Part shown: piece by piece, positions 1 through 64,000 of the stretch | How positions within the stretch are numbered: the first letter of the stretch is position 1 | Layout of the letters: every line of letters begins with the position of its first letter | Assembly: GCA_026708185.1 (NCBI GenBank) | Contig: JAPOVK010000034.1 | Location: 62,001-126,000 of the forward strand | Source of the DNA: Gammaproteobacteria bacterium | Lineage (GTDB): Bacteria; Pseudomonadota; Gammaproteobacteria; Pseudomonadales; Azotimanducaceae | Direction: 5' to 3' | DNA: 64,000 bases | The notes under the pieces: generated by a model | What the model was told of the DNA's origin: nothing | Database searches by the model: none | The model's input: only the letters and a program-made list of their open reading frames with translations | Program-made: the position numbers and the translations under genes

Positions 1-129
1 TGGGCGGAAACCCGGTTCAAGGACCTGCGCTACTTCAACCGGCTCGACAAAGGCGGACACTTCGCGGCTTTTGAGACACCGGATGTGTTCGTCCAGGAAC
101 TCCGGGCTTGCTTCGCCACCATGCGCTAA
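1..129 (+). CDS. C-terminal end of an alpha/beta hydrolase (epoxide hydrolase-like), partial
   Basis: Only the last 42 codons are present; the gene begins before the window. The frame starting at base 1 reads through a segment containing DKGGHFAAFETPDVFV and ends at TAA 127-129. The GGHFAAFE block is the typical surrounding of the catalytic histidine in epoxide-hydrolase-like alpha/beta hydrolases, and the following helix with a bulky-hydrophobic pattern matches the family C-terminus. The enzyme would open epoxides or a related small electrophile in the cytoplasm. Assignment beyond the fold is not possible from this piece. Confidence 0.6.
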   Translation, partial: WAETRFKDLRYFNRLDKGGHFAAFETPDVFVQELRACFATMR

Positions 130-143
130 GGCACCCCGCGAGC

Positions 144-581
144 GTGACAGAGACACCCGTTCTGCCCTCATGGGCGGCGTCCTGCCCCCTGGCACGCCTG
201 GCCACCGTCGGCGAGACGCATCCGCATATCGTGCCGGTGGTCTTTTGCGAAGTCCGCGGGGCGATCTACGTGCCCATCGACGGCAAACCCAAGTCCGGAC
301 GACGCCTGCAAAGGCTGCGCAACATCGACCGCGATGCCGCCGTGTGCCTGCTGGTGGACGTCTACGACGACGACTGGTCGCGCCTGCGCTGGGTGCGCGT
401 GGACGGCCGGGCCGAGCGAACGCCAACCACCGATGCCGTGGCCGCGGCGCTACGCGCCAAGTACCCGCAGTACGTCACAACGCCGTTGGGAAACAGCGCA
501 ATCCGCATCACGGTGGACCGTGTCCGCTCCTGGCGAAGCCAACCGGATGGCGAACTGTCAGCCGACCCACGAGGCTGTTAG
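144..581 (+). CDS. PPOX-class flavin/F420-type oxidoreductase (TIGR03668-like)
   Basis: About 145 residues. The pattern ARLATVGETHPHIVPVVF, then IYVPIDGKPK, then AAVCLLVDVYDDDWSRLRWVRVDGRAE is that of the split beta-barrel pyridoxamine-phosphate-oxidase superfamily, specifically the short Rv0121-like group annotated as F420-dependent. Such proteins bind a flavin or deazaflavin and reduce small substrates; the substrate here is unknown. GTG 144 is chosen because it places VTETPVLPSWA at the N-terminus and clears the stop of the upstream gene, whereas the ATG at 108 would overlap it. No strong ribosome-binding site is seen. F420 synthesis genes are not in the window, so the real cofactor may be FMN. 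Confidence 0.7.
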   Translation: MTETPVLPSWAASCPLARLATVGETHPHIVPVVFCEVRGAIYVPIDGKPKSGRRLQRLRNIDRDAAVCLLVDVYDDDWSRLRWVRVDGRAERTPTTDAVAAALRAKYPQYVTTPLGNSAIRITVDRVRSWRSQPDGELSADPRGC

Positions 582-614
582 GATTCGCCCCGACTCGGCT
601 TCGGGACCACGGAA

Positions 615-1586
615 TTGAACGACCACGCCATCCGGCACGACTGGACAACGAGCGAAATCCTCGCCCTCTTCGAACGCCCATTGAACGACCTCCTGTTCGA
701 AGCCCAGTCGGTTCACAGGCGCCATCATCGCGCCAACGAAGTGCAAGTCAGCACGTTGCTGAGCATCAAGACAGGCGGTTGTCCCGAGGACTGCAAGTAC
801 TGCCCGCAGAGCGTCCACTACGACACCGGCTTGGACGCGCATGCGCTGCTGCCGCTCGACGATGTCGTCAGCGCCGCCGAGAAGGCCCGCGATGCCGGCG
901 CGACGCGGTTCTGCATGGGCGCGGCGTGGCGCAGCCCCACCAACTCGCAAGCCCGCAAGGTGGGCGAGATGGTTGCGGCCGTGAAGGCCACCGGCATGGA
1001 GACCTGCGTCACCCTCGGCATGCTCACCGCCGAGCAGGCCGCCGAACTCGCCGATGCCGGCCTCGACTACTACAACCACAACCTGGACACGTCGCCGGAC
1101 TACTACGCAGAGATCATCACCTCACGCGTCTACCAGGACCGGCTGGACACGTTGGCCAACGTCCGCGCGGCCGGCATCAACGTCTGTTGCGGCGGCATCG
1201 TCGGCATGGGCGAGACGCGGCGCGATCGGGCGGGGCTGTTGCGGGAACTCGCCAACCTCGCCGAGCATCCGGAGTCCGTCCCGATCAACAACCTGGTCCA
1301 GGTGGAAGGCACGCCGGTGCACGGCATCGCCCCTCTCGACCCGTTGGAGCTGGTCCGTTGCATCGCCGTGGCCCGAATCCTGATGCCCAAGTCGGTGGTG
1401 CGGCTGTCCGCCGGCCGCACGGACTTAAGCCCCGAGGCGCAAGCCCTGTGCTTCATGGCGGGTGCGGGGTCGATCTTCTGCGGCGACCAACTGCTGACGA
1501 CGCCAAACCCTGCATTCGACGAGGACATGGCCATGTTCGGCGACCTCGGCATCAAGGCGTCGGCGGGCAAGACGGCTGCGGCATAG
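615..1586 (+). CDS. bioB: Biotin synthase
   Basis: Radical SAM enzyme that inserts sulfur into dethiobiotin, the last step of biotin synthesis in the cytoplasm. The 323-residue protein carries the CxxxCxxC cluster motif in [13 protein letters not shown] (Cys56, Cys60, Cys63) that binds the [4Fe-4S]/SAM cluster, the preceding [12 protein letters not shown] block, and the conserved YNHNLDTSP and [10 protein letters not shown] segments. Length is close to the usual 320-350. The start is TTG at 615, which aligns with the normal N-terminus (helix ending in [13 protein letters not shown]). No other bio genes are adjacent, so it stands apart from a bio operon. Biotin is needed by the carboxylase at 46.4-49.8 kb. 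Confidence 0.95.
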
Positions 1587-1594
1587 CGGCAGCG

Positions 1595-2032
1595 ATGCGT
1601 CGCTTCGACGACATCCCCGACGATTACGAGTCCGTGATCGGAACCTGGGAACTGACCGCCGACGAGATCATCGCCTTTGCCAAGACCTGGGACCCTCAGC
1701 CGTTCCACACCGACATCGGCGCGGCGGAGCAGTCGCCGTTCGGCGGCCTGGTGGCCTCGTCCGCGCACTTGTTCGCCATCTGCACGCGGCTGTTCTTCGA
1801 CCACCCCGACCACATCGACGTCCTCGCCATGCTCGGCAAGGACAAGCTGCGCCTGCCAAATCCGGCTCGCGCCGGCACGACCTTGACCTACCGCACGCGC
1901 TGCATCGGCAAGCGTGCGTCTTCAAGCCGGCCGAGCACAGGGATCATCACGCTCGCCGACACCGTGTCCGACAGCGACGATAGCACCGTGCTGGCCCAGG
2001 AAGTGACACTGATGGTGGCGAGAGGCCCTTGA
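1595..2032 (+). CDS. MaoC-family hot-dog dehydratase-like protein
   Basis: 145 residues. The order of a WELTADEIIAFAKTWDPQPFHTD segment, then PFGGLVASSAHLFAICTRLF, then LRLPNPARAGTTLTYRTR is characteristic of MaoC-like hot-dog folds, which hydrate enoyl-CoA esters. The D-x-Q-P-F-H motif holds the catalytic Asp and His of the hydratase-2 type. The start ATG 1595 lies 8 nt after the bioB stop, so it is probably co-transcribed with bioB and with the next gene, whose GTG follows its TGA almost directly. The physiological substrate is not evident. Confidence 0.75.
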   Translation: MRRFDDIPDDYESVIGTWELTADEIIAFAKTWDPQPFHTDIGAAEQSPFGGLVASSAHLFAICTRLFFDHPDHIDVLAMLGKDKLRLPNPARAGTTLTYRTRCIGKRASSSRPSTGIITLADTVSDSDDSTVLAQEVTLMVARGP

Positions 2033-2033
2033 A

Positions 2034-3245
2034 GTGCCCAACGCCGTGGTGGGAGTGACGGAGGCCGAGGCGACAGCGCAGCGACTTCTCTCCGAGCACG
2101 GTGCCTATTCGCCGATCGAACTGTTGCTGGCAACCAACAGCTTGGGCTACGAAGACTACCGCGCCTGGCGAGCGGGCGTGCGCCGCACGTTGGACGACGC
2201 CCTGGTGGCCGGCGTCGCCCAAACGCGGCGACTGGTCGAGGACCTCAGAGCGTGGGCCCGCTCGCTGCACCTCCATCCAGACCACGTGCCGTTCTACGGC
2301 GTCGAGGGGAGCGCGGGCGTAGAGCTGACCGCGTCGACGGACGAGATCCTGGACGCCCTCTTGCACACCGAGTACAGGGCACAGGCCGACCGTCGGCAGA
2401 CGGACCTATTCCTGGACACGAGCGGAATGACCGCAGCCAACGAGCTGGTGTCCGCGCTGTCGAGCCGCCGCGCCGATGCGGCGAAAACGTGCCTCGAGCG
2501 CCTCGCCCGGCTCGATGCCGAACACTGGATGCTGGCTGACGCGACGATGCTCGTCGACGCGCTCGCCACGCCACCGCCAGCGGGACGCGCCGAGGCGTTA
2601 CGCCTGATCGCGGCGCTGGAGCGACAATGGCTGCCCGCAGCCAGCGCCGTGCTGCGCGGCGGCTCCCGAGACTTCGTCACGCCGTTGTGGCGCGACATCG
2701 GCACCGCTCTCGACGACGGCGCGCCGTACGACGCGGCCCGGCCCAAGGAACACGCCAGCTTCGCGTATTCGCATGGCCTCGACTGGGCCAACGTGCGACG
2801 CACGGTCGGCGAAGTCGCGCACCATCGCACCGAACCCGCGCTGCTCGAGTTGCTGGCCGAGGCGGAATGGCGGCTACGCAACCGACGAGAAGCCGTCGCC
2901 CTGTGGTTCGCACTATGCTGGCAGGCGCCCGAGAGCTTCGCCGTTGCCGTGGACGCGCCCCGGTTTCCTGACCGCGCCGTGCAGAAGTCCTGGGAGCGAC
3001 TGCAGGACCAGGACTGGCCGGGCGTTACGGCGGCATGGCTCCCCGCGTGGATGGTGCTCGACGAGCCCGGAGTCGGACGAGCCATCGGAGCAACCGGAGG
3101 CGCGAGCACACCCGAACGGGCATTCGACCTGCTGCTCCGACTCAGGGCCGGCGGGAGCGACCGGGAGGACATCGACAACCGGCGGGCGCTGCAGGAACTC
3201 CACCCCGGGCTATTCGACCGCTATCTCGCTTCCCTCGACGCTTGA
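2034..3245 (+). CDS. Uncharacterised helical protein
   Basis: 403 residues starting at GTG 2034, two bases after the stop of the MaoC gene, with AGAGG about 9 nt upstream. I do not recognise the family. The N-terminus has an aromatic motif SLGYEDYRAWRAG; the remainder is rich in Ala, Leu, Arg and Glu and looks like consecutive amphipathic helices, with a repeated LLELLAEAEWRLRNRREAVALW type pattern near residues 275-300. There is no signal peptide or membrane segment. Base composition and codon use resemble the neighbours, so it is probably a genuine gene of this genome and the last gene of the bioB transcript. Confidence 0.7.
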   Translation: MPNAVVGVTEAEATAQRLLSEHGAYSPIELLLATNSLGYEDYRAWRAGVRRTLDDALVAGVAQTRRLVEDLRAWARSLHLHPDHVPFYGVEGSAGVELTASTDEILDALLHTEYRAQADRRQTDLFLDTSGMTAANELVSALSSRRADAAKTCLERLARLDAEHWMLADATMLVDALATPPPAGRAEALRLIAALERQWLPAASAVLRGGSRDFVTPLWRDIGTALDDGAPYDAARPKEHASFAYSHGLDWANVRRTVGEVAHHRTEPALLELLAEAEWRLRNRREAVALWFALCWQAPESFAVAVDAPRFPDRAVQKSWERLQDQDWPGVTAAWLPAWMVLDEPGVGRAIGATGGASTPERAFDLLLRLRAGGSDREDIDNRRALQELHPGLFDRYLASLDA

Positions 3246-3406
3246 ACACGGCCAACGACGACGGTTTGCGAGTCGTGCAAACTCTAGCGGGGCTGCACGG
3301 CAGATCGAGTGGTCGCCCTCGTCCACGGCAATTGCTGCGGCATGTCGAGGTCCACCGCTCGAAGCCATCGCAGAGGAACGTCGGTTGCGAACTCGACCCT
3401 GGAGCT

Positions 3407-3659
3407 TCATCCATCGCCCGCCACCAACGGTGGTTCAACCCGCTCGCGCGCTACTAGGCGACGGGCGTAGACCAAGCATGCCCTAATGTCCTCGGGCTCC
3501 AGCCACGGGTAGCCCGCAAGTCATGGTCGCAGGATCGTCTCCGGCCGCTAGCATTCCCAAGACATGCTCAACAGCCAGACGGCGACCTCGGACAATGGGC
3601 TTGCCGCCGAAAATGTCCGGCACGACCGAAATCCGATTCAGGAGGTCCCTTTCGTTCAC
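3407..3659 (-). pseudogene. DUF433 antitoxin-like gene with a frameshift
   Basis: From GTG 3659 the minus strand encodes NERDLLNRISVVPDIFGGKPIVRGRRLAVEHVLGMLAAGDDPATM, a clear DUF433 start (usual form: DPxIxxGKPxIRGTRIxVExVLxxLAxG). The frame is then lost near 3520 and stops at 3483. Shifting by one base at 3520-3523 restores the expected GYPWLEPEDIRACLVYAR and runs to TGA 3407-3409. DUF433 proteins are small DNA-binding antitoxin-like partners of PIN-like DUF5615 toxins; no intact DUF5615 gene follows. The frameshift may be genuine decay or a sequence error. Confidence 0.75.
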
Positions 3660-3762
3660 GACCGCATGCGCCGACGCTTCGTACCGTGGGACCATACACC
3701 GCGAGACGGTTGCGGACTGTGTCGCGACGAGATGCAGGTCGCGGGCCACGACCAGCTCGCGG

Positions 3763-5802
3763 CTAGTGCAACTCCACGCCCACGTAGACCTGTCGTGGCA
3801 TCCCGGGGAAGTAGCGGTAGCTGCCGAACGCGTAGTCGGCGCGGTCCGCGTAGGCCGTGTCGAGTACGTTCACCAATCGCGAAAACAGTCGGACCCGCCG
3901 CGACGCGGCCCACGATCCGCGCCAATTGAGCAGGGCGTGGCCGTCGTAGTGGGCCGTATTCGCAGCGTCGATGGCGTGTGATCCGACGTAGACCGCCTCG
4001 AACTCCGATAGGACGCTATCGGAAGCCCAACGCCAACGCGCGCTCGCCAGCCACCTCGGCGCCGTGTCGACGTCGTTGCCGTCCACGATCCGTTCGCCAC
4101 GTCCGGCGGCTCGCGTGAACGCGTACTGATGACGCGCGTAGCTCGCGACCAGATGCACCGCGTGGTGGGCTGCCGGCCGCCATCCAAAGTCGGCTTCGAT
4201 GCCCGTGGACCTGGTCTCGCCGTCGCTCACGTTGTAACCGCCAGCGTCGCGAAAGATCAGGTTGTCCGTCGTCTCCACGTAAACCGCCAGGTCGAGTTCG
4301 ACGTCGGGTGCGGCAGCGCGCAACCCGGCCTCCAGCGAACGCAGCATCTCGCTCTCCAAATCCGCGACGGCCTGGCCCCGCTGCAGGCGGTAGAGTTCAG
4401 TGGTTTGGGGCGGGCGGAAGCCGTGGCCGGCCACTGCATAAAGGACTCGTCCCGGTCGCGGCGTGAACTCGAGGCCGATTCGCCCGGCAAGGTTGGTGAA
4501 GGCGTCGTCTCGGTCCGCAGGCCGCGTGTATAGGCAACCGCCGAATCCGCAGGCGCTGCCGTCATCGCGCGTGTTGCCGACCAGATGCCGATTGTCGTAC
4601 TCGTAGCCGTTGCGCTCGAGACGCGCGCTGACCACCAGGTCCCAGGCCTCGGCCAAGTCGACGTCGGCGTCGTAGAACGCGGCGAGGGTGAGTCCGCTCA
4701 CCTCGTAGTCGTAGTGTGTCCCAGGCGGCCGGGTCGCGACCAGGAACGCCGATCCGGTCGTGGCACCCGCCTGGCGCTCCGACAGTGTCGCGGCGAAGCC
4801 CTCCAACACCGCCCCGGCCGTCCAACGCCAGGTGCCACGGCCGCGCAGGTGAAACTGTGCCCCGGCACTGGACTGGCCATTGCGTTCCAGGGGCTGGCCA
4901 GGGAGGAAGTGCTGGAGAAACGCCATCGAGGAGCGGCGCGCATAAGGCGTGATGGTCAATTCCCGATCGCTCGCCAACTGGCGGCGCCACGCGGTCGAGG
5001 CGCGCATCGACCACGCATCGCGATACGCCTCGGGGTTCGGGTTGCTGCGTCGGAGCGGTGAATCGTAGACCTCGAATCCGCGGACGTAGCCGCCGGTTTC
5101 CTGGTTGAGCAAGGTCGCTGCGGCGGCATTGGTGACCACCCACCCGCCGACCGTGCCCGAGGTGCCGGCGACGAGTTTGTGCTGCCCGAAACCGGTGTCG
5201 TCGCGGTAGCCGCCCGTGGAGGTCGTCAACGCGTCCAAACGCCAGTCGTCCCCGCCAGCCGTGGCCCGGGCCTGACTGTATTCGTACGGACCCACCTCGA
5301 TGCTGGCGCGCAAGCCGTCGACGGCCGTCGCCGTGACGGTGTTGATGGCGCCGTGCAACGCGTTGCCGCCGAACAGGGCGCTCGCCGGCCCGCGGACCAC
5401 CTCGATGGCGTTCGCGAGTTCGGTGTTCATCTCGAAGAGATTGTTGATGTTGCAGAACCCGGATGGACGGATGGGAACGCCGTTTTCGAGGAGCAGGAAG
5501 CCCCCGCACGCCCCGGGGCCTGCCAGCACGCCGGAACGAATGGCGGTCAGATGCTCCTGCCCCGAAGCGCGCGCAACCCACACGCCAGGAACACGAACCA
5601 GGATCTCGTTCGGATGGTTGGCCCGGGCGAGGTCGATGGCGACTTCGTCAACGGTCGATACGCTGGCGACGGCACCTTGCGCGGCCGCCACCGACGCTTG
5701 TGCTCGGACGATGACCTCCTCGATGCCCTCGGCTTCCTCGGCGCCCGTCGCCAAGCCGAAGAGGATGGCGGCCAAGCTCGCGGCAGGGCGCATCGCTGTC
5801 AT
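3763..5802 (-). CDS. TonB-dependent outer-membrane receptor
   Basis: 679 residues. A signal peptide (about residues 1-20, LAAILFGLATG) is followed by a TonB-box-like EEVIVRAQ, a plug domain containing ILVRVPGVWV, FLLLENGVPIRPSGFCN and AIEVVRGPASALFGGNALHGAINTV, and a 22-strand-type barrel ending in PRQVYVGVELH. It imports a large or scarce ligand energised by TonB. The start ATG overlaps the stop of the upstream esterase as ATGA (5799-5802), so translation is coupled. Its operon partners, a carboxylesterase and a DUF5916 outer-membrane protein, suggest an esterified organic ligand, not a siderophore, but this is inference. Confidence 0.9.
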   Translation of the reverse strand: MTAMRPAASLAAILFGLATGAEEAEGIEEVIVRAQASVAAAQGAVASVSTVDEVAIDLARANHPNEILVRVPGVWVARASGQEHLTAIRSGVLAGPGACGGFLLLENGVPIRPSGFCNINNLFEMNTELANAIEVVRGPASALFGGNALHGAINTVTATAVDGLRASIEVGPYEYSQARATAGGDDWRLDALTTSTGGYRDDTGFGQHKLVAGTSGTVGGWVVTNAAAATLLNQETGGYVRGFEVYDSPLRRSNPNPEAYRDAWSMRASTAWRRQLASDRELTITPYARRSSMAFLQHFLPGQPLERNGQSSAGAQFHLRGRGTWRWTAGAVLEGFAATLSERQAGATTGSAFLVATRPPGTHYDYEVSGLTLAAFYDADVDLAEAWDLVVSARLERNGYEYDNRHLVGNTRDDGSACGFGGCLYTRPADRDDAFTNLAGRIGLEFTPRPGRVLYAVAGHGFRPPQTTELYRLQRGQAVADLESEMLRSLEAGLRAAAPDVELDLAVYVETTDNLIFRDAGGYNVSDGETRSTGIEADFGWRPAAHHAVHLVASYARHQYAFTRAAGRGERIVDGNDVDTAPRWLASARWRWASDSVLSEFEAVYVGSHAIDAANTAHYDGHALLNWRGSWAASRRVRLFSRLVNVLDTAYADRADYAFGSYRYFPGMPRQVYVGVELH

Positions 5803-7280
5803 GCGGCTTCGGTTTCGCAGAACGCGCGAATGCCGTCGAGGGGCGCATCGGCAACGCCCAAGTCGTCATCGAAGAGCATCGTCGCCCGCCGTCCGGGTTC
5901 GTAGACTGGCCAATCTGGCGTGAGTTCGTTGTTCGGATCGCCGTGCCGGGCGAACGCCAGGTAACTGGCCATGACCCGGGTCGATAGCCGACCAACGCCG
6001 TCGTCCCGACCACAGAAGCGCTGCATCGCCGGCAAAGCGTACGTGCCCCAGACGAAGGGGATGTCCAGCGAGTGGCAAGCCTGCAAACGACCATCGCGTG
6101 CCGGGGATTCCCGGTCGAAGCGGTACATCCACACGCTCGGCGTATGCCGGGCGTGGCATTCGGCCGTCCGGATCGCCGGCAGGCGGAACATGCGGTCGGT
6201 GCTGATCGCCGCCCACAGGTCCAGTGGTTCCACGGGCAACCCGGCTTCTTGCCGGTCGCTCTCGTAGCAGGCGGCGGCTTGCTCGGCCCGCTCGCCGAAG
6301 GGCTCGCGGGCAAGCGCCACGAGCCCCTCGCGATCCATGTTCGCGAAGCGCTCGTTGAACACGGTGAAGAGCGTCGACTCGTCGCGCGTGTGACCGATCA
6401 GAAGCGGCATGCCGGATGTGAACCGGCCTTCGCCAAGCACCGTGCGCGCATCCTCCGGCAACACGACGCCGTCGCGGGTCGGCGCCCAACGCGCACCGGG
6501 AATGCGTGACTGGACGGCCAAGATGTCCCCGGCGGGCACGGCGCGCAAGCGATCGAAAGACCCGCCGGTCAGCTCCCGCGCGAGAGCTACGGCGGTCGCC
6601 TCACCTGCGGCTGCCGTCACTTGCTCGGTCAGAGAGCCGCTCATCGGGACCGCCTTGTCGAAGCAGCCCTCGGCCGCCGGCATCGCCATCAACTGCGCGA
6701 TATCGAAACCCCCGGCGGATTGCCCGAAGACGGTGACGTTCTTTGGATCACCGCCGAACGCGGCGATCTCCGCGCGCACCCATCTGAGCGCGGCAACTTG
6801 ATCGAGGAGCGCTTCGTTGCCGGTTGCGCCGAGCTCCGGGGCGTGCAGGAATCCCAAGGCGCCCAACCGGTAGTTGACGGTGACGACGACCACGTCGCCG
6901 CTCCGTGCGAGGTGCTCGCCGTTCACGCGCGGCTGCGAGCCCGCGCCGACCGTATTGCCGCCGCCGTGGATCCAGACCATCACCGGGCGCTTGGCATCGT
7001 CAAGGCCGGGCGACCACACGTTGAGATAAAGGCAGTCCTCGCTGACCTCCCCCGTCGCTATGCCGATCAGTTCACCCACATCGCCGGGGATCGTCGACTG
7101 GATGGCGCAGCGCCCGAATTCATGAGCGTCGCGGATGCCCGGCCACGGGGCCGGCGGCTCCGGTGCCCGCCAGCGCAACTCGCCCACCGGCGGCTTGGCG
7201 AAGGGGATGCCCTTGAAAACGTCGACGCCATCGGTCCGCGCACCACGCAGGCGACCGTAAGAGGTCTCGACGAGGGCCAC
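5799..7280 (-). CDS. Type-B carboxylesterase
   Basis: 493 residues, normal for the carboxylesterase/lipase family (PF00135). Visible signatures are VFKGIPFAKPPVGELRW, SEDCLYLNVWSP, the oxyanion-hole block PVMVWIHGGG, and the nucleophile elbow GQSAGG with Ser188. A glutamate in the ESTLF segment and a late histidine in CHSLDIPFVWG complete a plausible Ser-Glu-His triad. No convincing signal peptide is present, so it probably acts in the cytoplasm on imported esters. It lies between the DUF5916 gene (4-nt gap) and the TonB receptor (ATGA overlap), which makes a three-gene operon. Confidence 0.9.
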   Translation of the reverse strand: MALVETSYGRLRGARTDGVDVFKGIPFAKPPVGELRWRAPEPPAPWPGIRDAHEFGRCAIQSTIPGDVGELIGIATGEVSEDCLYLNVWSPGLDDAKRPVMVWIHGGGNTVGAGSQPRVNGEHLARSGDVVVVTVNYRLGALGFLHAPELGATGNEALLDQVAALRWVRAEIAAFGGDPKNVTVFGQSAGGFDIAQLMAMPAAEGCFDKAVPMSGSLTEQVTAAAGEATAVALARELTGGSFDRLRAVPAGDILAVQSRIPGARWAPTRDGVVLPEDARTVLGEGRFTSGMPLLIGHTRDESTLFTVFNERFANMDREGLVALAREPFGERAEQAAACYESDRQEAGLPVEPLDLWAAISTDRMFRLPAIRTAECHARHTPSVWMYRFDRESPARDGRLQACHSLDIPFVWGTYALPAMQRFCGRDDGVGRLSTRVMASYLAFARHGDPNNELTPDWPVYEPGRRATMLFDDDLGVADAPLDGIRAFCETEAA

Positions 7281-7284
7281 TGAC

Positions 7285-10164
7285 CTAGCCCCCGAACCGA
7301 TAGCGCAGTTTCACCACGAGCAGGTCGACAATGGGCCGTGTCAGAGCGTCGTTCAGCATGTCGCCGAACGGGTCGTCGTCCTCGCTGAAGGCGTTGCTGC
7401 CCCGGGTATAGACCACGAACAGGTCCGACAAGGGTGCGATTTCCCAGCGATACCGGAACTGCGCGGTCAGCCGGTTGATGTTGAGGCGTGAGCCGTCCGA
7501 CGGATCCTCGTCGACCTGCACCAGGCGGCCACCTTCGCCGGTCGGTATGCGCCAGAACTCGCGCTCCTCGGCGCGGATGCCGGCCCACTGCATGGTCAGG
7601 CGTAGCTGTTGGCGCGCGGTCAGGAACAGATCCATCGCCAATTGCGGTTGCCAACCGGCGGCCTCGTAGGTCGCGAAGTCGCGGCCGCCTTGCCACAAGA
7701 GCCAGGACTTCTGGTCCGTGCGCGTCAGGTCGAAGTCGAGGGAGAAGCGGTCCATCGGCTTGTAGGTGAACCCCGCGCCGAAGCTCTGCATGGCGTCCTT
7801 GATCTCCTCCTGCATCCAACGCAACTGCACGCTCCACGCGAACGCCTTGCTGCTGTCCGTGCCGTAGCTCAGGTTCGCCATAGCACGGGGCCGGACTTTG
7901 AACGCGCCGTTGCCGCGGCTTTCGAGATCCTCCCACTGCGGCGTGAAGTAGTTCACCATGACGCGCAACTGGTTGCGGTTGTGGAACGTGAAGCTGTTGC
8001 CGACGAACGCGCCCGCCTGCACCACCTGGCCGGCCTCGTTGACGTAGCGCCCAATCGCCGCGTTGACCGACAGCCGGCGCAACCAGCCGAGGTCGGAGCG
8101 GGACATCCACAGAGCGTAGCGGCCGCCGATCTCGTCGTTGCGGCTCAAGAACCCGAGGTCGTTGATGTCGAGGGATCGATCCTGGTAGTCGAACGCCAGC
8201 ATGTGGGTCAAGCCTTGGCGCTGGGTGTATTGCATGTCGGTCCACAGACCGTAACCCGCCGTGCCGTCGACATCGCTCATCATCACCTGCACGTCATTGC
8301 GCCACTTGCCGTTGGCGCTCAAGTGGTGCGCATCGACGCCGTGCACTTGCGCGTTGACGGACGGGTGGTCGACGAGGGTGCCGAGGTAGCCGATCGACTG
8401 GCGGCCTGCGCCGGTACGCTCGTAGAGAACGCGCGCCACGCCGAAGTCGCGCCCAACACCGTGGACGGAGACCGGCGTGCCGTCGTCGCGCTCGCCCCGC
8501 AGCACCGGGTCGTCCTCGAGCGCGGTGAGCACGCCGTAGCGCACGGGGCCGTTCTCACCGGTCACCTTGGCAGCACCGAGCAACGTGGACGGCAACGACC
8601 GTTCATGGCCTTCGACGGTCACGTCGTCGGGCACCTCGATGCCGATGGCGGCACCGCCGATGCGGCGGGTATTGAGCAACGTCGACGGCGTGCTGAAGAA
8701 GGTGGACCGGGTGCGCCGCGCCCCGCTGCCGCCACTCGAACCACTGAAGACCCGCGAACGTGGCGAGGTCGTGAAGATCTCGCTGCCCTCCATGAAGAAC
8801 AGGCGCTTCTCCGGAAAGTAGGTCTCCCGGGCCGTCAGGTTCACGACCACGTCGTCCGACTCGACGGCACCGAAATCCGGACGTGCCGCTGCCGTGACCT
8901 GGAGATTCGACGACGGTCGCCAGAACACATCGAAGCCCGCGCTATGGGCTTCCTCGCCGCGAACGTTGTTCATCGTGGTGGCGGTATAGGGGAACAACGC
9001 CAACTGCTGCTTCGGCTGCACGCCCGGCAGGCGCATCTGCTGAAGCGCGGACATGAACCGCGCGCCGGTGAACGGCAGCGCCGGCCATCCCCACTGCTCG
9101 TCGATGTAGGCCACCTTGCGGCTGGTGTACATGCCCATCGCCCGGTCGCCGTCGCCGGGGGGCATGGTCATCATCGACCAAGGCAGGAACGCCTCCAAGC
9201 TCCAGCCGTCGTCGAGCTTGACGGTCGCGCTGTTCCACGGTCCGTCCCACTCACGCGTAAACGTGCGCTCCGGGGCAACCTTCCCGTCGAGGACGGAGCC
9301 GCCGAGATTGATGTTGAACCAGTAGCCGTAGCGTCCCTCGCCCGACGTGTCGAGCGTGATCCCCCATCCGTCGCGGTTGATATAGACGTCGCGCGACGAC
9401 AGACGCGCAATCAACGTGTCCGGCGGCTGCTCGTTCCAGACGCCGATGTAGAGCCCGCGATCAGTGTAGAGGTAACGGGCGACCGTGCGGAACCGCGTGC
9501 TCCCGAGCGTGTCGGGCGAGACCACGACCATGTTGTCGTAGCCCGGAACTTCGGCCCAGACCGCCTCGTCGAGGCGCCCGTCGAGTTCGATGTCCACCGT
9601 GTCGTAGCGCGGCACGACGATGGCTTCGCCATCGCCGGAGTCGGCGACCAGCCGGAGGCTATCACCGACGCCGATCGGCTGCGTCGGCCCGATCTCGGCG
9701 ACCAGCGGCGCCGCAGGTCCGCCAACAGGCAACGGCGAGGCCGGGCTGCGCACGGGTGCCGGCCTCGTGGCCGATGCCGGAGGCTCGGTTCGACGCGCGG
9801 GCGACGGATTCGGCAGGGCGATCGGCCCGCTGGTTGCCAACGCCGCCGCCCGTGGCGGTGTCGGCGCAGGAGCCTCGGCCCAGAACCACGCGTCGGCGTA
9901 GCCGGCGGCCTTGGCTCGCACGATCAGGGCACGAATGGCATCCGTCGACCGGCCTTGCCCCGCGATCACACGGATGTTGGTGACGCCACTCAATGCGACG
10001 CGCACAGTGCGCGCATCGGGCGCCAATTGGTCCGCAACGCGCTGCCGGAGGGCCTCGGCCAGCGCCGGGCTTGCGAAGCTGCCGAACACCGCAGCGTCCG
10101 CCCCGAAGCCATCGACCGCAGCAAGCGCCGCGACCCAAACCAACGCCGTCGCTAGCCGACGCAT
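7285..10164 (-). CDS. DUF5916 outer-membrane protein with SPOR-like and CBM9/DOMON-like domains
   Basis: 959 residues with a signal peptide (about 1-22). Residues 25-95 resemble a SPOR-type repeat (VFGSFASPALAEAL). A Pro/Ala-rich linker follows, then a carbohydrate-binding-family-9-like beta sandwich (about 180-370; DTVDIELDGRLDEAVWAEVPGYDNM, then RYGYWFNINLGGS). The rest is DUF5916 with ETYFPEKRLFFMEGSEIF and a beta-barrel-like tail ending LRYRFGG. Family members are surface or outer-membrane proteins of unknown function often near peptidases and hydrolases. GGGAG about 6 nt before ATG 10164 supports the start. First gene of the operon with the esterase and the receptor. Confidence 0.8.
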   Translation of the reverse strand: MRRLATALVWVAALAAVDGFGADAAVFGSFASPALAEALRQRVADQLAPDARTVRVALSGVTNIRVIAGQGRSTDAIRALIVRAKAAGYADAWFWAEAPAPTPPRAAALATSGPIALPNPSPARRTEPPASATRPAPVRSPASPLPVGGPAAPLVAEIGPTQPIGVGDSLRLVADSGDGEAIVVPRYDTVDIELDGRLDEAVWAEVPGYDNMVVVSPDTLGSTRFRTVARYLYTDRGLYIGVWNEQPPDTLIARLSSRDVYINRDGWGITLDTSGEGRYGYWFNINLGGSVLDGKVAPERTFTREWDGPWNSATVKLDDGWSLEAFLPWSMMTMPPGDGDRAMGMYTSRKVAYIDEQWGWPALPFTGARFMSALQQMRLPGVQPKQQLALFPYTATTMNNVRGEEAHSAGFDVFWRPSSNLQVTAAARPDFGAVESDDVVVNLTARETYFPEKRLFFMEGSEIFTTSPRSRVFSGSSGGSGARRTRSTFFSTPSTLLNTRRIGGAAIGIEVPDDVTVEGHERSLPSTLLGAAKVTGENGPVRYGVLTALEDDPVLRGERDDGTPVSVHGVGRDFGVARVLYERTGAGRQSIGYLGTLVDHPSVNAQVHGVDAHHLSANGKWRNDVQVMMSDVDGTAGYGLWTDMQYTQRQGLTHMLAFDYQDRSLDINDLGFLSRNDEIGGRYALWMSRSDLGWLRRLSVNAAIGRYVNEAGQVVQAGAFVGNSFTFHNRNQLRVMVNYFTPQWEDLESRGNGAFKVRPRAMANLSYGTDSSKAFAWSVQLRWMQEEIKDAMQSFGAGFTYKPMDRFSLDFDLTRTDQKSWLLWQGGRDFATYEAAGWQPQLAMDLFLTARQQLRLTMQWAGIRAEEREFWRIPTGEGGRLVQVDEDPSDGSRLNINRLTAQFRYRWEIAPLSDLFVVYTRGSNAFSEDDDPFGDMLNDALTRPIVDLLVVKLRYRFGG

Positions 10165-10312
10165 ACCAGCTCCCGGGGGAAAACCCGCGAGTATACCGCA
10201 ATCCCCCTAAGGGACGATCCGCGCGGCTGCGCCGATCCGCGTGCTCGGGCCTCCGGTTGAGCACCGGACGTCGCACTGCGCGGAGTGGCGGACGCGAACG
10301 GGAGTACCCGTC

Positions 10313-10344
10313 CGTGGACGTGGCGGACCTACCGGTCCGCGCGC
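10313..10344 (-). repeat. Dispersed hairpin repeat, copy 1 (3' of the acyl-CoA dehydrogenase gene)
   Basis: A 32-nt segment, read on the minus strand, matches 58113-58144 (plus strand) at 30 of 32 positions. It contains a perfect 7-bp stem GCGGACC/GGTCCGC with a 4-nt loop (10323-10340). It lies 15 nt after the stop of the acyl-CoA dehydrogenase gene and in the same orientation as that gene, just as the other copy lies 4 nt after a gene end. It could be a REP-like element or a terminator without a U-tract. Confidence 0.6.
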
Positions 10345-10359
10345 AGCGTCGCTTGGCTG

Positions 10360-11634
10360 TTAGCTGCGCCCGAAGTTCTCGTCGTACCTGCGCAGTTCCG
10401 CGCGCCCGACCACCAGGTGGTGCACTTCGTCCGGCCCGTCGGCGATCCGCAGTGTTCGCTGGCCCGTGTACATGCCGGCCAGCGGTGTCCACTGCGATAC
10501 GCCGCTTGCGCCGTGGATCTGGATCGCCTGGTCGATGATCTGGCAAGTCCGTTCCGGGATCATCGCCTTCACCATGTGCACCCAGACCCGCGCCTCCCGG
10601 TTGCCGAGGACATCCATCGCCTTCGCTGCCTTGAGGACCATGAGCCGCATGGCCTCGATCTCGATGCGGGCACGCGACACCAGTTCCAGGTTCTTGCCGA
10701 GCTGCACGAGCGGCTTGCCGAAGGCTTCCCGGGACATGCCGCGGCGCACCATCAGGTCCAGGGCGCGTTCCGCCTGCCCGACCGAGCGCATGCAGTGATG
10801 GATCCGTCCGGGACCGAGGCGGCCCTGCGAGATCTCGAAGCCTCGGCCCTCGCCGAGCAGCATGTTCTCCTTCGGCACGCGACAGTCGTTGAAACGCAAG
10901 TGCATGTGGCCGTGCGGCGCGTCGTCGTGACCGAAGACGGTCATGGGTTCGATGATCTCGACCCCCGGGTTGTCCCTCGGCACGAGAATCTGCGACTGCT
11001 GTCGGTGCGGCGCCGCATCGGGGTTGGTCTGCACCATGGTGATCATGATCTTGCAGCGGCTGTCGCCGGCGCCGGAGATGTAGAACTTCTCGCCGTTCAA
11101 GACCCACTCGTCGCCGTCGAGGCGCGCTTGTGTCGCGATCTGCTTGGCGTCGGAGGACGCCAGGTTGGGTTCGGTCATGGCGTAGGCCGACCTGATCTCG
11201 CCCGCGAGCAGGGGCTTCAGCCACCTCTCCTTCTGCTCGGCGGTGCCGTAGCGTTCGAGCACCTCCATGTTTCCGGTGTCGGGAGCGCTGCAGTTCAGGC
11301 ACTCCGACGCGATCGGGTTCTTGCCCAGCTCAGCGGCGATGTAGGCGTAATCCAGGTTCTTTAGGCCCTCGCCCGTGTCGGCGTCGGGGAGGAAGAAGTT
11401 CCACAAGCCGTTCGATTTCGCCTGATCCTTGAGCCCCCCGAGGATGTCCTCCTGCCGCGGCGAAAGGCTCCAGCGGTCACCGTGTTCGAAGGCAGCCTCG
11501 AAGTACGCCGGGGTTTGCGGTTCGACCTCCTCGTGGATGAATTTCTTGACGGCGGCGTAGAGCGGCTCGACCTCCTCGCTCATGACGAGGTTGTTCAGGT
11601 CGGCCTCCAGATCGGCTTGCACGGCTTCCGCCAT
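10360..11634 (-). CDS. Acyl-CoA dehydrogenase (ACAD10/11-like)
   Basis: 424 residues. Motifs are SAYAMTEPNLASSDA (FAD/substrate site), GEKFYISGAGDSRCKIMITM, RLGPGRIHHCMRSVGQAERAL and the C-terminal QIHGASGVSQWTPLA region with the nearby RIADGPDEVHH. This is the layout of FAD-dependent acyl-CoA dehydrogenases close to ACAD10/11, which oxidise acyl-CoA esters in the cytoplasm. The start ATG 11634 is preceded by GGGG about 6 nt upstream. It is divergent from the aroA-like gene across 134 bp. Substrate chain length cannot be read from the sequence. Confidence 0.9.
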   Translation of the reverse strand: MAEAVQADLEADLNNLVMSEEVEPLYAAVKKFIHEEVEPQTPAYFEAAFEHGDRWSLSPRQEDILGGLKDQAKSNGLWNFFLPDADTGEGLKNLDYAYIAAELGKNPIASECLNCSAPDTGNMEVLERYGTAEQKERWLKPLLAGEIRSAYAMTEPNLASSDAKQIATQARLDGDEWVLNGEKFYISGAGDSRCKIMITMVQTNPDAAPHRQQSQILVPRDNPGVEIIEPMTVFGHDDAPHGHMHLRFNDCRVPKENMLLGEGRGFEISQGRLGPGRIHHCMRSVGQAERALDLMVRRGMSREAFGKPLVQLGKNLELVSRARIEIEAMRLMVLKAAKAMDVLGNREARVWVHMVKAMIPERTCQIIDQAIQIHGASGVSQWTPLAGMYTGQRTLRIADGPDEVHHLVVGRAELRRYDENFGRS

Positions 11635-11768
11635 GGTCGGTCCCCTTGGATGTCTGCGTTGCGCGAAGCGGCGGATTGTAGCAGTTCAATCCACGCGCTC
11701 CGGTGTCCGCGGCGCGGTTCACCGTCCGGCCTGTCCTACTTAACCGATCGGCCATATTGGTAGGATTG

Positions 11769-13058
11769 ATGTCCCCAAGCCGACAAGCACGGGAAGTGAC
11801 CACGACGCGCCGCATCGATCGCGTCGAGGGGCCGTTCTCCCTCGACCTCGTCCTACCGGGAAGCAAGTCGATCGCTCTCCGGCACATCCTGATGTCGACT
11901 CTCGCGGTCGAGGCGACCCGACTCGAAGGTGTGCCCCGTTGCGACGACATCGACGCCATGCTCGACTGCGTCGCGAGACTCGGCACCTCGGTAGGACGCG
12001 ACGGCAAGACGGCGACGCTCCACCCGGCCGGCGGATCTTGCGGCCCGGTGCAGCTCGATCTCGGCATGAGCGGGGTCTCGTTGCGGCTGCTGCTGGCGCA
12101 CGCCGCGCTGCGCACGACGCGGACCACCTTCACCGGACATGCCCAACTTCACCACCGCCCCAACCGGGATCTCCTCGAATCGCTCGAGGAGATCGGCTGC
12201 ACGGTCGAGTCGGCGGAAGGATTCCTGCCGGTTTCCATCACGGGACCTGCGGTACCCGAGGCCCACGCCACCTTGCGAACCGACGTCACCAGCCAGTACC
12301 TGACGGCCCTCCTGCTCTCGGCCGCCGGTCTACCGCGCGGGCTCAGGATCCGGCTCCGTGGCGAGCGTGCAAGCGCCTCCTACATCGGCGTCACGGAGAC
12401 GGAGATGGCGCGGCGCGGCGCTCTCGTCCGCTGGATTGACGACGCCACGGTCTTCGTGCCGCCGGGACGGTACCGTGGCGGCCGGGTGGTCATCGAGGGC
12501 GACGCCTCGGCCGCCACCTACCACATGGCCCTGGCGACCCTGCATCGCGGCACGGTTTCCTTCTCGAATCTGGGCAACGACACCCGGCAAGGCGAGTTCG
12601 CCTTTGCGGACGTGTGTGAACGTGCGGGCGCGCGGATCGAACGCGCGCCCGAATCCGTGCGCGTCTCCGGCACGGGCCACCTCGAGTCCCTCGGCACGGT
12701 GGACTTCAGCAACATGCCCGACGCGGCCCCAACAGCTATGGCCATGGCGCCTTTCCTGCCGAATCCGACCCGCTTGACCGGGCTCGCGACGCTGCGCGTC
12801 AAGGAATGCGATCGCATTGCCGCCGGCACGGCGGAGCTGCGCAAGGTGGGCGTCCGGGTGGACGAATTCGACGATGCCATGACGATCTACCCGGCCGCGA
12901 ATCCGCACCCCGCCGACCTAGAAACCTACGAGGATCACCGCATGGCGATGGCGCTCTCGGTACTGGCGAGCCGGATCGGCGACTGCCGGATCCAGGGTGC
13001 CGATTGCGTGACCAAGACCTACGCCGACTACTGGGACGACTTCGGGCGGGTCTATTGA
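11769..13058 (+). CDS. aroA: 3-phosphoshikimate 1-carboxyvinyltransferase (EPSP synthase) homologue, divergent active site
   Basis: 429 residues with the six-fold EPSP-synthase pattern: LPGSKSIALRH (Lys33, Ser34, Arg38), TSQYLTALLLS, EGDASAATYHM, NMPDAAPTAMAM (catalytic Asp), RVKECDRI (catalytic Glu and Arg), DHRMAM and TKTYADY. These match the shikimate-3-phosphate and catalytic residues. Parts of the PEP site differ from Escherichia coli AroA: the NAGTAMRP loop is here MSGVSLRL (residues 100-107) and the position of Arg124 is Gln126. ATG 11769 is used; a GTG about 27 nt later is an alternative. No aro, ser or cmk genes are adjacent. It may be the housekeeping enzyme or a specialised paralogue. 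Its 3' end overlaps the next gene by 7 nt. Confidence 0.8.
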   Translation: MSPSRQAREVTTTRRIDRVEGPFSLDLVLPGSKSIALRHILMSTLAVEATRLEGVPRCDDIDAMLDCVARLGTSVGRDGKTATLHPAGGSCGPVQLDLGMSGVSLRLLLAHAALRTTRTTFTGHAQLHHRPNRDLLESLEEIGCTVESAEGFLPVSITGPAVPEAHATLRTDVTSQYLTALLLSAAGLPRGLRIRLRGERASASYIGVTETEMARRGALVRWIDDATVFVPPGRYRGGRVVIEGDASAATYHMALATLHRGTVSFSNLGNDTRQGEFAFADVCERAGARIERAPESVRVSGTGHLESLGTVDFSNMPDAAPTAMAMAPFLPNPTRLTGLATLRVKECDRIAAGTAELRKVGVRVDEFDDAMTIYPAANPHPADLETYEDHRMAMALSVLASRIGDCRIQGADCVTKTYADYWDDFGRVY

Positions 13059-13900
13059 GAGTTCTTGGTTGACACCCCCGCCCGGCGCCGTCGCGCCCGG
13101 AGCCACTGCGGCATCGGTCCGGCCACGTCGGTAGCCGGGTCGTAGACCAACTCCCCGTCCTCGACAAACGGGACGCCCTGCCCCCAGAGGTCGCCCTGCG
13201 TACTGCGGATTCGCTCCGCGCTGTACTGCGTGAGGTAGACGCGACGCCAACGGTCCGTGGTATTCGGACCGCTGCGGTGCAGGCTCGTGCTGGAGAACAC
13301 CGCGACGCTGCCCGCTGGCATCTCGATCAGTTCGCCAGGGTCGTCCCCCTCGTAGCCGACGAGGTCGTTCGTCCCCTCCTCGCGGCGGTGCGGGAAGACG
13401 GTGTTCCGGGATCCCACGCGGTCATGCGGCATGACCGAGATCGTGCCGTTGGACGCCGACATGTCGTCGAGGGCACACCAGCAGGTGAGATAGGGCCGGT
13501 GCTGATTGCCGGGGTCGTTGAACCGCACGTAGCCCGAGTCCTGGTGCCAAGCGAACTTCATGCCCTGTTCCGCACCCTTGACGACCCACTGTTCGTTGAA
13601 GAGATACACGGTTTCGCCGAGGAAGGCCGTGGTGATCGCTCGCATCGTCTCGCCGAACACGAACTGCGGCAGGTCCGCGCTGTCGCGGTAGCGGTTGCTG
13701 ATGAAGTAGCGCTTGCCGCGGTGGGTAATGCCGAACACGTCGGTGCCGCGCTCGGCGAGCCAAGCATCGGTTCGCTCGACGAAGACGGCGCATTCTCGCC
13801 GCAGCATGGCGAGATCCGCCGCACCGATCACGGACTCGAGGACGACATAGCCCTGCTGTGCGAAAGCGGTTCTCTCTGCTTCGCCAATCGCCCTCGTCAT
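13052..13900 (-). CDS. Phytanoyl-CoA dioxygenase (PhyH) family oxygenase
   Basis: 282 residues. A non-haem Fe(II)/2-oxoglutarate oxygenase of the PhyH group: the metal-binding HxD is in FAWHQDSGYVRF and the distal His in STSLHRSGPNTTDRWRRVYL, which also holds the 2-oxoglutarate-binding Arg. ATG 13900 is chosen because GAGG lies 8 nt upstream; a GTG at 13909 is possible. The gene converges on aroA with a 7-nt overlap and is divergent from the response regulator over about 96 bp. PhyH enzymes hydroxylate acyl-CoA or small molecules; the substrate is unknown. Confidence 0.85.
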   Translation of the reverse strand: MTRAIGEAERTAFAQQGYVVLESVIGAADLAMLRRECAVFVERTDAWLAERGTDVFGITHRGKRYFISNRYRDSADLPQFVFGETMRAITTAFLGETVYLFNEQWVVKGAEQGMKFAWHQDSGYVRFNDPGNQHRPYLTCWCALDDMSASNGTISVMPHDRVGSRNTVFPHRREEGTNDLVGYEGDDPGELIEMPAGSVAVFSSTSLHRSGPNTTDRWRRVYLTQYSAERIRSTQGDLWGQGVPFVEDGELVYDPATDVAGPMPQWLRARRRRAGVSTKNSQ

Positions 13901-13996
13901 CGATCCCACCTCACAATCAGGCCGCGGTCACGGAACGCCAAATAAGACGCCATCACCGCCGTCGAAGCAAGTTCTCTTGCGATAAGCTCGTCATCG

Positions 13997-14695
13997 ATGC
14001 GCACGATCCTGGTGGCCGACGACGACTCGCACATCCGCGATGTGATCTGCTTCGCGTTGCGGCGGGCCGGGTTCGACGTGATCGAAGCTGCAGACGGCCG
14101 GTCCACCTTGGCGGAATTCACGCGCCATCGACCGGACCTCGTGATCCTCGACATCCTCATGCCGGAGCTTACCGGTCTCGACGTCTGCCGGGCGATCCGC
14201 GACACGGCCGGAGCCAACCCGCCACAAAGCCGCAACGTGCCGATCCTCTTCCTGTCGTCCAAGGATGCCGAACCGGATCGCGTGGTCGGGCTCGAGGCGG
14301 GCGGCGACGACTACATCACGAAGCCTTTCAGCCCCCGCGAACTCGTGGCCCGCGTCAAGGCCCAGTTCCGGCGTGCGGACGCCCTTGCGGCGCCGGATGG
14401 CAACGAAATAGTCGCCGGGGCGTTGCAAATCGACCTCGACGCGCAGACGGCGACCGTGCACGGCCGCGCCGTGGACCTCACGCGTACGGAGTTCGGACTG
14501 CTGACGACCCTGGCACTGAAGCAAGGCAAGGTCTGCGACCGCGACGCCCTGATGGCGGGTGCCTACACGGGTCGCCGCGTGGTCAGCGACCGGACCATCG
14601 ACAGCCACATCCGTCGACTGCGGGCCAAGCTGCGCGACGGTGGCCTGGACCCCATCGAGACCGTGCACGGCGCCGGCTTCAAGCTGGCTACCTGA
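13997..14695 (+). CDS. OmpR/PhoB-family response regulator, orphan
   Basis: 232 residues: receiver domain (1-125) with acidic pocket Asp8-Asp10, phosphoacceptor Asp52 in LVILDILMPE and Lys in DDYITKPFSPREL, followed by a winged-helix domain (about 135-230; VDLTRTEFGLLTTLA, DRTIDSHIRRLRAKL, VHGAGFKL). The conserved Thr before the loop is replaced by Ser (FLSSKD), an allowed exchange. No histidine kinase is adjacent, so its partner is elsewhere. It is a DNA-binding transcription regulator; the target genes are not indicated. Confidence 0.9.
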   Translation: MRTILVADDDSHIRDVICFALRRAGFDVIEAADGRSTLAEFTRHRPDLVILDILMPELTGLDVCRAIRDTAGANPPQSRNVPILFLSSKDAEPDRVVGLEAGGDDYITKPFSPRELVARVKAQFRRADALAAPDGNEIVAGALQIDLDAQTATVHGRAVDLTRTEFGLLTTLALKQGKVCDRDALMAGAYTGRRVVSDRTIDSHIRRLRAKLRDGGLDPIETVHGAGFKLAT

Positions 14696-14704
14696 AGGGC
14701 TGGG

Positions 14705-15301
14705 TTACCGAGGGACCGGCAGCACATCGGACAACTCGGCGTGCCGGAAGCAACTCGTCACGTGGTCGTTGACCAGCCCGGCCGCCTGCATGAGTGCATA
14801 GCAGATCGTCGGACCGCAGAACTTGAACCCGCGTTTCTTGAGTGCCGCGCTCATGGCGCGCGACTGCGCGCTCTGCGCCGGGATCTCGTCGCTCGCGGCG
14901 TAGGCGTTCCGGACAGGGCGTCCGTCGACGAATCCCCAGAGGAATCCGCAGAGCGTTCGGCCCTCCGCCCCAAGGGACAGGACGGCTCGCGCATTGCCCA
15001 CCGTGGACTCGATCTTCGCGCGGTTACGCACGATGCGGGCGTCGTCGCAAAGCGCGGCCACGCGGCGAGCGTCGAAACGCGCAACTTGGTCGACATCGAA
15101 GCCGGCGAACGCGGCCCGGTACCCGTCGCGCTTCTTGAGGATCGTGACCCAGCTCAACCCGGCCTGTGCACCCTCCAACGTGAGCAACTCGAACAGGTGC
15201 CGGTCGTCGACACTCGGCACGCCCCACTCGGTGTCGTGGTACTCGATGAGCAGCGGGTCGTCGCCGCACCAGACGCAGCGACGAGGCTCGACACCAGGCA
15301 C
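14705..15301 (-). CDS. tag: DNA-3-methyladenine glycosylase I
   Basis: Removes 3-methyladenine from alkylated DNA. About 198 residues, close to Escherichia coli Tag across the length: RCVWCGDDPLLIEYHDTEWGVP, EGAQAGLSWVTILKKRDGYR, SAALKKRGFKFCGPTICYALMQA, and LVNDHVTSCF. The zinc ligands (N-terminal Cys and His, C-terminal His and Cys) and the substrate-pocket Trp/Glu are present. GTG 15301 is preceded by AGGGG at 6-nt spacing; TTG 15304 is less well placed. It follows the hydroxyacid dehydrogenase by 17 nt on the same strand and may be read from that transcript. Confidence 0.93.
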   Translation of the reverse strand: MPGVEPRRCVWCGDDPLLIEYHDTEWGVPSVDDRHLFELLTLEGAQAGLSWVTILKKRDGYRAAFAGFDVDQVARFDARRVAALCDDARIVRNRAKIESTVGNARAVLSLGAEGRTLCGFLWGFVDGRPVRNAYAASDEIPAQSAQSRAMSAALKKRGFKFCGPTICYALMQAAGLVNDHVTSCFRHAELSDVLPVPR

Positions 15302-15318
15302 CAAAGGCCCCTAAGCCG

Positions 15319-16284
15319 CTAGTAACCGAGCTCTTTGTCTATCACGCCCTCGAGGGGCTCGCCCCGGCGCAGACGTTCCAGGTTGCGGACAAATCGGTCG
15401 ATGTTGCGCCCCGCGCGGAACTGGCTAGCCCCGGCCGTATGGGGTGTCATCGCCACCTGTGGGAACGACCACAGCCGGCTGTCCGCAGGCAGCGGCTCAC
15501 GCGGGGCCACGTCGAGCGCCGCGCCACGAATCTCGCCGGACTGGAGCGCAAGCACCAGATCCTCCTCCACCATGACCTCGCCGCGGGTCACATTCACCAA
15601 GATGGCGTCCGTCTTCATCCTGCGGAACGCTGCGGCATCGAACTTGCCCCGGGTCTCCGGGGTCAACGGGCAGCAGATGGCGACCACGTCGGACGCGCCA
15701 AGCAGGTCGTCAAAGTCACCGGGTCCGTGCACGACGTCCACCTCGGGTGAAACCGGCACCGGGTCGCGGTCCAGCGCCATGACCGACATGCCGAATGCCG
15801 CCGCCCTGCGCGCCACGGCACGGCCCGTGCCGCCGAAACCGAATATGCCCATCGTGGCACCGGTCAACTCGATCTCCTTGGCCCGCATCGTTGGCCGATG
15901 GTTCCAGGCGTCGGGACCGAGATGCATCGCCGTTTTGAGCTGACGGGTCAGCATCAACAGCAGGCCGAAGGCGTGGTCGGCGAGGTGTTCGCCGACGAGA
16001 CCCTTCTCGCTGGTCAGCACGACGTCGCCTTTGCGGAACTCGTCGTACAGGTAGCCATCGACGCCCGATGCGATGGCATGCACCCAACGCAGTTTCTTGG
16101 CCGCGAGATACATCGACCGCGACACCCCGCCGAAGATCACGTCCGCATCCGCCGCCTCGGCGAGCGCCGTTTCCGTATCCGAAGCGACGACCACATCCGC
16201 CCCGCCACCGGCAACGCGGATTCGGTCCACGTCCACCGGATCCACGCTGCGCAGGGTCAGCCCAGGCACAATGAGAACCTTCAT
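15319..16284 (-). CDS. D-2-hydroxyacid dehydrogenase
   Basis: 321 residues. NAD(P)-dependent oxidoreductase of the D-isomer 2-hydroxyacid dehydrogenase family: nucleotide-binding GxGxxG-like GIFGFGGTGRAVARRA, ICCPLTPETRGKFD, LVNVTRGEVMVEEDL (catalytic Arg region) and the catalytic His in TPHTAG. It interconverts a 2-oxoacid and a D-2-hydroxyacid in the cytoplasm. ATG 16284 overlaps the upstream hydratase stop as ATGA, so the longer open frame to 16584 is not used. Last of a three-gene overlapping operon with a hydratase and a luciferase-like monooxygenase. Confidence 0.9.
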   Translation of the reverse strand: MKVLIVPGLTLRSVDPVDVDRIRVAGGGADVVVASDTETALAEAADADVIFGGVSRSMYLAAKKLRWVHAIASGVDGYLYDEFRKGDVVLTSEKGLVGEHLADHAFGLLLMLTRQLKTAMHLGPDAWNHRPTMRAKEIELTGATMGIFGFGGTGRAVARRAAAFGMSVMALDRDPVPVSPEVDVVHGPGDFDDLLGASDVVAICCPLTPETRGKFDAAAFRRMKTDAILVNVTRGEVMVEEDLVLALQSGEIRGAALDVAPREPLPADSRLWSFPQVAMTPHTAGASQFRAGRNIDRFVRNLERLRRGEPLEGVIDKELGY

Positions 16285-16970
16285 CGAAACTCCACGCTTA
16301 CCCGCCCGATCTCCGGCCCAAAGTCCCCTTCCCAGCGACACGCATCGGCCACGCGCTGGCGCGTATAGGAGCCGGTGATGACCCGGCTCCCCGCTTCCAG
16401 TGTGCGGCCAAAACGGCCGAGTTGGCGGGCCAGCGCAGCAATCGAAGCGAAGTGGTCGTCGATATGGCCGTCCGCCGCGACCGTCTCGACGACGACGCCG
16501 TTCAACGCAAGGGCGACGCTCAATGACGCAAAATCGAACGTCGAGAAGTCTAGGTCGGCGTCCTCGCCCGCGACGATTCCCCACTGATTGAGGTCGTCGC
16601 CCAGCCGGTCGACGACGCCGGCATCGCGTGGCAGACGCTGCTCGTTAATCTCGAAGCCCGGTGCAACGCTCGCGACCGCCGCACGGGCCTCGTCCGGACT
16701 CGCATCCCCCGTCAGCGCCACACCCATGCGGAAGCACAGCTCGTTCTCGACGCCCACGCGGATGCCCTCGTCGGTCCGGAAAGGCGCGATGGGAATCACG
16801 CCGCCACTTGGGAACACCCGATCGGCGAGGATGTACCCAAATGGCCGGAACCCCACGCCCATGCTGTCGCGCGCCGTGCCCGAGGTCAGGCCGATCTTCC
16901 ACCCCGCCACCGGGCGGTCGGCAAGGTTCGCAAGCTGTCGACGCAAGCCTTCGTCGCGCGGGTCGGACAT
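16281..16970 (-). CDS. 2-keto-4-pentenoate hydratase / fumarylacetoacetase-superfamily protein
   Basis: 229 residues. The segments GWKIGLTS near the N-terminus, GVENELCFRMG, APGFEINEQRL and the late RQLGRFGRTLEAGSRVITGSY match the MhpD-like hydratases, which add water to 2-hydroxypenta-2,4-dienoates formed after aromatic ring cleavage. The Glu-x-Glu metal-binding pattern of the family is seen in VENELCF. ATG 16970 shares one base with the preceding stop (TGATG), so the apparent 51-codon extension upstream is rejected. Middle gene of the trio; the function in a catabolic pathway is inferred from the neighbours. Confidence 0.8.
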   Translation of the reverse strand: MSDPRDEGLRRQLANLADRPVAGWKIGLTSGTARDSMGVGFRPFGYILADRVFPSGGVIPIAPFRTDEGIRVGVENELCFRMGVALTGDASPDEARAAVASVAPGFEINEQRLPRDAGVVDRLGDDLNQWGIVAGEDADLDFSTFDFASLSVALALNGVVVETVAADGHIDDHFASIAALARQLGRFGRTLEAGSRVITGSYTRQRVADACRWEGDFGPEIGRVSVEFR

Positions 16971-17833
16971 CAGGCGAATTCCTCGATCCGCGAGCGCCAG
17001 GCCAGCACGCCTTCCGGATTCCGGGCGGCCGCCACCATCCCCGGCGTGGAGTTCACCGGGACGAGTACGCGGCGCACGCCGAGCTTCTTGAGGGACGCCA
17101 AGTCGCTTAGGTTCTCCGGGCAACTCAGGGTGATTTCGAGGGATTCCGGATCGCGGCCCGCGGCCGTGGCTGCGTCACGCGCCATCGCGACGAGTTCGAC
17201 CGGGTTGCCGCGCGCCGGGAAGAAGCCATCGCCGAGCCGGCCCGCGCGCCGCGCCGCCGCGGGCGAGTGGCCGCCGACGTGGATCGGAACCGTGCCGTTC
17301 ACCGGCTGCGGCCGGCAGTAGGCGCCGTCGAAACGGATGAACTCGCCCGTGAACGACGGGCGCTCCTCCGCCCACAGCGCGCGCAAGACGGCCACGTACT
17401 CATCAGTGCGCCGAGCGCGGTCGGAGAACGAAGCGCCGATTGCCTCGAACTCCTCCTTCAGCCAGCCGACGCCGATCCCTAAGAGAACGCGTCCGCCGGA
17501 CATCACGTCGAGCGTGGCGACCTGCTTGGCGGTGATCACGGGGCTGTGCTGGGGCAGGATGAGAATCCCGGTGCCGAGCTTTATCGAGGTCGTTCGCGCG
17601 GCAACGTAGGTCATCCAGATGAGCGGGTCCGGCAGCGGGAAGTCGTAGACGCTGCCCGCCATGCGGCCGTCCGGGGAGTACGGGTATGCCGATGCATGGC
17701 CAGCGGGCACCACCGTGTGTTCCACGGTCCATGCGGACTCGAACCCGGCCTCTTCGGCAGCCTGCACCAGTTCCACCGCCTTGGCACCGTCGACGTAACG
17801 GCCCGTATTGCAATAGCGCAATCCGAAGTGCAC
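16970..17833 (-). CDS. Luciferase-like (LLM-class, F420-type) monooxygenase
   Basis: 287 residues. TIM-barrel bacterial-luciferase family, close to the TIGR03619 group: HFGLRYCNTGRY, AAEEAGFESAWTVEHTVVP, LGTGILILPQHSP, GGRVLLGIGVGWLKEEFEAIG and PIHVGGHSPAAARRAGRLGDGFFP. These bind FMN or F420 and oxidise organic substrates. GTG 17833 has an excellent ribosome-binding site (GGGAGG about 5 nt upstream), which decides this start over the open frame to 17860. First gene of the overlapping trio and divergent from the amidohydrolase; the 118-bp gap between them must hold both promoters. Confidence 0.88.
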   Translation of the reverse strand: MHFGLRYCNTGRYVDGAKAVELVQAAEEAGFESAWTVEHTVVPAGHASAYPYSPDGRMAGSVYDFPLPDPLIWMTYVAARTTSIKLGTGILILPQHSPVITAKQVATLDVMSGGRVLLGIGVGWLKEEFEAIGASFSDRARRTDEYVAVLRALWAEERPSFTGEFIRFDGAYCRPQPVNGTVPIHVGGHSPAAARRAGRLGDGFFPARGNPVELVAMARDAATAAGRDPESLEITLSCPENLSDLASLKKLGVRRVLVPVNSTPGMVAAARNPEGVLAWRSRIEEFA

Positions 17834-17951
17834 GGTTCCCTCCCTTAGGCGAACGCGCAAAGCCTAACCCACGCAGGACCGGCTTTGCGCGCTTTGAATC
17901 CAGCGGCGTTAGCGGTTAGCGTTAGGTAGGCGGTCGCCAGCGGGAGGGAGC

Positions 17952-19067
17952 ATGCGCAACGGTTTTCGTATTCTCGACACGGATTCGCACCAGATGGAGC
18001 CGCCGAACATCTGGGTTGACCATATCGACCCCGCGTTCGCCGACCGCGCGCCGCGGATCGGCGACATGGGCAATGGACGCGCGGGGATGTGCGTTGAGGG
18101 CGAGCCTATCACCAAGCAGGACGGCAGCTATCCCATGCACTCGAAGGAGTTCCACGAGGCGGCGGCGCGCGGGATGGAGAAGCACGAAAAGGCCCGCGCA
18201 AAAGGTTTCCGGCCCGAGGCGCGGCTGGCGGACATGGATTCCCACGGCGTCGATGCGCAAGTGCTCTACCCCACGGTCGGCGGGCAGATGCTCGGCAAGG
18301 AGTTCAAAGACCCGGAGTTGCTCGCCGCCGTATGCCGTGCGTACAACGACTGGAGCCTTGCGTACTGCAGCGCCGCTCCCCACCGGCTGCGGATGGCGGC
18401 GATGCTCCCCGTGCAGGCGCCCGATCTCGCCATCGAGGAAGCCAGGCGCACCGCCGGCAAGGGCGCCGCCGGCTTCTATGTCAGACCCAACCCCGTCTGC
18501 GGCCGCAATTTGCATCACGAAGCCAACGACCCGTTGTGGGCCGTCGTCGAGGATCTCGGCTTGCCCCTGTGCATCCACGACTCGGGCTCCCCCTATCTGC
18601 CCTCGTTCGGCGAACGCATGGAAACCCACACCTCCGGCCACATCATCGCGCACCCGTTCGAGGCCATGGTCGCGATGATGAGCCTGATCTGGTACGGCGT
18701 GATCGAACGCTTCCCCCGGATGCGCATCGTGCATGTCGAGGCCGACGCCGGCTGGCTCCCGTATTGGCTGCAACGCATGGAGCAACATTGGGACTTCTCC
18801 GGGAACGCCGAGCATCCGCTGCTGAAGAAGCGGCCGACGGAGTACTTCAAGTCCAACTTCCTGGTGGCGTGCCGGGGCGACGAGATGACCTTGCCGGCCG
18901 TGTGCGGCCTGGTGGGCGACGACTACGTGACGTTCAACACCGACTACCCGCATCCGGACGGGACATGGCCTGCCGGCATGGCCGACCTCGAGAAGCAGCC
19001 CTTGCCGGAGTCGAGCATCCGGAAGATCTTCTGGGACAACGGAGCGGGCGTATTCGGGGTCGCCTGA
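17952..19067 (+). CDS. Amidohydrolase (PF04909-type, decarboxylase-like)
   Basis: 371 residues. Metal-dependent TIM-barrel hydrolase of the amidohydrolase-2 group: DTDSHQMEP at the N-terminus holds the metal-binding DxH, DSHGVDAQVLYPTVGG follows, then CIHDSG, the long SGHIIAHPFEAMVAMMSLIWYGVIERFP helix, IVHVEADAGWLPYWLQRME, and a C-terminal FNTDYPHPDGTWP. Relatives decarboxylate or hydrolyse aromatic or cyclic acids. GGGAGGGA sits just before ATG 17952. Placed divergently to the luciferase-like operon, it probably belongs to the same degradative unit. Confidence 0.88.
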   Translation: MRNGFRILDTDSHQMEPPNIWVDHIDPAFADRAPRIGDMGNGRAGMCVEGEPITKQDGSYPMHSKEFHEAAARGMEKHEKARAKGFRPEARLADMDSHGVDAQVLYPTVGGQMLGKEFKDPELLAAVCRAYNDWSLAYCSAAPHRLRMAAMLPVQAPDLAIEEARRTAGKGAAGFYVRPNPVCGRNLHHEANDPLWAVVEDLGLPLCIHDSGSPYLPSFGERMETHTSGHIIAHPFEAMVAMMSLIWYGVIERFPRMRIVHVEADAGWLPYWLQRMEQHWDFSGNAEHPLLKKRPTEYFKSNFLVACRGDEMTLPAVCGLVGDDYVTFNTDYPHPDGTWPAGMADLEKQPLPESSIRKIFWDNGAGVFGVA

Positions 19068-19074
19068 AGGCGGG

Positions 19075-19383
19075 TCAATGCACGTTGCGCGGGTGGTAGC
19101 GGCGCCCGTCGTAGCTCTCGAAGTGCTCGCCGAGCAACGGATGCTCGACCTGGGTTCTGTCCTCGGATGCCTCGAGGTGACGTTCCGCGACATAGGTCGG
19201 ATGCTGCGAGCCATCGACGAGCACGTGGTACCACGGGCGGTCCTTCGGCGGTCTCGACCGCGCGACTTCCTCGTACCAGGCATCCGAAAGCGAGAACTCG
19301 GGGTCGACGCCGTAGATCACGCCGCGATAGCCGAAACGCAGGTGCCGGATGATCTCGCCGACAGAGAACTTGACGCCTGCCAC
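19075..19383 (-). CDS. hspQ: Heat-shock protein HspQ / hemimethylated-DNA-binding YccV-like
   Basis: 102 residues. The sequence FSVGEIIRHLRFGYRGVIYGVDPEFSL, then WYHVLVDGSQHPTYVAERHLEAS is characteristic of the HspQ/YccV family (PF08755). In enterobacteria HspQ is a heat-inducible factor that binds hemimethylated oriC DNA and acts as a specificity enhancer of Lon. GTG 19383 gives the usual length; a longer frame upstream would overlap riboflavin synthase. It lies 5 nt after the riboflavin synthase stop, so both are probably on one transcript. Confidence 0.9.
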   Translation of the reverse strand: MAGVKFSVGEIIRHLRFGYRGVIYGVDPEFSLSDAWYEEVARSRPPKDRPWYHVLVDGSQHPTYVAERHLEASEDRTQVEHPLLGEHFESYDGRRYHPRNVH

Positions 19384-19388
19384 CGTGC

Positions 19389-20021
19389 CTATAGCCCTTT
19401 CTGCGCTTCGCGAAGCAGTTCCGGCAGCATCGCTCGGACGGTGTCGACCACAGCCTGCGTCTGCGCATCCACTTCGAGGTTCAACCGATCGCCGCACACG
19501 ACGGTGCCGAAGGTGGTGCGTGCCAGCGTCTCCGGGATCAGGCTAACGGTGATCGTCGAAGCGTCCCGGTCGAGATCCTGGATTGTCAGGCTGGCACCGT
19601 TGAGGGCCACGAAGCCCTTGGCCATCAGGTAAGGCATCCAACGCTCCGGGACGGCCACCGTCAGCAGCCGGTGGCCTTCGTCCGCGACCACCGCCGTGAC
19701 AGTCGTGGCCGCCGCCACATGCCCCGACAAGACATGACCCCCGACTTCGTCGCCCAACCGAAACGACCGCTCGACGTTGACGCGCGCGCCTACGCCGAGG
19801 TCGCTCAGGTTGGTCTGCTGCCAAGTCTCGTCGATGATGTCGAACCGTACCTGCCCGTCGGCGACCTGCACGGCGGTCAGACAGGTTCCGTTCACGGCGA
19901 CCGAGGCCCCGGGCTGCAAGCCGTGCGCGTATTCACCGAGATCCACGGTCAACGCCGAGGTGCCGGCCCCGCGGGTCATCGCGGTCACCGGGCAGGTACC
20001 TAGGACGATGCCGGTGTACAT
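19389..20021 (-). CDS. ribE: Riboflavin synthase, alpha subunit
   Basis: 210 residues with the two tandem lumazine-binding domains. Domain 1: MYTGIVLGTCPV, VAVNGTCLTAVQ, VNVERSFRLGDEVGGHVLSGHV. Domain 2: LMAKGFVALNGASLTI, VSLIPETLARTTFG, LNLEVDAQTQAVVDTV. The enzyme dismutates 6,7-dimethyl-8-ribityllumazine to riboflavin. It is close to the gammaproteobacterial housekeeping form and is not in a rib operon here; only hspQ follows. No FMN riboswitch is apparent in the 126 bp upstream. Confidence 0.95.
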   Translation of the reverse strand: MYTGIVLGTCPVTAMTRGAGTSALTVDLGEYAHGLQPGASVAVNGTCLTAVQVADGQVRFDIIDETWQQTNLSDLGVGARVNVERSFRLGDEVGGHVLSGHVAAATTVTAVVADEGHRLLTVAVPERWMPYLMAKGFVALNGASLTIQDLDRDASTITVSLIPETLARTTFGTVVCGDRLNLEVDAQTQAVVDTVRAMLPELLREAQKGL

Positions 20022-20056
20022 TTCTGGCCTAGGGTTGTTTGCCTACCGGCGATTCC

Positions 20057-20128
20057 GTCCGACCCCGAGTTTCCGTCGGACACGGCGAACGGTAGCGGCC
20101 CGGTCGCCCATGGCGGAGGCCGGGCCGC
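20057..20128 (-). terminator. Two GC hairpins after the TonB-energising operon
   Basis: Between the TPR gene stop (20148) and the riboflavin synthase start lie two inverted repeats: 20095-20103 with 20120-20128 (9 bp, GCGGCCCGG) and 20057-20063 with 20075-20081 (7 bp, GTCCGAC). Neither is followed by a T-run on the minus strand, so factor-independent termination is uncertain. Position at the end of a six-gene operon favours a role in termination or 3'-end protection. Confidence 0.4.
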
Positions 20129-20147
20129 GTTTCGCGCCGCTCAACCG

Positions 20148-21605
20148 TCACCGACGGTTGAGTTCGGCACGCCGTCTCTGCTCGCTGTCGATGTAGGTGA
20201 TCCACTGACCAGCGGTGCGTTCCTCCTGGCGCAGCCGCTCTTGGCGTGCCTCGCGCCGCAGGTCGACGAAGGTCCTGCGGGCAGCGGTCAACCGGTCGAG
20301 GTTGAATTGGCAGATGCCCTTGGTGATCTTGGTCGTGATCGCCTTCTTGAGTCCGCCCTTGTCGAGCGCGTTGTCGGCCGCGGTGACGCACTTCAGGAAC
20401 TCGTCCTTCTCGAGGTAGAGCGCGGAGAGCCGATCGTAGGTGACGCCGTCCTCCGCGAGGTCCGCGGCCTCTTCGAACACCGGGATGGCCTTGTCCACAT
20501 CCTGACCGATCTGGTAGGCCTGCCCCAAGGTCTGCAGGTTGGTCACGGTCGGCTCGATGATCTCGTCGTCGAATCCGCGTTGCAGGTACTTGGAGGCGCG
20601 GTTGGGAATCTCGTTCTGCAACAACAGGCCACCGTAGGTCCGCAAGTCCGTTTCCTGGTCCAGGTAGCCGCCGGCATGCGCGGCTTCCAGCGTCCAGAGC
20701 TGCTTATCGCCCTGGTCCGTCTCGCCGTACACGGACGCCAGGTTCACCCAGTAGACCCGTTTCGGGTAGTCCTTGACGAGGATCTCCAGGATCTCGATCA
20801 CCTTCGGCCAGTTCTCTTCCTCGAAATAGAGGAACTGCAGCATGGTCCACCAGCTTTCCTTGACCTTCATCCCGCGTTCCCTGGCGATCGAAACCACCAG
20901 CTCCAGCCGCGCGATGGCGTTCGCGAAGTCCTTCATCTGGTAGTAGATCTGCGCCATGTAGAAGTGCGCTTCGGGTCCCGGGTTTTCGCTTCTGACGAGC
21001 CATTGCTCCATCATGTCCAAGGCCTTGCGGTAGTACGGCAGAGCCCGGTCGCCCTCGTACTTCTGGCCTTCCTGGAAGTAGAGCTTCGAGAGTTGCTGAA
21101 GGGTCGTGTTCTCGACCACTTCGGTGATGTCCGGCACTTGGGCCAAGACCTGCTCGTAGTGGTAGATCGTCTTGTCGATGTCGTCGAGCTCGTAGTTCAC
21201 GTAGGCCAGCAGGTTGTGGATCTGGCCCCGTTCGTTGCCGTTGTAGCGGCGGCTGCGCTGCTCCATCCTCGTGAGGACGGCGAGCGCCTCGTTCCAGAGA
21301 ACCTTGGCCTCGGCGGCGGACACCGGGCGGCATGGCTCCGCCCCTTCGACGACAGGCGGCGGCCTGCCCTGGTCGTCGAGTTGGCACTGCGCCGCATCCA
21401 CCAGTTCCTGGGCGTCGGACAGTTGCCGGAACGTCGCTTCGGTGATGTTCGGAACGCGACGTTTTCTTTCGCGACCCGACGACTGGGCCAAGGCCTGGGT
21501 GTCGATGCCGAGGACGCTGGTCAGAGAACTCGGCGCAAACTCGAGCGCAAGGGCCAAGGCGAGCCCGAGCCCGCCGATCCGTGCGATTCGCATCGTGCTA
21601 TTCAC
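20148..21605 (-). CDS. TPR-repeat periplasmic protein of the TonB/ExbB system
   Basis: 485 residues with a signal peptide (about 1-41, LALALALEFAPSS then an Ala-rich cleavage site before QSSGRERKRR). The body is a string of tetratricopeptide repeats; visible units include NEALAVLTRMEQRSRRYNG, YYRKALDMMEQWL, AIPVFEEAADLAEDG and LSALYLEKDEFLKC. A homologous TPR protein usually ends the DUF3450-ExbB-ExbB-ExbD-TonB gene cluster in marine Gammaproteobacteria and is needed for haem or siderophore uptake in some Vibrio, a role I infer here. It starts 15 nt after the TonB stop. Confidence 0.8.
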   Translation of the reverse strand: MNSTMRIARIGGLGLALALALEFAPSSLTSVLGIDTQALAQSSGRERKRRVPNITEATFRQLSDAQELVDAAQCQLDDQGRPPPVVEGAEPCRPVSAAEAKVLWNEALAVLTRMEQRSRRYNGNERGQIHNLLAYVNYELDDIDKTIYHYEQVLAQVPDITEVVENTTLQQLSKLYFQEGQKYEGDRALPYYRKALDMMEQWLVRSENPGPEAHFYMAQIYYQMKDFANAIARLELVVSIARERGMKVKESWWTMLQFLYFEEENWPKVIEILEILVKDYPKRVYWVNLASVYGETDQGDKQLWTLEAAHAGGYLDQETDLRTYGGLLLQNEIPNRASKYLQRGFDDEIIEPTVTNLQTLGQAYQIGQDVDKAIPVFEEAADLAEDGVTYDRLSALYLEKDEFLKCVTAADNALDKGGLKKAITTKITKGICQFNLDRLTAARRTFVDLRREARQERLRQEERTAGQWITYIDSEQRRRAELNRR

Positions 21606-21620
21606 TTGTCGGCCCTCCGT

Positions 21621-22223
21621 CTAGCTGTCCTGCAACTCGAACTTGATGAGGTTGCGCACGCCCGCCACCTCGATCGGCTCGCCGTTCACCACCTTGGGCT
21701 TGTACTTGAACTTGAGCGCCGCGTTGATCGCCGCGCGGTCGAATATGCCAGGCGGTTTCGCCTCGATGACCACGGGGTCGCGCACGGCTCCGGTGCTCGT
21801 CACCGTGAACTCGAGCAGTACGTGCCCCTCGATGCCCCGGGTCTGCGCCCGGCGCGGGTAGATGGGCTGAACCTTGACGATCGGCAGGTATTCGCCGTCA
21901 GCCGAGAACCCGCCCGTACCCGACATGTCGATGTCGACGTCCACCTGCACCGCGCCGATATCCACACCCATCGTCACGTTCGAATCGAACGTGGGTTTCG
22001 GCATGTTCGGCGGCGGCTCGTCCGGCGGCGGCGGCGGCTCCGGCTTGCGCTTCTTGACCATGACTTCCTGGTCTTCCTGAACGCGGACGAACTCGATGAC
22101 CCGGCCCTTGACGCCGGAGTCGGTGGCCGCATCCGGGTTCGCAATCACGGACCGCATGAGCCACAAAAGGCCGAACGTGACCAGCCCGCCAAGGGCGATG
22201 CTGATGATGTATCGCTGTACCAT
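21621..22223 (-). CDS. tonB: TonB-type energy transducer (TonB2-like)
   Basis: 200 residues. An N-terminal signal-anchor helix (about 5-27, YIISIALGGLVTFGLLWLM), a short Pro-rich stretch (PEPPPPPDEPPPNMP) and a C-terminal TonB domain (PIYPRRAQTRGIEGHVLLEF, FDRAAINAALKFKYKP). It transmits the proton-motive force captured by ExbB/ExbD to outer-membrane receptors. The short form without a long Pro/Lys spacer resembles TonB2 of Vibrio. ATG 22223 gives the normal anchor; the open frame upstream is non-homologous. Three TonB-dependent receptors in the window are candidate clients. Confidence 0.92.
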   Translation of the reverse strand: MVQRYIISIALGGLVTFGLLWLMRSVIANPDAATDSGVKGRVIEFVRVQEDQEVMVKKRKPEPPPPPDEPPPNMPKPTFDSNVTMGVDIGAVQVDVDIDMSGTGGFSADGEYLPIVKVQPIYPRRAQTRGIEGHVLLEFTVTSTGAVRDPVVIEAKPPGIFDRAAINAALKFKYKPKVVNGEPIEVAGVRNLIKFELQDS

Positions 22224-22263
22224 AGCTAATCCCTCCACGCGCGTCGCCGGCAAGGCGACACGC

Positions 22264-22677
22264 CTAGTCGTCCATGGTGGACAACGCAACCTCGGTCAGT
22301 CCTGCACTCCGGGTTGCATCCAATACGGCCTTAACCTTGTCGTACTTGGCATCCTGATCCGCCTGGATCACGAGGCCCCCTTTGGGGTTTTCCGCATGCA
22401 GGCGTTCGATCATCGCACTGACTGCCACGGGCTCCACCTTTTTCTTGTCAATCCAGATTTCGCCAGCGGCGTTGATCGCCACCAGCACGCTTACCGTCGG
22501 CTTCTTGACCTTGGTCTCCGCCTCCGGCTTGATGATGTCGGTGCCGGGTTGCTTGATGAACGTCGCCGTCACGATGAAGAAGATCAACATGATGAACACG
22601 ACGTCCAGCATCGGCGTGAGGTTGATGTCGGAGTCTTCGTCCCGGCTGCCGAACCGTCCGCCCGTATTGATTGCCAT
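22264..22677 (-). CDS. exbD: ExbD/TolR biopolymer-transport protein
   Basis: 137 residues. One transmembrane helix near the N-terminus with the proton-conducting Asp in INLTPMLDVVFIMLIFFIVTA, followed by a periplasmic domain (TVSVLVAINAAGEIWIDKK, GGLVIQADQDAKYDKVKAVLDA). It forms the proton channel with ExbB. Fourth gene of the operon, 40 nt before tonB. Confidence 0.95.
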   Translation of the reverse strand: MAINTGGRFGSRDEDSDINLTPMLDVVFIMLIFFIVTATFIKQPGTDIIKPEAETKVKKPTVSVLVAINAAGEIWIDKKKVEPVAVSAMIERLHAENPKGGLVIQADQDAKYDKVKAVLDATRSAGLTEVALSTMDD

Positions 22678-22754
22678 TCGTTTCGCTCCTCTCTACCCCC
22701 GGTGCTTGCCGCCCGATGCCTACCGGCCGATGCTCACCTACGCAGGCCTAAGCA

Positions 22755-23273
22755 TCAGTGGTCCATCGTCAAGTGGTCCTGCAGAAGCTCCGTCTCGTAG
22801 AGGATCTTCCGCCGCACCATCGTGGTTCCGAAAATGCCGGAAAGCGAGGCGATCATGCCGCACATGGTCGGAATGGTCGCCTGTGACACGCCGGCCGCCA
22901 TGGACCGCGCATTGCCGCCCTGCGTCGCCATGGCGTCGAAGACCGCGATCATCCCCGTCACGGTGCCGAGCAGGCCAAGCAATGGGCACAACGCGACGCA
23001 CGTCAGGATGATGGGAAAGCTCCCGTTGATGCGCTCGCGCGCCTGCGAGATCAGCGCGTCCCGGACCGCGTGCGCCGACCAGGATTTCCGCTCGGCCCGC
23101 GACTCCCACACCTCCGTCACGTCGCGGACGACGCGCTTGTGCTCGGCCTGGAAGTACCAAAGCCGTTCCACCAGGAGCGTCCACATCAGGAACGTCGTAA
23201 TGGCGATCAGGTAGAGCACGTTGCCGCCCTGCGCGAAGAACCCGGAAAGTGCGATGTAGATGTCGTAGAACAC
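22755..23273 (-). CDS. exbB: ExbB/TolQ/MotA-type proton channel protein
   Basis: 172 residues, the short ExbB form. Helices are seen at about 8-30 (FFAQGGNVLYLIAITTFLMWTLL), 90-115 (TCVALCPLLGLLGTVTGMIAVF) and 130-155. The LCPLLGLLGTVTGMI block is the conserved pore signature. With ExbD it converts the proton gradient into movement of TonB. It lies 61 nt after the long ExbB-like protein. Confidence 0.93.
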   Translation of the reverse strand: MFYDIYIALSGFFAQGGNVLYLIAITTFLMWTLLVERLWYFQAEHKRVVRDVTEVWESRAERKSWSAHAVRDALISQARERINGSFPIILTCVALCPLLGLLGTVTGMIAVFDAMATQGGNARSMAAGVSQATIPTMCGMIASLSGIFGTTMVRRKILYETELLQDHLTMDH

Positions 23274-23334
23274 GTCCTCGTCTCCCCTTGTCCGGCCAAG
23301 GCGGACGCGCTAGCCCGCCTTGGCCGACCGACCG

Positions 23335-24801
23335 CTAGTCGAGCGGCCTGCCGGACTCTTCTGCATGCATCGCGACAATGCCCTCGGACTGCTCCTCGAG
23401 CACGTGGATGATCGACCGGCTACGCTGGTTCACGATCGCGTGCAAGAGCGTCGTCGGAATGGCCACGCACAGGCCGAGCACCGTGGTCATCAATGCCGTC
23501 GAAATACCGCTCGCCATGGTTCTAGGGTCGCCCGCACCGAACAGAGTGATCGACTGGAAGGTCTCGATCATGCCGATCACCGTACCGAGGAGGCCCATCA
23601 GCGGGGCGACGATGGAGATCACCTGGATGATGGTGATGCTCCGCGTCAGCGCGGGCATCTCGGTCAGGATGGCCTCGCCGAGTTTCAGGGACAGCGTCTC
23701 CGTGTCGACCTCTTTGTTGTCTTCGTAGACCTTGACCACGCGGCCAAGCGGATTGTCCTCGCTCGGCACGCCCGGGTTGTTGCGCTGGCGAGTGACCTTG
23801 GCGCCGACGATCGTGAGGGAGATGAGCCGCTCGATGGCCATCAGGACACCGATGATGCCGACCAGGATGATGATGGACCCCGGGTAGTCGCCTTGGCCGT
23901 CGCAGAACGGCAGGTAGCATTGGCCCTTGGTGAATCCGCCGAAGGGCGTGCCGACCATCTCGCCGAGCGTCGCCTTCTGGATCAGCAGCGAAATCAGGGA
24001 GCCGCGCGTGGGATCCACGGCGAAGGACACCAGTTCGCCATCCGGCGCCTCGAAAAGGTTCTCGGCTGTCGCGGCATATTGGGCCTCCGGCTGCCGCCCG
24101 AGCTCGACCAGCGATGACAGGTTGATGTCGTAGTTGATGTAGCCGTCAGCGCCGACTATGGCGAACGAGCCGACCCGGACTAGGTCGGTTTCCACCTGGC
24201 GACCGTCGAGCATGTTGACGGTACCGGTGAACCGCGTCACGCGGCCGGATTCGGTCATCTCCTGCTGCAGCAGGAACCACAACTGCTCCATTTCGTCGAT
24301 GGTCGCGAGTTGGGTCGCCTTGCCCATCTTGGCCGCGAACTCGTTCAACCAATCGCCCCGATTCGGCATCTGCGCGCTGACCAGCGAGTCCTGGAACTTG
24401 GCCCGCGTGTCGCCGGACACCTGCTGAAGGACGCCGAACAGTTCACGCAGGCTGCCGAGACGCTTGTCGTACTGCTCCTGCATCTGGCCGATGCGAATCT
24501 CGTTTTCCTCGAACGTCGTCTCCAGTCGCTCGCTCCGGCGCTCCTGGGCACGCTTCTCGGCCCGTGCATCCGCCAGCATCCTCGCCTGCTGGTCCTTGCG
24601 CGCCTGGAACTCGGCCTCGCGACGCAGGTGTTCCTGGCTCTCGACCACGCGGCGCTCTTCGACGTTCTGCAACAACTCGTCGAGGGTGTTGACCTCAACG
24701 ACCTCGAGATCGTCGACGCCGCCTTCTTCCTGGGCATGGAGCGCAACGGATGCGGCGACCGCAACGAACGCGGCCAAGCAGGTCTTCATCGTTGTGTTCA
24801 T
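23335..24801 (-). CDS. Long ExbB-like protein with periplasmic extension (TtpC-like)
   Basis: 488 residues. A signal peptide (1-22, CLAAFVAVAASVALHA) precedes a long coiled-coil rich in Arg, Glu and Gln (about 45-130), a globular part (130-280) and a C-terminal ExbB/MotA domain (about 285-480) with GSIIILVGIIGVLMAIERL and the pore signature ISIVAPLMGLLGTVIGMIETF. This architecture is that of TtpC, the extra component of TonB2 systems in Vibrio and relatives. ATG 24801 lies 2 nt after the DUF3450 stop. A pair of cysteines in GQCYLPFCDG before the first membrane helix may form a disulfide. Confidence 0.88.
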   Translation of the reverse strand: MNTTMKTCLAAFVAVAASVALHAQEEGGVDDLEVVEVNTLDELLQNVEERRVVESQEHLRREAEFQARKDQQARMLADARAEKRAQERRSERLETTFEENEIRIGQMQEQYDKRLGSLRELFGVLQQVSGDTRAKFQDSLVSAQMPNRGDWLNEFAAKMGKATQLATIDEMEQLWFLLQQEMTESGRVTRFTGTVNMLDGRQVETDLVRVGSFAIVGADGYINYDINLSSLVELGRQPEAQYAATAENLFEAPDGELVSFAVDPTRGSLISLLIQKATLGEMVGTPFGGFTKGQCYLPFCDGQGDYPGSIIILVGIIGVLMAIERLISLTIVGAKVTRQRNNPGVPSEDNPLGRVVKVYEDNKEVDTETLSLKLGEAILTEMPALTRSITIIQVISIVAPLMGLLGTVIGMIETFQSITLFGAGDPRTMASGISTALMTTVLGLCVAIPTTLLHAIVNQRSRSIIHVLEEQSEGIVAMHAEESGRPLD

Positions 24802-24803
24802 GC

Positions 24804-25583
24804 TCAGTCCTCCACCCGAATCGGTACCGGCCACAGGTCGGCACTCGCCTGCCCGCGCGCCATGCGGATCCCCTTGCGAACCGCAGCCTGGTAGGCGTCG
24901 TCCAGGATTTCCCATTGACGAGCCTCCTCGTTCCAATAGCCCGTTTCCTGACCATCGCTGGTCTGATAGACCACCGCAATCCGACCAACATGAAGAATGT
25001 CGGCGACGCGTTCACTCCCTTCCACCACGATCTTGCCGCTGTACGCGTCCATCGCTCGGCCGTAGTCGTTCTCGATTTGGAACACATTCAGCACCTGGCT
25101 GAACTGCTCGGACACCGCGACGTCGGGCCGGTCGAGGATTTCACGCAAACGCTCGACCCGCTCGCGACGCTCGTCCGGCCGGAACGGCAAGTCGTTCTCG
25201 ATGAACTGCTCGATGCCGACAAGCATGCGCTCCATCAACGGCGTCACCTGGCGCTGGACATCGGTGATCTTGTCCATGTTGCCTGCGATTTCCGCCATCT
25301 CCTGTTCCTGGCCTGCGATCTGGCGGTCGAGCTGGCGGTTGTAGACGCGCAAACCCTCGATCTCCTTCAGCGTGGTCTTGTACTCGTCGTACAACTCCCG
25401 CGTCTCCTCGGTGAGCGCGTCGACCTTGGCCTGCGAATCCTTCGCCTGCGCATTGATCCGCTCCGCCACCGCGAAGATGTCGGGCAGCGTCGTGGCACCG
25501 ACGCCGACCGCGAGCACGCTCGCGACGCCGACCACGGCAATGGGTTTGAGACCCGGGAGCCTCTTCGTTGAGCAGTTATTCAT
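24804..25583 (-). CDS. DUF3450 coiled-coil protein
   Basis: 259 residues. A signal peptide or anchor (about 14-35, AVVGVASVLAVGVGATT), then a long heptad-type coiled coil (45-115, AERINAQAKDSQAKVDALTEE and NRQLDRQIAGQEQEMAEIAG), then a folded C-terminus with NDLPFRPDERRERVERL and GKIVVEGSERVADILHVGRIAVVYQT. This is the DUF3450 family, found almost always as the first gene of the TtpC-ExbB-ExbD-TonB-TPR cluster. GGAAGG just upstream of ATG 25583 supports the start. Function is presumably structural in the TonB2 complex. Confidence 0.88.
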   Translation of the reverse strand: MNNCSTKRLPGLKPIAVVGVASVLAVGVGATTLPDIFAVAERINAQAKDSQAKVDALTEETRELYDEYKTTLKEIEGLRVYNRQLDRQIAGQEQEMAEIAGNMDKITDVQRQVTPLMERMLVGIEQFIENDLPFRPDERRERVERLREILDRPDVAVSEQFSQVLNVFQIENDYGRAMDAYSGKIVVEGSERVADILHVGRIAVVYQTSDGQETGYWNEEARQWEILDDAYQAAVRKGIRMARGQASADLWPVPIRVED

Positions 25584-25932
25584 AGCCTTCCTACTGACTC
25601 ATTAAGTTAGCGAACCAAGTGCGGCCGTGATAGAGGCGCTCGTGTAGAATGACTCCTTGGCGAACAACGCTGCTTGCACTTGACCCACCCCGACCGATGA
25701 CCGTCCGGCACCGTATAAGGCGTTATGTTTCTAATTCGGTGCCTTCCCAGCCGATCGCGCCACATCGAGCCCCCTTTGGCAGCATGGCCGGAAGCTCTCC
25801 GGCCCAAACCCAAGGGCGTACGATGCTTTAGGACTCCCCGCCTCCGTTCAGTGGGCCGAAGCATCAACAACGATTTGGGTGTTGTCAACACAGAAATTCA
25901 CCCCGCCGCGCGCCCGCCTAGCGGCCGTCGCA
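25584..25932. other. Intergenic region upstream of the TonB operon with inverted repeats
   Basis: About 350 bp without a convincing gene. It must hold the minus-strand promoter for the DUF3450 operon. Inverted repeats seen: 25707-25713 with 25737-25743 (GGCACCG/CGGTGCC, 23-nt loop), 25786-25804 (GGCCGGA, 5-nt loop, TCCGGCC; placed as a possible terminator for the dienelactone hydrolase gene), and 25879-25891 (GTGTTGTCAACAC, a 13-bp operator-like palindrome). No Fur box matching the consensus was found. Confidence 0.4.
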
Positions 25933-26619
25933 TCACGCAAGGTTGGCGGCGAAGAGCGCGAGTGTGCGCTGTCGTGCGAGAGCCGCGGAGTCGGCGTGGT
26001 AGCTGCCCCGGTGGTCGCAGTTGAAGCCGTGGTCGGCGTCGTAGACGTGCACCGGAACGTCCGGTAGCGCGGCCTTCACCCGTTCCACGTCCGACAGCGG
26101 GATGTGCGCGTCGAGCGCCCCGAAGTGCATCACCATCGGGCACTTCGGGAGCCGTGCCTCGCCGGGCGCGCGCTCGAGCGTGCCAGCGATGCCGCCGCCG
26201 TAGTAGGCCGACGCACAGGCGATCCCGTCGAGTTCGCAGGCGGCGAGCCAGGTCATCAAGCCGCCATAGCAGTAGCCGACCACGCCGACCGGACCGAACT
26301 TGCCCGCCTCCTCGACGGTCGCCTGCAGGTCGCGCAGGGCATCCTCCTGGGCGAGGCCGTTGAACGCCAGGTCGCGGCCGCGGCCCATGCCGTCGGCGTC
26401 GTAGCCGAGTTCCACGCCACGTTGCACGCGGTCGAAAAGGGCTGGCGCCAAGGCCGCATAGCCGTCCGCCGCGTAGCCGTCGGCGACCTCGCGAATGTGC
26501 GCATTGACGCCGAAGATCTCCTGGATCACCACCACCGCCCCCTTCGGGTCGGCGGGTGCCGCCTCGTAGACGTCGAAGGCGAAGCCGTCCGCGGCGCGTA
26601 GCTGCCTGTGCTCTCCCAT
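25933..26619 (-). CDS. Dienelactone hydrolase family protein
   Basis: 228 residues. Alpha/beta hydrolase with the dienelactone hydrolase triad: nucleophile Cys in GVVGYCYGG, Asp in FGALDAHIP and His in YDADHGFNC; the partner Glu is in VVVIQEIFGVN. Family members open lactones such as dienelactone from chlorocatechol degradation, though many act on other esters. GAGG lies about 9 nt before ATG 26619. Monocistronic and divergent from phoB; it shares the 116-bp promoter region with the Pho box. Confidence 0.9.
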   Translation of the reverse strand: MGEHRQLRAADGFAFDVYEAAPADPKGAVVVIQEIFGVNAHIREVADGYAADGYAALAPALFDRVQRGVELGYDADGMGRGRDLAFNGLAQEDALRDLQATVEEAGKFGPVGVVGYCYGGLMTWLAACELDGIACASAYYGGGIAGTLERAPGEARLPKCPMVMHFGALDAHIPLSDVERVKAALPDVPVHVYDADHGFNCDHRGSYHADSAALARQRTLALFAANLA

Positions 26620-26669
26620 GGGCTAGTTCCTCATTCGTGCGATATGCGCACGTTAAGCCACTTAAGCGT

Positions 26670-26691
26670 TGATCATCAAACTGTCATAATC
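26670..26691 (+). promoter_or_regulatory. Candidate Pho box upstream of phoB
   Basis: Two 11-nt half sites in tandem: TGATCATCAAA (26670-26680) and CTGTCATAATC (26681-26691). The second agrees with the Pho-box half CTGTCATAAAT at 9 of 11 positions, the first at 6. It lies 45 nt before the phoB start used here. Autoregulation of phoB through a Pho box is established in Escherichia coli; its use here is inferred. Confidence 0.5.
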
Positions 26692-26735
26692 CACACTTAC
26701 GGTTGCCGCGAGGTTGGACAAGGATGGTCGCGCCG

Positions 26736-27437
26736 ATGGCCGCAAACCGCATTCTCCTGGTCGAAGACGAAACGGACATCCGCGAGATGCTCAGTTTCGC
26801 GTTCGAGCGCGCCGGTCTCGAGGTGCAAACGGCGGAAACCGCGGAACAGGCCCTGGATCTCCTCGACGGATCATTGCCGAGCCTCGTCATCATCGACTGG
26901 ATGCTGCCCGGCATGAGCGGAATCGAGCTGGCGCGCCGCCTGCGCCGCGATCCGCTGACCACCGAACTGCCGCTGCTCATGCTGACCGCCCGCGGCGAAG
27001 AGTCCGACAAGCTGAAGAGCTTCGACGCGGGCATCGACGACTACGTCACCAAGCCGTTCTCGCCGCGCGAACTGATCGCCCGCATACGCGCCTTGCTGCG
27101 TCGCAGCGGCAATCCGGAAGACGGCGTGCTCGCATTGGGTCCGTTGACTCTCGATACGCGCGGCCACCATGTCCGCGTCGGCGACGACCGCGTCCATGTC
27201 GGCCCAACCGAGTTTCGCCTACTCGAACTGTTGATGCGCAACCCCAACCGCGCGTTCGACCGGACGCAACTCCTTGACCGTGTGTGGGGTCGCAACGTCT
27301 ACGTCGAGGAGCGCACAGTCGACGTCCACGTTCTGCGGCTGCGCAAGGCGTTGACCCCCTTCGGGATGGAGAAGGCCGTGCAGACCGTGCGCGGGGTCGG
27401 CTACCGCCTCACCGAGCCCGAGGTCGCCACCGCCTAA
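26736..27437 (+). CDS. phoB: Phosphate-regulon response regulator PhoB
   Basis: 233 residues from ATG 26736. Receiver domain with Glu10-Asp11-Glu12, phosphoacceptor Asp54 in LVIIDWMLPGMSGIELAR, Thr in LPLLMLTARGEESD and Lys in DDYVTKPFSPRELIARIRALLRR; winged helix with VGPTEFRLLELLMRNP, RTQLLDRVWG and ERTVDVHVLRLRKAL. This is the classic PhoB pattern, including IDWMLP. ATG 26724 is an alternative; 26736 has AAGGA at about 11 nt. It activates genes at low phosphate after phosphorylation by PhoR, whose gene follows. Confidence 0.92.
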   Translation: MAANRILLVEDETDIREMLSFAFERAGLEVQTAETAEQALDLLDGSLPSLVIIDWMLPGMSGIELARRLRRDPLTTELPLLMLTARGEESDKLKSFDAGIDDYVTKPFSPRELIARIRALLRRSGNPEDGVLALGPLTLDTRGHHVRVGDDRVHVGPTEFRLLELLMRNPNRAFDRTQLLDRVWGRNVYVEERTVDVHVLRLRKALTPFGMEKAVQTVRGVGYRLTEPEVATA

Positions 27438-27524
27438 CGTCCGGGCTAGTTGGCTTGAACGCGGCCGATCCGCGCTTAGCGGTAGACTTCAAGCCCAACA
27501 CGGCAGCGACCCTTGGGCCTGGCA

Positions 27525-28853
27525 ATGGCAACGTCCGATCGCATGTCCACACGCCGGCTCGCGCCAATCCGCGCCGTCGGCGTCGATCTAGCCCGCGCCC
27601 TGGCCAGCGTTGCCGTCGGCGTCGTCATTGGCGTATTCACAACCATGGGATGGGCCCTCGCGGCAGGCTTGGCGGTTTGGCTCGTCAGCGGTCTCGCCCC
27701 GGCCTGGCGGTTTCGGCGCTGGTGCGCATCGGCCTTGCCGATGCCGCCGACCACGGGGCTGTTCTGGACCGGCGCCGCGGCCCGTCTGCACACGTCCGTC
27801 CACCGCGCGCGGCAACGGACCCGTCGCCTGGTTTCCGAACTGCGCTGGCTGCAGGACACCCTCGACTCCATGCCGGACGGTTGGGTGGTGCTGCAGCGCG
27901 ACGGCGCCATCGAAGCCCTGAACGCCGGTGCGCGCTCACTGCTCGGTCTCGGCCATCGCGACCGTCGGCGCCACGTCACGGAACTCCTGCGCGACCCGTC
28001 CGTCGGCGCGCTGATCCGCGGCGAGGTGGAGGACGGCATCGTCGAACTGCCCTCCCCCGTGGACGAGGTCCGACGGCTGGAACTGCGTCACATCCCGGTC
28101 GACGATGTCCGCTCGATCGCCCTCATCCGCGACGTCACGACGCTCGACCGGCTCCTGACCATGCGCCAGGACTTCATCGCCAACGTCTCCCACGAACTGC
28201 GCACGCCGCTGACCGTCGTCATCGGCTATCTCGAGACCCTTGAAGACGACGACATCGATCCCGACACGCTGCGCCGGCTGCTAGACAGGCTGCGGGCTCC
28301 CGTGGACCGCATGAAGGCCCTGGTGGACGACCTGCTGACGCTGACCCGGTTGGAGTCGTCGCCGATGCCGGGTCCCGGCGACTTGGAGCCGGTGAACGGC
28401 CAGACGATGCTGAAGTCGGTGGTCGACGAGGCCCGTGCGTTGGCGACGCCGGCACACGACATCGTGCTGGAAGCCGACCCGGACGTGGTCGCTCGCGGCG
28501 TCCCCAGCGAGATCTACAGCGCGTTCTTCAACCTGATCGCCAACGCGATTCGCTACAGCCCGGACGGCGGTCGCGTGGCCGTGCGCTGGCGGGCCGGCGA
28601 ATCAGGTCCTCGGTTCGAGGTGGAGGACAACGGCCTCGGGATTCCCCCCGAGCACATCTCACGACTGACCGAACGGTTCTTCCGGGTCGACCTGGCCAAG
28701 AGCCGCGTGCGCGGCGGCACCGGCCTCGGGCTCGCGATCGTCAAGCACATCCTGCGCCGCCATCGCACGCAGCTCGAAGTCCGCAGCACGGTCGGCGAAG
28801 GCAGCCTTTTCTACTTCGACATGCCGACGTTCGCCGAAGCCCGGGAGGCCTAA
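27525..28853 (+). CDS. phoR: Phosphate-regulon sensor histidine kinase PhoR
   Basis: 442 residues. One or two N-terminal membrane helices (about 20-60, VAVGVVIGVFTTMGWALAAG and LAVWLVSG), a PAS-like segment (about 105-200, LDSMPDGWVVLQRDGAIEALNAGA), the phosphoacceptor His in FIANVSHELRTPLTVVIGYLE, then the ATPase boxes NLIANAIRYSP, VEDNGLGIPPEHISRLTERFFRVD and GGTGLGLAIVKHIL. Gene order phoB-phoR and the motif set identify PhoR. ATG 27525 is chosen; TTG 27513 and ATG 27543 are alternatives. No pst or phoU genes are in the window. Confidence 0.92.
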   Translation: MATSDRMSTRRLAPIRAVGVDLARALASVAVGVVIGVFTTMGWALAAGLAVWLVSGLAPAWRFRRWCASALPMPPTTGLFWTGAAARLHTSVHRARQRTRRLVSELRWLQDTLDSMPDGWVVLQRDGAIEALNAGARSLLGLGHRDRRRHVTELLRDPSVGALIRGEVEDGIVELPSPVDEVRRLELRHIPVDDVRSIALIRDVTTLDRLLTMRQDFIANVSHELRTPLTVVIGYLETLEDDDIDPDTLRRLLDRLRAPVDRMKALVDDLLTLTRLESSPMPGPGDLEPVNGQTMLKSVVDEARALATPAHDIVLEADPDVVARGVPSEIYSAFFNLIANAIRYSPDGGRVAVRWRAGESGPRFEVEDNGLGIPPEHISRLTERFFRVDLAKSRVRGGTGLGLAIVKHILRRHRTQLEVRSTVGEGSLFYFDMPTFAEAREA

Positions 28854-28883
28854 AGCCCGTTCCGAGGAACTCAATCCCCACGA

Positions 28884-30092
28884 TCAGTAGACGGAAGCCT
28901 CCTCCGCCTCCTGCTGGGCACGCGCCCGGGCCGTCAACTCCTCGTCGACGGTGATGGCGAACATGCCACCCGGTCCCCTGATCTTGTGCACCATGAGCTT
29001 GTCCACCTCCTTGCGCTCGCGTTCGCTGACGCCGCCGTAGGCATCGCTGGCAAGAAACGCCTTGAACGTCGCGCTGGTGTCCATGAACGGCATGATGAAG
29101 CCCGGCACGATGGCCTGGATCATCGCGCCGCGCTTAGCTTCGGTAAGGTTCATGCCGGCGCGGTGCCAGGTGCGGGCGTCGTAGAGGACGATCGTCCCCG
29201 CGGGTGCCTCGATGACATCCGCGTCCGGGCCGCCATAGGGCAGCCCGTACTTGGCGCGGCTGCCGCGCCGGTAGGTTTGCGTGGAACGACCCCACTCCGC
29301 CGGCGGCGGTGCGTTCGAGGCATGGCTGCCGAGCTTGAACACCGTCGCCCCGTTGTCCTTGCGGAAATCGGAGACGCACGTATTGCGTTGCATGCCGAGC
29401 ACCAGGTCGCCGGACGGCGCAGGAATCCGATCGCCGGTTCCCCAAAGGTAGGGGAAGTCGTTGTGCCAGCCCTGCACTTCCCGTTGCCCGTCGTCCTTCG
29501 TTAACGCCGAGACGCCGGGCGAATGGCCGAGGCGGATGTCGTCCGTGCCCATGTACTGACGCGTCAGCCACAGCGAAACGGGCTCGACCGTCGCCTTGGC
29601 GACCGCCGGGTGCTGCGCGAGCGGCGTGCGCCGGACAGGCGTCTTGTCCTCGTAGGCATCGACGCAGCCCACCTGCTGCAGGCCGTCGACGACTTCCGGC
29701 GACAGGATGCAGGTGAGCGACACCCAGCCCTTGTCCTTGAGGACCGCCAGGTATTCGGACGGCAGCTTCTCGGGGCCATGCTCGACGGTGAAATCGGCCG
29801 CGTCACCCGGCTGGCCGTCCGCCCCGACTTCGTTCCCGGCCAGGAGCAGTCGGCGCGCGCCACCGTCGCCGCGAGCATCGAGCCGAAGGCCCGTCACCGC
29901 ATGCACGAAGCCCCCATCGCGCACGTCCCAGATGGCCGCGTCGTCGACATGGCCCTGCACGTGCAGGGCGTCGCCGTCGCGGGTGCCAAGCCAGTCGCCG
30001 TTCGGCGCATTCAGGTAGCTGTAGTGATGGGCGGGCCTCGTGACGGCGACGATGGTCGGATTGAACTCCCCGGAACGCTTGAGGCTTGACAC
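28884..30092 (-). CDS. PhyH-like Fe(II)/2-oxoglutarate dioxygenase with N-terminal extension
   Basis: 402 residues from GTG 30092, with GGAG 5 nt upstream; further upstream starts at 30098 or 30140 have no proper spacing. The catalytic part holds the HxD in GWHNDFPYLWG and the distal His in ARTWHRAGMNLTEAKRGAMIQA with a following Arg. About 100 N-terminal residues (HHYSYLNAPNGDWLG, then HVDDAAIWDVRDGGFVHAVTG) form an additional domain not present in simple PhyH proteins. The substrate is unknown. It is divergent from a luciferase-like monooxygenase over about 130 bp. Confidence 0.78.
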   Translation of the reverse strand: MSSLKRSGEFNPTIVAVTRPAHHYSYLNAPNGDWLGTRDGDALHVQGHVDDAAIWDVRDGGFVHAVTGLRLDARGDGGARRLLLAGNEVGADGQPGDAADFTVEHGPEKLPSEYLAVLKDKGWVSLTCILSPEVVDGLQQVGCVDAYEDKTPVRRTPLAQHPAVAKATVEPVSLWLTRQYMGTDDIRLGHSPGVSALTKDDGQREVQGWHNDFPYLWGTGDRIPAPSGDLVLGMQRNTCVSDFRKDNGATVFKLGSHASNAPPPAEWGRSTQTYRRGSRAKYGLPYGGPDADVIEAPAGTIVLYDARTWHRAGMNLTEAKRGAMIQAIVPGFIMPFMDTSATFKAFLASDAYGGVSERERKEVDKLMVHKIRGPGGMFAITVDEELTARARAQQEAEEASVY

Positions 30093-30220
30093 GATCACTC
30101 CATTAAGGGGCGTGATTGACGAGTTGCGCAGTATACCCACCGGTGGAGCGCACGCCGCCCGGGCGTCGGTGCGTTAGTATCACGCGCTCGATTCCGCAGT
30201 ACACAAGGAGCTTGACGCCG

Positions 30221-31495
30221 TTGAAGAACCTCTGGTTTCACCTCATGCCCTACAAGGACCTGCCGGACGACTTCCGCGACGAACACCCGTCCGTGTGGGT
30301 CGACATCGACGCCGGACTGTTGGATGCCAAGCGCGTCCACGAGCACTACAACGAGTATCTCGACGAGCTTGAGTACGCCGGCGAGAGCGGCTTCGACGGC
30401 GTATGCTGCAACGAGCACCACCAGAATGGCTACGGGCTCATGCCGTCGCCCAACCTGATCGCCTCGACGCTCACCCGACGCACCACGAAGCCCGCGATTT
30501 GCGTGATGGGCAATTCACTCGCGCTGTACAACCCGCCCACAAGGGTGGCCGAGGAGTTCGCCATGCTCGACTGCATGTCCGGGGGTCGGCTGATCGCCGG
30601 TTTCCCGGTCGGCACGCCTATGGACACCATCTTCGCCTACGGCCAGAACCCGTCGAAGCTGCGTGATCGCTACTACGAGGCGCACGACATCGTCATGAAG
30701 GCCTGGAGCGAGCCCGACACCTTCTCCTTCAACGGCCGATTCAACCAGTTGCGCTACGTCAACGTCTGGCCGCGGCCCGTGCAGCAGCCGCATCCCCCGG
30801 TGTGGATTCCCGGCGGCGGTTCGGTGGAGACCTGGCGCTGGTGCGCAGAGATGGACTACGTGTACAGCTACCTGTCGTACTTCGGCTACAAGGCCGGTGC
30901 CGCGACGATGCAGGGCTTTTGGGACGAGATGGACCGCCTCGGCAAGGACCGCAATCCATACCGGGCCGGGTTCCTGCAATTCGTCGCAGTGGGCGAGACC
31001 GAGCAGGAGGCACTCGAGCTCTATCGCGAACCAGCGGAGTACTTCTACGGCCGCTGCCTGCACGTCAATCCGAAGTGGGCGTCGCCGGCCGGCTACCAGT
31101 CCGAGGCGACGATCCGCGGCAAGGTGCAGTCGCAGGTCGCGCTGGCCGCGCAGGCGTCGAGAGCGGGCGCCGGGCCGAAAGCGGGCCCGATGGGGGCGGC
31201 CCGCGAGTGGAAGGACATCCTCGATCTCGGCTACGTGATCGCGGGCGATCCGGATCAAGTCGCCGAGCGCATCCGCGAGGTGTGCATCAACCTCAACGTC
31301 GGCCACCTGATGCTGCTGTGCCAATTCGGCAACATGAGCACGGAACTCGCGAAGTACAACACGCGACTCTACGCGGAGAAGGTGCTGCCGCAGATCACGG
31401 ACCTGTTCGACGACGAGTGGGAGGACCGCTGGTGGCCGAAGCCGCTGATTGAGCGCGCAGTGCCCAGGGACCTACCCGTCGCTGCCGGGGGTTGA
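30221..31495 (+). CDS. Luciferase-like (LLM-class) flavin monooxygenase
   Basis: 424 residues. Bacterial-luciferase-type TIM barrel: LEYAGESGFDGVCCNEHHQNGYG, KPAICVMGNSLALYNPPTRVAEEFAMLD, SGGRLIAGFPVGTPMD, RYYEAHDIVMKAW, PVWIPGGGSVETWRW and the C-terminal MLLCQFGNMSTELA. It oxidises an organic substrate with reduced flavin. The start is TTG 30221, with AAGGAG about 10 nt upstream, which excludes the longer frame. Two codons follow its stop before the next gene, and the next two genes overlap, forming a three-gene operon. Confidence 0.88.
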   Translation: MKNLWFHLMPYKDLPDDFRDEHPSVWVDIDAGLLDAKRVHEHYNEYLDELEYAGESGFDGVCCNEHHQNGYGLMPSPNLIASTLTRRTTKPAICVMGNSLALYNPPTRVAEEFAMLDCMSGGRLIAGFPVGTPMDTIFAYGQNPSKLRDRYYEAHDIVMKAWSEPDTFSFNGRFNQLRYVNVWPRPVQQPHPPVWIPGGGSVETWRWCAEMDYVYSYLSYFGYKAGAATMQGFWDEMDRLGKDRNPYRAGFLQFVAVGETEQEALELYREPAEYFYGRCLHVNPKWASPAGYQSEATIRGKVQSQVALAAQASRAGAGPKAGPMGAAREWKDILDLGYVIAGDPDQVAERIREVCINLNVGHLMLLCQFGNMSTELAKYNTRLYAEKVLPQITDLFDDEWEDRWWPKPLIERAVPRDLPVAAGG

Positions 31496-31498
31496 ATC

Positions 31499-32311
31499 GT
31501 GGCACATGAACGAACCCTGACTGTCGGGGGCCACCCCGTTCGCGTCCTCGAAGACGGCCAAGGCGTCGGCGTGCCCGCCGTCTTCTTCGCCGGCATCGGC
31601 GGCTTGCCGCGCTGGATTCCCTTCCTCGACCACCTGGCGGCGAGCCGTCGCGTGATCGCACCGTCGCTGCCCGGCTTCCCGGGTGCGGCCGACTTTCGCC
31701 ACCTGGATTCGCTCCTGGACTGGATCGTGCACGCGGTGGAGACCATCGAGGCGCTCGACGAGCACCCGGTGGACCTTCTCGGCAGTTCCGTGGGCGGTGC
31801 CCTCGCCGCCGAGGTCGCGGCCCTTGCGGGCTCGCTGGTGAACCGGCTGGTGCTGATCGCGCCGTTCGGCGTCTACGATGAAGCGGATCCGGCCGCCGAC
31901 ATCTGGGCCCAGGTTCCCGGACCGGACGCGATTCCGAACCTGGTCTGCAGCGACCCCGAAAACTGGAAGACCGCGTGGCAATTGCCGGAAGGCGCGGAGG
32001 CGATCGACTTTCAAGTCATGCATTCGCGCGCGATGGAGGCGGCCGCTCGGCTCCTGTTTCCCTTCGGCGACACGGGCGTCGTGTCGCGGCTGCACCGCGT
32101 TACCCATCCGACGCTGCTGCTGCGCGGCGACGAGGACCGCGTCCTGCCGGCGTCCTACAACGATAGGTTCCGGGCGGCCCTGCCGGGTGAGGTGCGCACC
32201 GCGACCATCGAAGCCGCCGGACACTTGGCGGAACTCGACGCCCCCGAGGCCACCGCGCGCGAGATCAACGCGTTTCTCGCCGACCAGGAGTTCAGCCGGG
32301 GCGAGGCGTGA
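31499..32311 (+). CDS. Alpha/beta hydrolase
   Basis: 270 residues. Canonical alpha/beta-hydrolase: oxyanion region FFAGIGGLPRW, nucleophile Ser in LLGSSVGGALAAE, Asp in RGDEDRVLPASY and His in AAGHLAELDAPE. Soluble, no signal peptide. GTG 31499 follows the upstream stop by 3 nt and its own stop overlaps the HAD gene by 4 nt. It probably hydrolyses an ester or C-C bond in the product of the upstream monooxygenase; that coupling is inferred from the operon only. Confidence 0.87.
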   Translation: MAHERTLTVGGHPVRVLEDGQGVGVPAVFFAGIGGLPRWIPFLDHLAASRRVIAPSLPGFPGAADFRHLDSLLDWIVHAVETIEALDEHPVDLLGSSVGGALAAEVAALAGSLVNRLVLIAPFGVYDEADPAADIWAQVPGPDAIPNLVCSDPENWKTAWQLPEGAEAIDFQVMHSRAMEAAARLLFPFGDTGVVSRLHRVTHPTLLLRGDEDRVLPASYNDRFRAALPGEVRTATIEAAGHLAELDAPEATAREINAFLADQEFSRGEA

Positions 32312-32952
32312 TCAAGGCCGTTCTCTGGGATTTTGGCGGCGTCTTCACGACGAGTCCGTTCGAGGCGTTCGCGCGCTTCGAGCGCGCCCACAACCTGCCC
32401 GAGGATTTCATCCGGACCATCAACTCCACGAACCCGGACACCAACGCCTGGGCGCAGTACGAGTCTTCGGCCATCGACGTCGACGGTTTCGATACGGCCT
32501 TCCAGGCGGAAGCCGAGGCGCTCGGGCACAGCGTCCGGGGCAAGGATGTCCTCGAGTTGCTGTCCGGGGAATTCCGGCCGCGCATGGTCGCGGCACTCTC
32601 GACCTGCAAGGCCCACTACAAGGTGGGCTGCATTACCAACAACATGAAGAAAGCCGGGGAGGGGCCGGCGATGGCAGCCACTGACGCGAGAGCCCGAACC
32701 GCCGCCGAGGTGATGGCCCAATTCGACACCGTCGTCGAGTCCAGCGTCGAGGGCGTGCGCAAGCCGAATCCACGCATCTACGAGATCGCCTGCGAACGCC
32801 TCGGCGTGCGTCCGCAGGAAGCCGTGTTCCTAGACGACCTCGGCATCAACCTCAAGCCCGCGCGGGCGATGGGGATGACGACGATCAAGGTGGTCGACGA
32901 GCGCCAAGCCTTGGACGAGCTCGGTGCTGCGACCGGACTGACGTTCGCGTAG
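32308..32952 (+). CDS. HAD-superfamily hydrolase (epoxide-hydrolase N-domain / ACAD10-type)
   Basis: 214 residues. Motif I is AVLWDFGGVFT, in which the second Asp of DxD is replaced by Gly as in the N-terminal domains of soluble epoxide hydrolase and ACAD10. Motif III/IV region is VRKPNPRIYEIACERLGV and AVFLDDLGINLKPARAMGM. Expected to be a phosphatase or a phosphate-dependent hydrolase. GTG 32308 overlaps the alpha/beta hydrolase stop (GTGA). It ends one base before the stop codon of the convergent hydrolase gene. Confidence 0.85.
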   Translation: MIKAVLWDFGGVFTTSPFEAFARFERAHNLPEDFIRTINSTNPDTNAWAQYESSAIDVDGFDTAFQAEAEALGHSVRGKDVLELLSGEFRPRMVAALSTCKAHYKVGCITNNMKKAGEGPAMAATDARARTAAEVMAQFDTVVESSVEGVRKPNPRIYEIACERLGVRPQEAVFLDDLGINLKPARAMGMTTIKVVDERQALDELGAATGLTFA

Positions 32953-33939
32953 CTACTCTGCCGCCCTAGGGCGAAGCACCCGCCGCCAGAAGGCGACCAT
33001 GTCTTCGCGGAACGCGGCCGCTTCGCCGGGCCGGCTGCCGATGCGCGCGCCGCGCCGGCCGTACCCCGCCTTCATGGCGTAGACCATCACGTCGCGGTCG
33101 ACGAGCGCCGGATCCGGCGTCTGCGCCAACGGATGCTGCATCGCGCCGTCGTCCGCGATGTAGGTTGTCGGCGCGCCTAGGGCAACACGCGCGTCAGGGA
33201 TGTCCTCGATCGGGGTGTGGCGGTCGAAGCTGTGCTGCGCACCGCCGAACAAGCGCATGCTCGCCACACCGTCGGCAAGACGCATGGCGTGGCAATGCGC
33301 CTGGACCTGTGTCGGCGAGCACCATTCGTCGGCATCGCCCATCAGCACGCGAACCTCGGTGTCGCCGATCCCCGGGCTCAGAAACTGCTGGCCGCTCCAC
33401 GGGTACGCGGCTAGCACGGCGGCAAGTCCCGCGCCGGTCCCGACGACGGCGTTCGCGAAGCAACGCGTCGCCGCCGTGAGCACGGCCGAACCGCCGCGGC
33501 TGTGGCCCTGGGCCCCGATCCGGCCGGCGTCGATGTCGGGGCGGTTCGCCAGGACACGGTACGCGGCCAACACGTCGAAGGCGCTGGCCGCGAACGAGAA
33601 TTGCGTCTGGTCGGCGACGGTCGAGGTCACCTGGCGCGCCCCGAAGCTGTCGAGGATGCACGTGGCGATGCCGTTCTCGAACAGCGTCTCCGCGTGAGCA
33701 ATGTGGGACGGTGCGACCCCGAGACTGCCGGGCACGACGATCACCAGGGGCGACGGCCGCCGGGCACGTGGCGGCAGGAAGAGCTTCGCGTCGATGACGA
33801 GCCGCGGCATGTCCTGCGCGGCGCTGATGACTTGGTGGAAGTTCGTCGGCGACGCCGAGGGAACGTCGACGTGTCGCCCCACCGTGCCGTCGCGGAAGGA
33901 CATGGCCTGGTCGCGCAGGCGGGTCGCGTTTTCGGCCAT
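32953..33939 (-). CDS. Dienelactone-hydrolase-like alpha/beta hydrolase
   Basis: 328 residues. The fold is seen from SPLVIVVPGSLGV, the nucleophile elbow GAQGHSRGGSAVLTAA (Ser), the acid in VLMGDADEWCSP and the His in GGAQHSFDRHTP. No signal peptide. It lies 5 nt after the choice-of-anchor B gene stop on the same strand direction, so the two could be co-transcribed, although they look functionally unrelated. The substrate is unknown. Confidence 0.8.
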   Translation of the reverse strand: MAENATRLRDQAMSFRDGTVGRHVDVPSASPTNFHQVISAAQDMPRLVIDAKLFLPPRARRPSPLVIVVPGSLGVAPSHIAHAETLFENGIATCILDSFGARQVTSTVADQTQFSFAASAFDVLAAYRVLANRPDIDAGRIGAQGHSRGGSAVLTAATRCFANAVVGTGAGLAAVLAAYPWSGQQFLSPGIGDTEVRVLMGDADEWCSPTQVQAHCHAMRLADGVASMRLFGGAQHSFDRHTPIEDIPDARVALGAPTTYIADDGAMQHPLAQTPDPALVDRDVMVYAMKAGYGRRGARIGSRPGEAAAFREDMVAFWRRVLRPRAAE

Positions 33940-33944
33940 CGCGC

Positions 33945-36911
33945 TCAGTGACTTGACGCCCGGTTTACAGTCACAGTGTAGATGCTCGTCGTGACCCGAT
34001 CCTCGGCGGTGACGGCGATGCTAACGCGATTGTCGCCAGCCACGAGCGGAACCGTCCGCCGGGGACTCGCGGACGTCCCCGTCATGTCCGCCACGACGAG
34101 GCTGGCCCCCGCGTGCGCGGGAGTCGCCATGACGTCAATCGACGCCAGCGCATGGGGGACGTCCACCCGATAGACGAGCTTGTCCGGCGCAAAGTCGTCC
34201 AGTGTCCGGTGGCCAACGGCCAGCGCCGCGAGCCCGGCATCCACCGACAAAGCTGGCACGGCGATGCGGAACGAAGTCGCCCGGGCGCTAACCAGTTCTC
34301 CGCGTGCCCCTGGAAGCGCGTAGGCCGCCGCGAGCAGGCGATAGTCGCCGTTGGGCAGCGCGTCACGCCCCACCGCTTCCGCGAACAGCATCCCGGACGT
34401 CCTCGCCGGGGCTACCCGGGTGGCGGAGACCGGCCCGGTAAGCGTCAGACTCACGCTCGCCCCCGGCACGGCATCGCGCACAACCGCGCGGAAGTTCACC
34501 CGCTCGGGCAGCTCTTCGACCACCGCCTGCCGTGCCAGGCGGGCGACATCCCAACCGAAGTCCGCATCGAACAGCATTAAGTCCTCGACTGTCGGCCGAC
34601 CATCGGCACCGATGTCTACCACCAGGCGGTCCGCGTCGAGCACTCCGCCGACGGGCGAGAACAGGTGCACTTCGAACTGCTCGGCAAACTCGTCGATGTC
34701 GTCGGCCACCAGCGGCACTACAACCGTCTGCGGTCGGGCGTCACCGGCCCGCCACGACAGTCTCCGATCCGCGGGCTCACGGTAGTCCGCGCCACGCTCC
34801 GCCGTCAGGGCATGCAGGGCGTAACGGACGGACAACGCGCGGGACGGATCGCCCTGTCGTCGAACGGTCGCGACGACGCGGCCAGCGGACTCGTCGACAG
34901 CGACTCGCGTGTCCAGGAAACCCACGGTCGGCTGTTCGCCGGCGTCGCTGACGAAGACGCTCGCGATGTTCGTCGCCCCGAGAACGGCACCGCCGCGCGG
35001 ACTGGTGAGCCAGACGTGCAACCGTTCCAAGGGCTCAGTCGCCGCGTCGGCGGTGAGCGGCACCGCGATGTGACGCTCGCCGTCATCGTCCGCCCGCCAC
35101 TCGAGGGTGCCTGTGGACATCACGAAATCGGTTGCGTCGGCGGACGCCGGAACCACGGCGTAGTCGACGGCGACATCCCCGTCGGAACCGCCCGTGCGGC
35201 GCACCGCGACGCGAATCTCGTCACCCTCTTCCCCGCCGTAGGCCGGTGCGGCAAAGCCCAGCCGGCCATGGTCCGAACTGCGGGTCCGGTCACCGAGCAC
35301 GAACAAGCCGCCCGACTGGTCGCTGATCAGCACGTTGCCGCTGGGTAGAAAGGGATAAACGCCCCAGGCGCCGCCGAGCCCGAGATTCTGCACCGGCGCC
35401 GTGTCGAAATGACCGACCTCGATGGGCTCCGTGGGATCCGTCACGTCGAGGACGACCAGGCCGCGACCATAGTGGGACAGGTAGTGGCGGTTGCCGCGGA
35501 CGGCGCCGTTGTGCTCCGTCGCGAGGTCCGGTCCGTACCACGTGCCGGCATGGGCCGGATTGCCGAGATCAGCCAGGTTGAACACCAGCACCCGGGTCTT
35601 GGCGACAAGCTGCTCGAGCTCGTCGAGTTCGTCGTGCAGGAACAAATACCGACCATCCTCGGTCACCCACCCGGAGTGCGTATACGCCGCGCTCGGGTAG
35701 GTCGTCGAACTCAACATCGCCGGTCCGCCGGAGTCCGAGATGTCCCAGAGGTCGAAGGTGTTTTCATTGAAGTCGACGAGGACGTCACACGTTGCGGCGC
35801 CAGTGCAACCCGCGGCCTGCTGGTCACGCGCACGGAACGAGACGGCATCATGGCTGTAGCCCGTCCACGACTCGGCCGCAAGCAGCGGGCGCGACGGCAC
35901 GGTCAGGTCGAAAGACCGGAACGCGCCGTATTGGAAACGGCCGGGGCCGCCGAGCACATGGACCCGTGGTGAACCGCCGGGAAGCGCCACGCCGAACGCG
36001 TAGTCGACACCACTGACATAGACGTTGTGGGCGCTCGCCTCCATGCGCCTTGCGAAACGCACGCCGTGCGGCAGTTCGCTGAGGTCGAGAACCGAGAGCC
36101 TGCCGCCGGCATCGACGGTCACGTAGGCGTGGCTGCGCCAGCGATTCGTGCGCGCGTCGTAGCGCTGCAGGACCTTGATGTCGCGCCAGATGGATCGATG
36201 TCCGCGCACGAAGGCGACTTCGAACGGTTCCGTGGGCTCGGTGACATCGAAGACCGCGAGGCCTTCGCGCAAACCCAGCAACGCGTATTCCCGTTCCGTA
36301 TTGAGGTCCTTGAAGCCCCAGATGTCGTTCGCGCCCGAGGGCATTGCCGCCATGTCGGGCAGGGCGACCCGGGCGAGCAGATCGACGTTGCGACAGGCGT
36401 GCACGCCCGACCGGCCGCCCGCGCAGGTCACCGCCCCGCTGCTGGTGCGAACCGCCTGGTACGCCGCGATCGCATGAAGCGTGCCTGCGTCCCGCCTCTT
36501 GGCGTCGGCCACGACGTCGAACCCCAACGCCATCAACTGCTCGCGGAAAGCCGGCGGTACGCCGGTGATGACCGTCCTGCGGTCCTGAGCCGCCGTGGCG
36601 AAGTTGTCGAAGCGACTGTAGCCGGCACGCGGCCGAACCGAGCCGCCGAGCAACCGGACCACGTCCGCCACGTCGTCCACGGCATAGGTGCCGCCGGCCA
36701 CGCGCAACTCGCTGCCTTTGCGCGCCTTGGCGAGCGCATAGGAGATACTTTGGCAGGGGCGTACAGGAAGGGTGCAGTCGCCGATGTCGCTTCCTTGTCC
36801 GGCGACGTAGACCGGTTCAGGATCGTCCGCGTCCATGGTCTGCGCCGTCACCACCGCAACGACTAGAGCCCAGGAACAGACAAGGTGATGTCGCGCCGTC
36901 GGGTTGAACAT
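33945..36911 (-). CDS. Large secreted choice-of-anchor B protein with Calx-beta and cadherin-like domains
   Basis: 988 residues. Signal peptide 1-25 (LVCSWALVVAVVTAQT). A short beta-helix-like start (VYVAGQGSDIGDCTLPVRPCQSISYALAKA) precedes the choice-of-anchor B domain (about 140-520) with LVIVP-type repeats such as GLAVFDVTEPTEPFEVAF and GLVVLDVTDPTEPIEVGHF. Two Calx-beta domains follow (about 530-750), then a beta sandwich and a C-terminal cadherin-like domain (PF12733-like, LSVDAGLAALAV to YTVTVNR). GGAGG precedes ATG 36911. This family often sits beside MbnP/MbnH pairs; here it is divergent from mbnP by 72 bp, supporting a common copper-related role outside the cell. Confidence 0.82.
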   Translation of the reverse strand: MFNPTARHHLVCSWALVVAVVTAQTMDADDPEPVYVAGQGSDIGDCTLPVRPCQSISYALAKARKGSELRVAGGTYAVDDVADVVRLLGGSVRPRAGYSRFDNFATAAQDRRTVITGVPPAFREQLMALGFDVVADAKRRDAGTLHAIAAYQAVRTSSGAVTCAGGRSGVHACRNVDLLARVALPDMAAMPSGANDIWGFKDLNTEREYALLGLREGLAVFDVTEPTEPFEVAFVRGHRSIWRDIKVLQRYDARTNRWRSHAYVTVDAGGRLSVLDLSELPHGVRFARRMEASAHNVYVSGVDYAFGVALPGGSPRVHVLGGPGRFQYGAFRSFDLTVPSRPLLAAESWTGYSHDAVSFRARDQQAAGCTGAATCDVLVDFNENTFDLWDISDSGGPAMLSSTTYPSAAYTHSGWVTEDGRYLFLHDELDELEQLVAKTRVLVFNLADLGNPAHAGTWYGPDLATEHNGAVRGNRHYLSHYGRGLVVLDVTDPTEPIEVGHFDTAPVQNLGLGGAWGVYPFLPSGNVLISDQSGGLFVLGDRTRSSDHGRLGFAAPAYGGEEGDEIRVAVRRTGGSDGDVAVDYAVVPASADATDFVMSTGTLEWRADDDGERHIAVPLTADAATEPLERLHVWLTSPRGGAVLGATNIASVFVSDAGEQPTVGFLDTRVAVDESAGRVVATVRRQGDPSRALSVRYALHALTAERGADYREPADRRLSWRAGDARPQTVVVPLVADDIDEFAEQFEVHLFSPVGGVLDADRLVVDIGADGRPTVEDLMLFDADFGWDVARLARQAVVEELPERVNFRAVVRDAVPGASVSLTLTGPVSATRVAPARTSGMLFAEAVGRDALPNGDYRLLAAAYALPGARGELVSARATSFRIAVPALSVDAGLAALAVGHRTLDDFAPDKLVYRVDVPHALASIDVMATPAHAGASLVVADMTGTSASPRRTVPLVAGDNRVSIAVTAEDRVTTSIYTVTVNRASSH

Positions 36912-36983
36912 GCAGCCTCCGATCGAAACTCTACCGGGAAGCGCAGCCAAAGGGTGAGGAGTGATGGGAAGGAACCATTTGAC

Positions 36984-37772
36984 GTGAAGCGGTGTCGGTC
37001 GCTGTCGTGGCCGCGCAAGTCCATTGTGATCGCCGCTCTTGCATTGGGCTCGCAGGCGTGCTCGCCAGCTACGCAGCCGGTGACGACGCGATTCGCCCTG
37101 GATCCGTTGCCGAGTCTTGCGCCGACGGCATCGCCGGCAACACTGCGCTTCTACGTTTCCGACCTGCACATGGTGAATGCGCACGGTCAGGCCACCCCCG
37201 TTCGCCTCACCGCCGCCCCGCCCTACCAGGACGAGCGCACGGCCCTGGTCTCCCTGCCGGGAGACGATGAGAGTGGAAACACCGTGGTCCACGGCACCGT
37301 GCCGCGGGGGGACTACGTGCACTTGGAGTTCCTGCTCGGCATACCGTTCGCGCGCAACCACGGCAACCCGCTCCAGGCCGCGCCGCCGCTGGACCGCCCG
37401 GCGATGTTCTGGGCCTGGCAGTCGGGCCACAAGTTCCTTCGCCTCGACCTCGGCAACGCCTGGTCGTTCCACCTCGGCAGCACGGGCTGCCACTCGACGA
37501 GCGCCGTGCGTCCACCGCAGGACGAATGCCGGCGGCCCAACCTGGCCCGCATCCGGTTGCCCGCAGCCGTGGCGACGGACGGCCAGATCGAAGTCGATCT
37601 GGGCGCACTAATCGCGGCAGTGAACCCGACGACGGATGAGAACTGCATGGGATCCTACGCGGACGCCGACACGTGTCGGCGCGTGCTCGACGCGTTGGGA
37701 CTCGACGCCGGGACCGGGCGCTGCCTCGCCGACTGTCGGGGGCAACGGGTTTTCCGGGCAGCACGCAGGTGA
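36984..37772 (+). CDS. mbnP: MbnP-family copper-binding protein (metallo-mystery pair, four-Cys protein)
   Basis: 262 residues from GTG 36984 (AAGGAA about 10 nt upstream). A signal sequence ends near LALGSQACSP, possibly a weak lipobox. The family core is clear: ATLRFYVSDLHMVN, NTVVHGTVPRGDYVHLEFLLGIPF, the WxW motif in PAMFWAWQSGHKFLRLDLG (Trp143, Trp145), FHLGSTGC, and a late CMGSYADADTC. In methanotroph MbnP the first Trp of WxW is oxidised to kynurenine by MbnH and is required for Cu(I) binding. The usual N-terminal Cys-containing segment before RFYVSD is shortened here. The mbnH start overlaps its stop (GTGA). Confidence 0.88.
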   Translation: MKRCRSLSWPRKSIVIAALALGSQACSPATQPVTTRFALDPLPSLAPTASPATLRFYVSDLHMVNAHGQATPVRLTAAPPYQDERTALVSLPGDDESGNTVVHGTVPRGDYVHLEFLLGIPFARNHGNPLQAAPPLDRPAMFWAWQSGHKFLRLDLGNAWSFHLGSTGCHSTSAVRPPQDECRRPNLARIRLPAAVATDGQIEVDLGALIAAVNPTTDENCMGSYADADTCRRVLDALGLDAGTGRCLADCRGQRVFRAARR

Positions 37773-38908
37773 CCCGATTGGGTCTGCGCTCCGGCTGGTT
37801 GGCGATTCTCGCCGCCTGCACGCCGCCCGCGCCGACGGACTACCCGTGGCACATCCCCGCCGACTACCCGAGGCCCGTCGTGCCCGACCGCAATCCCATG
37901 ACCGCCGCGAAAGTGACGCTGGGCCGCCACCTCTTCTTCGACGTCCGGCTGTCGTGGAACGGCGAGCAGGCCTGCGCAAGCTGCCACCAGCCGGAGCACG
38001 CCTTCAGCGAACCCCGGCAGACTGCCGTCGGCAGCACGGGCGAGCGACACGCGCGCAATACGCTCGCGCTCGTGAACGTGGCCTACAGCGACGCGTTCAT
38101 GTGGGCCCATCCGGGTCTGCGCGGCATCGAAGCGCAGACGTTGGTGCCGCTATTCGGCGAGGATCCCGTCGAACTCGGCATCGCCGGCCACGAACGCGAG
38201 GTATTCGCGCGCTTCGACGACGATCCCGACTACCGCCGCCGGCTCAGCGAAGCGTTTCCACGCGCGGATGCCTTCGCGCTCCAACACGTCGTCGACGCCC
38301 TCGCCTGCTTCGTGCGCTCGCTGACTTCGTTCGACACGCCGTTCGACCGCTACGCCTACGCGGGTGAGGACGACGCCATGGACGAACGTGCCATTCGCGG
38401 CCTCAACCACTTCTTCTCGGAGCGTTTCGAGTGCCACCACTGCCACGGCGGTTTGAACTTCACGGCATCGAGTACCCATGGTGACGTGGCGCTGCCGAGC
38501 ACGACATTCCACAACACGGGCCTCTACAACGTCGGTGGCGACAACGCCTACCCGGACCACGACCAAGGGCTATACGAGCTGACCGAGCAGCCAACCGACC
38601 GCGGGAAGTTCCGCGCGCCCACGTTGCGCAATGTCGCGCTGACGGCGCCGTACATGCACGACGGCAGCCTGCCCGACCTCGGCGCGGTCCTCGACTTCTA
38701 CGCGGCCGGCGGGCGCAACCTGACCACCGGCCCCTACGCCGGCGACGGCCGCGCGAACGCCTACAAGAGCCAGTTCGTCCGCGGCTTCGACATGACCCCC
38801 GAGGAGCGCGACGACCTGCTGGCATTCCTGCACGCACTGACCGATCCGTCGTTCGTCGAGCGCGCCGTGCGCTCCCGCCTAGACGTCCAAGCGAATCGAC
38901 ACCTGTAG
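37769..38908 (+). CDS. mbnH: MbnH-family diheme enzyme (bacterial cytochrome c peroxidase/MauG superfamily)
   Basis: 379 residues. Lipoprotein signal with lipobox LAAC (about Cys17), then YPWHIPADYPRPVVPDRNPMT and LGRHLFFDVRLS typical of di-heme peroxidases. Two haem-c sites: CASCH (Cys69-His73) and CHHCH (Cys222-His226); a Met/His-rich region RNVALTAPYMHDGSLPDLGAVLDFY follows. This matches MbnH, which oxidises a Trp in MbnP to kynurenine. GTG 37769 is translationally coupled to mbnP. The 3' end overlaps the convergent receptor gene by 30 nt. Confidence 0.9.
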   Translation: MTRLGLRSGWLAILAACTPPAPTDYPWHIPADYPRPVVPDRNPMTAAKVTLGRHLFFDVRLSWNGEQACASCHQPEHAFSEPRQTAVGSTGERHARNTLALVNVAYSDAFMWAHPGLRGIEAQTLVPLFGEDPVELGIAGHEREVFARFDDDPDYRRRLSEAFPRADAFALQHVVDALACFVRSLTSFDTPFDRYAYAGEDDAMDERAIRGLNHFFSERFECHHCHGGLNFTASSTHGDVALPSTTFHNTGLYNVGGDNAYPDHDQGLYELTEQPTDRGKFRAPTLRNVALTAPYMHDGSLPDLGAVLDFYAAGGRNLTTGPYAGDGRANAYKSQFVRGFDMTPEERDDLLAFLHALTDPSFVERAVRSRLDVQANRHL

Positions 38909-41791
38909 CCGTCGCGAGTCGAAGCGGTTGCGTGGCGCACCGAAGTTCGCATCGCGGACGTACGGGTTCATGTTGTAGCCGGTTTGGCGGTCGAACAGGT
39001 TGAAGAGATCGAAACGGAGGAAGAACCTCGCGCGACCCGGGAAACCGACATCTTGGGCGTAGCTCAGGTCGACCTGCCAATGACTCGGGCTGCGCCGACT
39101 GCCGGCTTGTTCCGCGTAGCGGATCGTCGACGAGAAGTAGGACGGCAGGCCGTACGCGACGGCGTCCCACGCCTCCCACGGTTGGCCAGACTGGTAGACG
39201 CCGAATACGCCCGCCGTGGCCCTCCACGGCAGGTCCAGCGTGCCGAAGGCCTTGAAGAGGTGCGGCCGGTCGCCGCGCAGCACGCCGTCCTTCATGTCCC
39301 AAAGCTGCCGCCCGTAGCCGTCCGCAAGGTTAGAGGAGCCGATGAACCGGTTGGCGTCGTTGACGGCGCTCGTGTTGTCCTGGTCGAAGTTGCCGGTGTA
39401 GCGACTGCGCACGTACGACGCATTCAGGTACCAGAGCTCAGTCCGCCACTCGAGTTCCAAGGCCGCTTCCCAATAGTCGGTGTAGGCGTCGTCGAGGGCC
39501 GCGACGACATAGCTGGAGCCGCCGATCTCCGCCCGGATCCTGTCCAGATCGGGTACGTAGAGGCCCTTTGCCGCGATGCGCGCGGGGGCGCTGTCGTAGC
39601 CGCGCGACCCGTTCCACGTGTCTTCCCAGAAGTCCGACCCGTCACGCCAGCGCAAATGGCCGCGCAAGGCCAAGCCGCCCGCCAAGTCGCGGGTAGCGCC
39701 AAGCGTCCACTCGTCGATCCGACGCGGCGCGAGGCCCCGCTGAAACACCTTGCCCGACGAACCCGGCAACGGCTCGTGATCGATGATGCGGCCCGCCTCG
39801 TCGAACAGCACGCGAAGCGTCGCCCGCGTATTGCGGTCCCACGATGCGGCGCGTGCGAGCGAGTTCGCCGCCGGATGGTAGCGCGCGAAGTTGAGAAAGA
39901 CCGCGTCGCTGCCGTTCCAGTGCCACGTCACGCCGAGCCGCGGCTGCACCATGTCTTGCCAACGGATCGTATACATGCGGTAGCTGTGGCCCGGCGCGGT
40001 GACGAAGCCGGAGTAAGTGCCGGAGGAATGGCGCAAGCCTTGGCCGTGCAGGACGTCTTCGCTGACCAGGACGCCGACGTTGACGAGGAAGTCGCCGTAG
40101 CGGATGGCGTCGTTGATTTCGAGAGAAGTGGTGTCGGTTGTCGAGACGATGGGGGCCACCACCGTTCCGTCGGCCTGGCGCAGGCTCATCTGCTGCACCG
40201 TGGCCACGTAGAAAATTGGGCTGCCGTCCTCGGCGCGATCGACGCCCCCGGGCACGTCGATGCGGCCCCAGCCGTTGGATGTCCGGCGCAGGCGTTCGCG
40301 CGCTTGGGCGCGGCGCAGCCCGACATGCAGGGCATGGTTGGCGCGTCCCCAAGCGAGGTCGTGATCCGCGGCCAGGTCGATGCCGCGGCGGTAGAAGGCT
40401 TGCTCGCCGATCTGGGGATGCGCACCGACTGCGCCGCCGCCGATGCGTCGCCCGGTGGCGTCGGCATAGCCGTAGCGTTCGATGATGGGGGCCACGGCGG
40501 CGTTGAACGCGTCTTCGCCGGCGCGGCGCGACGGCACGGCCAGGTGCCCCATCTCGTCCAATCTGGCCGTGTCCAATGTGCCGCCGAGCGATGGCTGGAC
40601 GGATAGCAGCAGATCCGGCAGTGCGAACCCGCGCAAGGCGTAGTCGTTGTACCGGAACGAGATTCGGGGCCCGGCCGCGGTCACCCAGGAACCGTCCACG
40701 CTGACGATGTCCTGCTCCGCACGCCCGCCGAGGGACACCGAGTCCGCCTCGTAGGGACCGACCGAAACGCCGCGTTCATCGCGTCTCGACGTGCGGTAGG
40801 ACGCATTGACCAGGACGTTGTCCCACGGCGCGTAGGTCAGCCGTCCGTAGTACTCCTCGCGCGTATTCGAGAAGTCCTTGGCCGGGCCGTACGCGGTCGC
40901 CTTGTTGGCACGTTCCTCGACTGGCCGATAGAAAGAGCCGTACGCGAACAGCCGGGAGGGCACGAGGGGGCCTCCGGCCGCGAGTGTGACCCAGCTCTCG
41001 TCGGGCAAATCAACCGCCGCGGCCTCGCCCGGGCGTTCCGCCACCAGCCGGCGAGGCGCCGCCGCGTATTCCACGCGGGCCTCGAAACGATCGGTGCCGG
41101 ACCGCGCCGTCGAGTCCATGGCGAAGCCGCCGCTGCGGTTGAAGCCAACCGCGTCGACACCGCCCCGCACGAAAGTCACCTGGTCGATGTCGTGGTTGGA
41201 CGGCTCCGCGGACAGCGTGCCGAACATGGGTAGGGAGACGTCCACCCCATCGAAACGGTAGACGTTGTCCTGGCCGTTGCCGCCCGCCGAAGGTCCGCGC
41301 ACGGCATCCTGGGTGTACTGCACGCCCGGCGCGAGCTTGACCAGGTCCCTGTAGTCCCGGCCGAGCGGCACCCCCTCTACAACGTCGTCGCCAAGCGCAT
41401 TCGCAATGGCTGCGCCGCTGCGCGACGTGACCCGCTCGGCCGTCACGACGATCTCTTCGATCACGGACTCGGCCGCGTCGCCCCAAGCGTCGAGGTCAAC
41501 GGTGAGGACCGTCGCCTGGTCCAGCAAGACGTCCGCGGCGATGGTCCGCCGCCCACGCCCAGGCACGTCCAGCACAACCCGGTACGCCCCGGGCACGAGT
41601 TCGCCCAGCGTGAACCAACCGTTTGCATCGGTGCGGGCGGTGCGCGGACGGGGCATAACCGCGCTCGCTGCGACGATCGCGACGCCTGGCACCGCCGTGC
41701 CCCCGTCGACGACGGCGCCTTCGATACGACCGGTCTGCTGCGCGGTGGCGGACGCCGTGGCGAGGATCGCCATGATCCGAATGGCTTCCAT
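38879..41791 (-). CDS. TonB-dependent receptor with N-terminal carboxypeptidase-regulatory domain
   Basis: 970 residues. Signal peptide (1-20), a carboxypeptidase-regulatory-like beta sandwich (about 22-105: GRIEGAVVDGGTAVPGVAI, DANGWFTLGELVPGAYRV), a TonB-box-like IEEIVVTAERV, a plug (ALGDDVVEGVPLGRDYRDLVKLAPGVQ, VRGGVDAVGFNRSGGFAMD) and a long barrel ending RRLQVSIRLDV. This Oar-like architecture imports large ligands. Position next to mbnP/mbnH suggests uptake of copper or a copper chelate, by analogy with MbnT receptors, but those have a different architecture and this is inference. ATG 41791 or 41773 may be the start. Confidence 0.87.
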   Translation of the reverse strand: MEAIRIMAILATASATAQQTGRIEGAVVDGGTAVPGVAIVAASAVMPRPRTARTDANGWFTLGELVPGAYRVVLDVPGRGRRTIAADVLLDQATVLTVDLDAWGDAAESVIEEIVVTAERVTSRSGAAIANALGDDVVEGVPLGRDYRDLVKLAPGVQYTQDAVRGPSAGGNGQDNVYRFDGVDVSLPMFGTLSAEPSNHDIDQVTFVRGGVDAVGFNRSGGFAMDSTARSGTDRFEARVEYAAAPRRLVAERPGEAAAVDLPDESWVTLAAGGPLVPSRLFAYGSFYRPVEERANKATAYGPAKDFSNTREEYYGRLTYAPWDNVLVNASYRTSRRDERGVSVGPYEADSVSLGGRAEQDIVSVDGSWVTAAGPRISFRYNDYALRGFALPDLLLSVQPSLGGTLDTARLDEMGHLAVPSRRAGEDAFNAAVAPIIERYGYADATGRRIGGGAVGAHPQIGEQAFYRRGIDLAADHDLAWGRANHALHVGLRRAQARERLRRTSNGWGRIDVPGGVDRAEDGSPIFYVATVQQMSLRQADGTVVAPIVSTTDTTSLEINDAIRYGDFLVNVGVLVSEDVLHGQGLRHSSGTYSGFVTAPGHSYRMYTIRWQDMVQPRLGVTWHWNGSDAVFLNFARYHPAANSLARAASWDRNTRATLRVLFDEAGRIIDHEPLPGSSGKVFQRGLAPRRIDEWTLGATRDLAGGLALRGHLRWRDGSDFWEDTWNGSRGYDSAPARIAAKGLYVPDLDRIRAEIGGSSYVVAALDDAYTDYWEAALELEWRTELWYLNASYVRSRYTGNFDQDNTSAVNDANRFIGSSNLADGYGRQLWDMKDGVLRGDRPHLFKAFGTLDLPWRATAGVFGVYQSGQPWEAWDAVAYGLPSYFSSTIRYAEQAGSRRSPSHWQVDLSYAQDVGFPGRARFFLRFDLFNLFDRQTGYNMNPYVRDANFGAPRNRFDSRRLQVSIRLDV

Positions 41792-41807
41792 GTAACAAAA
41801 CCGTGTC

Positions 41808-41889
41808 TTGTTGCCTGGCGGTCGGCGCCGCCTCGCCGCCGGGAGAATTCGCGCAGCGAATTCTCGGGGCGACCGCGAAGCGGTCGCGT
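41808..41889 (+). repeat. Two-hairpin dispersed repeat, copy 1 (inverted relative to copy 2)
   Basis: An 82-bp element running from TTGTTGCC to GCGGTCGCGT. It contains two perfect hairpins: 41843-41865 (stem GAGAATTCGC, loop GCA) and 41869-41887 (stem GCGACCGC, loop GAA). A near-identical copy lies inverted at 42936-43017. It starts 17 bp upstream of the TonB receptor start codon. The paired short stems with 3-nt loops and the inverted flanking arrangement resemble REP/BIME elements. Confidence 0.85.
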
Positions 41890-41891
41890 CT

Positions 41892-41946
41892 CGCATGAAA
41901 CAAATGCCAGAGCGAGCGCAGCGAGCGGCGGCGGTTGTTTCATGCG
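41892..41946. repeat. 12-bp inverted repeat around a GC-rich core
   Basis: CGCATGAAACAA (41892-41903) is perfectly complementary to TTGTTTCATGCG (41935-41946), enclosing 31 nt with alternating GCGAGC units. It directly follows repeat copy 1. Together with further small stems to about 42040, the whole 250-bp gap between the kinase gene and the receptor gene is highly structured. Role unknown; a terminator for the kinase gene or part of a small mobile element are both possible. Confidence 0.6.
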
Positions 41947-42041
41947 GGGTCGGAGTGGCCTTGGGCCGGAGGCGAAGCCGGTGCCGAGCGAACGCGAGGT
42001 ACCGGACACGGCTATGGGGCGCTCGCAAGCGCATGGCCGAG

Positions 42042-42932
42042 TCAGCCGTCGACAAGCGCAAGCACGTCGTCGCGATGCGGGATAGAACTCGCCGCACCCG
42101 CCTTGGTCACGGCCAAGGCGCCCGCCGCCGAGCCCAGGCGCAATGCCGTGGTCATCGGCTCGCCGGCGATCAAGCCGGCCATCAGGTAGCCGATGAACGC
42201 ATCGCCGGCCGCGGTCTCGTCCACGGGATCGACAGGGTAAGCGGGGATTTCCGAGGCCCCGCCCGGACCCTCGTAGGTGAGCCCGTCCCGACCCACGGTG
42301 AGCACGATCTCCGCCTGCGGATAGCGTCCGCGCAATGCGCGCACGGCGGCGTGCCGATCGTCCGTGCCCGCCAACGCCGCCGCCTCGATCTCGTTGACGA
42401 TCAGCAATGCCACGCCGTCGAGGTCGTAGCCCTGTTCGCGCCCATCGACCGGCGCGACGTTGAAGGCCACACGACAACCGCGCTCGTACGCCGCGCGGAG
42501 GACAGAGTCCAAGTCGTTGATCTCGTTTTGGAGCAGCAGCCAATCGCCCGCCTCCGTCCGGTCGAGGGCCGCCAGGACGTCGTCGGGGACAAGGGCACGA
42601 TTCGCGCCGCCCGCGATCACGATCGCGTTCTCTCCCGCATCGTTCACCTGAATGACGGCGTGACCAGACGGCGTATCGACTACGCGGAGCCCCGCCACGT
42701 TCACGCCTTCGGCAGCCAACGTCTCACGCAACCACAGCCCGTCGCTGCCGATGCAACCGAAGTGCTCGACGGCGGCGCCCGCGCGTGCCGCGGCGATGGA
42801 TTGATTGAGTCCCTTGCCGCCGGGAAAGACCTCGTGGGAGACGCTGGCGACGGTCTCCCCCGGGCCGGTGATGTTGCCGACACGGTAGACGTTGTCGATG
42901 CAGAGCGATCCCAAGTTGACGAGTTTTGGCAC
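42042..42932 (-). CDS. PfkB-family (ribokinase-like) carbohydrate kinase
   Basis: 296 residues from GTG 42932. Motifs are NLGSLCIDNVYRVG, PGGKGLNQSIAAARAGA (sugar-binding), FGCIGSDG, and the C-terminal VDETAAGDAFIGYLMAGL with the catalytic base Asp and the anion hole. It phosphorylates a sugar or nucleoside with ATP. The start lies 3 nt from repeat copy 2, which occupies the whole 5' leader, and no Shine-Dalgarno is visible between them; alternatively translation begins further up with an ATG inside the repeat, adding about 29 residues. It is flanked by inverted repeats on both sides. Confidence 0.87.
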   Translation of the reverse strand: MPKLVNLGSLCIDNVYRVGNITGPGETVASVSHEVFPGGKGLNQSIAAARAGAAVEHFGCIGSDGLWLRETLAAEGVNVAGLRVVDTPSGHAVIQVNDAGENAIVIAGGANRALVPDDVLAALDRTEAGDWLLLQNEINDLDSVLRAAYERGCRVAFNVAPVDGREQGYDLDGVALLIVNEIEAAALAGTDDRHAAVRALRGRYPQAEIVLTVGRDGLTYEGPGGASEIPAYPVDPVDETAAGDAFIGYLMAGLIAGEPMTTALRLGSAAGALAVTKAGAASSIPHRDDVLALVDG

Positions 42933-42935
42933 GTC

Positions 42936-43017
42936 ACGCGACCGCTTCGCGGTCGCCCCGAGAATTCGCTGCGCGAATTCTCCCGGAGGCGAGGCGGCGT
43001 CCGCCATCCGGCAACAA
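42936..43017 (-). repeat. Two-hairpin dispersed repeat, copy 2
   Basis: Reverse complement of copy 1 (41808-41889), same length of 82 bp. Hairpins: 42938-42956 (GCGACCGC, loop TTC) and 42960-42982 (GAGAATTCGC, loop TGC). Both stems are fully conserved, while differences lie mostly in the GC-rich outer part (42983-43010). It forms the 5' leader of the kinase gene. Confidence 0.85.
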
Positions 43018-43177
43018 AGCGTCGGTATGTTCCATTCGCGTCCTTCAGTGTGGCCAGCGGTGGCGCGAAGTCTACTCCGGGCCGCGCCGCATTCGGTCGC
43101 AACACAAAATCCGTACAATCCGGCCCGTCCTCTGATCCGCCCGGCAGGAGCACGCCATCTCCCTGATCGAGATCTAC

Positions 43178-44158
43178 ATGATCGTCGGGTTCCTGCTGGC
43201 GGCGTACTCCGTCGTCGCGAACGACTCGATCCAGACCCTGGGGACGTTTCTGTCGTCCAATGCGCACCGCCCGTGGTGGCTGCTGTGGATCTTCGGCAGC
43301 GGCATCCTGATCGTGGTGATCCTCTACAGTTGGTACGTCAACGGCGGCGACCCCGCCTACGGACGGCTGCAGAAGTTCCCCGTGCCGGAAGGCGGCGTGT
43401 CGTGGCTGCACGCCATCCCGCCGCTCGCCCTGCTCGTCCTGACGCGGATGGGAGTGCCCGTGAGCACGACGTTCCTCGTGCTGACCGTGTTCGCCGTCAC
43501 CGGCGGCGAGCCGGGCAACCTCGGGGCCATGCTCAACAAGTCCGCGGTCGGTTACGTGGTCGCCTTTGCCGCCGCGATCATCCTCTTCCTGTTGGTCTTT
43601 AGGCGCCTGACCGAGTACTTCCACAGAACTCGCGGCACGACAGTCCCGACCTATTGGGTGGTCCTGCAATGGGCGTCTACCGGATTCCTGTGGAGCCAGT
43701 GGCTGATCCAGGATCTCGCCAACATCTTCGTCTACCTTCCCCGCGAACTGTCGGTGAACTGGCTCCTATTCGGCATCGTCGCGCTGGTGGCGATGCAGGG
43801 CTACATCTTCTACCAGTTCGGCGGCGAGATTCAGAAGATCGTCACCTCCAAGACCGACACCACGGACGTCCGCGCCGCGACGATCATCGACTTCATCTAT
43901 GGCATGGTGCTGCTGGCGTTCAAGGAGAACATATTCGGAATCCCGGCGTTCGAGAACATGCCCATGAGCACGACGTGGGTGTTCCTCGGCGTACTCGCGG
44001 GCCGGGAGTTCGCGCTGTCGGTGTACCTTGCCGACACGTCCGCCAAGGGGACGGCACGCAAGGTGATCTCCGACGCCCTGAAAGCGCTGTCCGGTCTTGT
44101 CGTCAGCGTGCTGCTAGCATTCGGCCTGCCTTGGCTCTACGAGGTCGCTTTCGCTTAA
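43178..44158 (+). CDS. Multi-pass membrane protein, PiT-permease-like
   Basis: 326 residues with about eight hydrophobic helices (for example WWLLWIFGSGILIVVILYSW, VVAFAAAIILFLLVFRRL, ELSVNWLLFGIVALVAMQGY, LSGLVVSVLLAFGLPWLY). The N-terminal VVANDSIQTLGTFLSSN and the later GVPVSTTFLVLT recall the PiT-family signatures (GANDxAN and PVSTTH), so a distant inorganic ion permease is possible. The clear Shine-Dalgarno (AGGAG, about 43146-43150) is 27 nt before ATG 43178 and is well placed for an in-frame ATC at 43157, so the true start may be non-canonical and add seven residues. The S9 peptidase gene follows after 3 nt. Confidence 0.7.
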   Translation: MIVGFLLAAYSVVANDSIQTLGTFLSSNAHRPWWLLWIFGSGILIVVILYSWYVNGGDPAYGRLQKFPVPEGGVSWLHAIPPLALLVLTRMGVPVSTTFLVLTVFAVTGGEPGNLGAMLNKSAVGYVVAFAAAIILFLLVFRRLTEYFHRTRGTTVPTYWVVLQWASTGFLWSQWLIQDLANIFVYLPRELSVNWLLFGIVALVAMQGYIFYQFGGEIQKIVTSKTDTTDVRAATIIDFIYGMVLLAFKENIFGIPAFENMPMSTTWVFLGVLAGREFALSVYLADTSAKGTARKVISDALKALSGLVVSVLLAFGLPWLYEVAFA

Positions 44159-44161
44159 GCC

Positions 44162-46273
44162 ATGCGTCACGCCACCAGCATCGTCCTACTGCTCATCTTG
44201 TCCGCCTGCGCCCCGGTGTCAGGCCCGCCGGAGTCCAACGTGAAACCCGACGAAGACCCCTACCTTTGGCTCGAAGAGGTCGAAGGCCACCGCGCCATCC
44301 GCTGGGTGCGTGCCCGCAACCAGGACACCAATCGCAAGTGGGCCGAGCGGACGTCGTTCAAGAGACTACGAGAGCGTCTGCTCGAGGTCTTCGACTCCGA
44401 GGACCGCATCCCCGTGGTCAGCAAGATGGGCGAGCACTACTACAACTTCTGGCGCGACACCGACAATCCGCGCGGCCTTTGGCGGCGCACGACGCTTGAC
44501 GAGTACCGCAAGGCCGAGCCGGCCTGGGACACGGTCCTCGATCTCGATGCGCTCGCCCGCGAGGAAGACGAGAACTGGGTGCTGAGCGGCCTCAACTGCC
44601 GTCAGCCCGACTACCGCCGTTGCCTGATCAGCCTCTCGCGCGGCGGTGCGGACGCGAGGGTGGTCCGCGAATTCGACATCGAGACCCGCACCTTCATCGA
44701 CGACGGTTTCGTGCTCCCCGAATCCAAGGGGACCGCCTCCTGGGCGGGTCCCGATAGCATCTTCGTCGCCACGGACTTCGGCACCGGCACGATGACAGAA
44801 TCCGGCTACCCGCGCATCGTCAAGCTCTGGCGGCGCGGGGCGGATCTCGGCGATGCCGAGGTCGTGTTCGAAGGTCGACCGACCGACGTGAGCGTGAGTG
44901 CGCGCGCCGACCTCGCCGAGGGGTTCGAGACCGAACTGGTCTGGCGCGCCACCGACTTCTACAACAGCGATCTCTATCTGCGCCGCGACGGGCAACTGAT
45001 ACCCATCGACAAGCCGTCCGATGCCAGCGCGACGATTCACCGTGGGCGCATCTTCATCAGCCTGGAGTCCGACTGGACCGTCGGCGAGACGACCTACGCA
45101 ACCGGCAGTCTGCTCAGCGCCGACTTCGACGCGTATCTTGCGGGCCAACGGGACCTGCACGTGCTGTTCGAGCCGACGTCCCAGACCTCCCTCGCCGGCT
45201 TCGCCCCAACGCGCAACCACCTGCTGATCAACGTCCTCGACAACGTCCGCAACCGCGTCTTCGTCGCAACGCCGGGAACGGACGGCTGGACGCAGCGGCC
45301 GCTGTTCGCGAGCGACGGATTCCGCACGGTGGGCGTCAGCCCAGTGGATCCGGACCATAGCGACGCCTTTTTCACCAACACCACCGACTACCTGACGCCA
45401 CCCACGCTGTCGCTCGGCCGCGTAGATGAAGATGATGCCCAAGCAGAGCCCGAAGTCCTGAAACAGCAGCCGGCATACTTCGACGCCGACGGCCTCGCCA
45501 TCAGCCAGCACTGGGCAACATCCGCCGACGGCACGCGCATCCCCTACTTCCAGGTGGGCCGCGAAGACGACGACGGTCCGACGCTGCTATACGGCTACGG
45601 CGGCTTCCTGATCCCCATGGTTCCAGGCTATTCGGCGGGAGTCGGGCTCGCGTGGCTCGAGCGGGGCGGGACCTACGTCGTCGCCAACATCCGCGGCGGC
45701 GGCGAGTTCGGGCCACGCTGGCACCGGGCCGCGTTGCGCGAGAACCGGCAACGGGCCTACGACGACTTCATCGCGGTGGCCGAGCACCTCATCGAACGCG
45801 GCGTGACCGAGACCTCTCGGCTCGGCATCCTCGGCGGCAGCAACGGCGGGCTGTTGATGGGTAATATGCTCACCATGCGCCCGGACCTCTTCGGCGCGAT
45901 CGTGGCCCAGGTGCCGCTGCTCGACATGCGGCGCTACCACGAACTGCTCGCCGGCGCGAGTTGGGTGGCCGAGTATGGCGATCCGGACAACCCGGAGGAC
46001 TGGGCCTTCCTGCGCCGGTATTCGCCGTACCAGAATGTGCGCGAAGACGTGGCCTACCCGCCGCTCTTGATCACCACGTCGACGCGCGATGATCGCGTGC
46101 ATCCCGGCCACGCCCGCAAGATGGTCGCAAGGATGCGCGCCTTCGGCCACGACGTCACCTACTACGAGAACATCGAAGGCGGCCACGGCGGTGCCGCGGA
46201 CAATGCGCAGAGCGCGTTCATGTGGGCGTTGGTCTACGAGTTCATGTGGCGGCGACTCGGCGGCGGCTCGTGA
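44162..46273 (+). CDS. Prolyl-oligopeptidase-family (S9) serine peptidase, lipoprotein
   Basis: 703 residues. Lipoprotein signal with lipobox LSAC (Cys16). Propeller domain about 30-440, starting with DEDPYLWLEEVEG, and catalytic alpha/beta domain about 450-703 with TLLYGYGGFLIPM, ANIRGGGEFGPRWH, the nucleophile Ser560 in LGGSNGGLLMG, Asp in TRDDRVHPGHARKM and His in EGGHGG. It cleaves short peptides, probably in the periplasm or at the outer membrane. Starts 3 nt after the membrane-protein gene, so they form a unit. Confidence 0.93.
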   Translation: MRHATSIVLLLILSACAPVSGPPESNVKPDEDPYLWLEEVEGHRAIRWVRARNQDTNRKWAERTSFKRLRERLLEVFDSEDRIPVVSKMGEHYYNFWRDTDNPRGLWRRTTLDEYRKAEPAWDTVLDLDALAREEDENWVLSGLNCRQPDYRRCLISLSRGGADARVVREFDIETRTFIDDGFVLPESKGTASWAGPDSIFVATDFGTGTMTESGYPRIVKLWRRGADLGDAEVVFEGRPTDVSVSARADLAEGFETELVWRATDFYNSDLYLRRDGQLIPIDKPSDASATIHRGRIFISLESDWTVGETTYATGSLLSADFDAYLAGQRDLHVLFEPTSQTSLAGFAPTRNHLLINVLDNVRNRVFVATPGTDGWTQRPLFASDGFRTVGVSPVDPDHSDAFFTNTTDYLTPPTLSLGRVDEDDAQAEPEVLKQQPAYFDADGLAISQHWATSADGTRIPYFQVGREDDDGPTLLYGYGGFLIPMVPGYSAGVGLAWLERGGTYVVANIRGGGEFGPRWHRAALRENRQRAYDDFIAVAEHLIERGVTETSRLGILGGSNGGLLMGNMLTMRPDLFGAIVAQVPLLDMRRYHELLAGASWVAEYGDPDNPEDWAFLRRYSPYQNVREDVAYPPLLITTSTRDDRVHPGHARKMVARMRAFGHDVTYYENIEGGHGGAADNAQSAFMWALVYEFMWRRLGGGS

Positions 46274-46297
46274 CACGGTCACAGTGACACGGTCACA
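46270..46297. repeat. Tandem 14-bp repeat with internal palindrome
   Basis: GTGACACGGTCACA occurs twice in direct succession (46270-46283 and 46284-46297). Each unit contains the inverted repeat GTGAC-acg-GTCAC. The first unit includes the stop codon of the S9 peptidase. It may act as a protein-binding site for the carboxylase promoter or as a weak terminator; neither is shown by the sequence. Confidence 0.6.
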
Positions 46298-46362
46298 CGT
46301 TGCGCCGGGTGGCCGGCTTCAACGATGATCGGTCTTTCCACGACGTGAAAGAGGGGTGAGGC

Positions 46363-49300
46363 GTGGGTTCGACCCGAGCGCTAGAACGCGTCCTGATTAG
46401 CAACCGTGGCGAAATCGCCATTCGCATCGCGAAAGCCGCGTCCGGCCTCGGCATGGAGTCGGTCGGCGTTTACGCGCCGATCGATGCGCTGTCGCTGCAC
46501 ACCCGGCTGGCCACCGAGTCCCGCGAACTCGGCAACGGCGCGGCCCAGGATCCGGTCGCCGCCTACCTCGACGCGGAAGCCCTCGTGCGCCTCGCCGAGG
46601 AGGCCGGCTGCGATTGCCTGCACCCAGGCTACGGCTTCCTCGCCGAGAACGCGCCCTACGCGGCGCTGTGCGCGGCGCGCGGCATCACCTTCATCGGCCC
46701 GCCGCCGGCGGCGCTTGAGTTGTTCGGAGACAAAGTCCAGGCGCGGACACTGGCGCAGTCGCTTGGAATCCCAACGGTGCCGGGAAGCGGCGAGGCGCTT
46801 GCGTCGAGCGCCGCCGCAGCGACGTCCGCCGAGGAAATCGGCTACCCGGTGATGCTCAAGGCCGCGGCCGGGGGCGGCGGTCGCGGCATGCGGGCGATCG
46901 CGGGCAGCGACGCCATGGCCGACGCGTTCGAGCGCTGCCGCAGCGAGGCCGAGGCCGCCTTCGGCAACGGCGCGCTGTTCGTGGAAAAGCTGATCGAGCG
47001 GCCACGGCATATCGAAGTGCAGGTGCTCGCCGACGGAGACGGCAACACGGTGCACCTGCATGAGCGCGACTGCTCCGTGCAGCTCCGCAACCAGAAGGTT
47101 ATCGAAACGGCGCCAGCACCGGGCCTGGACCGCGCCTTGCGCGCCCGCATCCATGCCGATGCCGTGAAGCTGGTCGAGGCCGCTGGCTACGTCAATGCCG
47201 GCACCGTGGAGTTCCTGGTCACGCCCGAGACCGGCGATTACTACTTCATCGAGTGCAACCCGCGCATCCAGGTGGAACACACGGTCACCGAGGAGGTCAC
47301 CGGCATCGATCTCGTCGAGGCGCAGTTCCGCATCGCCGCCGGTGCAAGCCTCGAATCCCTGGGGCTCGCCGACCAGGAGGCCGTCGGCACGCCCCGCGGG
47401 TTTTCGGTCCAAGCGCGGGTCGTCGCCCGCGGCGCCGGCACCTTGTCGGCTTACAAGGAACCCTCCGGGCCGGGCGTGCGCGTGGACGCGAACGGCTATG
47501 TCGGCTACACGCCACCGCCGCAGTTCGACCCGCTGCTGGCCAAGGTCGTCGGCACCTCGGTATCCCGCCAGGAGGAATCCCTGGTATTCGCGGCTGCCGT
47601 CGACCGGACCCGCCGGGCCTTGGACGAGTTCCACGTTGGAGGATTAGCGACCAACATCGCCCAACTGAAGACGATCCTTGCGCACCCCGCCGTGCGCGCC
47701 GGCGACGCCCGGACGACGCTCCTCGGCGAGGAACCCGCCCTGCTCGCTTCGACCGACAGCGGCAACGGCGCCTTGGCATTGCTGCAACAGCAGGCCACGG
47801 TCATGGGGGTGTCCACGGTTGCCGGCGCGGGCTCGACGCCGACACCCGCCGCTGCCGACCTCGATGTCGGCCCGGGCCAGGAGGCCGTCGCCTGTCCGAT
47901 GGCGGGATCCGTGCTCGAGGTGCGCGCCCACGAAGGCGATAGCGTGCAAGCGGGCGATCCGCTTCTCATCGTCAGCGCGATGAAGATGGAATCCCAAGTC
48001 GCCGCGCCCTGCACCGGCACCCTTGCCGCGGCGCAGCCCCTGCAGCCGGGAGACAACGTCGAGGCGGGCCAGGTTTTCGCCGTGATCGCGCCGGCGGAGG
48101 GTGCCGAGCGGGTGTCCGCAGACGCCGCGGCGTCCGAGGACGGCGATGATCAGACCTGGGCGCCTTTGCTGCGCGACGTCGGCACGATGCAGGCCTTGGC
48201 GCATAAGCGACTCGCCCCGGGATCCGAAGACCCCGGCGTCGTTCGGCAACGCAGCCGCGGCAAACTCACCTGCCGGGAGCGGATCGACCTCTTGCTCGAC
48301 GAAGGCTCGTTCCGGGAAGTGGGCAGCATCGCCGGGTTCGCCTCCTACGACGAATACGGCACGATCACCGACTTCACCCCGGCCAACCACGTCGGCGGGT
48401 GGGGCAAGATCGAGGGCCGCGGCTCGGTCGTATGCGCCGACGACTTCACCTCCCGGGGCGGGCACGCCGACGGCGCGATCGGCGCCAAGAGCGGCTACCT
48501 TGACCGCCTGGCCCTGGAACTGCGGCTGCCGTCCATCCGCTTGCTGGACGGTTCCTCGGGCGGCGGCAGCGTCGCCGCGATGGTCCCCAAGCAGAAGGCC
48601 GAGGGCGAGAGCACGGCGAAGGAGAGCAGCGGCGCGATCAAAGCCGGCCGGCCCAGGGTCGCCGGAGGCGGCGGATCGTTCCTGCCGGGACACCTCGGCA
48701 GCGCGATGTACACCGAGCAACTGTCCGCGGTACCCGTGGTCAACATGCTGCTCGGCAGCGTCGTCGGCATCGGCGCGGCGAAGGCCGTGCTCGGCCACTT
48801 CTCGGTGATGGTGCGCGACATCGCGCAACTGTTCGTCGCCGGCCCGCCGGTCGTCCAGCATGCCATGGGCTACGACATCACCAAGGAGGATCTTGGGGGC
48901 TGGCACATCCACTGCCGCAACGGCTCCGTGGACAACCTCGCGGAAACCGAGGAGGAAGCCGCCGAACTCACCCGCCGGTTCCTGTCCTACCTGCCGTCGA
49001 GCGTCTACGAGACCCCGCCGGTCGCGCCGCCGCGCAGCGACGACCCCCCGGAGAGGCGCGACGAGGAACTGTTCACGCTGATCCCGCGCAAGCGGACGAC
49101 CACGTTCGATGTCCGCAAGGCCATCAGGCTGATGGCGGACAAGGACTCGTTCTTCGAGGTCGGCCCGCTTTGGGGGACCGACCAGGTCACCGGGTTTGCG
49201 CGTTTCAACGGCCATCCCGTGGGTGTCCTCGCCTCGGACAGCCAGCACGCCAACGGCGGCGCGCTGACGGCGGACGGGTGCAGCAAGCTGACCCGCCACC

Positions 49301-49815
49301 TCGACCTCTGCGATCTCTTCCACGTGCCCGTGCTGAACCTCGTCGACAACCCCGGCTTCGCGGTTGGGCTCGAGCACGAGATCACCGGCACGATCCGACG
49401 CGGCGGCGAGTGGATGGTGGCGTTCTCACAAGTCACGGTGCCGATCTTCGCGGTCGTCATGCGGCGCAGCTTCGGGGTGGCCGGCAACAACTACGCAACG
49501 CCCCGCTCGCGGCCTTCGGTGCGGGTCGCCTGGCCGGCGGCCGACGCGGGCGGGATCCCTCCGGAGGGCGGCATCGAGGCGGCCTACAAGCGGCAACTTG
49601 CGGAAGCCGAGGATCCCCGCGCTTTGCGCGATGAACTCATGGCCCGCATCGAGAGCGCGCGCGGGCCGATCGGGCCGCTGTCGAAGTTCCAGATCGAGGA
49701 GATGGTCGACCCGCGGGACACGCGACGGCTGATCTGCGAATGGGTGGAGACGGCCTGGCGGCTGGTCACCCTGCCCGACAAGCTCGGGCCGCGGGCGTTG
49801 CAGTTCAGGCCTTGA
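46363..49815 (+). CDS. Single-chain biotin-dependent acyl-CoA carboxylase (BC-BCCP-CT)
   Basis: 1150 residues. Biotin carboxylase domain (1-450): LISNRGEIAIRIAKAA, HPGYGFLAENAPYAALC, VMLKAAAGGGGRGM, FIECNPRIQVEHTVTEEVTGIDL. Biotin carrier (about 505-590): CPMAGSVLEVRAHEGD and SAMKM with biotinyl Lys541. Carboxyltransferase (about 600-1150): GKLTCRERIDLLLDEGSF, LLDGSSGGGSVAAM, NLVDNPGFAVGLEHE, and GNNYATPRSRPSVRVAWPAA. It carboxylates an acyl-CoA using ATP and bicarbonate. The one-chain order matches the long-chain acyl-CoA carboxylase type rather than the usual two-subunit PCC/ACC. GTG 46363 follows a purine-rich ribosome-binding site (GAGGGGTGAGG). Confidence 0.92.
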   Translation: MGSTRALERVLISNRGEIAIRIAKAASGLGMESVGVYAPIDALSLHTRLATESRELGNGAAQDPVAAYLDAEALVRLAEEAGCDCLHPGYGFLAENAPYAALCAARGITFIGPPPAALELFGDKVQARTLAQSLGIPTVPGSGEALASSAAAATSAEEIGYPVMLKAAAGGGGRGMRAIAGSDAMADAFERCRSEAEAAFGNGALFVEKLIERPRHIEVQVLADGDGNTVHLHERDCSVQLRNQKVIETAPAPGLDRALRARIHADAVKLVEAAGYVNAGTVEFLVTPETGDYYFIECNPRIQVEHTVTEEVTGIDLVEAQFRIAAGASLESLGLADQEAVGTPRGFSVQARVVARGAGTLSAYKEPSGPGVRVDANGYVGYTPPPQFDPLLAKVVGTSVSRQEESLVFAAAVDRTRRALDEFHVGGLATNIAQLKTILAHPAVRAGDARTTLLGEEPALLASTDSGNGALALLQQQATVMGVSTVAGAGSTPTPAAADLDVGPGQEAVACPMAGSVLEVRAHEGDSVQAGDPLLIVSAMKMESQVAAPCTGTLAAAQPLQPGDNVEAGQVFAVIAPAEGAERVSADAAASEDGDDQTWAPLLRDVGTMQALAHKRLAPGSEDPGVVRQRSRGKLTCRERIDLLLDEGSFREVGSIAGFASYDEYGTITDFTPANHVGGWGKIEGRGSVVCADDFTSRGGHADGAIGAKSGYLDRLALELRLPSIRLLDGSSGGGSVAAMVPKQKAEGESTAKESSGAIKAGRPRVAGGGGSFLPGHLGSAMYTEQLSAVPVVNMLLGSVVGIGAAKAVLGHFSVMVRDIAQLFVAGPPVVQHAMGYDITKEDLGGWHIHCRNGSVDNLAETEEEAAELTRRFLSYLPSSVYETPPVAPPRSDDPPERRDEELFTLIPRKRTTTFDVRKAIRLMADKDSFFEVGPLWGTDQVTGFARFNGHPVGVLASDSQHANGGALTADGCSKLTRHLDLCDLFHVPVLNLVDNPGFAVGLEHEITGTIRRGGEWMVAFSQVTVPIFAVVMRRSFGVAGNNYATPRSRPSVRVAWPAADAGGIPPEGGIEAAYKRQLAEAEDPRALRDELMARIESARGPIGPLSKFQIEEMVDPRDTRRLICEWVETAWRLVTLPDKLGPRALQFRP

Positions 49816-49817
49816 TC

Positions 49818-49919
49818 TCGAGGAACGTCATCCTCTACCGACCACCAGGGACGGGCAAGACCGTACTCCACTGCCACACCGCGGCGAAGTCACGAGAAGG
49901 CGCTCAAAGAGCTGGTTGA
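49818..49919 (+). pseudogene. Remnant of an AAA+ ATPase (McrB-like Walker A)
   Basis: Directly after the carboxylase stop, one frame reads SRNVILYRPPGTGKTVLHC and runs to TGA 49917-49919. NVILYGPPGTGKT is the Walker A strand and loop of McrB-type and related AAA+ ATPases; here the Gly before PP is Arg. There is no start codon, no Walker B and no downstream ATPase sequence, so it is a fragment of a decayed or displaced gene. Confidence 0.55.
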
Positions 49920-50163
49920 CGCGGTTGCTCCCGTTGTCGTATGTGACCGTCCTAGGGTTGAGTTGCCCGGGCGCCGTTCGCCACACCACCACTTCGACAC
50001 GCTGTCCCATGCGACCTTGCTTGCTGTCTACACCCGGCGCGACGCTTGTCAGCGCCGATGAAGCCTACTTCGACAAGGCGGCACCGGAAGGCAGAGTCGT
50101 ACGATTGGCGGACTGCGCTCCGCCGACGGATTGACGCAAGCTCCAGAGGGGCCAGGGTTCCGT
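49920..50163. other. Non-coding stretch with a possible transposase fragment
   Basis: No intact gene. On the minus strand around 49905-49965 a frame reads RTVTYDNGSNRVNQLFE, which resembles the TYDNGSEN segment (second Asp of the DDE triad) of IS30-type transposases with a few residues missing. The match is short and the surrounding frame shows no other similarity. With the ATPase fragment next to it, this looks like a scar of lost accessory DNA. Confidence 0.3.
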
Positions 50164-50544
50164 TTAGCGCTTCGGCACGCCGTACAGATAGCGCGTATTC
50201 ACCTCGGTCTCGTTGCCGTCGGGGTCGAGCATGAACAGCGCCCGGCCTTTGCCGCGCTCCCCCATCGGGCCGCGGGTGAAGATGTTCGCCTTGGCCGCTC
50301 GTTGGGCGACCTCGTCGAACACGGGCTCGGTCACCGTGAACGAGAAGTGCATCGGGCCACCGCCCCGGTGGCGTCCGCCGTGCCCCTTGACCTGCAACAC
50401 GACGTGGCTGCGCTCGCATTGCAGGTAGGCGCGTTCGTCGTTGCGCATGACCACGGGCAAGCCCACCACGCCTTCGTAGAAGTCGACCGCCCGGGCGAGG
50501 TCCTGCACGTCCAGGAAGATCTCCTCGATGCCGATGATGCTCAT
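50164..50544 (-). CDS. VOC-family (glyoxalase-fold) protein
   Basis: 126 residues from ATG 50544, with GAGGCA 5-6 nt upstream. Two beta-alpha-beta-beta-beta units of the vicinal-oxygen-chelate fold: IEEIFLDVQDLARAVDFYEGVVGLPVV and MHFSFTV, then RALFMLDPDGNETEVNTRY. Metal-binding positions could be supplied by the Glu/His residues of these strands. Members include glyoxalases, dioxygenases and resistance proteins; the exact role is not visible. It begins 7 nt after the end of the AhpD-like selenoprotein gene and is probably co-transcribed, which could suggest a redox or detoxification context. Confidence 0.85.
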   Translation of the reverse strand: MSIIGIEEIFLDVQDLARAVDFYEGVVGLPVVMRNDERAYLQCERSHVVLQVKGHGGRHRGGGPMHFSFTVTEPVFDEVAQRAAKANIFTRGPMGERGKGRALFMLDPDGNETEVNTRYLYGVPKR

Positions 50545-50551
50545 AGTTGCC

Positions 50552-51664
50552 TCATGCATTGTTGTCTGTCGTAGCGCGCGCTCTTCGTTGTCTGTCGTAG
50601 CGCGCGCTCTTCGCCACGTAATCGAAGGCGTCGATGCCCGTTTCGGCGCGCATCGACCCCGTGACCTTCTGAGTCGTCGGGTCGAGCGGGATGCCCGTCG
50701 CGTCGGCGACGCGGGTGATGCCGTTGAAGCCGGCGGCGACGGTCAGGGCGTCCACCATGGCCTGCTCGCCCATCGCTGCCGCGGCTTCGCCGCGGACGGT
50801 GACCAGTTCACCCCAACGGCTGCCGATGGCGGCCTCGGTGAGGCGGCGCAAGTGGTCGGCGTGGTCGACGCCCGGGTCGCTATCGGCGTCGTTGACGGCG
50901 TTCAGGTTGAAGTCCCGGTTCTCGCGCTGGCCGCTCGCCCGGAGCAGCATCGTGTGCGACGTTGTTCAGTAGAAGCACTGGTTGAGGGCGGATACCCGCG
51001 AGGCGATGAACTCGGCCTGGGGCTGCGAAACGCCAAGCGGGATGTCGCGCAGGGCGTAGTGGCCGCGGAACGCGGTGAAGAAGAGCGCCACGGCCGAGGG
51101 GACGCTGCCCATGGACCGGGCGATGTTCGGCGCACCCGGCAACCCGGTGACGGTGGCCGTGCGGTCGTCGACCCTGGTTAGCGGCACCCAAGCGCCATCG
51201 TCAACGACGTCCGGATCTGACTGGCCAGCCGCGGGGCCCGGTTCCGGTGTCGGCAGGTCCGGCAGCGTCAAGCCCAGCGCCGCATGCATGGTGTCCACGA
51301 TCACCGCCGCGTTGACCACGCTCACGGCTTCGATGTAGCGCTCGCGCGAGATGCCGCCCGCGAGCACGCCGTCGAAAACCGCGCGCGTGTAGCGGCCCGG
51401 ATCGGTGCGCAGGCGGTGGATCATGTCGATCAGCATCGGCGGCAGGTCGGAAACCGTGTCGTGCTCGCCATCCACCGCGAATGGCGACAGCGCCGCGAGG
51501 CGCCGCGCGCAAAGCTCGCACGCGGTTGCAGCACGGGCCTCCGCCACCATCTGAACACGCTCCGCACCGCTCCAGAAAGCGCCCGGTGCCCCAATCAGCC
51601 GCCAAGCCTCGGCGTGCCTCGCGATCACGTCGGGGCTGACCGGATAGCGCGTGTCTTCGTACAT
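50552..51664 (-). CDS. AhpD/carboxymuconolactone-decarboxylase-like probable selenoprotein (in-frame UGA = Sec233)
   Basis: 370 residues if TGA at 50966-50968 is read as selenocysteine. The frames on both sides are in the same phase. N-terminal half (1-232): CxxC in ATACELCARR (Cys49, Cys52), LIDMIHRLRTDPGRYTRAVFDGVLAGGIS and GAWVPLT. The active site is NQCFY-UGA-TTSHTMLLR, that is CxxUxxxH, in which AhpD relatives have CxxCxxxH (Cys130, Cys133, His137 in mycobacterial AhpD); the UGA replaces the peroxidatic Cys. Another 137 codons follow without a stop (VDALTVAAGFNGITRVADATGIPLD). A hairpin lies 17 nt after UGA. ATG 51664 has GGAG 5 nt upstream. Likely a thiol/selenol peroxidase or disulfide reductase. 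An alternative is a nonsense mutation. Confidence 0.8.
50930..50948 (-). promoter_or_regulatory. Candidate bacterial SECIS hairpin downstream of UGA
   Basis: On the minus strand, starting 18 nt after the UGA, GCTGCTC pairs with GAGCGGC over 7 bp (one G-U) around the 5-nt loop CGGGC. The apical loop begins 24 nt after UGA and has G at its second position, within the spacing (about 16-37 nt) and loop features of SelB-recognised bacterial SECIS elements. Structure judged by eye. Confidence 0.6.
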
Positions 51665-51762
51665 CGTGGCTCCCATCAGTCCGCCGACCTCGATTGGACC
51701 GGAACAGTGTACGGCCTGGCACTCCGGCGCAACGGCGACGAAAAAGTCAAAAAAGTTGTTGC

Positions 51763-51776
51763 AATCAAGAATGATT
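51763..51776 (+). promoter_or_regulatory. AT-rich palindrome upstream of bfd, possible Fur site
   Basis: AATCA-AGAA-TGATT in an otherwise GC-rich genome, within an A/T-rich stretch (51750-51790) 21 nt before the bfd start. bfd genes are often iron-repressed through Fur. The palindrome resembles the core of a Fur box only partly, so the regulator is a guess; the stretch is at least the likely bfd promoter region. Confidence 0.35.
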
Positions 51777-51796
51777 CCCGTTTAAGTTCCCGTTCG

Positions 51797-51985
51797 ATGT
51801 ACGTCTGCCTATGCCAAGCCGTTAGGGACGCCGAAGTTCGCCAAGCCGTGGCGAGCGGCGTCGAGGATGTCGAGCAACTCGCCGAAGAACTCGGTGTCGG
51901 CACTGGCTGCGGCTCGTGCCGAGAATTCGCGCAGACGTTGATCGACGAATACGCAAGCCAGCCGGCACTCTACCACGCCGCATAA
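51797..51985 (+). CDS. bfd: Bacterioferritin-associated ferredoxin-like [2Fe-2S] protein
   Basis: 62 residues. MYVCLCQAV with Cys4 and Cys6 and GVGTGCGSCREF with Cys38 and Cys41 give the CxC...CxxC [2Fe-2S] pattern of Bfd, which reduces the ferric core of bacterioferritin for iron release. Length is that of Bfd (about 60). ATG 51797 is the natural start; no bacterioferritin gene is adjacent. It is divergent from the AhpD-like gene (132-bp gap) and followed after 27 nt by the epimerase gene. Confidence 0.9.
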   Translation: MYVCLCQAVRDAEVRQAVASGVEDVEQLAEELGVGTGCGSCREFAQTLIDEYASQPALYHAA

Positions 51986-52012
51986 CGCCCCCTCGGCGAT
52001 ACAATCGCCACC

Positions 52013-52762
52013 ATGAACATCTTGGTCACGGGCATGAGCGGCCTGATCGGCGGCTTGACGCGTCGCGAGTTGGCACCGCGGGCCACCCTTTCGGCCCTCA
52101 ATCGAAGCGCCGTCGAAGGCGTACCAACCACGCAAGCCGATCTCGCCGACTACGACGCCATCCGTCCGGCTTTCGACGGTCAGGATCTGGTTGTCCACCT
52201 CGCCGCCAAGGCGGGCGAGAACTTCACCTGGGAAGAGTTGCTGCAAACGAACGTCGTCGGCACCCGTAACGTGCTGGTCGCCGCCCGCGAGGCGGGCTGC
52301 AAGCGCGTGGTGTTCGCCAGCAGTGGCGCCACGGTGTCCGGCTGGGAACTCGTCGAGCCGTACAAGTCGATCGTCGAGGCCCGCTATGCCGATGCGCCGG
52401 ACGAATGGCCGATGATCCGTCATGACATGGCGACCCGGCCCACGGGGGTCTACGGCAGCACCAAGGTGTGGGGCGAGGCGATCGCGCGCCACGCCGCGGA
52501 CACGTCGGAACTGTCCGTAATCTGCTTGCGGATCGGCTATGTCAACGCCGCTGACCGACCTTCCCGACCACGCGACTTCGCGGTGTGGTGCTCGCAGCGC
52601 GACATCGCTCGCGCCATCGTCGGATGCGTCGATGCGCCCGATGACGTCCACTTCGACATCGTGTTCGCGACGTCGAACAACCGCTGGGGCTACCGCGACC
52701 TCACCCACGCCGAAACCGTGACCGGTTTCGTGCCGCAAGATGCCGCGGAGGACCACCGCTAG
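52013..52762 (+). CDS. NAD-dependent epimerase/dehydratase (extended SDR)
   Basis: 249 residues. N-terminal Rossmann motif ILVTGMSGLIGG, LVVHLAAKAGE, VFASSGATV and the catalytic YGSTK with a Tyr-Lys pair (GVYGSTKVWGEAIAR), then CLRIGYVN. Typical of sugar-nucleotide or uronate epimerases and dehydrogenases; uronate-dehydrogenase-like proteins have a similar size. Cytoplasmic. The GxxGxxG and YxxxK are intact, so it is probably active. Confidence 0.85.
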   Translation: MNILVTGMSGLIGGLTRRELAPRATLSALNRSAVEGVPTTQADLADYDAIRPAFDGQDLVVHLAAKAGENFTWEELLQTNVVGTRNVLVAAREAGCKRVVFASSGATVSGWELVEPYKSIVEARYADAPDEWPMIRHDMATRPTGVYGSTKVWGEAIARHAADTSELSVICLRIGYVNAADRPSRPRDFAVWCSQRDIARAIVGCVDAPDDVHFDIVFATSNNRWGYRDLTHAETVTGFVPQDAAEDHR

Positions 52763-52800
52763 GTCTGCGGGGTTGCGACGTCCACCGGCATCGAGCGGGG

Positions 52801-53586
52801 TCAGACCTTGTAACCGCCATCGACCGAGATCACCTGCCCGGTGATCCCCGCGGACTCCGGTGCCGCGAGCAAGGTAGCCATCGGCGCCAATTCCTCGGGC
52901 TCGAGGATGCGCCGCTGCAGGTTGTCGGCTTCGATCGTTGCGCGCACCGAAGCTACGTCGGTGCTGCGCGCCTGCGCCATCGCATCGAGATCGACGAGTC
53001 GGGTATTCGTCCACCCCGGACACAGGCAATTGATTGTCACGCCCCGGGTGGCAACCTCGGCCGCCATGGCGCGGGTCAGCCCGATCAGTCCATGTTTGGC
53101 CGCTGTGTACGCGGCCCCACCGCCGGATCGCTTTGCGTAGCCGGAACCGATATTGATGATCCGCCCGTACCCCCGCTCGACCATGCCGTCGAGCACGGCG
53201 CGGCTGGCCCGGTAAGCCGAGAACAGGTTCAGGTCGACATTGGCGGCGAACAGTGCCGCATCGCGTTGCGCCGGCGTCATGTGATCGGGGTCGACAAGGC
53301 GCGTCCCGCCGCCGGCGTTGTTGACCAGAATGTCGACGGCCCCGAGACCGGTGACGATGGCCGCCACCGCCGACGACGTGTCGTCCAGCGACATCGCGTC
53401 GGCCACCACCGCGAGACCCTGCCCGCCTGCGGCGCGAATCTCCTCGGCCACGGCGTCGAGCTCAGGTCCAGACCGGGCGCTGACAGCGACACCGGCACCC
53501 TCCGCTGCAAAGGCCAACGCGATCGCCCGGCCGATGCCACGGCCACCGCCCGTCACCCAGGCGACCCGATTGTCCAGTCTGCGCAT
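52801..53586 (-). CDS. Short-chain dehydrogenase/reductase (3-oxoacyl-ACP reductase-like)
   Basis: 261 residues from ATG 53586. Classical SDR: TGGGRGIGRAIALAFA (cofactor), DILVNNAGGG, INIGSGYAKRSGGGAAYTAAKHGLIGLTRAM with catalytic Ser, Tyr and Lys, and a C-terminal GITGQVISVDGGYKV. It oxidises or reduces an alcohol/ketone with NAD(P). Substrate unknown. Convergent with the upstream epimerase and divergent from the next SDR. Confidence 0.9.
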   Translation of the reverse strand: MRRLDNRVAWVTGGGRGIGRAIALAFAAEGAGVAVSARSGPELDAVAEEIRAAGGQGLAVVADAMSLDDTSSAVAAIVTGLGAVDILVNNAGGGTRLVDPDHMTPAQRDAALFAANVDLNLFSAYRASRAVLDGMVERGYGRIINIGSGYAKRSGGGAAYTAAKHGLIGLTRAMAAEVATRGVTINCLCPGWTNTRLVDLDAMAQARSTDVASVRATIEADNLQRRILEPEELAPMATLLAAPESAGITGQVISVDGGYKV

Positions 53587-53704
53587 CGGATCAGGCCTCT
53601 GGCCTGGTAGCCGCACGGAGTGGAGATCCTCTCACACCGACTGCGACGCTTGAGCGCTTTCGGCTATGCTTGCGCGCTTTTCACCCGAGGGGACGAGGAT
53701 CGAC

Positions 53705-54583
53705 ATGAGTGTGGAAGGACGCGTAGCGATCGTAACCGGTGCCGGCGGCGGCCTCGGCCGATGCCATGCCCTGCTTCTGGCCGAGCACGGTGCCAAGGTG
53801 GTGGTCAACGACCTAGGCGGCGGCGTCCACGGCGGCGGCCAGGGCGATGCCGCGGACAGCGTCGTGGAGGAGATCAGGAGCGCCGGCGGCGAGGCGATCG
53901 CCAACAAGGCGAGCGTTGCCGACCGGGCCGGTGCCAAGAGCATGGTCGACGACGCCGTCAGCGCCTTCGGCACCGTCGACATCGTCGTCAACAACGCCGG
54001 CATCCTGCGCGACAAATCGTTCAAGAAGATGACCTTGGACGAATGGGATCTGGTGCTCGATGTGCATCTGAACGGCACGGCCTACGTGACCTGGCACGCC
54101 TGGCCCATCATGTACGACAAGAACTACGGCCGCGTCGTCTTCACGTCGTCCGTGTCCGGCATCTTCGGCAGCTTCGGCCAAGCCAACTACGGTGCCGCCA
54201 AGATGGGCATGGTCGGCCTGATGAACAACCTCGCCCGCGAAGGCGCTTCGCACAACGTGCGCACCAACTGCCTGTCGCCCGGTGCGGCCACGCGGATGAC
54301 GGCGAGCGTCCCCGGCAGCACCATCGACCCGGACAATCCGGCGGCGGACAACCATCCGGGCCTAGTGAGTCCCGCCGTACTACACCTGGCCGGCGAAGAC
54401 GCTCCCAACGGTCGCATCATCCAGGCCATGCGCGGCCGGTTCTCGTCCAACATGATGTACTCGAACAAGGGTGTCGACCTCGGCACCGACGCTTCCATCG
54501 ATACGCTCGAGCCGCGCATCGGCGACGTGCTCGACATGTCGGTGGCGTCCGCAGGGAGCAGTTTCCAGAGCAGCAACGACTGA
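53705..54583 (+). CDS. SDR oxidoreductase of the peroxisomal-multifunctional-enzyme (HSD17B4) type
   Basis: 292 residues from ATG 53705 (GAGG upstream). Cofactor motif TGAGGGLGRCHALLLAEHGAKVVVNDLGGGVHGGG, NNAGILRDKSFKKMTLDEWD, FTSSVSGIFGSFGQANYGAAKMGMVGLMNNLAREG (Ser, Tyr, Lys) and TNCLSPGAATRMT. The long acidic-loop NDLGG motif is that of the 3-hydroxyacyl-CoA dehydrogenase domain of MFE-2/HSD17B4. Probably acts in beta-oxidation of branched or side-chain acyl-CoA, in line with the nearby MaoC and acyl-CoA dehydrogenase genes. Confidence 0.9.
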   Translation: MSVEGRVAIVTGAGGGLGRCHALLLAEHGAKVVVNDLGGGVHGGGQGDAADSVVEEIRSAGGEAIANKASVADRAGAKSMVDDAVSAFGTVDIVVNNAGILRDKSFKKMTLDEWDLVLDVHLNGTAYVTWHAWPIMYDKNYGRVVFTSSVSGIFGSFGQANYGAAKMGMVGLMNNLAREGASHNVRTNCLSPGAATRMTASVPGSTIDPDNPAADNHPGLVSPAVLHLAGEDAPNGRIIQAMRGRFSSNMMYSNKGVDLGTDASIDTLEPRIGDVLDMSVASAGSSFQSSND

Positions 54584-54643
54584 GGTCCGAAGCGGTCTGA
54601 CGGCTCTCCGCCACAGACCCGGCATCTGCCATGCTCGCCCGTG

Positions 54644-54674
54644 TTGGCACGCGGTACTGTGTTTGTATACAGTA
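54644..54674 (+). promoter_or_regulatory. LexA (SOS) box overlapping a sigma-70-type promoter
   Basis: TACTGTGTTTGTATACAGTA (54655-54674) is a perfect CTGT-N8-ACAG SOS operator with a 6-bp TACTGT/ACAGTA inverted repeat. It lies inside a promoter-like layout: TTGGCA (54644-54649), 16-nt spacer, TATACA (54666-54671). Transcription would start at about 54678-54680, at the ATG of the next gene. Confidence 0.75.
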
Positions 54675-54679
54675 TTCGC

Positions 54680-55012
54680 ATGCCGAAACTCGTGCTGAAT
54701 TGGCGCCACCACTACGGCGACCGCGTGCTGTCCGACGGGCAGGCCGACGAGGTCGTCGGCTACCTGGCCCGCGGCGGAAACCGCCGGTACGTCCGTTGGC
54801 TGGGGTTCATCGATCGGGCCGAGGCGCGCGCCCTGGAAGGTGCGCGGCCGGTGCGCCTTGCCGACATCACCCGCGTCGGCGTCGACGAGTGGCCGAGTCC
54901 CGCGTGGCACGACGTGCCGACGGGCATGTCGGTCCACGGCTGCCTGACGAGCGACGGCGCCTATGCCGTCTACGACACCGTGGTCGCGCTTGTCGGCAAG
55001 CCCAACGGGTGA
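54680..55012 (+). CDS. Small uncharacterised protein under a LexA box
   Basis: 110 residues, MPKLVLNWRHHYGDRVLSD to VVALVGKPNG; I do not recognise it. It is soluble, slightly basic, with Trp/Tyr-rich N-terminus, one Cys (VHGCLTSDGAY) and no catalytic motif. ATG 54680 is 5 nt after the LexA operator and no Shine-Dalgarno is present, so the mRNA is probably leaderless. Upstream starts at 54641 would run through the operator. By position it should be derepressed on DNA damage. It is convergent with the TonB receptor, 20 nt apart. Confidence 0.75.
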   Translation: MPKLVLNWRHHYGDRVLSDGQADEVVGYLARGGNRRYVRWLGFIDRAEARALEGARPVRLADITRVGVDEWPSPAWHDVPTGMSVHGCLTSDGAYAVYDTVVALVGKPNG

Positions 55013-55031
55013 CGCGTGCCGGACTCAGCCG

Positions 55032-57503
55032 CTACCACTGGTACTGGATTCGCGCCGCGAAGTGTCGCGGCAGTTCCGGCAGGACGATCACGCCGCCGAA
55101 GAGGTTCGGGAAGTTGGCGCGGAAGTACCGCTCGTCGGTCAGGTTCTTGCCGGTGACGCTCGCCACCCAGTTGCCGCGCTCGAACACGAGGCCCGCATTG
55201 ATCAGCGTATAGGCAGGTAGCCTGACGGACCCGGAAAACCCCGAGTTGGCGGCGGCCACGTCGACGACGCTCGCACTCGCCGCCAAGCCCCCGCCGAAAT
55301 CGTAGGTTCCGGTCACCGCCCAGATCGTCTCGGGAATCCCCGCACGGCGAGCGCCCTCGCTGCCCGCGCGGAGGATGGACCCGCCGAGCGTGCCCGCGTA
55401 CAGGGCCTCCGGAGGGATGCCCGGGACGTCGTCGGCACCGATGAAACTGAACCGCTGGCCCGCCTGGAGCGTGTTCAGATTGACCACCTCGATGTCGGAA
55501 TAGGCGAGTGTCATCAGCAGCCGCTCGGTCATCACCCAGCGCACCTCGAACTCCCGGCCCTGCGTGCGACTGGCCTGGTTGGTCACCGTCTGCTGGGCGG
55601 AATAGTCCGTGCGTTCCTGCTCGTAGGCCGCGAGCGCGAAGTAGAGCGTCTCGCCGAGCAGGCTGCCCTTGATGCCGAACTCCAGCAACGTCGAGTCGTC
55701 GAACGCCACGCCGTCGGCGATGCTGGCCGTCGACACCTCGGCGCCCTGCCCCGCGATCACCGTCGCCTGGCGCGACGCGGTCACGTACGGGATCAATCCG
55801 GCGTCGGCGTCGTAGCTCAAACTCAACGTCCACGAAACTCCGTCGACTTTGTCCGCGGCATCGACCACCACGCACGAGAGATCCAGGCAGAAGTTGTTGG
55901 AGCTTGCCAGCAACAGCTTCTCGACCGGCTGGCGGCTCTCCAAGTCGACCATGTCGTAGCGCGCGCCGGCCAGCACGCTGATGCGCCGCCAGGCGACGTC
56001 GGCAAGCGCCGCCAAGCCGAAGTTCACGGTGCTGCCGATGTAGTACTCGGTGTAGTCGTCGTCGATCCGCGTCGAGAGCAGACGCTTGGCCGAGGCGCTC
56101 GAGGGCCGCGTGATATCGCGGCGGTCGAAGTACTCGTTGGTGTAGTCGTCGCCGTGATCGAACTCGGTGATGCGCACCGACGGCGAAACCTGCACGGCCG
56201 CCTCGATGTCACCGCGCCGGAACACATTGGCGGCGACGAGCTTGTTCTCGAACACCCAGGAATCGTGGAACTGCGAGAACCCGTAGTCGTTCTCGTTGAG
56301 GTTCTCGTAGGTTTCGAAGAATGCCTGGTTGCGCCACTCCCAGTTGCGGCCCGCGGTGACAATCGTGTCGAAATAAAGCGTCAGGACTTCGTTTTCGAGG
56401 ACGTCGTCCGGCCCGACCAGCACCTGGTCGCCGGTGATCACCGTCGTGCCGCTCGACTCGAGGGCGAGCAGCTCGGGCAAGCACCCGAACACCAAGGTCG
56501 AGCCGATCGCGCAGCTACCGGGAAACGGCCCGGGACCCAGCGCGTCCCGGGCGCCGGGCACGAGGCCGGCGGCAAACGGATTGAAGTCCGTAAACCCGTC
56601 ACCGTCGAGGTCGAACTCCTGGTGCGAGATGTAGCCGTCACCGTCCATGTCCAGAGGGGCGGACGACCCCGTCACATACAGCCCTCGATCCACCAGGTCC
56701 TGGGTCAGTCGATTCCAGCCGGCGATCTGGTTGCCCGCATAGTCGTGGTACATACCGCCGAACTGGAACTGCACGGCACCGACATCGAGGTCGAAGGACG
56801 CCTGCAGCAAGGTCTGGTCGATGTCGCTGTGGCGGTAGTAGCTGCCCGAGTCCTCGGCCATGCCGTACAGCCAGTAGCCGACATCCTGCGTGCCCAGAAC
56901 GCCCGGCCCGCCGACCTCGCCGGTGAGCACGCGGCGGTCCCAGGATCCGAGGTCGACGCCCACCGTGCCGGTCGCGGTTTCGATGAACTCCCCGGTCTCC
57001 TCGATGCGCGCCGACTTCGGCGCGAAGTTCAGATAGCCGCCGATCTTCGACGGTCCATGGATCGGCGAGGCCGGCCCGCGCACGATGTCCACGCGTTTCG
57101 ACGCACCGAGCGGCGTCGGGTAGTTGCCCGGATTGTCGAGGCGTCGCATGCCCCGGAAATACGTCTCTCCCGGCGTGCCGCGGATGTCAAGCGTTCCGGC
57201 GACGCCGAAGAAGGACTGCGTAAAGCTCCCCGGTGCGAGCGCGATCATCTCGTCGATGTCGCGCACGATGAAGCGGTCCATCATCTCGTCGCTGACCGTG
57301 GACGCCGACCGCGGCGTCGCGAGAAGCGATTTGTAGAACCCGAAGAGCGAGCTGACGTCATCGTCCGGCAGGCTGTCGAGGTCGGCCGTGACGACAAGCT
57401 CCTCGATCTCCGCGGAATCGTCCCGCACTGTGGACGGCTCCTCCCCGGCGGCGCAAACGACGGCACCCGCCGCGAGGAATGAGGTCAAGGTCTTGATGTT
57501 CAT
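55032..57503 (-). CDS. TonB-dependent receptor with an EF-hand-like insertion
   Basis: 823 residues. Signal peptide (1-19), TonB-box-like IEELVVTAD, plug with VRDIDEMIALAPGSFTQSFFG, DIRGTPGETYFRGMRRLDN, RVDIVRGPASPIHGPSKIGGYLNF, and a barrel ending HFAARIQYQW (aromatic C-terminus). Residues 285-296 form a perfect 12-position EF-hand loop (DMDGDGYISHQE), followed by a second Asp-rich repeat (DLDGDGFTDFNPF), in a long extracellular-loop region of the barrel. The ligand is unknown; the plug resembles siderophore or ferric-type receptors in its RRLDN motif. GGAAG before ATG 57503 supports the start. Confidence 0.88.
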   Translation of the reverse strand: MNIKTLTSFLAAGAVVCAAGEEPSTVRDDSAEIEELVVTADLDSLPDDDVSSLFGFYKSLLATPRSASTVSDEMMDRFIVRDIDEMIALAPGSFTQSFFGVAGTLDIRGTPGETYFRGMRRLDNPGNYPTPLGASKRVDIVRGPASPIHGPSKIGGYLNFAPKSARIEETGEFIETATGTVGVDLGSWDRRVLTGEVGGPGVLGTQDVGYWLYGMAEDSGSYYRHSDIDQTLLQASFDLDVGAVQFQFGGMYHDYAGNQIAGWNRLTQDLVDRGLYVTGSSAPLDMDGDGYISHQEFDLDGDGFTDFNPFAAGLVPGARDALGPGPFPGSCAIGSTLVFGCLPELLALESSGTTVITGDQVLVGPDDVLENEVLTLYFDTIVTAGRNWEWRNQAFFETYENLNENDYGFSQFHDSWVFENKLVAANVFRRGDIEAAVQVSPSVRITEFDHGDDYTNEYFDRRDITRPSSASAKRLLSTRIDDDYTEYYIGSTVNFGLAALADVAWRRISVLAGARYDMVDLESRQPVEKLLLASSNNFCLDLSCVVVDAADKVDGVSWTLSLSYDADAGLIPYVTASRQATVIAGQGAEVSTASIADGVAFDDSTLLEFGIKGSLLGETLYFALAAYEQERTDYSAQQTVTNQASRTQGREFEVRWVMTERLLMTLAYSDIEVVNLNTLQAGQRFSFIGADDVPGIPPEALYAGTLGGSILRAGSEGARRAGIPETIWAVTGTYDFGGGLAASASVVDVAAANSGFSGSVRLPAYTLINAGLVFERGNWVASVTGKNLTDERYFRANFPNLFGGVIVLPELPRHFAARIQYQW

Positions 57504-57664
57504 AGGCTTCCTCGGCTTGAGCCGCCGCCAAAACCCCCTGCGGGTGGCCCGACTGTGAAATCCAGCTCAAGGTGAAGTTTAGCCATATCGCCGCCAAACC
57601 CGCTGGCCAAGACCAACCCATTCGTCGAAGATCACCCCACGCAGGCGAACGGACGACACGACGA

Positions 57665-58108
57665 ATGGCGGTTCAGATCAGGGACGCGACCTCGGCGGAC
57701 GAAGCATCGTGCGCGGCATTGCTCGCCGAACTCGCCGGAACGGCGAGCCTCGGCACGGATCCTGGCTTCTCGGAGGTGTTCGAGATGCTTCTCTCCCAGA
57801 AGCGCGGCCAGATTGTCCTGGCGGTCGAGGACGGCACAGCTCTGGGTATGGTGACGGTCAGCTTCAACCTGGCACTACGCTACCGCGGCGAGTACTGCCA
57901 GCTCGAGGAACTCATCGTGTCGCCTCGTGCGCGGGGGCGAAACCTCGGCGGTCGACTGGTGCAAGCAACCGTCGACATCGCCACGCGGCGCGGTTGCGGC
58001 GAGATCGGTCTCTACCTCGTCGAACGCACGGAGCACAACCGCGCGTTCTATGCCAAGTACGGCTTCGAAGCGGTCGGCACCGAGATGCGGCAGCGACTGA
58101 ACGCCTGA
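57665..58108 (+). CDS. GNAT-family N-acetyltransferase
   Basis: 147 residues from ATG 57665. Acetyl-CoA binding fold: IRDATSADEASCAALLAEL, IVLAVEDGTALGMVTVSF, CQLEELIVSPRARGRNLGGRLVQATVDIA (the R/Q-x-x-G-x-G/A loop) and FYAKYGFEAVGTEMRQRL. Acceptor unknown. A repeat copy starts 4 nt after its stop. Confidence 0.88.
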   Translation: MAVQIRDATSADEASCAALLAELAGTASLGTDPGFSEVFEMLLSQKRGQIVLAVEDGTALGMVTVSFNLALRYRGEYCQLEELIVSPRARGRNLGGRLVQATVDIATRRGCGEIGLYLVERTEHNRAFYAKYGFEAVGTEMRQRLNA

Positions 58109-58112
58109 AGTT

Positions 58113-58144
58113 GCGCGCGGACCAGTAGGTCCGCCAGGTCCACG
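58113..58144 (+). repeat. Dispersed hairpin repeat, copy 2
   Basis: Same 32-nt element as 10313-10344 (minus), two differences. Hairpin 58117-58134: GCGGACC, loop AGTA, GGTCCGC. It stands at the 3' end of the GNAT gene in the gene's orientation. Confidence 0.6.
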
Positions 58145-58160
58145 TCCGCATCGGGCCAAT

Positions 58161-58178
58161 GCGGGCCGGGAGGCCCGC
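58161..58178. terminator. Hairpin between convergent genes
   Basis: GCGGGCC, loop GGGA, GGCCCGC: a perfect 7-bp stem 5 nt before the stop codon of the minus-strand aminotransferase. With the repeat hairpin just upstream it could terminate both convergent transcripts; no T-run is present. Confidence 0.4.
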
Positions 58179-58183
58179 GCACC

Positions 58184-59452
58184 TTAGGCGGTCTCTTCAG
58201 CGACGTCCTGCATGGCGGCCGCAGCCCGACGGACCACCTCGTCGATCAAGGCTTCGTCCATGACGGTGGATAGTGCCATCATCCCTCGCGAGGCCACCAT
58301 CAGGCCGTGGTTCAGGGCGGCGAGATGGAAACTGTCCATGCGCTTCTCGGCCTCGCCGCGTGACGCCGCGGACAAATCGGCCTCGGTGAAGAACAGGTTT
58401 AGCAACGACCCGTGACGGTTGATCGAGATCGGCAGATCGAGGTTGCTCGCCTGCGTCACGAGACCGTTGGCGAGGCGCGCGGCGAGCCGATCCATCGTCT
58501 CGATGCGCGCCGCCGTCAGTTCCCGCACGGACACGACACCCGCCGCCATCGTCACCGGGTTTCCGCAGTACGTCCCGGAGTGAAACGCGCGCGGTGCCGT
58601 CGGATCGAAGATCCGCAGGTGCTCGAGCTTGCCGCCCACAGCACCGACCGGGAACCCGCCACCGATGACCTTGCCGAACATCGTGAGGTCCGGCTCGATG
58701 CCGTACAACGCCTGGGCTCCCCCCTCGGCGAGGCGGAAGGTGATGACTTCGTCGAGCACGAACAGGGCACCCGCGGCTGCCGTCGCGCTCTGCACCCGCC
58801 GCAGGAAGTCTGGATCGGCGGACACCACGCCGCCGGCGCCCATGACGGGCTCGAGCACCACCGCCGCGATCTCGTGGCCGTGGGAGTCGAGAATCCGCTC
58901 GAAGGTCGCCGGGTCGTTGTATTCGCCGAGGTGGGTCATCCCGTCGAGATTCCGCATCAGTTCCGGCATCGAGCCCGCTTCGAATTCCATCAGGATGCCG
59001 TGGTAGCCATACCGCGCCATGAGCACCTTCGCGCGGCCCGTGACCACCCGCGCTATGGTGAGCGCCAGCAGGCCGGCTTCCGATCCCGAGTTGGTGAAGC
59101 GCACGCTCTCCACCGACGCTACCCGCTCGATCATCGTCTCCGCCAACTCCGCCTGCCAGAGATTGTTCGCGGTATAGCCGGTACCCCTTCCGATCTGGGT
59201 CCGCACCGCGTCGACGATCGGCGGATAGGCGTGGCTGTGCGCCAGCGACGTGTAGTTGTTGACCATGTCCACGTACTCCCGGCCATCGACGTCGACCAAG
59301 CGCACCCCGGATGCGTGCGCCACCGTGATCGGATGCGGGAGCCAGTACGCCGCGGCCCGAGAGTTGCCGCCAACCACGCCGCGTTGCGCGCGAACGTCGG
59401 CCGCTGCGCTCTCGGGCGTGTTCGCGATGTACGTGTCGAGGATTCGCCCCAC
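58184..59452 (-). CDS. Class III aminotransferase (glutamate-1-semialdehyde-aminomutase-like)
   Basis: 422 residues from GTG 59452 (AGAGG about 10 nt upstream); ATG 59494 is an alternative. PLP-dependent fold type I: VDGREYVDMVNNYTSLAHSHAYPPIV, RFTNSGSEAGLLALTIARVVTG (phosphate site), YHGILMEF, VVLEPVMGAGG, FVLDEVITFRLAEGG (Asp to PLP), and the Schiff-base Lys in LTMFGKVIGGGFPVGAVGG. It resembles hemL but the genome context is not that of tetrapyrrole synthesis, so a different amino donor or acceptor is likely. Monocistronic. Confidence 0.9.
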   Translation of the reverse strand: MGRILDTYIANTPESAAADVRAQRGVVGGNSRAAAYWLPHPITVAHASGVRLVDVDGREYVDMVNNYTSLAHSHAYPPIVDAVRTQIGRGTGYTANNLWQAELAETMIERVASVESVRFTNSGSEAGLLALTIARVVTGRAKVLMARYGYHGILMEFEAGSMPELMRNLDGMTHLGEYNDPATFERILDSHGHEIAAVVLEPVMGAGGVVSADPDFLRRVQSATAAAGALFVLDEVITFRLAEGGAQALYGIEPDLTMFGKVIGGGFPVGAVGGKLEHLRIFDPTAPRAFHSGTYCGNPVTMAAGVVSVRELTAARIETMDRLAARLANGLVTQASNLDLPISINRHGSLLNLFFTEADLSAASRGEAEKRMDSFHLAALNHGLMVASRGMMALSTVMDEALIDEVVRRAAAAMQDVAEETA

Positions 59453-59518
59453 GGGATCAGTACCTCTATCGTTGCTGCGATTGCCGCGAACCATACACCG
59501 TTGCGCCCCATCACACGC

Positions 59519-59548
59519 TTGCGTGAACCGGCCCCGCTCGCCTAGAGT
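59519..59548 (+). promoter_or_regulatory. Promoter of the upstream rpsF copy
   Basis: TTGCGT (59519-59524), 18-nt spacer, TAGAGT (59543-59548). The same arrangement stands before the second rpsF copy. Followed by a 90-nt leader ending in CCGAGAGGAG and TTG. Confidence 0.55.
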
Positions 59549-59913
59549 CCGATGCGCGCTGGGCGCTTGCCTGGCTTCACATCGGCTCCTCGCTTCACGT
59601 CCATGCTGGCGGAGGCGAAAACCGAGAGGAGTTCGTCTTGAGACACTATGAAGTCGTTTTCATGGTGCATCCCGATCAGAGCGATCAGGTGCCCGGGCTG
59701 GTCGAGCGCTACGGTGCGCTCATCGCCCGCGGTGACGGAATGATGCATCGCATCGAGGACTGGGGCCGGCGCCAACTGGCGTACCCCGTCTCCAAAATCC
59801 ACAAAGCCCACTACATCCTGATGAACATCGAGGTCGAGCGCGAGACGCTCGACAAACTCGAGAGCGCGTTCCGCTTCAACGATGCCGTGCTCCGCAGCCT
59901 CGTCGTCCGACGC
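59519..59913 (+). repeat. Tandem duplication unit A (promoter, leader and N-terminal part of rpsF)
   Basis: 395 bp corresponding to 60190-60584 with a constant offset of 671 bp. The block from the ribosome-binding site to about codon 68 is identical between copies, whereas the promoter/leader edge and the last 80 bp differ at scattered positions. That pattern of an identical centre and diverged edges suggests gene conversion after duplication. Confidence 0.9.
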
Positions 59914-60105
59914 GCTGCCGCCCGTGGCGGCGACGAGGAACCCGCGGACCACGCCCCCGTCGTGCCTGCCGGGCCGCCCGTAGGCGAAGCGCTCCAGCGT
60001 GTCTTGAACGAAGCCGCACGCATCGTCCAGGGTCTGCGGATGGAGGTCGACTGCGTCGCCGACTTCGAAGAAGGCCCGGAAGCGGTCGGTGTCCGATTGG
60101 GCTGA
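59638..60105 (+). CDS. rpsF: Duplicate ribosomal protein S6 with a replaced C-terminus
   Basis: 155 residues from TTG 59638 with GAGAGGAG 6 nt upstream. Residues 1-92 are S6 ([48 protein letters not shown]), differing from the downstream copy in only two residues. After LVVRR the acidic S6 tail is replaced by an unrelated Ala/Pro/Glu segment ([31 protein letters not shown]) ending at 60105. The frame stays open across the joint, so a chimeric protein can be made, but it may equally be a decaying copy. It could compete with normal S6 for S18 binding. Confidence 0.7.
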
Positions 60106-60189
60106 GCCGCCGCGTCTCAATGGCGACGATCATCACCGATTGGTGCGCCGGACATCCCCTTTACCATTACTTCTCGGCGAGCAGTAAGC

Positions 60190-60219
60190 TTGCGTGGTGA
60201 GGCTCCGCTCGCCTAGAAT
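60190..60219 (+). promoter_or_regulatory. Promoter of the rpsF-rpsR-rplI operon
   Basis: TTGCGT (60190-60195), 18-nt spacer, TAGAAT (60214-60219, 5 of 6 to TATAAT). The leader to the TTG start (about 90 nt) includes AAAACCGAGAGGAG; a CCG next to the ribosome-binding site is also a feature of S6:S18-regulated rpsF leaders, so autoregulation is possible. Confidence 0.6.
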
Positions 60220-60584
60220 CCCGCTCCCGCTGGGCGCTTGCCCGGCTTACATCGGCTCCTCGCTTCACGTCCCACGATGGCGGAGGCGAAAACCGAGAGG
60301 AGTTCGTCTTGAGACACTATGAAGTCGTTTTCATGGTGCATCCCGATCAGAGCGATCAGGTGCCCGGGCTGGTCGAGCGCTACGGTGCGCTCATCGCCCG
60401 CGGTGACGGAATGATGCATCGCATCGAGGACTGGGGCCGGCGCCAACTGGCGTACCCCGTCTCCAAAATCCACAAAGCCCACTACATCCTGATGAACATC
60501 GAGGTCGAGCGGGAGACGCTCGACGAACTCGAAAGCGCGTTCCGCTTCAACGATGCAGTGCTGCGCAACCTCGTCGTCCGGCGC
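60190..60584 (+). repeat. Tandem duplication unit B
   Basis: Second copy of the 395-bp unit; see unit A at 59519-59913. Unit B continues into an intact S6 tail and the downstream ribosomal genes, so it is the ancestral copy. Confidence 0.9.
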
Positions 60585-60758
60585 AAGGAAGCGGTCACCG
60601 AGATGTCGAAGATCTACGAAGAAGAACTGCGCGACCAGGAGAAGGAGCGCGAGAAGGAGCGGCGCCGGGAGGAAGAAGCCCGGGCACGCATGGCACGGCG
60701 ACAGGCCGAAGAGTCCGCGACGGAACCGGAGCCGCAGCCGGAACCCGTCGAACAATAG
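60309..60758 (+). CDS. rpsF: 30S ribosomal protein S6
   Basis: 149 residues from TTG 60309, AGGAG at 6-nt spacing. Full S6 fold in residues 1-95 and a long, highly charged Glu/Arg-rich tail (about 95-149, [20 protein letters not shown]), longer than the Escherichia coli acidic tail. Binds 16S rRNA with S18 in the 30S platform. First gene of the S6-S18-L9 operon; no priB or ssb gene lies between it and rpsR. Confidence 0.95.
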
Positions 60759-60789
60759 GCCGCGACTTCAGCTAAGGAGAGTAAGACCT

Positions 60790-61017
60790 ATGGCCCGACG
60801 ATTCGGACGCAAACGCTATTGCCGGTTCACGGCGGAAGGCATCAAGGAGATCGACTACAAGGATCTCGACCTGCTCCGCCAGTACGTCACGGAGACCGGC
60901 AAGATCGTGCCCAGTCGGATCACCGGAACGAGCGCGAAATACCAGCGGCAGTTGGCGGCGGCCGTCAAGCGCGCCCGCTACCTCGCCTTGCTGCCGTACA
61001 CCGACCAGCACAAGTAG
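60790..61017 (+). CDS. rpsR: 30S ribosomal protein S18
   Basis: 75 residues, [35 protein letters not shown] to YTDQHK. The segment [35 protein letters not shown] is the S18 signature. AAGGAGA precedes ATG 60790. Partner of S6 in the 30S platform. Confidence 0.97.
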
Positions 61018-61023
61018 CCGCCC

Positions 61024-61470
61024 ATGAACATCATCCTTCTCGAGCGCGTGAGCAACCTCGGCGACCTAGGCGAGGAGGTCTCGGTCCGCCGCGGCTACGC
61101 GCGCAACTACCTGATCCCCACCGGCCAGGCGGTGCTCGCCACCGACGCCAACCGGACGCAGTTCGAATCCCGCCGCGCCGAGCTCGAACGCGTCGCCAAC
61201 GCCAAGTTGACGGATGCGAGCGAGCGGGCGAGCAAGCTCGTGGACCGCGGCGTCACGATCGTCGCCCGGGCCAGCGAAGAGGGCAACCTGTACGGCTCCG
61301 TCGGCACCGTGGAGATCGCCCGCGCGCTCACGGAGTCGATCCTGCCCGTGGCCAAGAGTGAAGTCCGCATGCCCGAGGGCACGATCCGTTCGGTGGGCGA
61401 ATACGAGGTCGACGTCCAGTTCCATGCGGACGTCACCCAGACGATCCGCGTCGAGGTTGTCGCCGAGTAA
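61024..61470 (+). CDS. rplI: 50S ribosomal protein L9
   Basis: 148 residues, the usual length. N-domain: MNIILLERVSNLGDLGEEVSVRRGYARNYLIPTGQAV (L9 signature); long connecting helix; C-domain ending VQFHADVTQTIRVEVVAE. Starts 6 nt after rpsR, so co-transcribed. Confidence 0.97.
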   Translation: MNIILLERVSNLGDLGEEVSVRRGYARNYLIPTGQAVLATDANRTQFESRRAELERVANAKLTDASERASKLVDRGVTIVARASEEGNLYGSVGTVEIARALTESILPVAKSEVRMPEGTIRSVGEYEVDVQFHADVTQTIRVEVVAE

Positions 61471-61621
61471 CGTCCAGGGACAGGCCCCTCGGCACGAAAG
61501 TACCGGGAAACTCACAGGTTCCTACAGCACGTGCTCTAGTGCGGGCCAAGCACTTCTGCTTTGACGCCCCTTGGGGGTTGCGCGAACCTATCCCGGAGAC
61601 TCGAACCGGCAAGGTGTGCGT

Positions 61622-63064
61622 ATGGCCGAACCCGCGCCCGTCCCCGACGGCCCTGCCCGACTGAAGGCGCCGCCCCACTCCATCGAAGCCGAGCAGTCCT
61701 TCCTCGGCGGCTTGATGCTCGACGAGAACGCCTGGCTCAAGGTCGCCGACACCATCGCCGTCGACGACTTCCACAGGCCCTCGCACCGGATCATCTTCGG
61801 TGCCATGGCCGACCTCGCCAACGCCAACCAACCCCTCGACAACGTGACGCTGCGCGAGGCGTTGTCGTCGCGTTCCCTGCTCGACAAGGCGGGCGGGGCT
61901 AGCTACCTGGTCGACCTCGTGGAGAGCACGCCCGGCGCCTCGAACGTCGCCGCCTATGCGCAGATCATCACGGAACGCGCCACGCTCCGCCGGCTGATCA
62001 GCGCGGCCAACGAGATCGCCGACACCGCCTTCGAACCGGAGGGACGCACGAGTGCCGAGGTACTCGACCACGCCGAACAGCTCGTTTTCGAGATCGGCGA
62101 AGGCCGCATCAAGGACAGCATGCCGCAGCGCGTCGGGGACGTCACCGAGGCGGTCGCCCATCGACTCGACTTCCTGCGCAAGGCCGGCAGCTCCATCACC
62201 GGTGTAGCAACCGGCTTCGACGATCTGGATCGGCGCACCGCCGGATTCCAGAAATCGGACCTGGTGATCGTCGCGGCGCGACCGTCCATGGGCAAGACGG
62301 CGCTCATCGTCAACATGGCCGAGCACGCCGTGATGGGCGACCAGGGCGAGGACCACGAAGGCGCCGTCCTCATCTTCTCCCTCGAACAGCCCGCCGATCA
62401 GTTGGTCATGCGGATGCTGTCCTCGCTCGGCCGGATCGACCAGACGCGCATGCGGACGGGACACCTGACCGCGGACGACTGGGACAGTTTCGCGAGCGCT
62501 CGCCTACTGCTCAAGGACAAACCGCTCTACATCGACGATACGCCGGCGCTGACCCCCAACGCGATCCGAGCCCGCGCCCGGCGCGTGGCGCGGGACGCGG
62601 GCGGGCTGAAGATGATCATGGTGGACTACCTGCAGCTCATGCGGCCGTCGACAAACCAGGAGAACCGGACCAACGAGATCGCCGAAATCTCGCGCTCGTT
62701 GAAAGCGATCGCGAAGGAGATGCAGTGTCCCCTGGTCGCCTGCTCGCAGCTCAACCGCGCCCTCGAGAGTCGCTCGGACAAGCGCCCCTACATGTCGGAC
62801 CTGCGCGAATCGGGCGCCATCGAGCAGGATGCCGACGTCATTCTGTTCATCTACCGGGACGAGGTCTACAACCCGGAGTCCGAGGACAAGGGGCTCGCCG
62901 AGATCATCATCGGCAAGCAGCGCAACGGACCAATCGGCATGGTGAAGCTGACGTTCACGCCGGAACGGACGAAGTTCGACAACCACATTGACACCGACGC
63001 GTTTGGCTACAACCCACCCCCGGACTTCCCGATTGATCCGGGGGTGGACTTCGAGGCGCGCTGA
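61622..63064 (+). CDS. dnaB: Replicative DNA helicase DnaB
   Basis: 480 residues. N-terminal primase-interacting domain (PPHSIEAEQSFLGGLMLDENAW), linker, and RecA-type ATPase with Walker A in ARPSMGKTALIVNMAEHA, FSLEQPADQLVMRML, Walker B IMVDYLQLM, and SDLRESGAIEQDADVILFIYRDEVY. Hexameric 5'-3' helicase at the fork. ATG 61622 is chosen; the frame also opens further up. No intein. Follows rplI as in many Gammaproteobacteria, about 150 nt after it. Confidence 0.97.
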   Translation: MAEPAPVPDGPARLKAPPHSIEAEQSFLGGLMLDENAWLKVADTIAVDDFHRPSHRIIFGAMADLANANQPLDNVTLREALSSRSLLDKAGGASYLVDLVESTPGASNVAAYAQIITERATLRRLISAANEIADTAFEPEGRTSAEVLDHAEQLVFEIGEGRIKDSMPQRVGDVTEAVAHRLDFLRKAGSSITGVATGFDDLDRRTAGFQKSDLVIVAARPSMGKTALIVNMAEHAVMGDQGEDHEGAVLIFSLEQPADQLVMRMLSSLGRIDQTRMRTGHLTADDWDSFASARLLLKDKPLYIDDTPALTPNAIRARARRVARDAGGLKMIMVDYLQLMRPSTNQENRTNEIAEISRSLKAIAKEMQCPLVACSQLNRALESRSDKRPYMSDLRESGAIEQDADVILFIYRDEVYNPESEDKGLAEIIIGKQRNGPIGMVKLTFTPERTKFDNHIDTDAFGYNPPPDFPIDPGVDFEAR

Positions 63065-64000
63065 TGGCCAAGGCCAAGGTCGCCTTCGTCTGCGCCGAGT
63101 GCGGTGCGGAGCACGGCAAGTGGCAAGGCCAGTGCACGGCCTGCGGGCGCTGGAACACGCTGCGCGAGTTCGCCTACGCCCCAGCCAAGGGGCGCACCGG
63201 CGGCGGCTACGCCGGCAGCGAACAGCGCACCGCCAGGCTCGCCGATATTGGCACGGCGGCCGAGACGCGTATCCCATCGGGCTTCGACGAGCTCGACCGG
63301 GTCCTCGGCGGTGGCTTCGTGGCGGGCTCCGTCGTGCTGCTCGGCGGCGACCCCGGAGCCGGAAAGAGCACGTTGCTGCTGCAGGTGTCGACCAAGCTGG
63401 CGCAATCGGCGCGGGTGCTGTACGTGAGCGGCGAGGAGTCGCTCGAACAGATCGCCGCCCGGGCGCGACGTCTGCGACTGCCTGGCGAGAAGCTCTCCCT
63501 GGCATCGGACACCGTGGTCGAACGCATCGCGGAACTCATCAGCCAGGAGCACCCGCACCTGGTCGTCGTCGACTCCATCCAGGTCATGCAGGTCCAAGCC
63601 TCGGACAGCCTGCCGGGCAGCGTCTCGCAGGTGCGCGAATCCGCGGCCGAACTGGTGCGCCTGGCTAAGCAGAACGGCGTCGCCATCGTGCTGGTCGGCC
63701 ACATCACCAAGGAAGGCAACCTGGCCGGTCCCAAGGTCCTCGAACACATGGTCGACTGCCTGGTGATGCTCGACGCCCCGGCCGGAAGCCGCTACCGCAC
63801 CTTGCGCAGCCAGAAGAACCGATTCGGGGCGGTGAACGAACTCGGCGTCTTCGCCATGACCGAGGACGGCATGAAGGAGGTCAGCAATCCGTCGGCGATC
63901 TTCCTCGAGCGGCCGCGCGACATTGCGCCCGGCAGCGTCGTCACGGTGACCTGGGAGGGAACGCGACCGCTGCTCGTGGAGATCCAGGCCCTGGTCGACA
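63064..64000 (+). CDS. radA: DNA repair protein RadA, partial
   Basis: The first 312 codons; the C-terminal Lon-like domain runs past the window end. Zinc finger C10-x2-C13-x10-C24-x2-C27 (FVCAECGAEHGKWQGQCTACG), Walker A LLGGDPGAGKSTLLLQ, Walker B LVVVDSIQVMQ, and the RadA-specific KNRFG motif. Branch-migration ATPase in recombinational repair. ATG 63064 shares a base with the dnaB stop (TGATG). The alr gene found after dnaB in enterobacteria is absent. Confidence 0.96.
   Translation, partial: MAKAKVAFVCAECGAEHGKWQGQCTACGRWNTLREFAYAPAKGRTGGGYAGSEQRTARLADIGTAAETRIPSGFDELDRVLGGGFVAGSVVLLGGDPGAGKSTLLLQVSTKLAQSARVLYVSGEESLEQIAARARRLRLPGEKLSLASDTVVERIAELISQEHPHLVVVDSIQVMQVQASDSLPGSVSQVRESAAELVRLAKQNGVAIVLVGHITKEGNLAGPKVLEHMVDCLVMLDAPAGSRYRTLRSQKNRFGAVNELGVFAMTEDGMKEVSNPSAIFLERPRDIAPGSVVTVTWEGTRPLLVEIQALVD

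Follow-up and report, generated by a model that had tools for sequence, protein, structure and literature searches.

The minus-strand gene at 50552-51664 of the window (the whole 64,000-nucleotide stretch of contig JAPOVK010000034.1 that was analyzed) is a member of a selenoprotein family that has already been named and catalogued, NCBIfam NF041238. With high confidence, the joint explanation that fits best is an NF041238 selenoprotein in which UGA 233 would be read as selenocysteine (Sec) by means of a SECIS-like hairpin and which would carry out AhpD-like redox chemistry. Sec insertion at residue 233 is very likely, because the family match, the Sec genes of the genome, the conservation of the TGA and the hairpin, as judged by comparison, all point to it. 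The following features were recognized.

50552..51664, minus strand: AhpD-related selenoprotein gene (NF041238), 370 residues including the putative Sec233; from the sequence, its translation and the NF041238 match
50966..50968, minus strand: in-frame TGA, putative selenocysteine 233 (CFYU); from the sequence and its conservation among relatives
50930..50948, minus strand: 7-bp hairpin with a CGGGC loop, resembling a bacterial SECIS (stem 50942-50948 / 50930-50936); from comparison across relatives
51206..51664, minus strand: six-helix N-terminal domain (residues 1-153); resembles AhpD-like folds weakly by structure, no Pfam family for the window copy
50555..51205, minus strand: C-terminal AhpD/CMD-like domain with Sec233 (putative) and His237; Pfam CMD at 24.7 bits (residues 151-370), PDB 6k40 by profile
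51509..51520, minus strand: N-terminal CELC (Cys49, Cys52); from the translation and conservation in relatives
51670..51674, minus strand: GGGAG, resembling a ribosome-binding site, 5 nt ahead of ATG 51664; spotted by eye
50561..50613, minus strand: tandem repeat of 26 bp, perfect, in the 3′-terminal part of the selenoprotein gene; from the sequence
50164..50559, minus strand: VOC/glyoxalase-superfamily gene that overlaps the stop codon of the selenoprotein gene; Pfam Glyoxalase at 39.1 bits, lineage-specific neighbor

The gene runs from ATG 51662-51664 to a terminal TGA at 50552-50554. A preliminary description had placed two minus-strand frames (51664-50969 and 50965-50552) in the same phase with the TGA as their sole separator, and these coordinates hold: 232 codons lie ahead of the inner TGA and 137 sense codons stay open beyond it, as had been reported. 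CFY-TGA-T occupies 50963-50977, and the junction C-F-Y-TGA-T-T-S-H, likewise confirmed, gives CxxUxxxH. In the list of open reading frames the gene was split into 50966-51676 and 50552-50950, the second piece being read from an inner ATG. An alternative ATG lies upstream in the selenoprotein frame at 51676; the start at 51664 was favored because of the GGGAG motif and because the equivalent Met is the earliest start codon of the frame in loci L040, L043, and L051. Divergent from the selenoprotein gene, an ORF tail on the plus strand at 51845-51985 (MYVCLCQAVRDAEVRQAV...) resembles, by eye, a bacterioferritin-associated ferredoxin; this 46-residue stretch gave no NCBIfam match at E ≤ 0.001.

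Against NF041238 (AhpD_rel_CFYUT) the joined 370-aa protein scored 404.3 bits, over a curated cut-off of 175 and along model positions 2-356 of 357, and it carries the CFYU-T motif with its in-frame UGA. The AhpD core domain model TIGR00778 was barely passed (27.9 bits, cut-off 27.8), AhpD proper (TIGR00777) reached 12 bits for a cut-off of 191.95, and TIGR01926 stayed at 29.6 bits, under its cut-off of 81.8. For Pfam CMD (PF02627, cut-off 23), residues 151-370 scored over the cut-off whereas the whole protein, at 22.8 bits, fell just under it. A 2026 review (PMC13188914), in the part available, lists NF041238 as a known selenoprotein family with the motif CxxU; since the model covers both domains and the family is listed there, the two-domain protein is the catalogued family, and the earlier suggestion that this form might be undescribed was rejected. 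In the same part the review identifies this family with "hypothetical protein 1" from the Sargasso Sea selenoproteome, for which it cites Zhang et al. 2005 (PMC1088965). The available text of that paper gives a CxxU motif, a predicted SECIS and a predicted redox role for hypothetical protein 1, and its Table 2 counts Cys homologues, seven in the Sargasso Sea data and five in complete genomes. A literature search for the family tag of NF041238 found no occurrence in the papers listed, and the literature, as far as its text was available, yielded no tested function for the named family.

Conservation of the UGA was assessed in two sets of loci, the counts of which are not independent because they derive partly from the same source genomes. 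A scan of 97 genomes (own genome included) gave 68 stretches over the NF041238 cut-off, 30 of which (L020-L049) were studied further. The named-genome set consisted of the best 80 of 319 confirmed loci, from MAGs mostly of Gammaproteobacteria/Pseudomonadales with some Deltaproteobacteria, Myxococcota, Binatia, and Alphaproteobacteria; one of the two search patterns used for it was able to match Cys codons only. Of the 68 stretches, 67 contained a single stop, always a TGA, and the remaining one covered only model positions 14-195. The TGA lay inside the CxxU motif in all 30 loci checked, and the codon 233 position was TGA in all 80 named-genome loci (best 80 of 319). Homologues with Cys at this position had been proposed as a check: the position was confirmed as TGA throughout, and no full-length Cys form occurred in the 68 stretches or in the best 80 of 319 loci. 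In a phylum-wide draw of 398 genomes, a match at E ≤ 1e-40 was obtained only in the own genome.

The N-terminal CxxC, correctly assigned earlier to Cys49 and Cys52, was kept in 30/30 loci of the genome scan and in 78/80 named-genome loci (best 80 of 319); it was not found in the scanned stretch of L095, nor in the truncated L109. Residues C49, C52, E218, C230, C/U233, and H237 were invariant in 54/54 aligned sequences, the invariance of the CxxC being partly one of choice because rows without it had been left out. From the 80 loci, L095, L109 (cut short), and L096 (which runs into the VOC frame) were removed before row set A3 was drawn up; of the 77 left, 53 entered A3 and A4. Row sets A1 and A2 do not include L046, a duplicate of the window. 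A second NF041238 member is encoded in the own genome (L136, G000:C31:235411-236385, plus strand); it is 45% identical and has kept CFYU-TTSH but lost the N-terminal CxxC. Five stretches over the NF041238 cut-off, with one TGA each, were observed in a genome of the same genus (G015), for which the listed contamination is 8%.

The presence of selA, selB, selD, and tRNA-Sec, named earlier as a check, was verified in the own genome (5.13 Mb, draft, 65 contigs). All were present and over cut-off: selB at 385 bits (cut-off 242), selA at 545 (268), selD at 250 (125), and tRNA-Sec at 68.8 (gathering cut-off 47). A 3.4-kb stretch of contig C3 contains selA, selB, and tRNA-Sec, all on the same strand. 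Among the 97 genomes, selB was matched at E ≤ 1e-70 in 41 of 44 with the NF041238 family versus 16 of 53 without it; this association is partly phylogenetic, since it is weaker inside the own taxonomic family (39/42 versus 13/19). Three genomes with the family (G006, G031, and G033; completeness 91-92%) gave no selB match at that threshold.

The hairpin follows the TGA at a spacing of 17 nt and has a G in its apical loop, as is expected of a bacterial SECIS, its position and covariation being taken from relatives. Folding of the 48 nt past the TGA in the window copy gave an energy z of 0.01, with 96 of 200 shuffles as good, so that the hairpin rests on comparison. Across 30 sequences, 82.9% of stem cells could pair, versus 27-48% when the stem was slid. 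In 500 shuffles of these sequences the number of cells paired was reached twice and the number of cells changed on both sides four times, and the other three covariation measures were reached by 45, 51, and 47 shuffles. The outer two of the seven stem pairs were open in 13/30 and 19/30 sequences. For codon and pair counts, 110 loci (including the best 80 of 319) were collapsed to 96 distinct sequences. Within these, the closing pair 27-33 was C-G in 90, U-A in 5, and U-G in 1; the Leu codon at the stem was CTC in 90 and CTT in 6; and codon 34-36 encoded Ser in 92, Gly in 3, and Asn in 1. All 92 Ser codons at this site were AGY; in the rest of the 80 genes (best 80 of 319), AGY accounts for 521 of 1519 Ser codons. 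Since the sequences are related, P values for this comparison and for the selB association come out too small. The codon and closing-pair counts together indicate that the stem constrains the choice among synonymous codons, which a SECIS would demand; conservation of the stem is also owed in part to protein coding. The hairpin first described from the single copy stands as a stem with paired C-G to U-A changes in relatives, and its energy in that copy is no better than that of shuffles.

An AlphaFold2 model built from 54 sequences had a pLDDT of 95.8 and a pTM of 0.93. By profile search, the C-terminal half matched 6k40 with E 2.2e-13 (profile positions 155-340). With Foldseek, AhpD-like chains headed the matches both for the whole model, with a best E of 0.032, and for residues 1-153 taken separately, where the best match had E 0.0084 (probability 1.00, TM 0.56, rmsd 8.9); E-values exceeded 0.001 for both, and all whole-model matches were distant. 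Pfam gave nothing convincing for the N-terminal domain, no family matching more than 2 of the 54 members, and those weakly. Because Foldseek ranks AhpD-like chains first for these residues, the N-terminal half may plausibly be another AhpD-like domain that has diverged and carries a CxxC itself, a reading for which the modeled structure offers weak evidence.

The proposed mechanism is as follows. The SECIS-like hairpin just past the UGA would recruit SelB and Sec-tRNA, so that UGA 233 would be decoded as selenocysteine. The product would be mostly helical, with a C-terminal AhpD-like domain containing Cys230-x-x-Sec233-x-x-x-His237 and an N-terminal domain with the CxxC. The Sec233 selenolate would attack an oxidized or electrophilic substrate, probably a hydroperoxide, and would then form a selenenylsulfide with Cys230, after which a dithiol would reduce Sec233 again; the N-terminal CxxC may serve as a dithiol relay. 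Such a relay is not universal, since the second paralogue of the own genome and L095 are without the N-terminal CxxC. By analogy, Sec233 most likely attacks and Cys230 resolves, with His237 and Glu218 as proton relay. These roles follow the AhpD mechanism, and Glu, CxxU, and His are spaced as in the AhpD active site. Hydroperoxides are a first guess for the substrate.

A selenoprotein with a reaction other than peroxide reduction, e.g., reductive dehalogenation as in the AhpD-fold debrominase Bmp8, or disulfide exchange, is somewhat unlikely. Bmp8 (6ohi/6ohj) ranked third among the whole-model structural matches (E 0.095) and matched the N-terminal domain very weakly by profile (E 0.12). However, AhpD-type proteins (6k40) ranked higher by both profile and structure, Bmp8 was absent from the nine profile matches of the protein, and every structural match was distant.

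That the TGA is a true stop, leaving either a pseudogene or a 232-aa protein followed by a separate small ORF, is very improbable. A 132-aa ORF does begin with the ATG at 50950, and the hairpin of the window copy is not unusually stable; against this, the TGA is shared by all 80 named-genome loci (best 80 of 319) and all 30 best loci of the genome scan, the conserved core CxxU..H straddles it, and in 5/5 relatives compared third-position differences exceeded those at first and second positions on both flanks. A sequencing or assembly error for TGC or TGT can be practically dismissed: apart from the window being part of a 65-contig draft assembly, no support was found for it, and many relatives' assemblies have TGA at the same codon, while codon constraint is seen at the downstream hairpin. 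Reading of the UGA as another residue, e.g., Trp, by a reassigned code or read-through would leave the frame open too, but is hardly credible given the presence of selA, selB, selD, and tRNA-Sec, the position of the codon where the AhpD motif has its second Cys, and the use of TGA as the gene's own final stop. The preliminary assignment, an AhpD-related selenoprotein whose Sec takes the place of the second Cys in CxxC, is supported by the NF041238 match, the Sec genes and the conservation of the UGA.

The downstream VOC gene had been named together with the two-domain form as a possibly undescribed arrangement; among the loci examined, the window and L096 are the sole places where it adjoins the selenoprotein gene. 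Using the window VOC protein in tblastn, a match was obtained in 1 of 30 loci of the genome scan, being the own copy (flanks mostly about 1.4 kb), and in 1 of 80 named-genome loci (best 80 of 319), being L096 (flank up to 4 kb, some ended by contig ends). Close homologues (67-98% identity) occur in 11 of 15 same-genus genomes; by coordinates, only that of G007 adjoins an NF041238 member. The distance is 73 kb in G004 and more than 150 kb in G015, G002 has the VOC homologue but no NF041238 member, and in the other seven genomes the two are on different contigs. Based on the two tblastn counts and the 10 non-adjoining homologues, the VOC gene was rejected as a conserved partner. Of five same-genus VOC loci inspected, L130 (G007; by coordinates the contig of L096) adjoins the selenoprotein, and three lie beside an ORF resembling an amidohydrolase by eye; no such ORF was found in the stretch of L134 that was read. 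Compared with Fos-type thiol transferase models, the VOC protein scored 49.8 bits at best versus 180 (NF000496), and for this assignment no matched family was over its own cut-off (best 25 of 35).

In L096, from a sister genome, the VOC sequence is 97.7% identical to that of the window. There, as assembled, the selenoprotein frame (4001-5473, plus strand) runs through the VOC domain for 491 codons, with the putative Sec codon as its sole stop. The corresponding junction in L096 lacks the 26-bp tandem repeat of the window. This possible AhpD(Sec)-VOC fusion, read from the sequence, is the one unusual point of the case; if the frame were translated as one chain, it would constitute a selenoprotein-VOC fusion for thiol-dependent detoxification. 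The broader idea of a lineage that joins a tandem CxxC and CxxU selenoprotein, with an internal dithiol-to-selenol relay, to a VOC metalloenzyme domain, as separate overlapping genes in the window and as one frame in L096, is doubtful. No selenoprotein-VOC fusion was found in the available text of the literature on NCBIfam selenoprotein curation, AhpD selenoprotein fusions, and glyoxalase-selenoprotein fusions, and neither "glyoxalase" nor "VOC" occurs in the searched part of PMC13188914.

In short, a well-supported member with a hairpin, Sec genes, and a confident model is added to a named selenoprotein family, and the picture of how selenoproteins work is unchanged. Because relatives mostly retain the UGA, the hairpin, and both redox motifs as a set, the presumed internal relay should be straightforward to test. 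Among known systems, the debrominase Bmp8 (PDB 6ohi) shares a distant AhpD-like fold, but its chain is shorter (195 residues) and the similarity is weak. AhpD-type peroxidase-related proteins (6k40, 2oyo, 2pfx, 3c1l; TIGR01926) align with the C-terminal half and share the CxxCxxxH frame of the motif, whereas the window protein would have Sec for the second Cys, has an extra N-terminal CxxC domain, and scores below the TIGR01926 cut-off. Hypothetical protein 1 (PMC1088965, available text) has the same CxxU motif and a predicted SECIS, the likeness being drawn from its description and the review instead of its sequence; Cys homologues were counted there, whereas no full-length Cys form was present among the loci examined here. 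The closest system is NF041238 itself, with nearly the full model matched, CFYU-T, the UGA at the same place, and the N-terminal CxxC; the window gene differs in details only, by the 26-bp tandem repeat at its 3′ end and the overlapping VOC gene.
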